Origin: an uncultured bacterium
GTDB taxonomy: Bacteria > Patescibacteriota > Minisyncoccia > Moranbacterales > GWC2-37-73
Reading direction: 5' to 3'
Length of the DNA stretch: 46,184 bases
Assembly (NCBI GenBank): GCA_903851135.1
Contig: CAINNK010000015.1
Span: forward strand, 1-46,184
Of the stretch, positions 1-46,184 are shown one piece after another. The notes under the pieces were generated by a model. It made no database searches. It was given only the letters and a program-made list of their open reading frames with translations, and had not been told where the DNA came from. Position numbers and translations under genes: made by a program. Position 1 is the stretch's first letter. Each line of letters begins with the position of its first letter.

Positions 1-75
1 GTCTTTCAGTTTCACCTCCTTTCTGAAGATAGGGAGAACCCACCTTAATCGCTCTTCTAATACATTTTTTGGCAT
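1..75 (-). CDS. Possible N-terminus of a transposase-like protein, truncated by the window edge (MPKNVLEERLRWVLPIFRKEVKLKD...)
   Basis: Open minus frame from ATG at 75 to base 1; N-terminus resembles HTH start of transposases. Not in ORF track because truncated. Confidence 0.35.
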   Translation of the reverse strand, partial: MPKNVLEERLRWVLPIFRKEVKLKD

Positions 76-237
76 TTTTATACACATGTTCCAAGATTGC
101 ACATCTTGGGAAAAACCGCCATATGTCTGTGCACATTACCTACTTTACTTGACAATATAATATAAAAATTGCATAATATATAATATATTTTTGAAACAGC
201 TTTTAATTGAGATAAAAAATGCTTTTTTGGGTATAAT

Positions 238-267
238 ATTGACTATTACTTATAAAAACTGGTATTA
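238..267 (+). promoter_or_regulatory. Candidate sigma70-type promoter for tRNA-Ala/tRNA-Arg
   Basis: TTGACT, ~18-nt spacer, TATTAT just upstream of tRNA-Ala. Confidence 0.5.
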
Positions 268-278
268 TATTATAGAAG

Positions 279-349
279 GGGCCCATAGTATAGTGGTAGA
301 ACGGATCCATGGCATGGATCAAATCGGGGTTCGACTCCCCGTGGGTCCA
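279..349 (+). tRNA. tRNA-Ala(GGC)
   Basis: Acceptor GGGCCCA/TGGGTCC with G3:U70, anticodon loop ATGGCAT, T-arm GGTTCGACTCC. Confidence 0.93.
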
Positions 350-372
350 CAGAAAGAATTTAATTTACTTTT

Positions 373-444
373 GCGCTCGTAGCTCAATGGATAGAGCTGA
401 TCCGTCCTAAGGATAAGATGTAGGTTCGATTCCTGCCGAGCGTA
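373..444 (+). tRNA. tRNA-Arg(CCT)
   Basis: Acceptor GCGCTCG/CGAGCGT, anticodon loop GTCCTAA, T-arm GGTTCGATTCC. Confidence 0.87.
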
Positions 445-456
445 CATTTTAGGCTT

Positions 457-1932
457 ATGAAAAGCAAAATTCCTCTTCAGGTCATTGAGGTTTTGGAAAA
501 AATTGAAAAAGAAGGATATGAGGCATACATCGTTGGTGGGTGTGTGCGTGATCTGTTATGTCAAAAAAAACCAAAAGATTGGGATTGTGCAACCAATGCA
601 ATACCTGCGCAAATTGTAGAAATTTTCCCTGATAGTTTTTATGAGAATGAATTCGGGACTGTGGGGGTTAAAGTTGAGCCGTTTTTGCAAGAAGGCTCGC
701 TTAATCGAGAACATGACGTGATTGAAGTGACAACTTATCGGATTGAATCTGCTTACTCTGACCTTAGACGTCCTGATGAGGTTAAATTTGCTAAAACCTT
801 GGCGGAAGACTTGGGTCGCCGAGATTTTACAATAAATGCAATAGCTCTCAAAATCGAAAGTGAAAATGAAGAAGAATATGAAATTGTGGATTTGTTTGGT
901 GGACAAGAGGATATTAAAAGTAGCATTATTAGGGCGGTTGGTGATGCAGATGAGCGGTTTAATGAAGACGCACTTCGAATTATGCGAGCAATTCGTTTTC
1001 ATGCTCAGCTTGATTTTCAGATTGAGGAAAAAACTTTCCAGGCTTTGAAAAAAAATGCTGCTTTGATTTCACATGTAGCCAACGAAAGAATAAAAGATGA
1101 ACTGGTTAAAATTATTCTTTCCGATAATCCGGCGGATGGAATTGATATGTTACAGAAAACTGGAGTTTTGAAATTTATTCTTCCTGAGTTGGAAAATGGT
1201 GTTGGCGTGGCGCAAAACAAGCATCATATCTATACGATTTATCAGCATTGTTTGATGTCGCTGAAAAAATGTCCATCCAAGAAGTTGGAAGTTCGTTTGG
1301 CTTCGCTTTTTCATGATATCGCTAAGCCTCAGACTAAAAGAGGAGAAGGCTTGAATTCGACATTTTACAACCATGATCATTTGGGGGCAAGGATTGTGGA
1401 AAAAATGCTTAGACGTTTGAAATTTTCCAATGAGGTTATTGACAAAGTTGTACTTTTGGTTGATAATCACATGTTTTATTATAATCCTGAGGAAGTTGGA
1501 GAAGCCAGTGTGCGCAAATTGATCAAAAAAGTTGGTTTGGGAAAAGTAAAAGACCTCATTGATTTGCGGATTGCTGATCGCCTTGGCAGCGGAACGCCAA
1601 AAGCTAAGCCCTATAAGTTGAGACACTTGGAATATCTCATTGAAAAAGTTTCCAAAGATGCGGTTTCGGTTAAGATGCTCAAAATTGATGGCAATGATTT
1701 AATGCAGGACTTGAAACTTGCGCCTGGTCCGAAAATTGGCGCAATTTTGGATGTGCTTTTGGCTGAGGTTATTGAAGACACCGAAAAAAACAGCAAAGAA
1801 AGTCTTCTGATTCGCGCTAAGCAACTTGACGGAGAAGATTTGCCAAAACTTCGCCAGATGGCTAAGGAAAAGATTGAAGAAAAAAAAGAGGAAGATGACC
1901 AGGAAATAAAAGGGAAATATTGGGTGAAGTAG
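457..1932 (+). CDS. cca: CCA tRNA nucleotidyltransferase with HD domain
   Basis: YIVGGCVRDLLCQKKPKDWDCAT, DFTINAIAL, FHDIAKPQTK HD motif. Confidence 0.93.
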   Translation: MKSKIPLQVIEVLEKIEKEGYEAYIVGGCVRDLLCQKKPKDWDCATNAIPAQIVEIFPDSFYENEFGTVGVKVEPFLQEGSLNREHDVIEVTTYRIESAYSDLRRPDEVKFAKTLAEDLGRRDFTINAIALKIESENEEEYEIVDLFGGQEDIKSSIIRAVGDADERFNEDALRIMRAIRFHAQLDFQIEEKTFQALKKNAALISHVANERIKDELVKIILSDNPADGIDMLQKTGVLKFILPELENGVGVAQNKHHIYTIYQHCLMSLKKCPSKKLEVRLASLFHDIAKPQTKRGEGLNSTFYNHDHLGARIVEKMLRRLKFSNEVIDKVVLLVDNHMFYYNPEEVGEASVRKLIKKVGLGKVKDLIDLRIADRLGSGTPKAKPYKLRHLEYLIEKVSKDAVSVKMLKIDGNDLMQDLKLAPGPKIGAILDVLLAEVIEDTEKNSKESLLIRAKQLDGEDLPKLRQMAKEKIEEKKEEDDQEIKGKYWVK

Positions 1933-1935
1933 TGT

Positions 1936-2727
1936 TTACTTTGTCGCTACAAAAATTATTTCCTCACCGTCCTTCGAATATGAGTCACCGTTCCAATTGC
2001 TATAGGCTCGACATTTTTTAAACCCTGCTCGTAAGCACATCTGAATGAATTCTTCCTTTTGGTAGACGCGAACGGAATAGGTCTTCTTGATTTTACACTT
2101 ATTTTTTGCGGTGATGATCCAAGATCCTTCAATTCGCTGGGTTTTGGAATTGTATTTATCTATAATCTGAAGTTTCTTGCCATTGGAAAGATTTCTGGTT
2201 TCCTTTTCCTTATATTTTCCACTAAGAATTCTTGGAATATTAACATCTGTGTGCATCAAAAATTTTCCTCCTGGTTTGAGAGCTTCATAGAAGTTCTCTA
2301 ATACGAGCATGTTTTCTTTGTCAGTCGCAAAAAAACCAAAAGAATAGAACATGTTTATTAGTGCATTAAACTCATTTTGATAATTAAGCCCGCGCATATC
2401 TTCTTTGTGAAATTTTATTTTGAGATTCTTTTCTCTTGCTTCTTTTTTGGCAATGCTGAGGTGAAAGGAGTTTAAATCAGAACCCGTGACTCTGAAGTTT
2501 CTTTTGGCAAGCTCAATAGTATGTCTTCCATAGCCACAAGGCACATCTAAGATTGAGAAATTTTTTTTGAGCTTGAGAAGTCTAGTTAGCCCTGCAACTT
2601 CTTTGTTTGTTCTTTGCGAAAGGGTAAATTGTTCTTTTGCTAGATGGCCTTCTTTAGAGTTGTCGCCTTCGACGTAAAAACTCCCAAAGAAATTGCTTTT
2701 TTCGTCCCACCATTTTTTATTGTTCAT
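1936..2727 (-). CDS. Class I SAM-dependent methyltransferase
   Basis: SILDVPCGYGRHTIELAKRNFRVTGSDLN. Confidence 0.88.
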   Translation of the reverse strand: MNNKKWWDEKSNFFGSFYVEGDNSKEGHLAKEQFTLSQRTNKEVAGLTRLLKLKKNFSILDVPCGYGRHTIELAKRNFRVTGSDLNSFHLSIAKKEAREKNLKIKFHKEDMRGLNYQNEFNALINMFYSFGFFATDKENMLVLENFYEALKPGGKFLMHTDVNIPRILSGKYKEKETRNLSNGKKLQIIDKYNSKTQRIEGSWIITAKNKCKIKKTYSVRVYQKEEFIQMCLRAGFKKCRAYSNWNGDSYSKDGEEIIFVATK

Positions 2728-2891
2728 AATATGATTTATATTTAGTTACTTTTTGCTAGACAGAGTTGCCCAACACAATAGTATAAAACAGAAAAAATAT
2801 TTTGTCCTAAAATAGGTTGAAATATTTTAAATATTGACGTCTTATGGCTTATATTATAGAATAATTTTATCGACCCTTTTATCGACAAATT

Positions 2892-3623
2892 ATGCTGGTT
2901 GAAGATCTTAAGAAAATTGGATTGGAAGAAAAAGAGGCGCAATTGTATTTGTGTTTGCTTGAGCTTGGACAAGCGAATATTGCTCAAATTTCAAAAAAGT
3001 CCGCCCTAAAGCGAACGACTTGTTATGACATCATTGAATCGCTTAAGGAAAAAGGTTTGGTTGCGGGCATCCTGAAAAAGAAAAAGCCGTTTTACTTTGC
3101 AGAGGATCCGAGAAAAATTCAACAAAGTTTGGATGAGAAAAAACATATCTTGGCAAATATTCTCCCACAGTTGCTATCAGTGGCAAATTTTATTGATAAA
3201 AAACCAAAAATTAGATATTTTGAGGGTGAGGAGGGAATTAAGGAGGTTTATCGCGACACTTTGAATTATCCAAAACAGGAAACGCTTGCTTGGATTTCAG
3301 ATGAAGCCATTGATCATTTTGATGTGCAGTGGCTTTGGGATTTTTATGTAGTTAAAAGGGTGGAGCTGAAAATTTGGCAAAGGGCGATTTCCCCCGAGGT
3401 TACTTATATGAAAAATGTTCAAACCTTTGATCAAAAGCATCTTCGTCAGACCAGATTTGTTTCTCCTGAGAAGTTTCCTTTTCAAGTTGAAATTAATTTA
3501 TATGGAGGCGCAAATATTGGTATTATGTCTTTTCAAGAGAAAATTGGACTTGTAATTGAAAGTAAAAAAATTTATACTACACTAAAGAGTATTTTTGAGG
3601 CTCATTGGAATTCTTTAGATTGA
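2892..3623 (+). CDS. TrmB-family transcriptional regulator
   Basis: N-terminal wHTH (IAQISKKSALKRTTCYDIIESLKEKGLV) plus IRYFEGEEGIKEVYRDTL; similar to 42463-43203. Confidence 0.85.
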   Translation: MLVEDLKKIGLEEKEAQLYLCLLELGQANIAQISKKSALKRTTCYDIIESLKEKGLVAGILKKKKPFYFAEDPRKIQQSLDEKKHILANILPQLLSVANFIDKKPKIRYFEGEEGIKEVYRDTLNYPKQETLAWISDEAIDHFDVQWLWDFYVVKRVELKIWQRAISPEVTYMKNVQTFDQKHLRQTRFVSPEKFPFQVEINLYGGANIGIMSFQEKIGLVIESKKIYTTLKSIFEAHWNSLD

Positions 3624-3654
3624 GGCTTGTTAAGTAATTTAATTTTTCATCATT

Positions 3655-3948
3655 ATGCAAATTAGAGTTGAAGCTATTAAGGAAAATCCGGTTAGTTTGC
3701 TGAGGAGAGCGGGGTACACTTTTCAACGTCATGAAAGGGATGAAATGAGTTTTGTGCGGCCGTTGGCGCGTAGTGGCTATCCGCGTTTTCATATGTATGC
3801 TCATTTGGAGGGTTCGACTCTGATAGTCAACTTTCATCTTGACCAAAAAAGGGAAACCTATGGAGAAGGCACGCGGCATCATGGAGAATATGAGGATGAG
3901 GGGGCACTTAAAGTTGAAGCGATAAGAATTCAACAATTATTGCATTAA
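3655..3948 (+). CDS. Small hypothetical protein (97 aa)
   Basis: Intact ORF downstream of the TrmB-like gene; no family recognised. Confidence 0.6.
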   Translation: MQIRVEAIKENPVSLLRRAGYTFQRHERDEMSFVRPLARSGYPRFHMYAHLEGSTLIVNFHLDQKRETYGEGTRHHGEYEDEGALKVEAIRIQQLLH

Positions 3949-3967
3949 TATTATAGAGACAATGATT

Positions 3968-4080
3968 TCGCTCGCATGTATTTTTCTTTTTATCCCAGTA
4001 AAAGTATTTTCTGGTTACTTGATTTTTTAACGTCAAAGTAAAAAACTTTTAAGTGAAAAAATAAAAAGCATGCTTCGCTC
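3968..4080. repeat. Dispersed palindromic element, copy 1
   Basis: CTCGCATGTATTTTTCTTTTTATCCCAGTAAAAGTATTTT ... AAAAACTTTTAAGTGAAAAAATAAAAAGCATGCTTCGCTC; same layout as copies 2 and 3. Confidence 0.85.
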
Positions 4081-4138
4081 AATTGAATTAAAGTTGAGGC
4101 TTGTCTAAATATTATAAATGAGATATACTCGCTTTATT

Positions 4139-4220
4139 GCCCAGGTGGTGGAATTGGTATACACGCCAGTCTTAGGAACTGGTAGAGCAATCTGTGGAGG
4201 TTCGAGTCCTCTCCTGGGCA
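4139..4220 (+). tRNA. tRNA-Leu(TAG)
   Basis: Acceptor GCCCAGG/CCTGGGC, long variable arm, loop CTTAGGA. Confidence 0.93.
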
Positions 4221-4262
4221 CCCCGTAAAATTCGCTCTGTTTATTACCGGATACGTCTTATT

Positions 4263-5207
4263 ATGGAAAAAATAACTATTGGAATTGAAAATATTGGAAA
4301 GCGGATTGATAAATTCCTGGCAGAGGAGTTTTTTTTGTATTCCCGAGGCGAAATTGTGGAGAAGATAAAGGAAGGAAATGTTTTGATTAAAGGCAAGAAG
4401 GTTAAACCGAGCTATAAATTGGAGGAAAATGATGAAGTTGAAATCAAAGGCTTTGATGGACAGCAAAAAAAGCTTTTGCCGAATGACAAAATCAAGCTTG
4501 AAATTATTTTTGAAGATAAAAATATCCTAGTCATTAACAAGCCAGCCGGACTGCAGGTTCATCCGAGTGAAGCTGCGCAAATTGATACTTTAACGAATGC
4601 CCTGTTGTCGAAATACCCAGAAATAGCAGAAGTGCATGACAATTCAGTGGATAGTTATTTGCGACCAGGGATTGTGCATCGGCTGGATAAGGATACTTCA
4701 GGTGTGATGGTGATTTCAAAAAACAAAAAAACGTTTGAGCAATTGAAAAAACTTTTTAAGGATAGAAATATTGAAAAAAAATACTTAGCTGTAGTTGAAG
4801 GAAACATGGAAAATGAAAGCGGGATTATTGATAAGCCATTGGCAAGGTCAGCTGGCTTTAGTAAGCAATTGATTGCCAGGGAAAATACCAAAACTAAGGT
4901 GCGTGAGGCGGTGACAAATTATGAAGTTGTTGAGCAATTGGAAAATTTTGCGTTGCTTTCGGTTTCGCCTAAAACTGGCAGAATGCATCAGATCAGGGTG
5001 CATCTGGCTTCGCTCGATCATCCGATTGTGGGAGATTTGATTTATGGAAGTAAGACTTCAAAAAATAATAAAGAGACTTTAGTGAAAAGACAACTTTTAC
5101 ATGCGAAAAGTTTGGCATTTGAACTGGATGGAAAGCACTGCGATTTTGAGGCTAAAATGCCCAAAGATTTTGCTGGATTTTTGGCTGAGATTAGAGAAAA
5201 AAAATAG
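4263..5207 (+). CDS. RluA/RluD-family pseudouridine synthase with S4 domain
   Basis: RPGIVHRLDKDTSGVMVISKN; GRMHQIRVHLASLDHPIVGD; S4 N-terminus. Start moved to 4263 because the ORF-track start lies inside tRNA-Leu. Confidence 0.92.
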   Translation: MEKITIGIENIGKRIDKFLAEEFFLYSRGEIVEKIKEGNVLIKGKKVKPSYKLEENDEVEIKGFDGQQKKLLPNDKIKLEIIFEDKNILVINKPAGLQVHPSEAAQIDTLTNALLSKYPEIAEVHDNSVDSYLRPGIVHRLDKDTSGVMVISKNKKTFEQLKKLFKDRNIEKKYLAVVEGNMENESGIIDKPLARSAGFSKQLIARENTKTKVREAVTNYEVVEQLENFALLSVSPKTGRMHQIRVHLASLDHPIVGDLIYGSKTSKNNKETLVKRQLLHAKSLAFELDGKHCDFEAKMPKDFAGFLAEIREKK

Positions 5208-5220
5208 TAATGCGTTGGGG

Positions 5221-5249
5221 TTGACGAAAAACAATTTTACTAGTATGAT
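5221..5249 (+). promoter_or_regulatory. Candidate promoter TTGACG-N17-TATGAT
   Basis: Near-consensus boxes upstream of the rplS leader. Confidence 0.5.
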
Positions 5250-5345
5250 GGAAAAGCTTTTTAATTTACTTAAAGAAGTTTCCTATAGCCGACTTGAGGC
5301 TTGCCTAGCAGTTTGTGAATGCAGGAAGGGGGATATAATGTTATG

Positions 5346-5470
5346 CCCAGTAGTGAGAATTCAAAATTGGTGTAATTATTGAGATAAATTTTAAAAAGCG
5401 AACTTAATTTAAGAATAATAGAATCCGTAGGTTTTTTTGAGCAGAGCTCATTTGAATTTCTACTACTGGG
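5346..5470 (+). promoter_or_regulatory. Putative structured leader of rplS (long stem)
   Basis: CCCAGTAGTGAGAATTCAAA (5346-5365) pairs with TTTGAATTTCTACTACTGGG (5451-5470); TATAAT at 5334-5339; ATG at 5472. Confidence 0.65.
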
Positions 5471-5471
5471 T

Positions 5472-5921
5472 ATGAATAATAAACTGGTTGAATTTAACAA
5501 GAGTCAGAAGACATCCGAGACGCCTAAATTTAGAGCTGGGGATGTGGTTAAGGTTTTTCGAAAGATTATTGAGGGTGGAAAAGAACGTGTGCAGGTTTTT
5601 GAAGGGATGATTATTGCTATCAAGGGTGCTCAAAGTTCTTCAAAAATGATTACAGTGCGAAAAGTTTCCAATGGTTTTGGAGTTGAAATTGTGGTGCCAG
5701 TGCAATCACCAAATATTGAAAAGATTGAATTGCTAAAACGCGCGAAAGTTCGAAGTTCGAAACTTTATTATGTTCGCGACCGAAGTGCTAAATCACTGAA
5801 AATGAAATTTACCGATGCTGCTAAGCTCTCAGAAAGTGAAAAGAAAACTCCAGTTGTAAAAACAAAGAAAGTTGAAGAAGTTACAGTTGAAGAAGTTAAG
5901 GAAGAAGAAAAAGTTGCCTAA
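5472..5921 (+). CDS. rplS: 50S ribosomal protein L19
   Basis: FRAGDVVKVFRKIIEGGKERVQVFEGMIIA; KVRSSKLYYVRDRSAKSLKMK; acidic C-terminal extension. Confidence 0.93.
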   Translation: MNNKLVEFNKSQKTSETPKFRAGDVVKVFRKIIEGGKERVQVFEGMIIAIKGAQSSSKMITVRKVSNGFGVEIVVPVQSPNIEKIELLKRAKVRSSKLYYVRDRSAKSLKMKFTDAAKLSESEKKTPVVKTKKVEEVTVEEVKEEEKVA

Positions 5922-5976
5922 GCAGGTGTGTACAATTGAACAAGATAAAGTCTTTTTTGATTTTTCAAAAAAGAAT

Positions 5977-6059
5977 GCCCCGATGGTGGAATTGGTATAC
6001 ACACATGCTTGAGGTGCATGGCTTTAATCGGCATAGGGGTTCGAGTCCCCTTTGGGGCA
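5977..6059 (+). tRNA. tRNA-Leu(GAG)
   Basis: Acceptor GCCCCGA/TTGGGGC, loop TTGAGGT, long variable arm. Confidence 0.92.
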
Positions 6060-6070
6060 CGTTTTTTTAT

Positions 6071-6144
6071 GGGTGATTAGCTCAGTTGGCTAGAGCACTT
6101 CTCTTACAAAGAAGGGGTCACTGGTTCGAGTCCAGTATCACCCA
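6071..6144 (+). tRNA. tRNA-Val(TAC)
   Basis: Acceptor GGGTGAT/ATCACCC, loop CTTACAA. Confidence 0.93.
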
Positions 6145-6148
6145 CCTA

Positions 6149-6255
6149 GAAAATTCAAAATTTAAAAATCAAAAATAAAAATTATGGAGTCATGCTTTTC
6201 ATGGCGAAATTCCTAAATTTTGCATTTTGAGATTTGCATTTTGATTTATGATTTT
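6149..6255. repeat. AT-rich palindromic spacer repeat, copy A
   Basis: CAAAATTTAAAAATCAAAA ... TAAATTTTGCATTTTGAGATTTGCATTTT, shared with 6421-6510. Confidence 0.65.
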
Positions 6256-6327
6256 GCCTGGGTAGCTCAGTGGTAGAGCAGAGGATTGAAAATCCTCGTG
6301 TCGTGAGTTCAATTCTCTCCCCAGGCA
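6256..6327 (+). tRNA. tRNA-Phe(GAA)
   Basis: Acceptor GCCTGGG/CCCAGGC, loop TTGAAAA. Confidence 0.94.
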
Positions 6328-6339
6328 CACACGTAACCA

Positions 6340-6412
6340 GGGTCCTTAGCTCAGCGGTTAGAGCAGGCGGCTCATAACCGCTTGGTCGCTGGTTCGATTC
6401 CAGCAGGACCCA
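6340..6412 (+). tRNA. tRNA-Met(CAT)
   Basis: Acceptor GGGTCCT/AGGACCC, loop CTCATAA; could be elongator Met or Ile2. Confidence 0.9.
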
Positions 6413-6420
6413 CAGGCATT

Positions 6421-6510
6421 AGTTTAAAATTTAAAAATCAAAATTTAAAATGTTGGTGTTCGTTTCACTCACGACTTTTATAATTTTGCATTTTGAGATT
6501 TGCATTTTCA
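6421..6510. repeat. AT-rich palindromic spacer repeat, copy B
   Basis: AAAATTTAAAAATCAAAATTTAAAA ... TAATTTTGCATTTTGAGATTTGCATTTT. Confidence 0.65.
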
Positions 6511-6519
6511 ATTTGAAAC

Positions 6520-6591
6520 GCGGGTATCGTATAGTGGCTATTATACGTCCTTGCCAAGGATGAGACGGCAGTTCGATTCTGCTTACCCGCT
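6520..6591 (+). tRNA. tRNA-Gly(GCC)
   Basis: Acceptor GCGGGTA/TACCCGC, loop TTGCCAA. Confidence 0.93.
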
Positions 6592-6595
6592 CCGG

Positions 6596-6625
6596 AAAAA
6601 ACAGGCTCTTAAATGCCTGTTTTTG
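6596..6625 (+). terminator. Rho-independent terminator after tRNA cluster
   Basis: AAAAACAGGC-tcttaaat-GCCTGTTTTT. Confidence 0.75.
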
Positions 6626-6668
6626 GTGCTTTAATATCAAGATTAGCGCTGTGTGATATAATTTAAAA

Positions 6669-7157
6669 ATGGATAAACTACAAACATATATAATAAACAA
6701 AGGGGGAATTCTTAAAGAAGCGAGAGTAGCGGAAAAAGTAGAAGCCCACGAAAATGACTTGCTTCATAAATCTGTGCATCTAATTATTCTTTGCGATAAA
6801 AAAGTTCTAGCAAGAAAAAGAGGAAAAGATGAAAGCCGTTATGGTGGATTGTTTACCTCTACAATTGGAACTCACGTTCTATTGAAAGATAATTATATAA
6901 GCACTATTGAGAAATTTCTTCCAACTCAAAATCTAGAGCTAAAATTTGTAGGTGAATTTTTTGTTCATGATGAATGGGAGAATGAAATTAATGGATTATT
7001 TTTCGCAGAAGTTGAATATGAAAACCTGCCAAAAGATTTTATTATTGATAGGGAATTGCTTACGGTTGATGAGACAAAAGAAATCATTAATAGTGGTGAG
7101 GTAACTCCGCATTTAGCTGGCGCATTCAAGATGCTTCAAGAAAAATCAATTATTTAG
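6669..7157 (+). CDS. NUDIX-like hydrolase
   Basis: HKSVHLIILCDKKVLARKRGKDESRYGGLFTSTIGTHV; Nudix-box region divergent. Confidence 0.55.
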   Translation: MDKLQTYIINKGGILKEARVAEKVEAHENDLLHKSVHLIILCDKKVLARKRGKDESRYGGLFTSTIGTHVLLKDNYISTIEKFLPTQNLELKFVGEFFVHDEWENEINGLFFAEVEYENLPKDFIIDRELLTVDETKEIINSGEVTPHLAGAFKMLQEKSII

Positions 7158-7319
7158 ATTTTTATAAGTTATGAAATATTATCCGAGGACCGTCCTTGGT
7201 GGATTCCTATTGTGAAATTTATGAATTCAGTAGAAATTGCTACAAATGAGGCCTAATAGTTTTTAAGATAATTTAAAAATGTTATTAGTTAGATGTAAAA
7301 TATTAATGTTGTATAATAT

Positions 7320-7949
7320 ATGAAACTTTATCTCACATCAAGTGTTCATGCAGTGGCGCATGACATCGCTAAAAAAGAAGATCTTACAAAAGGCAATAAG
7401 CTAGTTTTTATCACGACTCCTGCCGAACCCGAAGAAGAAGGTGATGACCTTCAGTGGCTAAAAAATGATAGGCAATCATTAGTTGCGGCTGGTTTTGCAG
7501 TGCAAGACTATACCATCACAGGAAAAAATAAAAATCAAATTGAAATAGATTTTGAGAGTTTTAATTACATATACATGTCAGGTGGGGATACTTCATATCT
7601 CCTTGAACAGTCACAAAAGTCAGGCTTTGTAACTCTTATTAAGGATCTAATAAAAAGTAAAGATAAGGTTTATATTGGGACAAGTGCAGGATCAATAATT
7701 GCAGGACCAAGATTACCAGAATACTATTTGCGAGAAGGGTATGCTCTGATAGATAGGAATTGTTATGGATTTGTTAATTTTACGATTGTGCCACACTGGG
7801 GATCCAAATCTTTTGAAAAGGAATATTTGGAGGAGAGATTAAAAATTGCATATAAACATACACAAGCTCCTTTGATTCTTCTTACTGATAATCAATATAT
7901 TGTTGTGCAAGATGATGAGATGAGGATAGTTGATGTGAATTTAAGATAA
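7320..7949 (+). CDS. Peptidase E-like (S51 family)
   Basis: YMSGGDTSYLLEQ; YIGTSAGSIIAGP nucleophile elbow. Confidence 0.82.
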   Translation: MKLYLTSSVHAVAHDIAKKEDLTKGNKLVFITTPAEPEEEGDDLQWLKNDRQSLVAAGFAVQDYTITGKNKNQIEIDFESFNYIYMSGGDTSYLLEQSQKSGFVTLIKDLIKSKDKVYIGTSAGSIIAGPRLPEYYLREGYALIDRNCYGFVNFTIVPHWGSKSFEKEYLEERLKIAYKHTQAPLILLTDNQYIVVQDDEMRIVDVNLR

Positions 7950-8157
7950 TATTTTAGTAAAAAAGATGCTGGGTGTTTCTCTGGAGAATTTTTTATTTAT
8001 TAACCAATTTTACCCCTACATACAATCGATATGAAGATAAATTTCTATTCATGAAACCGGTGCTGACCGCGTTAACAAGATAGCTCCAAGAAATTAAAAA
8101 CACTTGTGTTTATATTGAGTGTTTTTAATTTAGTGAAAATAAAAAAAATTGCTTGGG

Positions 8158-8229
8158 TGGACAAGCTCCAAAATTTATGCTACAATGGAAAAGTTGAAAG
8201 ACGGGTGCTTGACGCACGCGTCTTTTTTT
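8158..8229 (+). promoter_or_regulatory. Promoter followed by attenuator-like hairpin upstream of the dehydrogenase
   Basis: TGGACA-N17-TACAAT (8158-8186), then AAAGACGGGTGC-TTGAC-GCACGCGTCTTTTTTT (8197-8229). Confidence 0.6.
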
Positions 8230-8294
8230 AATTTATAAATTGTCTTCAAGTCGCTTCCACTTTGTGGAATTTCTTTGTAAGGCCAAAAACAAAA

Positions 8295-9386
8295 ATGATT
8301 CAAGCAAGTATTTTCCCGGGGCGCTACGTCCAGGGAGCAGGGGCGCTCAATCGTTTGGGAAAAGAAGCAGCTCGCTTCGGCAAAAAAGCTTTTGCAGTTT
8401 GCGATCCATTTGCAATTGATTCGATTATTCCAGGATATAAAGCAGAAATTGAAAAAGAAGTTGAAATTGTTTTTGAGAAATTTAATGGAGAATGTTCAGA
8501 CAAGGAAATCAATCGCATTATTGAATTGGTCAAGACGGCTGGCTCACAAGTTGTGATTGCAGTCGGCGGTGGCAAAACCATTGATACCGCCAAGGCAGTG
8601 GCACACAATCTTTCTTTGCCAGTCATTATCGCACCAACCATTGCTTCCACCGATGCTCCTTGCAGTGCACTTTCGGTGATTTATACTGATGAAGGTGTGG
8701 TGGATCGATATTTGTTTTTGCCGACCAACCCAAACAGTGTGTTGGTTGACACAAGCGTGATTGCCAATGCACCAACAAGATTTTTGGTTTCAGGAATGGG
8801 AGATGCCCTTTCAACTTGGTTGGAAGCAAAATCATGTCAAACAAAATATGCCAACAATTTTGTTGGGGAAAAAGGTTCAATGACTGCGTATGCTTTGGCC
8901 AAACTTTGTTTTGACACCTTGTTGGAATTTGGATATATCGCTAAAGTTTCCAATGATGCCAACACTGTGACGCCTGCTTTTGAAAAAGTGGTTGAGGCTA
9001 ACACGCTTCTCAGCGGTTTGGGATTTGAAAGTGGCGGAATTGCTTCATGTCATGCAGTGCACAATGGCTTGACGATGCTTGAGCCGACCCATAAATATTT
9101 TCACGGTGAAAAAGTTTCAATCGGAGTGGTGACTTCATTGTTTCTGACTGACAAGCCGGCGGAATTTATTGATGAAGTTTATGATTTTTGTGAATCAATA
9201 GGACTTCCGACCACCTTGGCTCAAGTTGGACTTGTTGATCCAAGTGACGAAGATTTGATGAAAGTTGCCAACCGAGCTTGCGCTGAAGGTGAAACAATCT
9301 ACAACGAATTAGTGCCAATAACTCCCGAAGCAGTTTTCGCAGCTATCAAGGCCGCGGATGCTTATGGCAGATCTCGTCAGATATAA
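8295..9386 (+). CDS. gldA: Glycerol dehydrogenase-like iron-type alcohol dehydrogenase
   Basis: AVGGGKTIDTAKAVAH; APTIASTDAPCSALSVIYTDEG; FHGEKVSIGVV. Start 8295 preferred over 8262. Confidence 0.87.
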   Translation: MIQASIFPGRYVQGAGALNRLGKEAARFGKKAFAVCDPFAIDSIIPGYKAEIEKEVEIVFEKFNGECSDKEINRIIELVKTAGSQVVIAVGGGKTIDTAKAVAHNLSLPVIIAPTIASTDAPCSALSVIYTDEGVVDRYLFLPTNPNSVLVDTSVIANAPTRFLVSGMGDALSTWLEAKSCQTKYANNFVGEKGSMTAYALAKLCFDTLLEFGYIAKVSNDANTVTPAFEKVVEANTLLSGLGFESGGIASCHAVHNGLTMLEPTHKYFHGEKVSIGVVTSLFLTDKPAEFIDEVYDFCESIGLPTTLAQVGLVDPSDEDLMKVANRACAEGETIYNELVPITPEAVFAAIKAADAYGRSRQI

Positions 9387-9411
9387 TTGAGTTCAAATAA
9401 TGAGAAATTTT

Positions 9412-9443
9412 AAAAACCACCTATGAAAGTAGGTGGTTTTTTT
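9412..9443. terminator. Bidirectional terminator between convergent genes
   Basis: AAAAACCACCTA-tgaaag-TAGGTGGTTTTTTT. Confidence 0.85.
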
Positions 9444-10293
9444 ATGCGCCTTTCCAAGCGAGTTCGAAAATCATGCGCATCATTTGATGGATTGTTTTGC
9501 TTTCAAGGATTATGCCTGAAACTTTTTGCTCATCAAAAATAATTATTGAAACTTTATTGTCTGCATAGATGGTGATGTCTCCTTTCCAAGGAAATTCTTT
9601 TTTGGGAATAAATTTCACTTTAGGCAGGATTTTTTTTGACGCTGATAAATAAGCAGTTTTTTCGTAAGCCCGGTCTTCTTGGGTGTCTGGAAAAATTGCT
9701 TTGGAGGTGATGCCTAATTTTTCTTTTAGTTTAACGTAATCACAATATTTTTTCTCTGGGAGAAACTGCATTAGCTCCGCTATGTTGACGAACCCAGTCA
9801 TTTCATATTTTTCTTTGCCAGAAATGTGATCTGCATAAATTTCCATGACTCCATCGGTGCCTTCAAAATAGGAAACCTTGGGTTTGTTAGCAATGCCGGC
9901 GTATAATCCTTCCAGGTTTGGTAAAAATTCTTGAAGTTTTTGATATTGCTCTTCAGCTTTCGCGATTGTTCTTTGGCTAAAATGCACAAGCCTTTTCGGA
10001 TGCTCAATAGCGTAGAAATATTTGTTTCTTTTTTTGAGTTCACTTATTAGGCCTTTGATTGCAAGGTCATCCAAAATTTCATAGACCGTACTTCTCTTGA
10101 GTCTAGTGTGTTTGGCAATTTGAGAAGGGAACGCCCCGCCAAGTTCCAAGAGTGCAAAATAAATCAAGGCTCCTTTTTTAGAAAGCCCGGAATTTTCGAT
10201 AATCGTGAGACTTTGCGATTCTTTCATGCTCTCACTGTACCTTAAATGCTTATATTTGTCAAAATAAACCGACAAAAAATTATTAAAGTACAA
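9442..10293 (-). CDS. TrmB-family transcriptional regulator
   Basis: FPSQIAKHTRLKRSTVYEILDDLAIKGLISEL; KVSYFEGTDGVMEIY. Downstream start at MKESQSLT (10227) likely. Confidence 0.85.
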   Translation of the reverse strand: MYFNNFLSVYFDKYKHLRYSESMKESQSLTIIENSGLSKKGALIYFALLELGGAFPSQIAKHTRLKRSTVYEILDDLAIKGLISELKKRNKYFYAIEHPKRLVHFSQRTIAKAEEQYQKLQEFLPNLEGLYAGIANKPKVSYFEGTDGVMEIYADHISGKEKYEMTGFVNIAELMQFLPEKKYCDYVKLKEKLGITSKAIFPDTQEDRAYEKTAYLSASKKILPKVKFIPKKEFPWKGDITIYADNKVSIIIFDEQKVSGIILESKTIHQMMRMIFELAWKGA

Positions 10294-10408
10294 AACATGG
10301 CTTATTTTAAGCTAAAAATAATGAAATTATGCCTACCAAATAACACAAAAATATAAAACAGGTGCAAACTTCAGAGTTCTTTAACAATCAAAAACTCAAG
10401 GAGGAAAA

Positions 10409-10783
10409 ATGAAATGTTTATTTTTAGATGCAATTGAATTTGCCACAACCAAGGAGCAGGTAGCTAAAGTAGAACGAATGCTAAATTGCCTCACGGTGTT
10501 GGTGACTTTTGAAAAAGGGGATGGCGAAAAGCAACTTGGGAATCTGCTAAAGGAAATCAAAAAGACAACTGCAAGAATTGGAACTAGTAACGTAATGTTT
10601 GCTCCTTTTTGTCACCTTTCTTCCAATCTTATGGATGGCGAGAAAGCGGAAAAATTTGTAGTTGAATGTGAAAAAAGATTAAGCAATGAGTATGTTTTAG
10701 CGGTATCTGAGTTTGGGGTTGAGAAGGGATTGCTACTAAACATTCGTCGGAATAAAGATTGTATACAGTTTCGTGAATTTTAA
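10409..10783 (+). CDS. Stand-alone archaeal-type threonyl-tRNA synthetase editing-domain-like protein (DTD-like fold)
   Basis: NVMFAPFCHLSSNLMDGEKAEKFVVECEKRLS...VSEFGVEKGLLLNIRRNKD matches the remembered 'vyPFAHLSs...pfGyyk.f.i...gHp' layout; SD AAGGAGG. Confidence 0.62.
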   Translation: MKCLFLDAIEFATTKEQVAKVERMLNCLTVLVTFEKGDGEKQLGNLLKEIKKTTARIGTSNVMFAPFCHLSSNLMDGEKAEKFVVECEKRLSNEYVLAVSEFGVEKGLLLNIRRNKDCIQFREF

Positions 10784-10821
10784 GGAAAAGTAAATTGCAT
10801 TTTTTAAAAAATCAAAAGGAG

Positions 10822-11277
10822 AATGAAATGGACGCTCAGCGCAGAAATGAACAACTTGAAATAATTAAGGATGCGTTTGGTACATGTCTTAATGGCATAA
10901 GTGGTGCAAGCGTAGATTTTTTTGGAGTCGATTCTTTTACAATGCTCGTAGGGAAAAAGTTTTATTTTTTCTGCGACAAGCATTATATGTTAAAAAACGA
11001 TTCGAAAGCTATTCTAGTGGAAGCTTTCGTTGGGCAGGTAACAGGCGTAAAAATTCGACTCTTCTCTGACCTAATGGAGTTCTCTGGGGAAAAAAGCGAC
11101 TGGAAAAAGTATTTAGCTGACAGAGAAGCAGTACGTAAATTAAAAGGGCAATCATGTCTTCCTCTTATTCAAACTACCATTGGAGAATTAGTATGTTTTA
11201 CTAAGAATTATTGCTTTCTTGACGTTTCTCCCGAGAGAGGGAGGGTTGAAGGCTCAGTCTCATTTGTTTATCGTTAA
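10822..11277 (+). CDS. Hypothetical protein
   Basis: Intact ORF with SD AAAGGAG before ATG 10822; no family recognised. Confidence 0.6.
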   Translation, partial: NEMDAQRRNEQLEIIKDAFGTCLNGISGASVDFFGVDSFTMLVGKKFYFFCDKHYMLKNDSKAILVEAFVGQVTGVKIRLFSDLMEFSGEKSDWKKYLADREAVRKLKGQSCLPLIQTTIGELVCFTKNYCFLDVSPERGRVEGSVSFVYR

Positions 11278-11287
11278 GTTTTTTAAC

Positions 11288-11328
11288 CGGGCTGCTAGCT
11301 TTATCGCTGGCAGTCCATTTTTTTTATT
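11288..11328 (+). terminator. Terminator
   Basis: GGGCTGCTAGC-tttatc-GCTGGCAGTCC followed by T-tract. Confidence 0.7.
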
Positions 11329-11469
11329 CCAGTTCCTGATTGGCCTGCCAAATTATTTCGAAAATTGGCTTGAGCGACTCGGCCAATTTTTTTGATTGAC
11401 TAAGTCTTTAATTGTTGCTAGATTTTAGGAAATCAAGGATTGCTCTTTTAAACTAAAATACAAACGGAA

Positions 11470-11772
11470 ATGAAGAAGTTTTTTTCAAAAATGTTTCCTG
11501 TAAAAAGGCAGGAGCAATTGGTTGGATTTTTGGCAGCTTCTGGTAATCTCTTGTTTTGGGTGGTGCCTATCATTGTAGATCTTTATGATAATATTCCACG
11601 CAAAACAAAGATGAAGCAAAATGTTATTCTGTTTTTTGGCTTTTTTTCTCTTCTCTTGGCCGTGATTGTCTCCAGTTGCTTTCAATTATCTTGGGGGCAG
11701 ATATTTGTTGGATTTGTAATTTATCTTCTGGCTGGCCTATTGGAGAAGTTTGTAATGAGCGTGCTTCTTTGA
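11470..11772 (+). CDS. Small membrane protein
   Basis: Three hydrophobic segments; own promoter-like leader. Confidence 0.55.
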   Translation: MKKFFSKMFPVKRQEQLVGFLAASGNLLFWVVPIIVDLYDNIPRKTKMKQNVILFFGFFSLLLAVIVSSCFQLSWGQIFVGFVIYLLAGLLEKFVMSVLL

Positions 11773-11865
11773 AGTTTTTTTTATTAGCCCACTAAAGGCT
11801 CGATCATTGCTATGTTTTAGGAAATCAAGCATTGCTCTTTTAACTTAAAACCAGAGGAGGTTTGG

Positions 11866-12138
11866 ATGAGAAAAATAGTCAAGATTCTCGAGGTTGTGTT
11901 TTGGGGTCCAGCTCTGATTCTCTTTGCAATGACAATGAGAGAGGATTATCAAGACCAGTATTTCTTTGATGGAATGTTGGTGTTAATTTTTGGATTTATC
12001 GGCATAAGCTTTTTATTCTTGCTTATTTTTATTGCTTATGCTTTTGCTCCCATCTTTTCTGTGTTGGGAGTAGCAGTCTATTTTCTTTTAAGAGTGGGGA
12101 CAATGTCCTTTCTTAAAAAAGGATTAGTCTTAGGTTAG
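11866..12138 (+). CDS. Small membrane protein
   Basis: Hydrophobic helices; SD AGAGGAGG. Confidence 0.6.
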   Translation: MRKIVKILEVVFWGPALILFAMTMREDYQDQYFFDGMLVLIFGFIGISFLFLLIFIAYAFAPIFSVLGVAVYFLLRVGTMSFLKKGLVLG

Positions 12139-12229
12139 TGCTTGCACTAACCTTTTTTATTGGCGAGTTTGAATTTATTTGTTAGAATACTTTTATTGTG
12201 AGAATAATTTTTAAACTGAAGAAAATTTT

Positions 12230-12574
12230 ATGGAAATAGCAGTTGCGGAGCGGAAAAAGCTTGGGGAAATTTTCAAGATTTTGGAATTTTCAGAAAAAGA
12301 AAGTTTGCAGCAGATGGACGCCCTGGGAGAAAGGCTTTTGCTGGATGTGGTGGCGCAAGCTTTGGCTGACAGCGAAGACGCGGCCGGGGAAGAAATCCAA
12401 AGCAAGGATGACGTGGCAGATTTTTTGCTCAAAAATTATAGTCCTGAGGAGATCAAGAGTTTGACAGATTTGGTTTTTCGGGATGTGGTGGTGGAGTTTT
12501 TTGCAAAATTGATCAAAGATGTTGAAACTGATAAGAAAGAGCAAATTGAGGAAATTTTGGATTCGATCGAATAG
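12230..12574 (+). CDS. Hypothetical acidic helical protein
   Basis: Intact ORF, codon pattern consistent with neighbours. Confidence 0.6.
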   Translation: MEIAVAERKKLGEIFKILEFSEKESLQQMDALGERLLLDVVAQALADSEDAAGEEIQSKDDVADFLLKNYSPEEIKSLTDLVFRDVVVEFFAKLIKDVETDKKEQIEEILDSIE

Positions 12575-12729
12575 TTGGTTGACAGAATTTTTTTGAGGTT
12601 CGGGCGTAGTAGTTTTTGATAGGTTAAAATAGGACAGATGAGACGAATAGGACAGATAAAAATTAAAAATTTATTTTTTTAATAATGCCTGATAACTTTT
12701 TTGTTAATTTTTTATTTTGAATAATTTTA

Positions 12730-13229
12730 TGTCAAAGACACAAGAAAACCTGAAGGCGGCATTCGCCGGTGAGTCTCAGGCTAATCGCAGATATTTGGCT
12801 TTTGCCAAGGTTGCCGAGGCGGAGGGAAAAACAAACTTGGCCAAACTTTTCAGAGTCGTAGCTGAAGGAGAAACTGTTCATGCTCTTAAACATTTGAATA
12901 ACACGGGTGAAGTTAAAGATTCAATTGAGAATGTCAAAGCAGCCATCGCCGGAGAAACTTATGAGACTGAAACTATGTATCCGGGATTTATCGCTGAGGC
13001 TGAAGCGGAATGCAATGGAGCTGCAAAGATTGGTTTTATGGGTGCCAATGGAGTGGAAAAAACTCACAAGGCAGCTTTTGAAAAAGCACTTGAGGCAATT
13101 GAGGCTGGAAATGACATTACTGAAGTCCAATATCACATTTGCAGTGTTTGCGGAGAGCTTTTTGAAGGAGAAGAGCCGGACAATTGCCCAATTTGCAAGG
13201 CTCCAAAGGAGAAATTTTATCAAATCTAA
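12730..13229 (+). CDS. Rubrerythrin
   Basis: Ferritin-like ESQANRRY...AEGETVHA...ETYETETMYPGF plus rubredoxin CSVCG...CPICKAPKEKF. Confidence 0.95.
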
Positions 13230-13303
13230 AAATCGATAGGACAAATTTGATCCAGAGAATGGGATGGATAGGACAAATAGGACGGATGATGAATTGTGAC
13301 TTT

Positions 13304-13329
13304 AAAAAAGAGGCTGTGACCTCTTTTTT
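13304..13329 (+). terminator. Terminator
   Basis: AAAAAAGAGG-ctgtga-CCTCTTTTTT. Confidence 0.75.
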
Positions 13330-13486
13330 GGTGAGAAAATGCTTTATTTGAGCCCAGAAATGCCATTTACTGTTGACAGATTGAGGTTTGCATGCTAATA
13401 TTGACAGTTGACAATTTTGAAGTTGTCGGCCTGGTCATTTGCAGAAAGTGCAAGGCAAATGCCGGTTAACAAGTAAAGATTACTAA

Positions 13487-14062
13487 ATGCGTATCATCAA
13501 GATTGCTTTGATCTTGTTGGGGTTGGTGGCAGTGATGCTTCCAAAATTAACTCTTGCAAGTGAAACATCCAGTCCTGATACAAAAACCAATATAAATTTT
13601 AGCGCAATTCCAGACTTTCTTTTGCCAAAAACGGTACTTGCGGCAGCAATCATTCAACCAAAAAAAGAAGATATTGTTGTTGAAGCTCAGTTGAAAACAG
13701 TCGAGGAACTTAAAAATGACGAAATTTTGACCAAGTGGAAATTAAAGCAAGCTGAAAGATGGAGCAATCTTCCTGCTGAGCCTTTCACTATCAATGCCTC
13801 TGCCTATACGGCTTCGGCTGATGAATGTGGAAATGACAAGGGAATCACCGCTTCTGGGCTTAAAGTTAAAGCCAAAAGAACCATCGCTTGTCCTGCAAGT
13901 TTCCCATTTGGGGTTAAGTTGAAAATTGAGGGTTATGGAACTTTTGTCTGTGAGGATCGTGGGGGCGCGATCAAGGGAAATCACATTGATATCTATGTGG
14001 AAACCAAAAAGGAAGCGTTTGCTTTTGGAAGACGAAGCCTTAGCGCTGAAATAGTGGAATAA
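13487..14062 (+). CDS. Secreted 3D-domain protein
   Basis: Signal peptide; FTINASAYTASADECGNDKGITASG ... VCEDRGGAIKGNHIDIYVETKKEAFAFGRR. Confidence 0.85.
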   Translation: MRIIKIALILLGLVAVMLPKLTLASETSSPDTKTNINFSAIPDFLLPKTVLAAAIIQPKKEDIVVEAQLKTVEELKNDEILTKWKLKQAERWSNLPAEPFTINASAYTASADECGNDKGITASGLKVKAKRTIACPASFPFGVKLKIEGYGTFVCEDRGGAIKGNHIDIYVETKKEAFAFGRRSLSAEIVE

Positions 14063-14070
14063 AAATAGTC

Positions 14071-14098
14071 AAAAAACCTCGCTTAGGCGAGGTTTTTT
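14071..14098 (+). terminator. Terminator
   Basis: AAAAAACCTCGC-ttag-GCGAGGTTTTTT. Confidence 0.82.
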
Positions 14099-14391
14099 GT
14101 TGAATACTAGGGTTAACTTTTCTTTTTAGGAAAGAAAAGTTACAAAAGAAAATCGCGCCTACCTCGCGCTGTCAAAATTCCTAAGCTATTTCGCTAAAAA
14201 TTCCCGCTGCACTTTTTCTGCTGAAAAAGCTCGCTTGAAATTTTTTACGCTCATCCGCTTGTAATTTTGAAACGCGCTTCGTAATGGCGCAGGGAGGGAT
14301 GCAAAATACAAAAAATGCAATAATGTCACTTTATTGACGCTAGTTCTTATTTTTGGTAAGCTTGGATAAGTTCAATAAGTTTGAGCTAGAA

Positions 14392-14413
14392 AATTTAAAG
14401 GTCCGTTGGCCGA
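14392..14413 (+). repeat. Partial duplicate of upstream plus 5' end of tRNA-Cys (left copy)
   Basis: AATTTAAAGGTCCGTTGGCCGA, identical to 14720-14741. Confidence 0.92.
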
Positions 14414-14454
14414 CCACCGCCTGTGGCGGGGCCCCGCTTAAGGCGGGGGTGGTT
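14414..14454. repeat. GC-rich nested palindrome
   Basis: CCACCGCCTGTGGCGGGGCCCCGCTTAAGGCGGGGGTGG in an AT-rich context. Confidence 0.85.
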
Positions 14455-14463
14455 AAAACGCAC

Positions 14464-14493
14464 AAAGTATGCATTATTAAAGTATGCATTATT
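14464..14493 (+). repeat. 15-nt tandem duplication over the ORF start
   Basis: AAAGTATGCATTATT x2 exactly. Confidence 0.9.
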
Positions 14494-14726
14494 ATATGTA
14501 TATAATCAAAAGTCTAAATACGGGAAGATACTATATAGGATCAGCTGAAAACATAGAGAGAAGATTGCAGAGACATAATAAAGGAGGAAATAAATCTACA
14601 AAAAAGGGAATTCCTTGGGAATTAGTCTATAGTGAAGAATTTGAAAATAGAAAAGATGCGTATAGACGTGAAATGAAAGTAAAAAGCTATAAGGGTGGAG
14701 AAGCTTTTAAAAAATTATTAATTTAA
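14484..14726 (+). CDS. Single-domain GIY-YIG nuclease
   Basis: MYIIKSLNTGRYYIGSAENIERRLQRHNKG...PWELVYSEEFENRKDAYRREMKVKSYKG. Confidence 0.93.
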   Translation: MHYYMYIIKSLNTGRYYIGSAENIERRLQRHNKGGNKSTKKGIPWELVYSEEFENRKDAYRREMKVKSYKGGEAFKKLLI

Positions 14727-14727
14727 A

Positions 14728-14798
14728 GGTCCGTTGGCCGAGTGGTTAGGCAGCGGTTTGCAAAACCGTGTACATCAGTTCAAATCTGGTACGGACCT
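14728..14798 (+). tRNA. tRNA-Cys(GCA)
   Basis: Acceptor GGTCCGT/ACGGACC, loop TTGCAAA. Confidence 0.93.
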
Positions 14799-14815
14799 CA
14801 GTATTTAATACCAAT

Positions 14816-14899
14816 GCCCGGATGGTGAAATTGGTATACACTAGGGACTTAAAATCCCTCGGGAGCAATCCCATGCGAGTTCGAGTCTCGCTCCGGGCA
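14816..14899 (+). tRNA. tRNA-Leu(TAA)
   Basis: Acceptor GCCCGGA/TCCGGGC, loop CTTAAAA, long variable arm. Confidence 0.93.
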
Positions 14900-14915
14900 C
14901 TTTTTTAGTATTTTC

Positions 14916-14938
14916 AAAAGAGCATTACTGCTCTTTTT
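14916..14938. terminator. Terminator
   Basis: AAAAGAGCA-ttac-TGCTCTTTT. Confidence 0.75.
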
Positions 14939-15509
14939 TGATTTGGTTGAGAATATTTGGAATTTTTTGAAAGTCTTGGGTGAAGAGGGCTCGGGTCTGG
15001 CGGTTGATGCGAGCGGCGGCAGGGTGATGGAGGGGAAAAAGTTTTATTTCTCCGATTTTTGGTGTATTAATTTTCAAAATATTTCCGTGCACTGCAGAAA
15101 TTTTTGTGTCTGGCAGAAAATAGTTGAGGGCGAAGCGTCCAAGCGTGATTATCATTTTTGGATTGATGATTTCGATTTGTTTTTCCAGCCATTGTGAACA
15201 GACATTAATTTCTTCCGGCAATGGGTCTCGATTTTCTGGTGGTCGGCATTTGCAAATATTGGTCAGATAGACATCTTCACGTTTTAACTGAATACTCTCA
15301 AGCATTTTGTCTAGAATTCTGCCAGTGCTGCCTACAAATGGAATGCCGAGTTCGTCTTCTTTTTTGCCAGGTGCTTCGCCAATGAAAATAATTTCAGTCT
15401 GCGTGTTTCCAGCTCCAAAAACCACACGTTGGCAATCAGAACGAAGAGGGCATTTTGTGCATTGGGACATCTCAAGGTTTAGTTTTTCGAGTTGGTTTGC
15501 TTTAGTCAT
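14925..15509 (-). CDS. Uracil-DNA glycosylase, family 4 type
   Basis: CTKCPLRSDCQRVVFGAGNTQTEIIFIGEAPGKKEDELGIPFVGSTGRILDKML; LFPLHHPAA. Confidence 0.93.
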   Translation of the reverse strand: MTKANQLEKLNLEMSQCTKCPLRSDCQRVVFGAGNTQTEIIFIGEAPGKKEDELGIPFVGSTGRILDKMLESIQLKREDVYLTNICKCRPPENRDPLPEEINVCSQWLEKQIEIINPKMIITLGRFALNYFLPDTKISAVHGNILKINTPKIGEIKLFPLHHPAAARINRQTRALFTQDFQKIPNILNQIKKEQ

Positions 15510-15558
15510 AGGACGGATTAAGAATAGGACAAATGGGACTGATAGGACTAATGAAAAA

Positions 15559-16095
15559 TTAGGGGAGAGAGTTTATTCTAATAAGTTCAAAGGAATTTTT
15601 TTCCGTTCTCCAAAGAGCAAAAGTTGGTGGATAGTATTGGTTGGCAACATTTCCAGGATTAAGCAAGGTGCAATTATTAATAACCTCAGTCCAGGGTTTG
15701 TGAGTGTGGCCATGAAAAACAAAATCAAATTCACCAGATTGGCAAAGCTGCTTGGCAACTTCGGGATAGTGCACGAAGGCAACCCTATTGAAGGCTAAAC
15801 CTTCGTCCGAAGGTTTAGCCTTCGGAATTTCAAGTTTTCCGTAGTCTGGAAATACTTGAATTTGTCCATATTGATTATTTTTAAAATTATAATCAGTGAT
15901 GTGTCCCTCATCCATGTTGCCGAAAGTGAAAAAGATTTCTCCAGAAAAGTTCTTGTTGATAAAATCCAAAGTTTCAAGGGTGGCTAAATCTCCACAGTGA
16001 ATCATTTTTTCAACTTTCTGCTTGCGACAATAATCCAAAACCTTTTTGAGGTTTGGGAGGTTATCGTGTGAGTCTGAGATGATGGCGATGAGCAT
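15559..16095 (-). CDS. YfcE-type metallophosphodiesterase
   Basis: IISDSHDNLPNL; IHCGDLATLETLDF; TFGNMD; FHGHTHKPW; LLNPGNV. Confidence 0.92.
   Translation of the reverse strand: MLIAIISDSHDNLPNLKKVLDYCRKQKVEKMIHCGDLATLETLDFINKNFSGEIFFTFGNMDEGHITDYNFKNNQYGQIQVFPDYGKLEIPKAKPSDEGLAFNRVAFVHYPEVAKQLCQSGEFDFVFHGHTHKPWTEVINNCTLLNPGNVANQYYPPTFALWRTEKNSFELIRINSLP
15790..15823. repeat. Perfect 16-bp-arm palindrome inside the phosphodiesterase CDS
   Basis: GAAGGCTAAACCTTCG-TC-CGAAGGTTTAGCCTTC; encodes PKAKPSDEGLAF region on minus. Confidence 0.92.
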
Positions 16096-16276
16096 AAAAT
16101 TAAAAGGGGTTAAGGGGATTAAAGGGAAAAATGGGAAAATAAAAAAATTGAGGGGTTGCTGGGAAACAAGGGGGAAATAAAAAAGGGGGGAAATAAAAAA
16201 GTTGAGAGGGGGTGGAAAAAAAGGGATTAATGGGGAGTTAATGGAAAAAATGGTGAGAAATGCGAAACTAGGATGA

Positions 16277-17302
16277 TTAGAGATTTTCGGATAGTTGAAT
16301 ATTACTAGGCAAACCTTTTGAAAGCTCTGGATATTCTATCGCCATTTGGGTGAATTTGTCCATTTTATAGATTTCATTAATCTCGACTTGGCGAATGATG
16401 TCCTTGAACAGATTTTTCATTTCGCGAATGAGGTCACGAATAACCTCGCGGCTCTCGACTTCAATATCAAGCATTAGCTCCCAATTTCCCATGCCTTTGA
16501 CGTAATTGATGATATTTGGGTGCAGACAGCAAAATTCATAGAGATCATCGATGCGTTGTTGATCAAATTGCACAATTTTGAAAGCCACGCGATAAAAGAG
16601 CAAGCCAGCTTTTTGATAGTCAATCGTGCAGGCAATTTTGGTGATGACACCATTTTTTTCAAGTTTATTATAATGTTTGTGAACCAGTCCAACTGAGACG
16701 CCGAGAATTTTGGCAATTTTGGTAAATTCCATGCGCCCATCTTCCAAAAGCAGGGAAATGATTTTGCGATCAGTTTCGGAAAGTTTGATTTTTTCGACAG
16801 TGCCGCCGGAAAGGGCGAATTTTTGAAATTCATTTTGTTTGCCGACTAAATAGGTTCGTGGGAACTTCACAAAGCCAAGACCCACGAAGATATCATTCTG
16901 AGTTATAAAAGCCCCATATTTGCTGAAAATATCTTGCAAAATTTCATTGTGGTGAAAAATATCTTTGGCAATGATGGCAATCATCACATCGGCGTAGCCG
17001 TCGGAACGCATGACAATTGGAATATATTTGTTTGCGTCAAAATACTTATACATCTCAACTTCTTTTTCCTTGCTTAGACCGGAAAATTTTAGCCAATAGG
17101 CCCAAAAGAAAGAATAGTCAGCTTTATCATAGTCAGTAAAGGCCCAAAAGTGCTTGATGATGCCTTTTTCTTGCAGCTGCTCGACGTGATATTTTACAAC
17201 CTGCGGAGTTGAATCGAGGACTCTGGCTATTTCCGAAAAGCTGACCCGGCCGTCCTTGTCGAGTTCAAAGAGGATTTTTTTGTCGAAGTCTGTGAGGTTC
17301 AT
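16277..17302 (-). CDS. Lrp/AsnC-family regulator with two tandem AsnC-type HTH units
   Basis: LTDFDKKILFELDKDGRVSFSEIARVLDSTPQVVKYHVEQL and LSETDRKIISLLLEDGRMEFTKIAKILGVSVGLVHKHYNKL. Confidence 0.87.
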   Translation of the reverse strand: MNLTDFDKKILFELDKDGRVSFSEIARVLDSTPQVVKYHVEQLQEKGIIKHFWAFTDYDKADYSFFWAYWLKFSGLSKEKEVEMYKYFDANKYIPIVMRSDGYADVMIAIIAKDIFHHNEILQDIFSKYGAFITQNDIFVGLGFVKFPRTYLVGKQNEFQKFALSGGTVEKIKLSETDRKIISLLLEDGRMEFTKIAKILGVSVGLVHKHYNKLEKNGVITKIACTIDYQKAGLLFYRVAFKIVQFDQQRIDDLYEFCCLHPNIINYVKGMGNWELMLDIEVESREVIRDLIREMKNLFKDIIRQVEINEIYKMDKFTQMAIEYPELSKGLPSNIQLSENL

Positions 17303-17365
17303 TTTTTAAATTTTATCATTATGACATCATTATAGTGCATTATTGATAAAAATGCAAGCAAACTA

Positions 17366-17394
17366 TTGAAATATTATCCAAAATGCTATATAAT
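17366..17394 (+). promoter_or_regulatory. Promoter TTGAAA-N17-TATAAT upstream of receiver-domain gene
   Basis: Direct motif read. Confidence 0.6.
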
Positions 17395-17411
17395 ACGCTG
17401 TTAGGATGAAG

Positions 17412-17473
17412 TATCCGAATTTGAGACGAATTCGATTCTAATTATCCGAATTCAAGACAAATTAAATCCAAAT
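17412..17473 (+). repeat. Two tandem imperfect 31-nt repeats in the 5' leader
   Basis: TATCCGAATTTGAGACGAATTCGATTCTAAT / TATCCGAATTCAAGACAAATTAAATCCAAAT. Confidence 0.75.
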
Positions 17474-17530
17474 TACATTCTAACAAATTCTTTGAAAAAT
17501 TAATCACCTCAAAAATAAACGGAGAAGATC

Positions 17531-17974
17531 ATGAAAAAGATTCTTGTCGTTGAAGATCGACCTAATCATATGAAAGATGCTCTTGAGTTTCTTTCCTCAA
17601 TTGAAGGTCTAGAAATATTTACTGCAACAAACGCGAGCGAGGCCAGTGGAATAATTTTCAATGAAGACCTTGACGGAGTAATAACTGATATCTTTATACC
17701 AATAAGTTCAGGTAAAAGTTCAGAAAATCCATGTGGATTGATAGTGGCTGCTCAGGCTAAAGAAAAAGGAATCAGATGTGTACTTTGCACTGACCAATAT
17801 CATCACGGTGAAAAACTTGAGTGGTTGTATCAGATGTTCTGTGCGCTTAGAAAACCGCTGAATTGTGGATGGGGAGAAACGATAATTGATAGAGGCCATA
17901 ATCCTCATAGTTCGAAGAAAAAAAATTGGAAAGCAGCTTACGAAGATATTTGTGGTCTCTATGATAGAAGATAG
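17531..17974 (+). CDS. Stand-alone response-regulator receiver-like protein
   Basis: KKILVVEDRPNHMKDALEFL...DGVITDIFIP...VLCTDQ; SD GGAGAAG. Confidence 0.65.
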   Translation: MKKILVVEDRPNHMKDALEFLSSIEGLEIFTATNASEASGIIFNEDLDGVITDIFIPISSGKSSENPCGLIVAAQAKEKGIRCVLCTDQYHHGEKLEWLYQMFCALRKPLNCGWGETIIDRGHNPHSSKKKNWKAAYEDICGLYDRR

Positions 17975-17982
17975 TAAAATCT

Positions 17983-18013
17983 GGCAAGAGAAATTAAAAA
18001 AATTTCTCTTGCC
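17983..18013. other. Strong intergenic hairpin
   Basis: GGCAAGAGAAATT-aaaaa-AATTTCTCTTGCC. Confidence 0.7.
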
Positions 18014-18089
18014 ACTTCAATTGAGTTCACAATAATTGTGGATTCATAGAAGAAAAAGTTACTTAATAGATAAAATGTAGGAGATAACA

Positions 18090-18317
18090 GTGTCTAAACT
18101 AGTTGAATTTAAGGATTTGGATTATAGCGATGAATTCATTGTTGATCCAGCCTCAATTCGGGATGAGGAAGACATAATTGTTTTCACAAAACGTCAGTTT
18201 GCCGGTGGTGGTGGAGATGTTGGGGTTTCCAATGACAGGGATGGCAAACACAAAATACTTTTTGAACCAACTCGGAAGGTATTAAAAGTTTTTGCGAGGA
18301 GGGCAGACAAGGTTTGA
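18090..18317 (+). CDS. Hypothetical protein (75 aa)
   Basis: Intact ORF; start may be GTG slightly upstream. Confidence 0.5.
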   Translation: MSKLVEFKDLDYSDEFIVDPASIRDEEDIIVFTKRQFAGGGGDVGVSNDRDGKHKILFEPTRKVLKVFARRADKV

Positions 18318-18419
18318 ATAGTTTAGGGTGTAGTTAAATTTAACCGCACCCTATTCAAATAAAAATTATTTTTTTGTGATATAATTAAAGCATAAATATT
18401 TTTTATACATTAAAATTTT

Positions 18420-21400
18420 ATGTGTGGAATAATTGGAATTTTCGGTGAGAATAATCCAAAGGAAAGGGCGCATCAATCTTTGGAAAAAATCGTGCACAGA
18501 GGGAGCAACACTTTTGAATTGGCATATTTTCCTAATGCGGTTTTGGGAGCCAATCGTTTGCCAATAGTTGATCGTGAGCATGCCGTGCAGCCACAGTCTA
18601 ATGAAAATGGCACAATTTTTGCAACTCAAAATGGCGAAATTTTTAATTATAAAAAACTCAAGGAAGAATTGATTGACAAGGGTCATCAATTCAAAACAGA
18701 CTCTGACACGGAAGTGCTGGTTCATTTGTATGAAGAATACGGAACTGAAATGGTTTATAAGTTGGACACGGAAATGTTTGCCTTTATTGTTTTTGATCGA
18801 AATGATAATTCGGTTTTTGTGGCGCGCGATCCGCTTGGAGTAAAGCCACTTTACTATGCGGAAGACAAGAGTGGACAATTTTATTTTGCTTCTGAACTTA
18901 AGCAGCTTTCCTTTTTTGAGGATATTGAGGAAATTTACACTTTTCCAGCGGGAACATATTTTTTCAACGGAGAATTTAAAAAGTATTTTACGCTGCAAAT
19001 TACAAATGAACTTAATAATGAGAAAGAAATTATTGATTTATTTGAGAAAAAAATTGTCGAAGCAGTTTCAAAGAGGGTTCAAACTGATTTGCCAATAGGG
19101 GTTTTTTTGAGCGGCGGAGTGGACAGCAGTTTGATTATGGAAATTGCAACCAGGATTCATCCGGATGTGACTGCTATCATTTTGGGATATCCAGGATCTT
19201 CTGATTATGAGTATGCTTTGCGTTTGTGCCAGGACAGGAAATATAAGCATCACATTGTGCGCCCGGATGTTGATTTTGAAAAAGAATTAGATGGTTTGAT
19301 TTATCATCTGGAAACGTACGAGCCGCTTATCATTAGACAATCGTTCTCACTTGATATTTGTGCACGGGAGGCCAATCGCCTTGGGCTCAAGGTTGTCTTG
19401 GTTGGAGAAGGTGCGGATGAACTTTTTGGCGGATATAATGAATTTTCAAATCTGCCAGCTGAGAAAGTGAATCAAGGCTGCTTGATGCTGACTGAGTCCT
19501 TGAGCGCTGGACATTTGCAGCGAGTCGACAGAATGAGCATGAAGCACACGGTGGAAATTCGCGCACCATTTTTTGATAAAGAAGTTGTTGAGGTCGCCTT
19601 GAAAATCAGTGGAGAGCTTAAGATTAAAAAAGAAAATCATCAGGTTACAACGAAATATATTCTGCGCAAGACGGCGGCAAATTTTCTGCCAGACTATATC
19701 GCTTGGCGGTATAAGGTGCCATTTAGTAATGGAGCAGGAATGAACGTGGGGAATAATTTCAAATCCCAGGATGGAGATGTGGCAAAAATAATTTTGGAAA
19801 AAGAAGAAGCGCAACTGGCGCAAGCTATGCTAGACAAATATACAGTTAGCACTAAAGAAGGAAAATATTATTTGAAAAAGTTTGACGAATTTGGATTCAC
19901 GAAATTGCTTGGCAGCGAAAAAAGGTTGGTTGTGAAAGACAATTTAAATGACTTGCACAGTTCACAAAAACAGCGCTTGCTTGTGGGTGAGTTTGATCGC
20001 TTAGCGCTGTATTTTCCAGTATATTTTGCGGCTCAAAAAGGAATTTTTGTTCTGCACGATTTAGACATTGATTTTATTGCAACTGGTGGTGACGATAAAA
20101 CATATGGCTCATTGGTTAATAATTCGGCTCATATTGGACTTTCAGACCCGATGTTCGCGATGTTTGAAAATAAAGAAGGAGTCAAAGGAGAAATTGTCGG
20201 CGAGCTTGTGGAAAATATTCCAGGAGTTGCCATCACACTTAATCCTAATGTTAAAATTAAAAAAATAGAAGACTTCAAAAAATATAAAGTCGGAACTTTC
20301 GAAGCATTCAGTACGATGAATGGAATTGTGAAATATCTTTTGCCTAAAGAAACATCGATTTCTGATTTTGAACACAAAACACTTTTGGAGAAACTGGCCA
20401 GCAGGGAAATTGATGTTGCAGTGGTGCTTCCAGAGCAGGCGTATGAACTGGAGTTGATTGGCGGACGAATTGTCTTTGATTTTAGTTTGCAGTTTCAGAA
20501 ATTTTTGTTTAGTGGATTTACAATTTCTAATATTTTGGAAGAAAAATATCGAGAGCATCTGAAATCTTTCGTGGTCGCTGTGCGCGAGGCAGTGCAATAT
20601 ATCAGGAAAAATAAAAAAGAAGCGCTGGCTGAATTTGCAAGAACCTTTCCAGAACTAAAAGCATCTGAAAAAATATTTGACTGTTATTTGAATCTTTGGT
20701 CAACGACGCTGAAAGTTGAAAAAGAAGATTATAAAAATGCCTGCGATGTTTGGAAAGAAAATTATCCTCAGCTTTTGAAAAAATATGTTCCATATTTCAG
20801 AAAAGTGTCCATCGTCGATCCTGTGATTGAAAAAATAAATTCACGGGAATATCGCAGGGACTTCCCGTTTTTAGAAGATGTACTTGAAAAAAATATCATC
20901 AAATCTCTAAATAATAAAACGCCACTTGAATTTGTTGGTTTTTGGGGAGCTGGAGAAAAGGAGGCTATTGATAATCACGATAAAAATGCTCTAAGATATT
21001 TTAAAAGTTACATTGAAAATATCAAAAGTGTGTTTGCTCCAGAAATTAAAATTACTTGGATTCTTTCTGATGCACATGCAAAAAATAATGGATATGCAGA
21101 AGAAAAATATACGAAATATTTAGAGCAAATAAAAGTTGCATTAGAAGAAGCTGGATTTCAAGTGATTTATCTCAGTCAATTGTGGGAAAAGTGGAATCTT
21201 AAGGAGCAAGATATTCAAGAGAGCTTGGAGAAACAGGAGAAAAATTGGTGGAGTAAGGTTGCTATTGCAGCTCAATTGGAAAAGCAGGCACAAAAAAGAT
21301 TCAAAATGGATGATTTTGTTTTTGGAGCGCAGAAATATTATATAATGCGAAAATTGGAAAAGCCTCATTTAGAGAAAGAGTTTAAAGATTGTGTGTTTTT

Positions 21401-21506
21401 CAGTTTTAATGATGGTCAAACGCAATCACTGCTACCAAAATTGCCTTCGATATATCTATATAGTGAAAATCGAGGAATAAGCGATGTGCCTTGGTTTAAT
21501 AATTAA
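18420..21506 (+). CDS. Asparagine synthase (class II glutamine amidotransferase + synthase) fused to NMT1/THI5-like substrate-binding fold and uncharacterised C-terminal domain
   Basis: MCGIIGIFGE (Cys2), GVFLSGGVDSSLIMEIA, GEGADELFGGYNEF; ~19980-20850 ABC-SBP-like (FDRLALYFPVYFAAQKGIFVLHDLDIDFIATGGDDKTYGSLVNNSAHIGLSD); ~20930-21506 unassigned. Confidence 0.88.
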   Translation: MCGIIGIFGENNPKERAHQSLEKIVHRGSNTFELAYFPNAVLGANRLPIVDREHAVQPQSNENGTIFATQNGEIFNYKKLKEELIDKGHQFKTDSDTEVLVHLYEEYGTEMVYKLDTEMFAFIVFDRNDNSVFVARDPLGVKPLYYAEDKSGQFYFASELKQLSFFEDIEEIYTFPAGTYFFNGEFKKYFTLQITNELNNEKEIIDLFEKKIVEAVSKRVQTDLPIGVFLSGGVDSSLIMEIATRIHPDVTAIILGYPGSSDYEYALRLCQDRKYKHHIVRPDVDFEKELDGLIYHLETYEPLIIRQSFSLDICAREANRLGLKVVLVGEGADELFGGYNEFSNLPAEKVNQGCLMLTESLSAGHLQRVDRMSMKHTVEIRAPFFDKEVVEVALKISGELKIKKENHQVTTKYILRKTAANFLPDYIAWRYKVPFSNGAGMNVGNNFKSQDGDVAKIILEKEEAQLAQAMLDKYTVSTKEGKYYLKKFDEFGFTKLLGSEKRLVVKDNLNDLHSSQKQRLLVGEFDRLALYFPVYFAAQKGIFVLHDLDIDFIATGGDDKTYGSLVNNSAHIGLSDPMFAMFENKEGVKGEIVGELVENIPGVAITLNPNVKIKKIEDFKKYKVGTFEAFSTMNGIVKYLLPKETSISDFEHKTLLEKLASREIDVAVVLPEQAYELELIGGRIVFDFSLQFQKFLFSGFTISNILEEKYREHLKSFVVAVREAVQYIRKNKKEALAEFARTFPELKASEKIFDCYLNLWSTTLKVEKEDYKNACDVWKENYPQLLKKYVPYFRKVSIVDPVIEKINSREYRRDFPFLEDVLEKNIIKSLNNKTPLEFVGFWGAGEKEAIDNHDKNALRYFKSYIENIKSVFAPEIKITWILSDAHAKNNGYAEEKYTKYLEQIKVALEEAGFQVIYLSQLWEKWNLKEQDIQESLEKQEKNWWSKVAIAAQLEKQAQKRFKMDDFVFGAQKYYIMRKLEKPHLEKEFKDCVFFSFNDGQTQSLLPKLPSIYLYSENRGISDVPWFNN

Positions 21507-21521
21507 TTTAAAAATAAACGT

Positions 21522-23372
21522 ATGTTTAAGGAAAACAATTTTTTTCCCAATCAAGAAAGAAACCCAGAAGAGAAAAAGAGGGTTACGTTGATGACTGGCA
21601 CTCAAATGGAAAGGTCATTGCGTCACTTGGCAGGACTGATTGAAAAATATCAAAAAGACAATTATGAGGTTGATATCTTGAATCTGGGAACAATGGCCGG
21701 GGTGTATGAGCAAAAAGATGGTGGTTATCCAGAAGAACTTGAAAAAGAAATTATGGCCTTTCTTTCAGAAAAAAAACCTGAAATGATTGGCGTTTCGATG
21801 ATTGATTTTGGAGTTGATCGGATTTCTGATCTGATTAAAAAAATTTCACAGAATGAGGAAATACAAGAAAATAAAACAAAAATAATTGCTGGTGGGCCCT
21901 ATGCAATTGAGCATTCTGAAAGGTGTCTAAATATTGAAGGAATTGATGCTGTTTGCTATACGACTGGTTGGCACTTTGCTGATATTGTGGAGGCTTGCTC
22001 AAACGATAGACTGGAAAAAATTCCTGGTTTAATGATTAAAACTGGCATAAACGAAAAGGGTGAGGCAGAATATATCAAGACTCAATTGCCAGACTTAAGA
22101 ATTAATATATCTGAGCAGCCGCTGCCAGACGAATCACTGGAAAATACTTATAGAATTTACGAGGGTCATTTAGTCAATGCTTCTGAGTCAGGTGGAGCAA
22201 TTCCAGTTGAGCATCATCAATTGCCACATAAACACACGGGGGTGCTTGTTACGAGTGAAGGTTGTCGTAATAATTGTAAATTTTGTTCAATTCCTACTCA
22301 GAGGAAAACCCTTGAAGAACAATTTGGACACAAGCTAGAGAGAGTAAAATTTCTTCAACCCGAAAAAGCAATTAAGCTTATACAAAATTATCTTAAAGAA
22401 AATCCAAATACCCGGTATATTTTGTTTAATGATAATGATTTTACCGCAAGATCCGTAGAAGGAACTAGGGAGTTTGCGAAATTATATAAGGAACAAATAA
22501 AGCTTCCTTTTTATTGCCAGTGTTCACCAAACACAGCGATTCTTGAGGATAAAATAGATTTACTAAGAGAGGCTGGGATGGATACTTTTGATACTGGTGT
22601 TCAAGGAAGTGAGCAATCTAACAAGTCAGCCAAGTACGACAGAAGCTGTACAGATGAACAGGTTTTGACTGTAGCTGAAAAGCTGTCACCATATTTGGAA
22701 AAAAGAAATGAAAAAGGTGAGGTCATGGAGGAAGGATTGAAGGCAGCTTTCGATTTCATCAATGGGAATGAGGTTCACACCAAGGAAGACATGCTTTCAA
22801 CGATGGACTTTGTGAAAAAAATTACCAGCGCAATAGAAAGTAATACCGCAGGTCAAGGAAGTTGGAATTTGGCAGTTCATAATTTAACGCTTGATAAGGA
22901 TCGAGAATTAGCAGTTGAGTATCAAAAGAAAAAAATTGCAGAAGGCATTTCTGTGGGAGAAGTGGATGATTCTGATTATCACAATGCGACTGTAGAGGCT
23001 TTTTATAAATTAAATGAACCATATCTCAATATAATGTTGGAGTGGATGGGCGGATTGCATGATCAGGTTCATTTGGGCCGATTGCCAAGGCAATCTGAAG
23101 CTTTTGCAAAACTGATTGAAGAAGTTTTAGCTAAGGATGAAAAGTTAAAGGAGCTGATAGTATTAAAAAAAGGATCAAAACCAGAAACAATCGACTTGCT
23201 GACAGATGAAGAGGTGTATGCATATCTTGGAGACAAGGAAAATCCTAGAGCAAAAGAAGTTCTGAAATTGATAAGTGAAAAAATACCAGAAATTAATTAT
23301 TCTTATCATCGACCAGATAGGTATGACTTTGATTATGATTGGGCCGAAAAGCAGATAGCAGAAAAAAAATAG
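21522..23372 (+). CDS. Radical SAM protein, B12-binding-like N-terminus
   Basis: TSEGCRNNCKFCSIPTQRK (CX3CX2C); N-terminal region arranged like B12-radical-SAM proteins. Confidence 0.85.
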   Translation: MFKENNFFPNQERNPEEKKRVTLMTGTQMERSLRHLAGLIEKYQKDNYEVDILNLGTMAGVYEQKDGGYPEELEKEIMAFLSEKKPEMIGVSMIDFGVDRISDLIKKISQNEEIQENKTKIIAGGPYAIEHSERCLNIEGIDAVCYTTGWHFADIVEACSNDRLEKIPGLMIKTGINEKGEAEYIKTQLPDLRINISEQPLPDESLENTYRIYEGHLVNASESGGAIPVEHHQLPHKHTGVLVTSEGCRNNCKFCSIPTQRKTLEEQFGHKLERVKFLQPEKAIKLIQNYLKENPNTRYILFNDNDFTARSVEGTREFAKLYKEQIKLPFYCQCSPNTAILEDKIDLLREAGMDTFDTGVQGSEQSNKSAKYDRSCTDEQVLTVAEKLSPYLEKRNEKGEVMEEGLKAAFDFINGNEVHTKEDMLSTMDFVKKITSAIESNTAGQGSWNLAVHNLTLDKDRELAVEYQKKKIAEGISVGEVDDSDYHNATVEAFYKLNEPYLNIMLEWMGGLHDQVHLGRLPRQSEAFAKLIEEVLAKDEKLKELIVLKKGSKPETIDLLTDEEVYAYLGDKENPRAKEVLKLISEKIPEINYSYHRPDRYDFDYDWAEKQIAEKK

Positions 23373-23383
23373 TTAAGAAAAAT

Positions 23384-23417
23384 AAAAAGCGAAGTCTGAA
23401 AATGACTTCGCTTTTTT
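23384..23417 (+). terminator. Terminator of the two-gene locus
   Basis: AAAAAGCGAAGTC-tgaaaat-GACTTCGCTTTTTT. Confidence 0.82.
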
Positions 23418-23534
23418 AAATGAGAAAATGGGGTTAATGGATTTAAGGAGGTTAAGGGGGAAATAAAAAAAGTTGAACGGTTAAAGGGCAATGGTGGATT
23501 AAAAGGTTGAGAGTAAAATGGGAGATTGGGGTGG

Positions 23535-24362
23535 TTAGGAATTGTTGCGCAAGCTCTTAAGAAATTTGATGTCTTCCATGACTGCCTCATGCTCTGTTTC
23601 CAGAATCATAGAAATGTTTTTTGCTTGGGCGAAGGCGACGATGTTTTTGAACGCTTCCTGCCCGATGAGGCCTTTGCCGATGTGCTCGTGGCGGTCTTTG
23701 CTGGAGGCTAGTTCGGTTTTTGAATCATTGGCGTGAATAAGTTTAATTTTATTCAGATCTAGTTCAGTGTCGATTTTTTTGAGAGTATTTTTGAAATCTC
23801 GCCAATCATAGCCGGAGGCAAAAGAATGCTGGGTATCAAGGCAAATGCCTACTAGCTTGGTGTGGTTTACACCGGCAATTATTTCAGCAATTTGGGAAAA
23901 AGTTGCGCCCATGATTTTGCCGGCGCCGGCAGCATTTTCAATCAATAATTCGGTTGATCCAGCGTAGCCTTCCAAAGATTTTTTCAGCGCTTCGATAGTT
24001 TTTTCATTAGCTTCTTTTTCTGGAAGTTGTCCCGCACTGCCAAGATGGGTCATGACATATTTGGCGCCGAGAAGACTGGCGCGCTCAAGTTCATCGCGCA
24101 GGACACTGATTGAACCATAGCGGATGCGATTGTTTTCAGAAGCAAAATTGATGTAATATGGCGTGTGAACAAAGGTATCTTTTAGCTGATAGCTTTTAGC
24201 TTTTAGGTTAAATTCAGAAATAATTCCTGGAGTTAGTTCGGGGGCTTTGCCACCTTGGGGAGAGCGGGTGAAAATTTGCATCGCTTCAGCTCCAAGCAGG
24301 GCAGCTCTTTCAGGCGCATTAAAAACTCCTCCTGCAATTGAAACGTGACAACCGATGAACAT
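23535..24362 (-). CDS. nfo: Endonuclease IV
   Basis: GCHVSIAGGVFNAPERA; LIENAAGAGKIMG; GICLDTQHSFASGYD; HANDSKTELASSKDRHEHIGKGLIG. Confidence 0.95.
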   Translation of the reverse strand: MFIGCHVSIAGGVFNAPERAALLGAEAMQIFTRSPQGGKAPELTPGIISEFNLKAKSYQLKDTFVHTPYYINFASENNRIRYGSISVLRDELERASLLGAKYVMTHLGSAGQLPEKEANEKTIEALKKSLEGYAGSTELLIENAAGAGKIMGATFSQIAEIIAGVNHTKLVGICLDTQHSFASGYDWRDFKNTLKKIDTELDLNKIKLIHANDSKTELASSKDRHEHIGKGLIGQEAFKNIVAFAQAKNISMILETEHEAVMEDIKFLKSLRNNS

Positions 24363-24510
24363 AAATTTAAATTTATTTTTTTTATATTTCTATTGTAGCA
24401 GAATAAAACTAGTTTGTTTATTAAAGTGTTTTTTTAAATCCTAAATCCTAATTTCTAATTTCTCGCCCAGAGGGTGATCAGCCTTTGGCTGACAATAAAG
24501 CTTAAAATTC

Positions 24511-24565
24511 TAAATCTAAATTTTTGACATTTGAACTTTGGATTTTATTAGACATTGGATATTAG
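24511..24565 (+). repeat. ~55-nt intergenic repeat, copy A
   Basis: TAAATCTAAATTTTTGACATTTGAACTTTGGATTTTATTAGACATTGGATATTAG. Confidence 0.8.
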
Positions 24566-24577
24566 TCATTGGAAATT

Positions 24578-25537
24578 TTAAACAATTTCCCAACCTGTCT
24601 CGGTTTCTTTGATTTGACCTTTGACTTCGAAGCCGCTGGCAAGTTTGTGTCCGCCGCCGCCGAAGAGATGGGCGATTTGCGAAACATCAACACCTTTGTA
24701 TTGTTCGCTGCGCAGGCTGCCCTTAATGATGCCATGGTCACGCTCGGAAAGCACCAGGGAAAACTTGGTGCCTGGCACAGTGTTGAGAATTGAAGCTACT
24801 TGGCCGATGTCTTCAGTTGAAGCGTGGCATTGCTCAACATCTTGCTGGGTTAGCACGGTGGTAATGAGTCCGTTTTTGGGATTGATCTTAGCTTTCTCAA
24901 AAGCGATGCCCCAAAGTTTGAGCGTCGAAAGTTTTTTGTTGGCAAAAGAAGCTTGAATGATTTTCGAAAAAGACGCACCTTTTTTCATCAGGTCGGAAGA
25001 AATTTCCAACACGCGGGTGGAAGTGTTGGAATGCTGAAAATTGCCGGTGTCAGAAAGCACGCCAATCATGAGATAGGTGGCAATGTTTTTGGTAATGTGA
25101 ATATTTTGCGAGGAAAGGTATTCATAGATTAATTCGCAAGCCGAGGAGCTGGTGGCATCCAAAATAACAACGTCGGCAGAGATGGTAATGTCTGGGTGAT
25201 GATCAATGATGACAGTGGCAGTTTTTTCTGGCAGGGTTGGCAGGATTGCTTGAAAACCCCGCTCTACGCTGTCGCAGGCAATCACGGCATCATAATTTTT
25301 TAAATCAAGTTTGGTTGGAATTTCAAAAGTGTAATCCGTCAGAGATTCAAGAAATGTTGGCAATGGATCATTGCAAGCTATGTCGACAGTCTTTTTAAGT
25401 GAGGTGAGATATTCTTTCATGGCTAGTACGCTGCCGGCGGTGTCGCCATCCGGTCCGCTATGTGCGAACAGCAAAATTCGCTGTGATTTTTGGATCACGT
25501 AGGAAAGGGTTTTAAATTCTGTAGTAAAATTTTTCAT
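24578..25537 (-). CDS. DHH/DHHA1 phosphoesterase (NrnA-like)
   Basis: LLFAHSGPDGDTAGSVLAM; VIIDHHPD; LFGGGGHKLASGF. Confidence 0.93.
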   Translation of the reverse strand: MKNFTTEFKTLSYVIQKSQRILLFAHSGPDGDTAGSVLAMKEYLTSLKKTVDIACNDPLPTFLESLTDYTFEIPTKLDLKNYDAVIACDSVERGFQAILPTLPEKTATVIIDHHPDITISADVVILDATSSSACELIYEYLSSQNIHITKNIATYLMIGVLSDTGNFQHSNTSTRVLEISSDLMKKGASFSKIIQASFANKKLSTLKLWGIAFEKAKINPKNGLITTVLTQQDVEQCHASTEDIGQVASILNTVPGTKFSLVLSERDHGIIKGSLRSEQYKGVDVSQIAHLFGGGGHKLASGFEVKGQIKETETGWEIV

Positions 25538-25750
25538 TAGAGTATTTTTTTGAGAATCTGGAAATTATTTGAGAACTAAATTTTTCTCAAAATATCCTCA
25601 CCGCTCTTTCTTTTTTAACTAAAATTTTCCCTCAATCAACGGCAACCAATGGAAAATTTCAGAAAAAAGAAAGGCTTGCTCAAGCAATATATTTTTCAAA
25701 AAATTTATTCTCAAATAATTTTAAACTTGTTCGTACTAAAACTTTGAAAG

Positions 25751-25783
25751 AAAAATCTTAAACCAACGAGGTTTAAGATTTTT
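25751..25783. terminator. Terminator-like hairpin
   Basis: AAAAATCTTAAACC-aacgag-GTTTAAGATTTTT. Confidence 0.65.
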
Positions 25784-25811
25784 AGTAAATCAGTAAAAAT
25801 AGCAATGAGTT

Positions 25812-26141
25812 TTAAATCTGCAAAAGGATTTTTTCAATCTCGTCAGCTTTTTCCTCAGTTTCATCAATTTGAAAGACTAGTCTTGGCAAGGGCTTGATAG
25901 CTAGCTTGCGATTGAGCGCACCCTGGATATCATACTTTTCTTTGCCAATGGTTTTGAGCACGTAGTCAGAATCTTTGAAAGGAAAAACACTGAGGGACAC
26001 TCGAGTATAGCGAACATCTGGGGTTGTGTCAACCTTTGCAATCGTCACAAAAACACCCGGCTTCAGACTGAGCTCGCGCTGGAAAATTTCGCCTAGATGG
26101 CTTTGGATGAGTTTGTTTAATTTTGTGATTCGTTGAGACAT
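25812..26141 (-). CDS. rbfA: Ribosome-binding factor A
   Basis: MSQRITKLNKLIQSHLGEIFQRELSLKPGVFVTIAKVDTTPDVRYTRVSLSVFP; the ORF-track N-terminal extension reads through a repeat. Confidence 0.87.
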   Translation of the reverse strand: MSQRITKLNKLIQSHLGEIFQRELSLKPGVFVTIAKVDTTPDVRYTRVSLSVFPFKDSDYVLKTIGKEKYDIQGALNRKLAIKPLPRLVFQIDETEEKADEIEKILLQI

Positions 26142-26220
26142 AGAACGGTAGTCAATAAACAAAATACAAGAAATAATAATTAAGATAAAATAACTGAATA
26201 AAGCTATAAATCCTAAATCT

Positions 26221-26275
26221 AAATATCCAATGACTAATAAAATCCTAAGCTCAAATGTCAAAAATTAGGACTTAG
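26221..26275 (-). repeat. ~55-nt intergenic repeat, copy B (inverted relative to copy A)
   Basis: Reverse complement TAAGTCCTAATTTTTGACATTTGAGCTTAGGATTTTATTAGTCATTGGATATTT. Confidence 0.8.
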
Positions 26276-26313
26276 GCTTTAGATCTTTGTTGGAAATTAG
26301 GATTTAGAAATTA

Positions 26314-28095
26314 TTAGAGGGTGCGCTTTTTCTCTTCTTTGGTGTAAGCGACCAGGGTGTCGCCCTCTTTGATTTTAGTATCGCCTTCAAAGACAATGCC
26401 GCATTCATTTCCTTTTCCAACTTCCGTAGTTGGTTTCTTGTCTTGTTGGAGGTTTTCAATTTTTCCTTTGCCGACAATTTCACCTTCGCGCTTGATTTCA
26501 ATCAGCGCGTTTTTGATAATTTTACCTTCACTGACACGGCCACCAACAATCATGTCGCGTTTGCCAGTTTTAAAAATAGCCAAAACGGAAACGAGACCAA
26601 GGTCGGTGCGAACAATTTCTGGTGGCAACATTTCAATAATAATTTTCTTAACTTCTTCTACTAGTTCATAGATAATTTTGAAATTTTTGATAGCCACGCC
26701 GCTTGCTTCGGCCAGTCTTTTGGCTACTGGAGTTGTCTCGACGTTAAAGCCGAAGATAATAGCTTGAGAAGGCGCTCCGATTTTGACATCAGATTCGGTC
26801 ACGTTGCCAACACCAGTTTCAGCATAGTTGACGATAACTTCATCCGTCTTTAGCGTTGAAATGATTTGCTGAATGGCTTCAAGCGATCCTTGCACGTCTG
26901 CTTTCAAGATAATATTCAATTTCTGGATTTTGTCATCTTCAATGATGCGCATCAATTTTTGGGAAGTGACTTTTTCTTTTCTTTCGATAAGGCCACCAGA
27001 AAATTCTTTCGATTTGAGCCTGGCGATTGATTTGCCACTGACCACTTGCAAAATGTCATTGGTGTTTGGAGTGTCACCAAGACCCATGATAGTAACTGGC
27101 GTGGAAGGTCCGGCGGTTAGCAAATTGCGTCCACTAAAGTCTTCAATTTTTTTGATTCTGCCATAGGTTGTGCCGGCAGTAACATCTTGACCAACTTTCA
27201 AAGTTCCGGTTTTGATCAAAACTGTGGCAATTGGTCCTTTTTGCGGGTCAAGATTTGATTCGAGCACTACGGCCAAGCCGTCGCGTTTATCATCAACTCG
27301 GAAATCTTCCATTTCAGCAACCAGCAGGATTCTTTCTAACAAATCCTCGATGCCGATATTCTGTTTAGCGCTAATTTCGGCGCTCATCACATTGCCGCCC
27401 CATTGCTCAATCAAGATTCCATTATCAGCCAGCTCTTGTTTTACTCTTGGCAGGTTAGCGTCTTGCTTGTCAATTTTGTTGATGGCAACTACGGTCGGAA
27501 TTTTTTTGTCTTTCAAATATTCAATAACTTCTTTAGTTTGAGGACGCACGCCGTCGTCGGCAGCCACTACCAAAACCGCGATGTCGGCAATGCTCACTCC
27601 GCGCTCTCGCATACCAGAAAAAGCTTCATGTCCAGGCGTGTCGATGAAGGTAATGAATTGCCCTTTCTTTTTGACTTGATAAGCGCTGATATGTTGAGTG
27701 ATGCCACCAGCTTCTTTGGCAGCAACGCTAGCTTTGCGAATGGTGTCCAAAAGAGTTGTTTTGCCGTGGTCAACGTGACCCAATATTGTGACAACCGGTG
27801 GTCGAGGGCGCAGATTTTTGCCAGATTCTTTTTCTTTTTTGCAAATGTCAATCAATTTTTCCAGAGTAATTGTTTCGCTGTCAGAAACCTCCAAGTCAGC
27901 CTCAGTTTCGTATCCCAAGTCCTGCGCAATGATAGTGGCGGTGTCAAAATCAATTTCTTCGTTGATGGTAGCAAGAATGTTGTTTTTGAGCAGCTCAGTG
28001 ATGACTTGTGAGACTGGCAAAGCAAGCAGTTCACTGAATTTTTTGATAGTGACGCTTTGAGGAAGCTTTACGAGTTTTTTGGCTGATTGAGTCAT
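26314..28095 (-). CDS. infB: Translation initiation factor IF-2
   Basis: PPVVTILGHVDHGKTTLLDTIRKASVAAKEAGGITQHISAYQV; FIDTPGHEAFSGMRERG; AINKIDK. Confidence 0.97.
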   Translation of the reverse strand: MTQSAKKLVKLPQSVTIKKFSELLALPVSQVITELLKNNILATINEEIDFDTATIIAQDLGYETEADLEVSDSETITLEKLIDICKKEKESGKNLRPRPPVVTILGHVDHGKTTLLDTIRKASVAAKEAGGITQHISAYQVKKKGQFITFIDTPGHEAFSGMRERGVSIADIAVLVVAADDGVRPQTKEVIEYLKDKKIPTVVAINKIDKQDANLPRVKQELADNGILIEQWGGNVMSAEISAKQNIGIEDLLERILLVAEMEDFRVDDKRDGLAVVLESNLDPQKGPIATVLIKTGTLKVGQDVTAGTTYGRIKKIEDFSGRNLLTAGPSTPVTIMGLGDTPNTNDILQVVSGKSIARLKSKEFSGGLIERKEKVTSQKLMRIIEDDKIQKLNIILKADVQGSLEAIQQIISTLKTDEVIVNYAETGVGNVTESDVKIGAPSQAIIFGFNVETTPVAKRLAEASGVAIKNFKIIYELVEEVKKIIIEMLPPEIVRTDLGLVSVLAIFKTGKRDMIVGGRVSEGKIIKNALIEIKREGEIVGKGKIENLQQDKKPTTEVGKGNECGIVFEGDTKIKEGDTLVAYTKEEKKRTL

Positions 28096-28135
28096 GATGG
28101 CTGATTTTCAAATAATTATTATTGCTTGGAATTGA

Positions 28136-28639
28136 TTAGACTTTGGATGGTCTGATGGTCATCGCTTCTTTGATGGCCTTTTCTTCTTCTTCAGTGAGGG
28201 TATATTTTTCTGCGATGCCTTTGCTGACTGGCTTTGAATAAATTCGGGTGCCTTCTCTGGTGTGCAAGGAAGAAATTACAAGTCCAGAGTCTTTGCCATC
28301 CAGAAGTGCCAATGCAAAGCTTTGGTCACCACCGATGTCTTTAAAAGGATTGAAGCGCACGATGCCGACTTTGTGAACACTGCGCAGCGCCAAGGAATGG
28401 ATGCGATTTGAAATTTCAAATAATTCCTGGATTTCCTTGTCGAGTAATTTTAATTCTTTGCTGTGTTCAAACAGGATTGATTCCAAATTGGTCGCATCTT
28501 TGCCCGAAAAAAGAATTTCCATTTCATTTTTGATTTTTTTGAGCCGAGCCATCGCAATAATGGCTAAAATAAGGCCTAAAAAACCAAAAATAACACTGAC
28601 AGCGGATATGATTAAAAATATTTGGAATGAAGAATTCAT
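28136..28639 (-). CDS. DUF4446-like membrane-anchored protein
   Basis: N-terminal TM; VGIVRFNPFKDIGGDQSFALALLDGKDSGLVISSLHTREGTRIYSKPV. Confidence 0.8.
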   Translation of the reverse strand: MNSSFQIFLIISAVSVIFGFLGLILAIIAMARLKKIKNEMEILFSGKDATNLESILFEHSKELKLLDKEIQELFEISNRIHSLALRSVHKVGIVRFNPFKDIGGDQSFALALLDGKDSGLVISSLHTREGTRIYSKPVSKGIAEKYTLTEEEEKAIKEAMTIRPSKV

Positions 28640-28825
28640 GGCAGTATCTTGAAATTATGATACATAGAACATCGTAGCACCGTTTTTGCTTTATGTAAAG
28701 AAAAAATAACGCAAAACCATTTAAGGCAAAGATATTAAAATAGCTCTCGCCGATATTCGAACGGAGTTTTTTGTGTTTAATGATTTTATTTAACTCAGAA
28801 GTTATCTTTATATATAAATTGCAGG

Positions 28826-28914
28826 CGGAGGGCACAGGATTTGAACCTGCGAAGAGATTGCTCCCTTACCGCATTTCGAGTGCGGCGCATTCGACCGGGC
28901 TCTGCCAACCCTCC
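28826..28914 (-). tRNA. tRNA-Ser(CGA)
   Basis: Reverse complement acceptor GGAGGGT/GCCCTCC, loop CTCGAAA, long variable arm. Confidence 0.92.
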
Positions 28915-29077
28915 GTAAAAAAAATAAACAACAAACAAAATACAATACAAAAAATCTAATTTTGTCAGAGTTTAGTTCTTTAACCATATAATAATTTAAC
29001 AATAGAGTAAATACGTTTGGCCATTTTTAGTTTTTGTTGTAAACTGAAAGAAGTAAACATAATAAAAATGTACTAGC

Positions 29078-29629
29078 ATGGACGTGATACCAAATCCAGT
29101 TCAAAAGTTTCTTGATCCGGCAAAAATCATTGCTCAACTTGGAGTAGCAAAGAATTCCAAGGTGGCTGACTTCGGATCTGGTCCTGGGTATTTCACTTTT
29201 CCTTTTGCAGATGCCGTTGGAAAAGATGGGATAGTTTATTCTTTTGATGTCTTGCCTCAAATAACAGAGGCAGTTGCCGGAAGAGCAAAATTTTCCGGAG
29301 CGACAAATGTAATCGCAAAGAGGGTTAACCTGGAGAAAGCTGGTGGAACAAATTTGAAAGACGGACAAATTGACTGGGTTATCTTGAAGGATATTATTTT
29401 TCAAAACCAAAAGAAAGAAGAAATCATCAAAGAAGCTTATCGAATACTTAAATCGGGAGGAAGTGCCCTTTTTATTGAATGGAACAATAAGCAACTTACT
29501 GTGGGACCTAGTTTGGAAACGAGAATACCGGAGAAAGAATTGAAGGAAATGCTTATGAAAGAAAAGTTTACAATTGAAAAGGAAATTGAGGCTGGAAGTT
29601 TTCATTATGCCTTTATTGCGAAAAAATAA
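29078..29629 (+). CDS. Class I SAM-dependent methyltransferase
   Basis: KVADFGSGPGYFTFPFADAVGKDGIVYSFDV. Confidence 0.87.
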   Translation: MDVIPNPVQKFLDPAKIIAQLGVAKNSKVADFGSGPGYFTFPFADAVGKDGIVYSFDVLPQITEAVAGRAKFSGATNVIAKRVNLEKAGGTNLKDGQIDWVILKDIIFQNQKKEEIIKEAYRILKSGGSALFIEWNNKQLTVGPSLETRIPEKELKEMLMKEKFTIEKEIEAGSFHYAFIAKK

Positions 29630-29777
29630 AAGGGCACTTAATACCATCCGGTAAATTTTGAGGTACTAAACCTTTTGTTGGCGTCGCTTTCTTCAACGGC
29701 GGATAGGTTGCGCGGAAATGAAAACGTAATTTCATTTAACTCGCTTCGCTAGATAATAAATAAAATCAACAGAAAAA

Positions 29778-31220
29778 ATGACATTCTCTTGGATAAAAAA
29801 TAAAAGTAGATTTTTTTTGGCCCTGGTTGTCCTTTTGACGTTACCACTTTTTTCAGGTTGTGGAAGTCAAAATCAGGGCTATGCAGTAACCTTGGAAATT
29901 TGGGGTACCATGGATGATTCAACTATCTATAACGATGCGATAGCTAAATATAAGGATTTGAATCCTTATGTACTTGATATAAAATATCGCAAATTCAGTC
30001 AGGATACTTACAAGCAGGAGTTGCTTGACGCTTTGGCCTCAGGTCAAGGGCCAGATATCTTCTTGATTAATAACGCCTGGCTGCCATCTTTCGAAAACAA
30101 GTTAGAATCAGCTCCAGCTGGGCTTATTAATGAGCAAGATATGAACAATAATTTTCCAGATGTTGTTTCGGCTGATTTTGTCGATGCTGGAAGTGTTTAT
30201 GCTGTGCCACTAAGTGTTGATTCGATGCAACTTTATTACAACAAAGATATTTTCAATGCTGCTGGGATAACCACTCCACCGAAAAATTGGCAAGAATTTA
30301 GCAATGATGTCCAAATATTAACGAAAGTTGATTCAGTTGGAAATATCAATAGAGCTGGAGTTGCCATGGGAACATCGCAAAATATCAATAGAGCCGAGGA
30401 CGTGCTTACCCTACTAATGTTGCAAAATGGAGTAGTTTTGCCAACAAAAAAAGGCATGCTGGCCACGGTTGATCAAGGAGTTCCTGATCAAAATGGAAAC
30501 ATTGTTCAGGCCGGAGATCAAGCCCTGGGCTATTATACTCAGTTTGCGAAAGTTAGTATGCTTGCCAATATCCCGAACCCTGTTTATTCCTGGAACAGTC
30601 GTCAGAGCAATTCTATTGATGCGTTTGCTGCTGGTAATGTTGCGATGATGTTTAATTATTCTTGGCAAGGCAGCAACATAAAGAACAAAAATCCGAAATT
30701 GAATTTTGCAGTTGCTCCAGTGCCACAGCTGAATGCAGCCAAGCCTTTCTCAGTTGCAAATTATTGGGGATATGCGGTTGCTAAAAATAAGTCAATAGGC
30801 TCAAAACAACAAAGTGCTGATGTTGTTCCCGTGTCAAACGCAGTCCGTACGCATGAGGCTTGGCAATTTTTGAAATTCTTGACCTTGAAAAATTCAGGAA
30901 CGGTCACGCTATATAACGCCATAACGAAAAATAGTAAAGATTTTTCAGTTAGTTTTGATCCAGCGATTGATTATTTGAAAAAAACGAATCAGCCAGCAGC
31001 TCGTCGCGACATCATAGAACTGCAAAAAAGAGATGCTGCTATAGGAGTTTTTGCCAGTGGAAATTTGATTGCAAAGAGCTGGTATCAAGTTGATCCTGAC
31101 AACATTGAGAAAGTTTTTGCTGATACTATTGATTCGGTTGTTAGTGGAGACACTTCTTTGCATCAAGCTTTAGTATTAATGAAAAATAGATTGGATACTT
31201 TGATGCAGATTAAAAGATAA
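29778..31220 (+). CDS. Extracellular solute-binding lipoprotein (family 1-like)
   Basis: Lipobox LFSGC; LEIWGTMDDSTIYNDAIAKYKDLNP; GQGPDIFLINNAWLPSF. Confidence 0.9.
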   Translation: MTFSWIKNKSRFFLALVVLLTLPLFSGCGSQNQGYAVTLEIWGTMDDSTIYNDAIAKYKDLNPYVLDIKYRKFSQDTYKQELLDALASGQGPDIFLINNAWLPSFENKLESAPAGLINEQDMNNNFPDVVSADFVDAGSVYAVPLSVDSMQLYYNKDIFNAAGITTPPKNWQEFSNDVQILTKVDSVGNINRAGVAMGTSQNINRAEDVLTLLMLQNGVVLPTKKGMLATVDQGVPDQNGNIVQAGDQALGYYTQFAKVSMLANIPNPVYSWNSRQSNSIDAFAAGNVAMMFNYSWQGSNIKNKNPKLNFAVAPVPQLNAAKPFSVANYWGYAVAKNKSIGSKQQSADVVPVSNAVRTHEAWQFLKFLTLKNSGTVTLYNAITKNSKDFSVSFDPAIDYLKKTNQPAARRDIIELQKRDAAIGVFASGNLIAKSWYQVDPDNIEKVFADTIDSVVSGDTSLHQALVLMKNRLDTLMQIKR

Positions 31221-31243
31221 TTTATTGAAAAAATAAAAAAGTT

Positions 31244-32146
31244 GTGAAAGGAATTTTTAAAATAAAAAATAAAAAAGTTGTTTTGTTGAGAGTTGTTTTA
31301 TTTGCGCTTTTTCTGTTTATTGTAGCTCCATCGACTTTGGCAGCCCAAATTTGGACAGTTACGGGAACGCAAACGGTCACGCAAACATTTAGTACGAACA
31401 CTGCGTGCACAAATTTTTTATCCTCAGCAAATGGATACACCACAAAAGGGTGTAGTAGTATTGGAGGTGTCTGGACATTTACTGGTCAAAAAAATGTCAC
31501 TCAAACAGGTTTTACGAGTCAAAGCGCTTGCGATGCATACGCCAAGCAGAACAAATTATCAAATACTACATATTCTGCAACTGGGACTGCACCTTCATGT
31601 GTAGGTAATACTACGAAGCTGACGGGAAATTGTGAGAGCCCTTGCGATCCAATGGGAACGGGAGAATTAAAGGTTGATACGTCCAGTCAATGTGCTGCAG
31701 GTCTAAATTGTTGTGTTTCTGCAACCGCAACAGCCCCTGTGACTACCACTCCAGTTAGTATAAGCACGCCTATGGATAACATGGTGCCTGGTACAACTGC
31801 GGCAGGCGGAATTATTTCATGCGGAAGAGGCGGACAACCAATGTGCACACTCTGTGATTTGATAAGGGGACTTAATATAATTATCCAATATCTTTTAAGG
31901 ATTGCAATTGGACTTGCGTTGACAATTTTTATGGTAGCTGGAGTGATATACATTGTTTCGATTGGAAATTCCGGCACAATTGAACTGGCTAAAAATGCAA
32001 TGAAAAACGCTCTGATTGGTTTCATTATCATTTTAGCGGCCTGGCTAATGATTAACACCGCGCTGCGCGTGATTGGAGCAAATGATAATTTAGGCATCAC
32101 CGGTGTGACTGCGTGGGGAACCTTTGAATGCACAGGTACTCATTAG
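31244..32146 (+). CDS. Secreted/membrane protein with C-terminal T4SS pilin (VirB2)-like hydrophobic domain
   Basis: GTG start; signal peptide; duplicated WTVTGTQTVTQTF / WTFTGQKNVTQTGF units; two C-terminal TM helices. Confidence 0.72.
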   Translation: MKGIFKIKNKKVVLLRVVLFALFLFIVAPSTLAAQIWTVTGTQTVTQTFSTNTACTNFLSSANGYTTKGCSSIGGVWTFTGQKNVTQTGFTSQSACDAYAKQNKLSNTTYSATGTAPSCVGNTTKLTGNCESPCDPMGTGELKVDTSSQCAAGLNCCVSATATAPVTTTPVSISTPMDNMVPGTTAAGGIISCGRGGQPMCTLCDLIRGLNIIIQYLLRIAIGLALTIFMVAGVIYIVSIGNSGTIELAKNAMKNALIGFIIILAAWLMINTALRVIGANDNLGITGVTAWGTFECTGTH

Positions 32147-32201
32147 AAAGATTTATGTGTTGTTATTTTTTTGTGTTTTAAATTATTTTTTATAATAAGA
32201 T

Positions 32202-33203
32202 ATGAAAATAAAATATTTATTTCCAATTGCTATCTTTGGATTGCTTGCCTTTTTTCAGGTGCAGAATGCTTTTGCAGCTACAGCTGGAGCATGTGCGGGT
32301 AGCAGCACGACCACGGCTGGCACGTGTAAACCAACTGGATCTTGTGCAGCTAGCGAAATAACAGATGGGACTTGTACGGCTGCAAGTGGTACCTCATATG
32401 CCAATATGGATTGCTGCATAGCTTCAAACAATGCAACTCCCGGGTCTTGTTCTGGTAGTAGCACAAACGCTGCTGGATCATGTAAATCAACTGGGTCTTG
32501 CACGGCAACTACGGAAAAAGCAGACGGAACATGTACTGCGCAAAGTGGTGCCGCGTATCTTTATATGGACTGTTGTGTGGCTGCTTCAGCAACTGCAACT
32601 GGCGGAGGTTCTGGCACTGGAGCTGGAGCAGGTGCAGGAGCGGGTGGAGGTTCAACAGTTTCTGGTGGAACAGAATTTGTTAACCCTTTAAAATTTAAAA
32701 CTGTTGAAGAGCTCTTAACTAACATCCTTTCAACCATGCAAATGATTATTGTTACCTTAGCCCTGGTTGCAATGGTCATTGGGGCAGTCCTTTATGTGAC
32801 TTCGGCTGGAGTTGAAAAACAAGTGACTCAAGCTAAGGAAGCAATTGGGGCGGCAATGATTGGATTGGCGCTTGGAATTGCGGCACCATCATTGCTGAAA
32901 GAAATTTCCACAATTTTGGGCTGGACACCGAAAAGTGATACGCCAAATAGTGACACGCTAAATAATGCCCTGACTCTTTCGCAGATTGCGATTAACATTC
33001 TGAATTTCTTATTGGGAGTCTTTGGGGTTTTGTCTTTGATTATGATGGTTGTCGGAGCCGCTTTATATTTGACTTCAGCTGGTGACGAAGATCGCATTGA
33101 TAAAGGCAAGGATATTTTCAAATTTTCGGTTTTAGGAATTATTATTGCCATGGCAGCGATGGTTTTGGTTCGTCAGATTGCTTCATTTTTCGTTGCAGCA
33201 TAG
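32202..33203 (+). CDS. T4SS pilin-like protein: duplicated Cys-rich N-terminus, Gly/Ala linker, two pilin-like TM units
   Basis: GTCKPTGSCAASEITDGTCTAASGTSYANMDCCIAS / GSCKSTGSCTATTEKADGTCTAQSGAAYLYMDCCVAA; AVLYVTSAG and AALYLTSAG units. Confidence 0.72.
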   Translation: MKIKYLFPIAIFGLLAFFQVQNAFAATAGACAGSSTTTAGTCKPTGSCAASEITDGTCTAASGTSYANMDCCIASNNATPGSCSGSSTNAAGSCKSTGSCTATTEKADGTCTAQSGAAYLYMDCCVAASATATGGGSGTGAGAGAGAGGGSTVSGGTEFVNPLKFKTVEELLTNILSTMQMIIVTLALVAMVIGAVLYVTSAGVEKQVTQAKEAIGAAMIGLALGIAAPSLLKEISTILGWTPKSDTPNSDTLNNALTLSQIAINILNFLLGVFGVLSLIMMVVGAALYLTSAGDEDRIDKGKDIFKFSVLGIIIAMAAMVLVRQIASFFVAA

Positions 33204-33227
33204 GTTATAAAAAATAAAAATAAAAAG

Positions 33228-33677
33228 ATGCTAATAAACGTACCACAATATATAGATGTTGAAGATAAAGTTGCTGGGCCGCTTACGGTTAAGCAACTTG
33301 GCTGGATGATTGCCTTAGGGATTATCCTGCTTGTTATGTGGAATACCATGCCGGCGGCAGCTTTCTTTGTTATAGGGTTCCCTATTACCCTTTTGTTTTT
33401 AGCGTTTACTTTTTATAAACCGTATGGCCAACCATTGGGCAGTTTCGTGATATTTGGCTTTTTATATTATTTCCGGCCGAAGATATATACTTGGAAAAGA
33501 TCGCCAGAAAGGGAACGAGCGGTTCCGAAAGTGGCTCAAGTTGTCAAAACCCAAAACACGGACAAACAGGTGACTGCTGAAACTTTGCATGGCTTAGCCC
33601 AGCTCTTGGACAGCGAAGGCACAAATCATGATGGGAACATTGATGAAATTTTGAAAAAACATAGTATCAAAAGATAA
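33228..33677 (+). CDS. PrgI-family membrane protein
   Basis: VPQYIDVEDKVAGPLTVKQLGWMIALG; position before VirB4. Confidence 0.8.
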   Translation: MLINVPQYIDVEDKVAGPLTVKQLGWMIALGIILLVMWNTMPAAAFFVIGFPITLLFLAFTFYKPYGQPLGSFVIFGFLYYFRPKIYTWKRSPERERAVPKVAQVVKTQNTDKQVTAETLHGLAQLLDSEGTNHDGNIDEILKKHSIKR

Positions 33678-33837
33678 ACAAGGGTCACCCCTGGAGAATG
33701 ATTTTGTGTTGTGTCAAAAAAATAAAATCAAGATGGAAATCTGTGCTATAATTGGGTGTATCGAAAAATAAAAATTTATTATAATCAGGTTGTTTCTCTT
33801 GAACTTTTGAGAGAAGCTAATCTCTTGAACAGGGTAA

Positions 33838-34527
33838 ATGGAATCATTGCATGCAAAAAGTCTGACAAGCTCATCTGGAGACGGACTCAGCACTCAAAAA
33901 TATGTTGATGTGGAAGAAGTCAGAGACGGTGTGATAGTTTTGAAAAACGGATCGCTGCGAGCGATTTTGTTGGTGTCTTCAATTAACTTTGACTTGAAAG
34001 CGACAGAGGAGCAAGATTCTATTGTTGGTCAGTATCAAAATTTTTTGAATTCATTGGACTTCCCGATTCAAATAATTGTCAGTTCTCGCAAGCTTAACAT
34101 TAAACCATATTTGGATTATTTGAAAAAAAAGGAAACTCAATTGAACAACGATTTGTTGAGTTTACAATTGGCTGAATATCAAAATTTTATCAAAAATCTT
34201 ACGGATGTTTCCAATATTATGTCCAAGTTCTTCTATATAGTTGTGCCTTTTCATCCAGTGGAAAGTACTGGGGGCGGTTTTATGGATAAATTATTTGGAG
34301 CGACAAACTCGAAGATGGCTATTTCAAAAAGGAGGGAGCTTTTTGATACTTATAAAAATCAGCTTTGGCAGCGTTTGGATCACGTGAGTGCCGGACTGTC
34401 TGGAACGGGTGTGCACTTGGCTCCGCTTAACACCGAAGAGATTATTGAACTTTTGTATAATTCATATAATCCGTCGACGCATAATAATATGATAATTAAA
34501 GATACGGACAAAATTGAGTTAAGGTAG
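33838..34527 (+). CDS. VirB4/TraC N-terminal-like protein
   Basis: YVDVEEVRDGVIVLKNGSLRAILLVSSINFDLKATEEQDSIVGQYQNFLNSLDFPIQIIV. Confidence 0.75.
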   Translation: MESLHAKSLTSSSGDGLSTQKYVDVEEVRDGVIVLKNGSLRAILLVSSINFDLKATEEQDSIVGQYQNFLNSLDFPIQIIVSSRKLNIKPYLDYLKKKETQLNNDLLSLQLAEYQNFIKNLTDVSNIMSKFFYIVVPFHPVESTGGGFMDKLFGATNSKMAISKRRELFDTYKNQLWQRLDHVSAGLSGTGVHLAPLNTEEIIELLYNSYNPSTHNNMIIKDTDKIELR

Positions 34528-34540
34528 ATTTTAGTTTTTT

Positions 34541-34650
34541 CGCGCGTATACGTTTTTCTTTTTATCCCAGTGAAAGTGTTTTTAACTATTTGATTTTTCA
34601 ACATCAAGGCAAACCACTTTCAAGCGAAAAAAGAAAAAGCATGCGCGCTC
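34541..34650. repeat. Dispersed palindromic element, copy 2
   Basis: CGCGCGTATACGTTTTTCTTTTTATCCCAGTGAAAGTGTTTTTAACTATTTGATTTTTCAACATCAAGGCAAACCACTTTCAAGCGAAAAAAGAAAAAGCATGCGCGCTC. Confidence 0.92.
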
Positions 34651-34705
34651 AAATATTTGTTAATCTGGGTTTTACTAGAATAATCTTAATAAAAAATACA
34701 AAAAA

Positions 34706-36526
34706 ATGTTTGGAATCGATGACAATAAAAATTCAAATATCCAACGCGACGCACTACTTCAAAGTGAAGATTTGTACAAGCAGGGCGTGGCAACAATCAA
34801 GGATTTGATTGCGCCGGCTGCGATGAAAATAGGTGCAAACTATTTGCAAGTAGGCGAAACTTTTGCGCGCACCTCTTTTATTGTGGCGTATCCTCGTTAT
34901 CTGCACACTAATTGGTTTTCACCAATCATCAATATTGATTTTGCTATGGATGTTTCGATGTTTATTCATCCAATTGACACGGCTGAAATTTTGAAGAATC
35001 TCAGGAAAAGTTCAACTCAAGTTCAATCGCAAATTCACATTGAGGAAGAAGGCGGCAAAATTCGTGATCCTATTTTGGAAACGGCTTTGCAAGACATTGA
35101 AGATTTGCGCGATCGTTTGCAGCAAGGTACGGAAAAGTTTTTTCGTTTTGGGATCTATATGACAGTCTATGGCAAAACTTTGGAGGAAGTTGAAAAGTCT
35201 TGCATGGAAATTGAATCTATTCTGGAAGCGCAATTGGTTTATATTAAACCGGCTGTACTCAAAGTTGAGCAAGGTTTTTCTTCGACCTTGCCGCTTGCCA
35301 ACGACGAGCTTGATGTGGCTAACAATTTGAACACTTCTCCACTTTCCACAACTTTTCCTTTTGTGTCGGCTGATCTTTCCTCCAATGAAGGAATTTTGTA
35401 TGGCATCAATCGTCACAATAACAGTTTGATTTTATTTGACCGTTTTAAAATGGAAAATGCGAACATGGTTGTGTTTGCAAAGTCTGGAGGCGGAAAAAGT
35501 TATACGGTCAAATTGGAATTGTTTAGGTCTTTGATGGTCGGCACGAATGTTATTGTGATTGATCCGGAAAATGAATATAAATATTTGTGTGAGACCGTGG
35601 GCGGAACTTTTATTAAATTGTCACTCAATTCTCCTTATCATTTGAATCCTTTTGATCTTCCGCAAACCGGAGAAGATGAAGACACGGAGGATGTGCTACG
35701 TAGCAACATTGCCAGTTTAATCGGTCTACTGCATCTGATGCTCGGGGCAGTTACGCCGGAAGAGGATTCAATTTTGGACTTGGCAATCAGAGAAACTTAT
35801 GCAATGCGTGACATTACCTCACAAAGCAATTTCAAGGCTTTCAATTCAGGCTCTTTCCCAACTATGTCAGATCTTTATGAGGTTATTAGAAATTCCGATG
35901 GTGGTGATTCCTTGGCTAAGCGTTTAGAAAAATACACGGAAGGAATTTTTGCTGGCGTGCTCAATCATCCGACTAATGTTCAAATCAATAATCAGTTAGT
36001 GGTTTTTAACATTCGTGATTTGGAAGATCAACTTCGTCCGATTGCGATGTATACTATCTTGCAATTCATTTGGAATGAAATGCGCTCAACCCTAAAGAAG
36101 CGTATTATTGTGGTGGACGAGGCTTGGGTGATGATGCAAAATGAAGATGCCGCTTCTTTTCTTTTTGGAATTGCCAAGCGATGTCGTAAATATTACACAG
36201 GGCTGACAACGATTACTCAAGATATCGCAGACTTTATGTCTTCCCGCTATGGCAAGCCGATTGTGACCAACTCTTCCTTGCAATTGCTTTTGCGTCAGTC
36301 GCCGGCTGCTATCGACACCATTTCCGAAACCTTTTATTTGACTGAGCAGGAAAAATTCTTACTTTTGGAAAGCAATGTGGGAGAAGGAATCTTGTTTGCA
36401 GGGGCCAAGCACGTGGCCATCAAGGTTATTGCTTCCTATACCGAAGATCAAATCATCACTTCTGACCCAAGGCAATTGGTCGAAATCGAACAAGCCAAGA
36501 AAGATTTCGATGAAGATAGTCAATAG
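34706..36526 (+). CDS. VirB4-like type IV secretion ATPase
   Basis: Walker A FAKSGGGKSYTVKLE; KRIIVVDEAWVMMQNEDAASFLFGIAKRCRKY. Confidence 0.93.
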   Translation: MFGIDDNKNSNIQRDALLQSEDLYKQGVATIKDLIAPAAMKIGANYLQVGETFARTSFIVAYPRYLHTNWFSPIINIDFAMDVSMFIHPIDTAEILKNLRKSSTQVQSQIHIEEEGGKIRDPILETALQDIEDLRDRLQQGTEKFFRFGIYMTVYGKTLEEVEKSCMEIESILEAQLVYIKPAVLKVEQGFSSTLPLANDELDVANNLNTSPLSTTFPFVSADLSSNEGILYGINRHNNSLILFDRFKMENANMVVFAKSGGGKSYTVKLELFRSLMVGTNVIVIDPENEYKYLCETVGGTFIKLSLNSPYHLNPFDLPQTGEDEDTEDVLRSNIASLIGLLHLMLGAVTPEEDSILDLAIRETYAMRDITSQSNFKAFNSGSFPTMSDLYEVIRNSDGGDSLAKRLEKYTEGIFAGVLNHPTNVQINNQLVVFNIRDLEDQLRPIAMYTILQFIWNEMRSTLKKRIIVVDEAWVMMQNEDAASFLFGIAKRCRKYYTGLTTITQDIADFMSSRYGKPIVTNSSLQLLLRQSPAAIDTISETFYLTEQEKFLLLESNVGEGILFAGAKHVAIKVIASYTEDQIITSDPRQLVEIEQAKKDFDEDSQ

Positions 36527-36584
36527 TTTAGGCTCCGAAAGCAAGAAAAAAGATTTTTGAGTTTTTAAGTTAAGTTCGCTTTCT

Positions 36585-37148
36585 ATGTCCGATGTTGCAT
36601 TTAGTAATCAAAGAAATCTAGAAACAGCAAGAAGGCAGGAAGGTCCTGCTAATTTTCACGTGCCACAAAAATCAGAAAATCATGCTAAAGAAGGTGATAA
36701 GCAGGCACACAAAGAAAGACTTAATGCTTCTCGCAGAATTTCGGGCGCAAATCCCAAGAACGCCGTTAAAGCAGTAAAGGACATCGCCTCGGCAGCATCA
36801 CTTTGGAAATATGTTAACCCAATAACTGACATGCCAATTGCGGTGGCTTTCTGTGGAGCTTTGTTGAAGGATTTGTTAGACATGGTGACTTTTGAAACAG
36901 TAATTTTGCCGATGATACTAGGAGCTTTATGTACTATTCTTATTCTGATGATGTTGTTTTTAGCGGGAGCTGGGGGAAAAAGAAAAGGTGCTAATAAAAT
37001 TATTCTAAGGATATTGCTGATAATTGGTGGTGGAGTGGTTGATGCTGTCCCAGGAATTGATTTTTTACCCGTAGAAACTGCAACTGTAGCCACGGTTTAC
37101 TACACAATGTTAGTTGAGAGAAGAGACGCAGCGCAGGCAGGGGAATAA
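36585..37148 (+). CDS. Membrane protein downstream of VirB4
   Basis: Hydrophilic N-terminus, several TM helices. Confidence 0.6.
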   Translation: MSDVAFSNQRNLETARRQEGPANFHVPQKSENHAKEGDKQAHKERLNASRRISGANPKNAVKAVKDIASAASLWKYVNPITDMPIAVAFCGALLKDLLDMVTFETVILPMILGALCTILILMMLFLAGAGGKRKGANKIILRILLIIGGGVVDAVPGIDFLPVETATVATVYYTMLVERRDAAQAGE

Positions 37149-37280
37149 AGTAGATTACTAATATCCAATAACTGATTTCTGAACAATTTCAAAATGTTGA
37201 AATGCATAAAGCTTTAGTTGATTTGTAAAAAAGTTTGTATTGATTGGAAGTTAGACATTAGACATTTATAATTAAAAGTT

Positions 37281-38807
37281 ATGTCTTCAAAAATTTTTGC
37301 GGCGGCAACAATTGGATTGGAGGGGGAAGTGGTTGAGGTAGAAGTCGATGTGCTGGGCTCAGGCTTGCATGCTTTTTCTATTGTGGGATTGCCAGATTTG
37401 GCGGTCAAAGAATCGCGCGACAGAGTCAGTAGTGCGATCAAAAATAGCGGTTTCAAGCCTCCGCATCAGTGTGGTCGCATCACGGTTAATTTGGCACCAG
37501 CTGATTTGCCGAAAGCCAGTTCAATGTATGATTTGCCAATTGCTTTGGGACTGCTGGTTGCTACCAAACAATTGCAGTTTGATTACAAAAGCAAAATGGT
37601 GGTCGGTGAACTTTCTTTGGATGGAAAAATTAGACCCGTGCAAGGAATTTTGTCAATTGCGCTGTTGGCCAAAGAGAAAGGCTTTAAGGAACTTTATGTG
37701 CCGGCAGAAAATGCTAGCGAAGCTAGCGTGGTAAAAGGCCTTCAAATCGTGCCAGTTGAAAATCTCTATGGTTTGGCCGATCATTTTTCAGGTAACAAAA
37801 TAATTGACTATTTTCCAACGATAGATTGTGAAAATCTTTTTCAATGTTTGGAATATGAGGTCGACATGTCACACATTAGCGGGCAAGAACATGCCAAGCG
37901 CGCACTGGAAATTGCAGCGGCCGGTGGTCATAATGTAATTTTAAATGGTCCGCCAGGTAGCGGAAAAACCTTGCTAGCCAAAACAATGCCAACAATTTTG
38001 CCAAGACTGACTTTTCCTGAGTCTTTGGAAATAACTAAAATTTTTTCAGTAGCTGGAAAATTGAAAAGAAGTCAGGGTCTTGTTACGGAACGTCCTTATC
38101 GATCTCCGCATCATAGCGCCAGCAGTGTTTCATTGGTTGGCGGCGGAACGTATCCGCGACCAGGTGAAATAAGCTTGGCTCATCGCGGCGTGTTATTCTT
38201 GGATGAGTTTGCAGAATTTCCCAAGAGTGTGCTGGAAAATTTGCGCCAGCCGCTGGAGGATGGTATCATAACAATCTCGCGAGCAAAGGGTTCACTTCTG
38301 TTTCCAGCTAAGTTTGTTTTAGTTGCAGCCATGAACCCTTGTTATTGCGGCAATGCTACTGACCCTGAAAAAATGTGCATTTGCACACCGTCACAAATTA
38401 TCAGATATCGCCAGAAAATTTCCGGACCGATTTTGGATCGAATAGATTTGCATATTGAAGTTCCGCGACTTAGTTTCGACAAGCTGGATGAAAAAAATAG
38501 GGGTGAAAAAAGTGTCGACATTCGCAAGCGAGTTGAAAGTGCTCGCAAAATTCAAGCCAAGCGCTTTGAAAAACTTGGCATCATCACTAACAGTGAAATG
38601 TCTTCGGATCAAATCAAAACTTTTTGTCAGTTGGATGAACAGTCAAAGAATCTTTTGCGGGGAGCTGTTTCGGCGATGAAGTTGAGCGCACGGGGCTATC
38701 ATCGCATCATCAAAATTGCCCGAACGATTGCTGATTTGGCAGGCCAGGAAAAAATTGGTCAAATGCATATTGCCGAAGCAATTCAATATCGGTTTAAGGC
38801 GGAATAG
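37281..38807 (+). CDS. comM: YifB/ComM-family Mg chelatase-like AAA ATPase
   Basis: HAFSIVGLPDLAVKESRDRVSSAIKNSGF; NVILNGPPGSGKTLLAKTMPTILP; MNPCYCGN. Confidence 0.95.
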   Translation: MSSKIFAAATIGLEGEVVEVEVDVLGSGLHAFSIVGLPDLAVKESRDRVSSAIKNSGFKPPHQCGRITVNLAPADLPKASSMYDLPIALGLLVATKQLQFDYKSKMVVGELSLDGKIRPVQGILSIALLAKEKGFKELYVPAENASEASVVKGLQIVPVENLYGLADHFSGNKIIDYFPTIDCENLFQCLEYEVDMSHISGQEHAKRALEIAAAGGHNVILNGPPGSGKTLLAKTMPTILPRLTFPESLEITKIFSVAGKLKRSQGLVTERPYRSPHHSASSVSLVGGGTYPRPGEISLAHRGVLFLDEFAEFPKSVLENLRQPLEDGIITISRAKGSLLFPAKFVLVAAMNPCYCGNATDPEKMCICTPSQIIRYRQKISGPILDRIDLHIEVPRLSFDKLDEKNRGEKSVDIRKRVESARKIQAKRFEKLGIITNSEMSSDQIKTFCQLDEQSKNLLRGAVSAMKLSARGYHRIIKIARTIADLAGQEKIGQMHIAEAIQYRFKAE

Positions 38808-38851
38808 TTTTACTTTTTTGAATAAATAACTGAATTTTAGTTTATATATTT

Positions 38852-38960
38852 CACTCGCATAGCTTTTTCTTTTTATCCCAGTGAAAGTGTTTCTTAACTA
38901 TCAGATTTTTTAACACCAAAGTAAACCACTTTCAAGCGAAAAAAGAAAAAGTATGCTCGT
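38852..38960. repeat. Dispersed palindromic element, copy 3
   Basis: CACTCGCATAGCTTTTTCTTTTTATCCCAGTGAAAGTGTTTCTTAACTATCAGATTTTTTAACACCAAAGTAAACCACTTTCAAGCGAAAAAAGAAAAAGTATGCTCGT. Confidence 0.92.
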
Positions 38961-39005
38961 TTAAACCAACAATTGTATTTTTCTGCGCATTTTATTTTAC
39001 AAAAT

Positions 39006-39977
39006 ATGTTTTCAAAAAAAAGATCCATAAAAAAACAAATAATTTTTTCAGTGCTGCTACTTTCGTCGGGAGCTCTTTTTTTTCAGTATGTTTTTTTGAA
39101 AAATGCCCATGGACAGCAAGTGTTTGCAGAATCGGCGCAGAAAAAAATAATCTTGTCTGATGGGGGACTTTTCTTCGAAGCAGTTTCAAAGGCAAATACG
39201 GTGGGTGATTTTTTGAGCGAGCAAAAAATAACTCTTTCGCAGCACGATGTAGTTTATCCAAAAATTGATGAGAAAATTTTTAACGGAACAAAAATAATCA
39301 TTCAAAGAGCCAAAAAAATTATCATCAAAGAAGGTGGAAAAATTCAAGAGGTTTATTCTTTGCAAAGCACGGTTGAGCAAGCGATTTGGGAAAACAAAAA
39401 TATTGTGCTTGGCGGCGATGATATCACGGCTCCTGGTAGAACGACTTTAATTAAAGATGGCATGAATGTCGCGGTTACGCATGTGACTATCAAAGAAGAA
39501 CTTAAAGATGAGCCAATTGCTTTCAAGACAACAACGAACGAAGATGACACCTTGGGATGGCGAATTAAAAAAACCACACAAAAAGGACAGGCAGGAATCA
39601 CGCAAGTGAAATACAAGGTCGTAACTCATGATGGTAAGGAAATTTCACGCAAAGTTTTAGAAAAAAATGTGACGAGGGAGCCAGTCGGCGAGATTGTGAC
39701 ACAAGGAACTTATGTAAAAACTGGCAAAGCTTATAGCGGTGTTTCAAGTTGGTATGCGTACACTGGGACTATGAGTGCAGCCAACCCCTGGCTTCCAATG
39801 GGTAGTTATGTTAGAGTCACCAACAATGACAATGGCAAATCGGTGATGGTTAAAATCAACGATCGTGGGCCGTTTGGCAATGGTCGCATTATTGATTTGG
39901 ACAAAGCGGCTTTTGAGAAGATTGCCTCGCTTGGTCAAGGTACGGCGAATATCAAAATGGAAGTGGTTTTAAACTAG
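39006..39977 (+). CDS. G5-domain plus RlpA-like double-psi beta-barrel protein
   Basis: TLGWRIKKTTQKGQAGITQVKYKVVTHDGKEISRKVLEKNV; SGVSSWYAYTGTMSAANPWLPMGSYVRVTNNDNGKSVMVKINDRGPFGNGRIIDLDKAAFEKIA. Confidence 0.87.
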   Translation: MFSKKRSIKKQIIFSVLLLSSGALFFQYVFLKNAHGQQVFAESAQKKIILSDGGLFFEAVSKANTVGDFLSEQKITLSQHDVVYPKIDEKIFNGTKIIIQRAKKIIIKEGGKIQEVYSLQSTVEQAIWENKNIVLGGDDITAPGRTTLIKDGMNVAVTHVTIKEELKDEPIAFKTTTNEDDTLGWRIKKTTQKGQAGITQVKYKVVTHDGKEISRKVLEKNVTREPVGEIVTQGTYVKTGKAYSGVSSWYAYTGTMSAANPWLPMGSYVRVTNNDNGKSVMVKINDRGPFGNGRIIDLDKAAFEKIASLGQGTANIKMEVVLN

Positions 39978-39989
39978 CCTGTAGTTTTT

Positions 39990-40130
39990 ATTTAGGACTT
40001 ATGCGCTTGCTCTCAAATTCCTAGAGCGTATCTTTTTTGCTAAGAAAATCTCCCCTGGTCTACTTCAAGTCTCTCTCACTAAAAAAGCTGGTTGTAAGTA
40101 ATTTTTCGAGCAAACGTATAAGCCCTAAAT
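39990..40130. repeat. ~141-bp MITE-like element with terminal inverted repeats
   Basis: ATTTAGGACTTATGCGCTTGCTC ... GAGCAAACGTATAAGCCCTAAAT, 20/23 complementary ends. Confidence 0.75.
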
Positions 40131-40155
40131 TTATAAAGTTAAAAGATGCTATATT

Positions 40156-40965
40156 ATGGAAAATATCAAAGCTAAGAAATCACTCGGGCAAAATTTTTTG
40201 AAAGATGAAGCTGTCCTGAATCATATTATTGAATCTGCAAATCTTTCGAAAGACGATGTGGTGCTTGAAATTGGGCCAGGGCATGGGGCGCTGACGGAAA
40301 AGTTGGCGGCGGTATGCAAGCAAGTAATTGCGATTGAATTGGATGAAAGGCTTATTGAGTTATTGCATACTAAATTCGTAGGTAATCAAAATGTTGAAAT
40401 AATCCAAGGAGACATCTTGAAAATAAACCTACCAGAGTTAGTTGCTAGTTCACAGTTGCTAGTTCATGGATATAAAGTGGTTGCTAATTTGCCATACTAC
40501 ATTACTTCGCCGATTATTCGACTGCTACTCGAAACAAAATATCCACCAACTGAAATGGTGGTGATGGTGCAAAAAGAAGTGGCCGAAAGAATCGTGGCTA
40601 AGCCTGGAGCGATGAGCATCCTGGCAGTTTCAGTCCAATATTATGCCAAGGCAGAATTTTTGTTCACTGTTTTCAAACAATCTTTTGAGCCAATGCCAAA
40701 AGTGGACAGTGCGATCATTAAAATGTCAGTAACTAGCAATCAGCAACTAGTAACTAGCGATAAGGAGAAAACAAAAAAGTTTTTCAGGATTGTGAAGTCG
40801 GGTTTTTCTGCCAAACGCAAAACTTTGATCAATAATCTTTCCAATGGTTTGCAATTGGAGAAAAAAGTGGTGGAAGAAAAACTTGCGCAACTTGGGTTTT
40901 CCGCTAATACTCGTGCGCAAGAATTGGGGGTGGAGGATTGGAGAAAGTTGGTAGTGCTACTTTAG
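40156..40965 (+). CDS. ksgA: 16S rRNA (adenine1518/1519-N6)-dimethyltransferase
   Basis: KKSLGQNFLKDEAVLNHI; VLEIGPGHGALTEKLA; VANLPYYITSPII. Confidence 0.95.
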   Translation: MENIKAKKSLGQNFLKDEAVLNHIIESANLSKDDVVLEIGPGHGALTEKLAAVCKQVIAIELDERLIELLHTKFVGNQNVEIIQGDILKINLPELVASSQLLVHGYKVVANLPYYITSPIIRLLLETKYPPTEMVVMVQKEVAERIVAKPGAMSILAVSVQYYAKAEFLFTVFKQSFEPMPKVDSAIIKMSVTSNQQLVTSDKEKTKKFFRIVKSGFSAKRKTLINNLSNGLQLEKKVVEEKLAQLGFSANTRAQELGVEDWRKLVVLL

Positions 40966-40995
40966 TTCTATAAAAATTATCACTTCAAATAAAAT

Positions 40996-41034
40996 AAAAC
41001 CGCCAGCAGTCTCTTCGGACGTGGCGGTTTTTTT
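40996..41034. terminator. Bidirectional terminator
   Basis: AAAACCGCCA...TGGCGGTTTTTTT. Confidence 0.75.
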
Positions 41035-41046
41035 AATGATATGATT

Positions 41047-41433
41047 TTATGGAGCAAAGTCCCTTAAAAAGAACCAGTTTTTCTTTCTTGCTTCTTCGGG
41101 TGTAATTGTTCCTGGCAAACCGTAGCCTGCCGGAAGACTACTGAACACCCAACCAAGTGGCATTCTTCCATCGCTTGTCCACCAAGTTCCTAACCCGAGA
41201 GCAAAACCTATGACCGCCCCATTGGTAAAGTCATCCTCCTCTTTTTCGTAGAATCCTAAAGCCAATCTCCCATCTCCAACTTCTTGCATCTTAGGGATTA
41301 ATTTTTCTGGATCATGACCAGCTTCGAGAATTTCTCCCCATAAGTGAAGGCCCATGAGTGAAATAACATGACAAATTCCGTTCCTGTCGCTTGGCCAGTC
41401 AACCGGGATACTAAAATCTTTTTCTTCTTCCAT
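41047..41433 (-). CDS. Hypothetical protein
   Basis: SD AGGGGGAG before ATG; third ORF of a same-strand set. Confidence 0.6.
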   Translation of the reverse strand: MEEEKDFSIPVDWPSDRNGICHVISLMGLHLWGEILEAGHDPEKLIPKMQEVGDGRLALGFYEKEEDDFTNGAVIGFALGLGTWWTSDGRMPLGWVFSSLPAGYGLPGTITPEEARKKNWFFLRDFAP

Positions 41434-41477
41434 AACTCCCCCTTGTTGTTTTTTAAAAGTATTAAAAGTGAAAAAAG

Positions 41478-41504
41478 ACCCTGATAGTTTTTAGCTATCA
41501 GGGT
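41478..41504 (-). terminator. Terminator-like hairpin at the 3' end of ORF 41491-41817
   Basis: ACCCTGATAG-tttttag-CTATCAGGGT; T-rich downstream on minus. Confidence 0.55.
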
Positions 41505-41817
41505 TAACCTTGTTGTCTGTGCCGCATAAAATAAAAATTTCATCTACACTGCATCTGCACTGACATTGCGGGGCATTAAACTTCGTTGGAGGAGACCAAA
41601 ATTTATTTCCTTCAGTGTCCTCTTCTTTAAGCACAAGAAGCCTATCGTTGCAGAGAATCTCTTGTGGAAATTCCATTAAAGCCAATAAAACTTCTTCTTT
41701 TGCTAGAGGTCCGCTCCCTAACCCTATTACCTTTTCTGTAACCTCTTTGCGGGAAAGAAATCCAGTGGGTAATTTTTCATACCCCAAGTTCCGCAAACTA
41801 ATTTTTGCGAGTTTCAT
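41491..41817 (-). CDS. Hypothetical protein
   Basis: Start at MKLAKISLRNLGY after AAGGAAG; CQCRC motif. Confidence 0.55.
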   Translation of the reverse strand: MKLAKISLRNLGYEKLPTGFLSRKEVTEKVIGLGSGPLAKEEVLLALMEFPQEILCNDRLLVLKEEDTEGNKFWSPPTKFNAPQCQCRCSVDEIFILCGTDNKVNPDS

Positions 41818-41896
41818 GATATGCTTCCTTAATGTTTTTGAGAAATTGTTTGTGACCATGGCAGTTACCAACCATCATGGTGAATTATGTAAACTA

Positions 41897-42265
41897 TTAG
41901 TGCAATCGGTTGATTGCATGATAAGCTTTCTTTTTAATTTCCTCAGGAGTTTTATCACCTGCGGGTGTGTCGGTGTACAAATCCCAGACATCATAACTAA
42001 ATTGGTGCACTTTTAATGTGATAACACCTGATGCCTTTTTAAATAATTGTAGTTGTGGTCTGGTGGTCTTAATGCTAATCACCAACACGGTTCCATCTAA
42101 CCCTTCTCCGGAATTCTCTACTGTGTATGTTTCCCCCTGGAAGACGCAAGTGCAGTCCTCAGTGTTTACAACAGCCTCGCCTTGGATATCTAGATGAAAT
42201 GTTGCAGGTCCTTCGATGTTTGAAGAACGCTTTGTGACGCAAATAACATTAAATGTATGTTTCAT
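41897..42265 (-). CDS. Hypothetical protein
   Basis: Intact ORF downstream of consensus-like promoter. Confidence 0.58.
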   Translation of the reverse strand: MKHTFNVICVTKRSSNIEGPATFHLDIQGEAVVNTEDCTCVFQGETYTVENSGEGLDGTVLVISIKTTRPQLQLFKKASGVITLKVHQFSYDVWDLYTDTPAGDKTPEEIKKKAYHAINRLH

Positions 42266-42340
42266 GATCGCTCCCCGTTTGTTGTTAAATTGTAAAAGAA
42301 TTTTTGTTAAGATTTTCTTTCTGTTTCATCTTAACAGCGC

Positions 42341-42369
42341 AGTATAACAGAAAAAAGATAAAGTGTCAA
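42341..42369 (-). promoter_or_regulatory. Near-consensus promoter TTGACA-N17-TATACT
   Basis: Direct read on minus strand. Confidence 0.8.
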
Positions 42370-42397
42370 TAATAAGGACTAGTATAAAATAATAACA

Positions 42398-42440
42398 CCG
42401 AATGTTGCTTTATCTAAAAGGATATGCTATAATAATAATG
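42398..42440 (+). promoter_or_regulatory. Promoter TTGCTT-N17-TATAAT for TrmB-like gene
   Basis: ATGTTGCTTTATCTAAAAGGATATGCTATAATAATAATG. Confidence 0.6.
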
Positions 42441-42462
42441 TTGACATAATTGACGACAGCAT

Positions 42463-43203
42463 ATGAAAAACATCTTACAAAAAGACCTGTTGGAGGCAGG
42501 ACTCAGTGAAAGTGAAGCTGGAATTTATCTGGCAGCCTTGGAATTGGGAGAAACGACAGTCAGCCGTCTGGCCAAAAAAGCAGGCATCAAAAGAACCTCA
42601 GCCTATTTGGTGATTGAAACCTTGAAAGAAAAGGGCCTTGTCACTTCTATTAAAAAGGAAACCGCTTCGGTGTTTTTTGCCGAAGACCCCCGCAAGTTGC
42701 ATTTGATGTTGGAAGAAAGAAGAAATAAAATTGATAAGATTATGCCGCAACTTTTGGCCTTTTCCAATTTGATCGACAAAAAACCTGAAATCAGATATTT
42801 CGAAGGCCAGGAAGGAATTAAAGATGTTTATCGTGATAGTTTGAAATATCCCAATTGCGAAATGCTCGCTTGGTTTTCTGAAACTTTTGCCACGCATTTT
42901 GATGAGAAATTTTTTCTGGAAGAACATATTCCCAAGCGTCTCAAGAAAAAAATTCCGGTTCGAGCACTCCTGACGGATAGTGAATTCATTCGCGATTGGA
43001 TTAAACATGATCAACAGCACTTGCGAAAAACAAAAATCATTTCCAAAAAAGGCTATAATGTTTCCATAGAATTGAATATTTATGGTGACAATAAAATCGG
43101 CGTTGTTTCCTACGAAGAGCAATTTGGAATTATTATCGAAAGCAAAAAAATTCACGAAAGCCTGAAAAGTATTTTCGAGCTTGTTTGGGGATTGTTGCCT
43201 TAA
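42463..43203 (+). CDS. TrmB-family transcriptional regulator
   Basis: VSRLAKKAGIKRTSAYLVIETLKEKGLV; IDKKPEIRYFEGQEGIKDVYRDSLKYPNCEMLAWFSE; paralogue of 2892-3623. Confidence 0.88.
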   Translation: MKNILQKDLLEAGLSESEAGIYLAALELGETTVSRLAKKAGIKRTSAYLVIETLKEKGLVTSIKKETASVFFAEDPRKLHLMLEERRNKIDKIMPQLLAFSNLIDKKPEIRYFEGQEGIKDVYRDSLKYPNCEMLAWFSETFATHFDEKFFLEEHIPKRLKKKIPVRALLTDSEFIRDWIKHDQQHLRKTKIISKKGYNVSIELNIYGDNKIGVVSYEEQFGIIIESKKIHESLKSIFELVWGLLP

Positions 43204-43337
43204 TAAAATATTCAAATGGTTATGTGTAGTTGTGAGAGAGTATTTTTTATTTTCTCAGCTACTATGTTTTTAGACAAAACAACATTGCAAATCATGTCAT
43301 ATGCGTGTGGTTGCAATGTTGTCTTGGTGATAGTTGT

Positions 43338-44075
43338 TTATTTATCAAGTATTCTGCCGCTGTCCCAAACTAATTCAAAAATATTTTTGAGCGTCTTGGA
43401 AATCTCGGTGTCTTCGATAATTAATCCAAATTCATTTTTATAGTTGATGAAATAACTCTTGCTTCCATAAATACCAAGCTCGACTTGTGAACTGAAAAGA
43501 TTTTTGGGAAGCATTCTGGTTTCTCTGAGTTCGGATGCGTCTTTTTGTTTGATTTTAAGTATCTCATCTGAAATCTCGCCAATAACGCGAGCTTTTATTT
43601 TTAAGGAAATTCTTTTTTGAATATATTCTTGGCTTAATTTTTCTTCATCTGCGGAAATAAACTTTGGAGTGGTAAAAGCAGTAATTTCACCTCGATATTT
43701 CAGAGTATCTTCATTGACTTGGTCAATGCCACTGCGTCCTTCATAGAAATATACTTTTGGTTTTTCACCAGAAGTGTTTTGAATAGCTTTTAATTGAGGA
43801 AGGGAATCTCTGAGTTGTTGGGATTTTTCTTCTTGCATCTCGATTATTTTTTCGGGTTCGACTGCTAGAAACATTCTCTTCTTACCTTTTTTGAATTGCT
43901 TTATGATGCCAACTTGAATCAGCTTCTCGGAAATATCATAGAAATAAGTTCTTTGGATGTTGGCTTTTTGGGCAATTTCCTTGGCTGAAGATAGCCCAAC
44001 TTCAAGATTAGCTAAATAAATGGTAGCTTCTTTTTCATCTAAGCCAAATTGTTGGAGGGCCTCTTTTGCGTTCAT
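43338..44075 (-). CDS. TrmB-family transcriptional regulator
   Basis: AKEIAQKANIQRTYFYDISEKLIQVGIIKQF; KVYFYEGRSGIDQVNEDTLKYRGEITAF. Confidence 0.86.
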   Translation of the reverse strand: MNAKEALQQFGLDEKEATIYLANLEVGLSSAKEIAQKANIQRTYFYDISEKLIQVGIIKQFKKGKKRMFLAVEPEKIIEMQEEKSQQLRDSLPQLKAIQNTSGEKPKVYFYEGRSGIDQVNEDTLKYRGEITAFTTPKFISADEEKLSQEYIQKRISLKIKARVIGEISDEILKIKQKDASELRETRMLPKNLFSSQVELGIYGSKSYFINYKNEFGLIIEDTEISKTLKNIFELVWDSGRILDK

Positions 44076-44099
44076 AAATAAGTCTAATTTAATTAAAAA

Positions 44100-44118
44100 G
44101 TAGTAAAATATTTACTAC
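44100..44118. promoter_or_regulatory. Perfect palindromic operator candidate
   Basis: GTAGTAAA-ATA-TTTACTAC, 25 bp upstream of the 44075 start. Confidence 0.65.
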
Positions 44119-44333
44119 ATATATTATATAACAATACTTAATTTAAAGCAAATATATGACAATATTCACGAATGTTTGTATATTTAGTATCTTTTTATTT
44201 ACTTATTTTATAATTTGTTATATATTAACTTGAAAATAAAAAAAGAAGTTCCTTGATAACTTAAACTCAGTTTTTTAGCTAGATTTTCAGATCAAAAATA
44301 TTTTTATTTACAAATAAAAGCAAGGAGGATATG

Positions 44334-44876
44334 ATGACTTACTCTCAGGAAGTGGAAACATTGTTGAAAGAAGGTAAAATTCCAGAAAACCTTCTTCAAC
44401 TGATAATTAAATCAGTTGAAGTCTACAACCCTGTTGTCAAGGTGCCAGGCTATAACACGTTTGATTCTGGGGTCAAAAAACTTTTGCATCCAGAATTATT
44501 AAGAGCGGATTTTGTGGGGTATAACTTTTCAGTGGATAAACTGAGAAAATGGGTGCATCCAGAACAGGATGGCTGCCAGCACATACCGGGGTCTGCTTTG
44601 TATTCAATAGTCAAGAAGCGGTATATCGGAAATTGTTTATCTTTCGATATGTTGCTCGCAATAATGCGGAGAGGGAGGCCGTTTTATGACGAATATTTTG
44701 GAGAAAATTATGTTTTGGCATGGAAGTCAATTTTTGTGGATAATGATGGCTTAGTTGGCGTACCGTCTTTATGTGGCTCCCATGATGGATATCGTGAAAT
44801 ATTTTCACTCGGCGTGGAATGGCTACATCAAAAGTTTAATTCGCATATGCCAGTTTATTATTTCTCTGAAATTTAA
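44334..44876 (+). CDS. Hypothetical protein (~180 aa)
   Basis: SD AAGGAGG before ATG; no family recognised. Confidence 0.65.
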   Translation: MTYSQEVETLLKEGKIPENLLQLIIKSVEVYNPVVKVPGYNTFDSGVKKLLHPELLRADFVGYNFSVDKLRKWVHPEQDGCQHIPGSALYSIVKKRYIGNCLSFDMLLAIMRRGRPFYDEYFGENYVLAWKSIFVDNDGLVGVPSLCGSHDGYREIFSLGVEWLHQKFNSHMPVYYFSEI

Positions 44877-44889
44877 AGCTGAAAATTTC

Positions 44890-44957
44890 CGAAACTCCCA
44901 CTTTCGTTTGGTGGGAGTTTCAAAAATTGCTTGTTCAAAATTGAACAGGCTTTTTTG
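44890..44957 (+). terminator. Two consecutive hairpins, second with T-tract
   Basis: GAAACTCCCAC...GTGGGAGTTTC; CTTGTTCAA-aa-TTGAACAGGCTTTTTT. Confidence 0.65.
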
Positions 44958-45055
44958 ATGGAAAAATGTTTTTTCTTTTTCCCAGTACCTGCACACAAGA
45001 GTTAGGTATAGAGGACTGGAAAAAAATAGCTAGCATTTTGTTTGAATAATATATG

Positions 45056-45088
45056 AAAAAAACCCTGACAAGTACCAGTTGTCAGGGG
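45056..45088 (-). terminator. Terminator of minus-strand methyltransferase
   Basis: CCCTGACAA-gtaccag-TTGTCAGGG; T-tract on minus. Confidence 0.72.
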
Positions 45089-45103
45089 GTTATAATTCCT
45101 TGG

Positions 45104-45889
45104 TTATTTTTCAGCCACGAAAACTGTGACTGGAAAATCATATTCAAAGTTGCCGTTAGCTTGTTTTTGAATATGCATCTTCTTTTTAATTTTGCTTGGT
45201 ATTTTAGAAACAAAATCAGCCCATAGTTTACTTTTTTCTTCTGGCATTTCTCCTGTCCCTTGCAGTTTTATTTTTGAAGAAAAACGGTTTTTGATTTCAA
45301 TACGCCCGAAGCCGGCATCGCTGAGTAGATTAAGACATTCTTCTTCTGTGGGAAAGAATCTGTTTGCCTCACCTTTGTTGCCTGCTAGTTCATCCTTTAG
45401 ATTTGCAATTTTGTTGTAATAAAATTGTGTTTCTGAGCTTGTGCAAAAAGTTACAAGAACATAATGGCTACTCTTTTTTAATACGCGCAAGACCTCGCGT
45501 ATTGCCAAAAGTTGCTTCGTCTGCTCAATGTCATGAATTCCAAATCTAGTGAGTACTAGATCAAAACTTTCGGAATCCAGTGGTATCTCACAAGCGTCGG
45601 CGCAAACTTTTTCTGCTGCGACGTCTGCCTGGTCAAGCATTGCTTGGGAAAAATCAAGCAAACTAAGATTGCAAGTTCTTCCAGACTTTTCAATTGCTTC
45701 TTTTAGGGCAATCCCAACCTTAGCTGTGCCGCACATGGCCTCTAAGATTGTTGCTATTGCGGGAAGACTTGGTATGCTCACCGCCTTAATAATTTCTGGC
45801 AACATATCATCCCTCCTTAAAGTTACATAAGCGTCTCCATTCCAGGAGGACGCAATTTTGTTGTACCTTCTCATTAATCCTGTGTTCAT
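45104..45889 (-). CDS. Class I SAM-dependent methyltransferase (UbiE-like)
   Basis: ILEAMCGTAKVGIALKEAI...LSLLDFSQAMLDQA...FDLVLTRFGIHDI. Confidence 0.85.
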   Translation of the reverse strand: MNTGLMRRYNKIASSWNGDAYVTLRRDDMLPEIIKAVSIPSLPAIATILEAMCGTAKVGIALKEAIEKSGRTCNLSLLDFSQAMLDQADVAAEKVCADACEIPLDSESFDLVLTRFGIHDIEQTKQLLAIREVLRVLKKSSHYVLVTFCTSSETQFYYNKIANLKDELAGNKGEANRFFPTEEECLNLLSDAGFGRIEIKNRFSSKIKLQGTGEMPEEKSKLWADFVSKIPSKIKKKMHIQKQANGNFEYDFPVTVFVAEK

Positions 45890-45992
45890 TGTAGTTTCCT
45901 TTTAAATTAGTTGTGATGCCGGCCGGCTATCGCAACTTTTCAAGGAGAACTAAATTTTCAAATAACTGGTTAAATTTTTAGCTTAACGAGAT

Positions 45993-46021
45993 AGTATACG
46001 CCAAAAAACATAAGTAGTCAA
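45993..46021 (-). promoter_or_regulatory. Promoter TTGACT-N17-TATACT
   Basis: Direct read on minus strand, upstream of the methyltransferase. Confidence 0.72.
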
Positions 46022-46071
46022 TAAAAGCAGTTATACATTATATAGCAAGTTCAAGAATTTAGAGCCCCTTT

Positions 46072-46183
46072 TTACTGATTGAGTGCGTAAACTTGGTTTG
46101 GTGTTAAATAGTTATTAGATTTCCTTGGTCTATTGTTTAATTTTTCTTGGATTTCATAAACATCTCTTTCTGTAATCTTTGCA
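46072..46183 (-). CDS. C-terminus of an IS30-type (DDE integrase-core) transposase, truncated by window edge
   Basis: Minus frame AKITERDVYEIQEKLNNRPRKSNNYLTPNQVYALNQ*; LNNRPRK...TP is typical of the IS30 C-terminus. Confidence 0.72.
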   Translation of the reverse strand, partial: AKITERDVYEIQEKLNNRPRKSNNYLTPNQVYALNQ

Positions 46184-46184
46184 A

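Follow-up and report, generated by a model that had tools for sequence, protein, structure and literature searches.

The window, by which we mean the whole stretch of 46,184 nucleotides that was analyzed (contig CAINNK010000015.1), comes from an uncultured bacterium of the order Moranbacterales in the phylum Patescibacteriota. Its forward strand holds an uninterrupted reading frame for a protein of 1028 amino acids (positions 18420-21506), termed here the fusion. A second reading frame on the same strand, which encodes a 616-amino acid radical SAM protein (21522-23372), starts 15 nt after it. These two ORFs and the gap between them are present as an original prediction, made from the sequence before any search, had described them. 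The single terminator that it placed after both genes corresponds to a hairpin of 13 pairs (23384-23416), which is located 3´ of the radical SAM gene and, given the runs of T on either strand, resembles a bidirectional terminator.

On the 5´ side, a 75-amino acid ORF (18090-18317, forward strand) is separated from the fusion by a hairpin followed by T-rich DNA (18313-18364, forward strand), and this hairpin likely ends an upstream unit. Therefore, the fusion and the radical SAM gene probably constitute a two-gene, operon-like unit of their own, and we regard the 75-amino acid ORF as context rather than as part of the core. We also considered and rejected a conserved RNA structure 5´ of the fusions, as the upstream hairpins are unrelated among loci and resemble terminators of the preceding genes. 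Likewise, tRNAs are the only RNA elements that Rfam identifies in the window, and a defense system was dismissed after PADLOC gave no match. A plasmid origin was set aside because the DNA of the fusion and radical SAM genes has no match in plasmids; a search of plasmid proteins with the C-terminal domain returned only noise, and no relative was found in viral contigs.

The MCGI, SGGVDSS, and GEGADELFGGY motifs on which the original prediction relied are all found in the fusion, and the N-terminal part is matched by the Pfam families GATase_7/GATase_6 and Asn_synthase. Residues 1-185 (18420-18974) form a class II glutaminase (GATase_7) domain with Cys2 as its nucleophile, as judged by Pfam and residue alignment. 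This is followed by an AsnB-type synthetase domain of the E. coli AsnB-like short form (residues ~186-510; 18975-19949), as assigned from Pfam, NCBIfam, and PDB comparisons. The glutaminase pocket of human asparagine synthetase (ASNS) comprises Arg48, Val52, Asn74, Gly75, Glu76, and Asp96 (PMC6748925), and the glutaminase residues Cys2, Arg46, Val50, Asn71, Gly72, Glu73, and Asp96 are all kept in the fusion. Also retained are the pyrophosphate loop SGGVDSS together with GEGADELF, the catalytic lysine (K432 in AWRYK, equivalent to human Lys-466), and D333, which is equivalent to human Asp-367, a residue modeled as binding the α-amino group of the substrate (PMC6748925). Other positions have changed. 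The TTIRAS segment reads LIIRQS in the window fusion, TTIR is altered in all seven members compared, with L, N, or Q at the position of human Thr-336, and the position of the ribose-contacting human Ser-362 is V or L. Because TTIR is changed in every member, and because the T336I substitution almost abolishes the activity of human ASNS (PMC6748925), the AsnB part of the fusion probably makes something other than plain asparagine. The natural reading is that the enzyme forms amides and still accepts an acid resembling an amino acid, though probably not aspartate.

An alternative view is that the protein is an ordinary asparagine synthetase whose additional domains sense ligands and tune amide synthesis. 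The synthetase core agrees with this view in that its best PDB match is E. coli AsnB (1ct9), in sequence (E 4e-63) as well as in fold, and its score against the NCBIfam model asn_synth_AEB is 343.7 bits versus a cut-off of 267.1. The retention of D333 and K432 and the ligand binding typical of substrate-binding-protein (SBP) folds are further points in its favor. However, we consider it unlikely, given the altered TTIR and Ser-362 positions, a second AsnB-family gene (C14) in the host genome, and the occurrence of PvcA-fold and SBP-PvcA proteins without AsnB. Furthermore, it would leave the adjoining radical SAM gene unexplained.

The middle of the fusion (residues ~516-795; 19965-20804) adopts a predicted SBP fold of the NMT1/THI5-like type, as the original prediction had proposed. 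Pfam NMT1 (PF09084) matches residues 533-735 (E 1e-9, 38.9 bits versus a cut-off of 20.5), and the GGDD and SDP loops are conserved as in NMT1/THI5-like SBPs. The expectation that this part is cytosolic is likewise supported. Most likely, the domain binds a small substrate or an effector.

The C-terminal domain had been predicted to be an unknown domain of ~190 amino acids. A domain is indeed present there, but it is nearer 230 amino acids in length (residues ~799-1028; 20814-21503), and fold and profile comparisons (Pfam, hhalign, AlphaFold/Foldseek) identify it as a divergent DIT1/PvcA-fold domain with the motifs FWGxxxK, SDxHxxxN, YxxxRxxE, and PWF. Its conserved residues include Lys847, Asp884, His886, and Arg977. 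When isolated, the domain from the window matches DIT1_PvcA (PF05141) with E 2.6e-5 and 24.3 bits, just under the cut-off of 26.4. This Pfam family is matched by four of nine members (best E 6.9e-8), and a stand-alone homologue in genome G105 exceeds the cut-off with 32.7 bits. Comparisons by hhalign with PvcA-like families from CPR bacteria gave probabilities of 93% and 72%, and one of these families matches PvcA (3e59) at 7e-23. An AlphaFold model of the domain built from nine family members (pLDDT 88, pTM 0.87) has PvcA and PIsnA as its best PDB matches in Foldseek (E 3e-8, TM ~0.6). Searching PDB sequences directly with a profile of the C-terminal domain yielded nothing useful; the link to PvcA was reached via Pfam, intermediate CPR sequences, and structure. 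We regard the predicted PvcA-fold assignment as solid, with weak sequence scores that are backed by structure. In a model of the full-length fusion, the pTM is low (0.47) and the arrangement of the domains is not fixed.

The placement of the domain among the isocyanide synthases proper is not secure, because the signature motifs FPxKxxNPxK, PDxAE, SDG, RLSxHP, and PWHG are reduced to the Lys, SD, and PW. We therefore weighed a true isocyanide pathway, in which the PvcA-fold domain would make an isonitrile from an amino-acid amine with ribulose-5-phosphate while the AsnB part amidates the carboxylate. In favor of such a pathway are the DIT1_PvcA homology and fold, the ranking of PvcA and PIsnA as top PDB matches, and the preservation of the Lys in FPxK and the Asp in SDG. 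Nevertheless, the losses extend to all of FPxKxxNPxK except its Lys and to PDxAE, RLSxHP, and PWHG, no PvcA match to the fusion exists in NCBIfam, and no PvcB-like oxygenase is encoded nearby. Searches of the host genome for Rpe and RpiB also gave no match. Together, the lost motifs and the missing Rpe and RpiB argue against a standard ribulose-5-phosphate-dependent isonitrile synthesis, and we judge this pathway to be quite improbable.

The Foldseek results raise one more interpretation of this domain, because tyrosyl-tRNA synthetases (E 6e-6) come next after PvcA and PIsnA. The domain might then represent the fold of class Ic aminoacyl-tRNA synthetases and cyclodipeptide synthases (CDPSs) and use aminoacyl-tRNA. 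This seems far-fetched, since PvcA ranks first in Foldseek and Pfam gives no CDPS or synthetase family match for the domain. Moreover, as aligned by eye with the CDPS motifs, what we take to be the position of the CDPS catalytic serine is occupied by Trp and that of the catalytic Glu by Arg.

The identification of the second ORF as a CX3CX2C radical SAM protein holds: C248, C252, and C255 lie in a domain matched by Radical_SAM (E 1e-14, 55 bits, Pfam). Its N-terminus (residues ~46-149) is B12-binding-like, with a Pfam match (E 1.2e-5, 25.5 bits) that falls below the cut-off of 32.1. The protein scores far under every NCBIfam equivalog cut-off, and therefore no known reaction can be assigned to it.

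Only four of 132 genomes of the order contain the radical SAM gene (the window genome, G033, G049, and G108). All four carry the fusion, and in each the radical SAM gene directly follows it; for G108, this adjacency was established from two contigs that overlap by an identical stretch across the junction. If shared ancestry is ignored, the chance that all four radical SAM genomes would fall among the five fusion genomes is ~4e-7 (5/C(132,4)). The fifth fusion genome, G117, was left out of the radical SAM count because its sequence downstream of the fusion reads N. Both this conserved co-occurrence and the operon-like pairing that had been proposed are supported. The partner in G033 is a paralogue of only 28% identity, and thus what is conserved appears to be the type of partner rather than a single orthologue.

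AsnB-type cyclases and radical SAM maturases are common in RiPP loci. Such loci, and the 75-amino acid ORF upstream of the fusion, invite the proposal that the AsnB part and the radical SAM protein modify a small precursor peptide. A precursor peptide was sought and rejected, as the fusion loci share no conserved small ORF, and a homologue of the 75-amino acid ORF directly 5´ of the fusion is found only in G108. In addition, the radical SAM protein is of a putative B12-binding type and has no recognized peptide-maturase match in NCBIfam, and the AsnB part is nearest to AsnB enzymes for free amino acids rather than to lasso cyclases (NCBIfam). We find a RiPP-like pair highly unlikely. Accordingly, of the original suggestion that the two genes make a modified metabolite or peptide, the biosynthetic role fits the domains and the peptide is unsupported.

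The complete tri-domain fusion occurs in four more genomes of the order (G117, 82% identity; G108, 73%; G033, 62%; G049, 44%), which excludes chance, a misassembly, or a frame artifact. All four domains are also under purifying selection, with dN/dS values of 0.02-0.12 relative to the nearest homologue, that of G117. Other arrangements were found as well. An Uhrbacteria genome (L040) encodes an AsnB-PvcA protein of 755 amino acids without the SBP part, G105 carries AsnB and PvcA as two genes that overlap by 44 nt, and a Patescibacteria genome (L043) encodes an SBP-PvcA protein of 505 amino acids. PvcA alone is present in a WWE3 genome (L044). AsnB and PvcA thus meet in tri-domain, bi-domain, and overlapping-gene forms, and SBP-PvcA is a fourth pairing, from which we conclude that the AsnB, SBP, and PvcA-type domains are likely to work together. 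No AsnB of the fusion type was found anywhere in the L043 genome, and consequently AsnB would not always be part of the reaction. Only 4 of 381 sampled genomes of the phylum gave a match to the family, which is therefore rare and scattered. These searches covered sampled genomes, and the single scan of the genome collection used one short pattern, which will have passed over more distant members. Our literature searches revealed no paper on such a fusion.

The distribution of the fusion within the order is patchy. It is absent from all five genomes of the same genus, including two that were tested for IF-2 and proved to be 96% identical to the window genome in this protein, and its carriers are scattered across families. 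Compared with G117, which belongs to another family, the fusion is 82% identical and IF-2 is 64% identical, whereas this order is reversed for G033 (62% and 65%, respectively). Such identities and the patchy presence do not fit simple vertical descent and suggest that the cassette was transferred from one family to another; the scattered carriers and the comparison with G117 are as expected for an accessory, transferable trait. Because synonymous sites are close to saturated, the transfers would not be recent. Relatives that lack the fusion have other genes at the corresponding site, which lies between nfo and the genes for Lrp and a response regulator. In the window, a tandem Lrp/AsnC-type regulator lies here as context (16277-17302, reverse strand). 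A regulator of this type adjoins PvcA-type cargo in all three genomes of the order in which the two are present together, and it occurs without this cargo too. Its candidacy as a dedicated partner is weakened by its presence in 19 of the 132 genomes of the order, mostly without the fusion; rather, it marks a variable site.

On balance, we slightly favor the view that the fusion and the radical SAM gene form a horizontally shared, two-gene biosynthetic cassette that yields an amidated and further modified amino-acid-type metabolite. The intact residues of the GATase domain indicate that it would take ammonia from glutamine. The AsnB domain would adenylate a carboxylate and convert it to an amide; its substrate would probably be an amino-acid-like acid, though not aspartate. 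By homology, the PvcA-fold domain might then act at the amino group of the same or a linked substrate in a C1-type or condensation step. PvcA itself acts on the amine of an amino acid with ribulose-5-phosphate, and yeast Dit1, from the same family, appears instead to N-formylate tyrosine (PMC7345447); the DIT1/PvcA family is therefore chemically flexible. The SBP-fold domain may hold a small-molecule substrate or effector, and the putatively B12-type radical SAM protein would tailor the product. Because AsnB and the PvcA fold are repeatedly united, by fusion or as overlapping genes, we argue that both act in one pathway. We infer each chemical step as well as the order of the steps; what we observe directly is the domain architecture, the homologies, the recurrence of the modules, the selection, and the operon-like co-occurrence.

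Several observations speak against the cassette reading. There is no conserved transporter or further tailoring gene. No radical SAM match was found in the genomes with the Uhrbacteria AsnB-PvcA protein or the split G105 pair, so the gene is absent beside both, and G033 carries the 28% paralogue. SBP-PvcA occurs in a genome without this AsnB, and the radical SAM sample is small, at four genomes.

Streamlined genomes have been described as a setting in which biosynthetic clusters are uncommon (PMC12455944). The fusion and radical SAM unit probably makes an unusual small molecule in a tiny, gene-poor uncultured bacterium. If so, it would represent a compact biosynthetic cluster that is conserved and has apparently been passed between families of bacteria with reduced genomes. 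The folds are known and the architecture is new; we know of no case in which the AsnB and DIT1/PvcA enzyme families work together. More tentatively, and with somewhat less confidence than in the cassette, we propose an undescribed CPR enzyme family that combines an AsnB-type amide step with a re-purposed isocyanide-synthase fold in one polypeptide, has a dedicated B12-type radical SAM partner, and may provide a new class of small metabolites for episymbiotic cells. The natural variants (AsnB-PvcA, SBP-PvcA, split genes, and PvcA alone) make the role of each domain separately testable. Our results also show that, in CPR bacteria, the DIT1/PvcA fold extends far beyond the isocyanide synthases known so far.

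Each part of the unit has known counterparts. The radical SAM partner resembles B12-binding-domain proteins such as TIGR04013, HpnJ, and rSAM_ladder_B12 in having a predicted Rossmann B12-type N-terminus followed by a CX3CX2C core, but it lies far below their equivalog cut-offs and, within the order, is confined to genomes with the fusion. For NMT1/THI5-like SBPs (the ThiY and SsuA type and yeast THI5), the NMT1 match spans the whole ~200-amino acid fold. Unlike these proteins, the SBP part is cytosolic, has no signal peptide or ABC partners, and resides inside an enzyme; the CCCFC motif of yeast THI5 is absent from it. The C-terminal domain shares with PvcA/IsnA (PF05141; PDB 3e59, 9dh4, and 9dhm) the fold, the order of core motifs, the conserved Lys and Asp, and the C-terminal PW. 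It differs in its low identity (14-16%), its lost signature motifs, its length (~230 versus ~310 amino acids), and its fusion to AsnB. Finally, the AsnB part has the two-domain layout, glutaminase residues, SGGxDSS loop, and short-form synthetase domain of AsnB/ASNS (PDB 1ct9 and 6gq3), with ~30% identity to E. coli AsnB. In contrast to these enzymes, its members carry (L/N/Q)(I/V/P)IRQS-like segments in place of TTIRAS and have lost the ribose-contacting Ser, and the fusion extends the familiar enzyme with SBP and PvcA-fold domains.

The site at the tandem Lrp/AsnC-type regulator gene is variable in gene content. This observation draws on the regulator in the window (16277-17302, minus strand) together with loci L036, L035, and L072-L079. 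AsnB/PvcA genes adjoin the regulator in three genomes, and clusters of PEP-synthase-like and histidine-phosphatase genes adjoin it in two others. Genome G117 carries a tri-domain fusion with 82% identity to that of the window, but it was left out of the partner-gene check because the 9 kb directly 3' of its fusion consist of N (L034 1-9001).

The window also contains spacers that are rich in G and free of C, including those at 16094-16262 and 23412-23477. Three such spacers were found, compared to 0.08 expected from shuffled sequences. The segment that runs from the Lrp gene to the radical-SAM gene is flanked by two 46-nt pieces, which lie in direct orientation and show 76% similarity to each other. 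One G-rich, C-free spacer also lies between YfcE and Lrp in a same-genus genome that lacks the fusion.

Relatives of the individual fusion domains occur elsewhere. A member of the fusion's AsnB subfamily (51%) that lacks the SBP and PvcA domains is present in genome G045 (L026 8485-9774), where its reading frame is broken and its surroundings are a cluster of PEP-utiliser-domain proteins plus a histidine-phosphatase-like gene. Proteins of 320-350 amino acids with weak DIT1_PvcA similarity form a recurring CPR family (L058, L061, L065, L066, L069, and L070) with the pattern GGYK ... DWAE ... SDxxIxxRMNN. PvcA homologues of a closer kind are also found in CPR (L053, L054, L055, and L056). Two of these carry a fused N-terminal MerR/excisionase-like HTH (593 amino acids), and two adjoin ROK-type sugar kinases, one of them with HAD phosphatases as well (kinases and phosphatases read by eye). 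Separately, a lone PvcA-fold gene in WWE3 (L044 1249-3198) is followed after ~410 nt by a putative creatininase-family hydrolase gene, again assigned by eye.

Genome G004 (L080 1218-4938) has a paralogue of the Lrp gene, oriented divergently to the genes of an ABC transporter of the ordinary NMT1 type (SBP, ATPase, and permease). The SBP of this transporter shares 25% identity with the SBP domain of the fusion.
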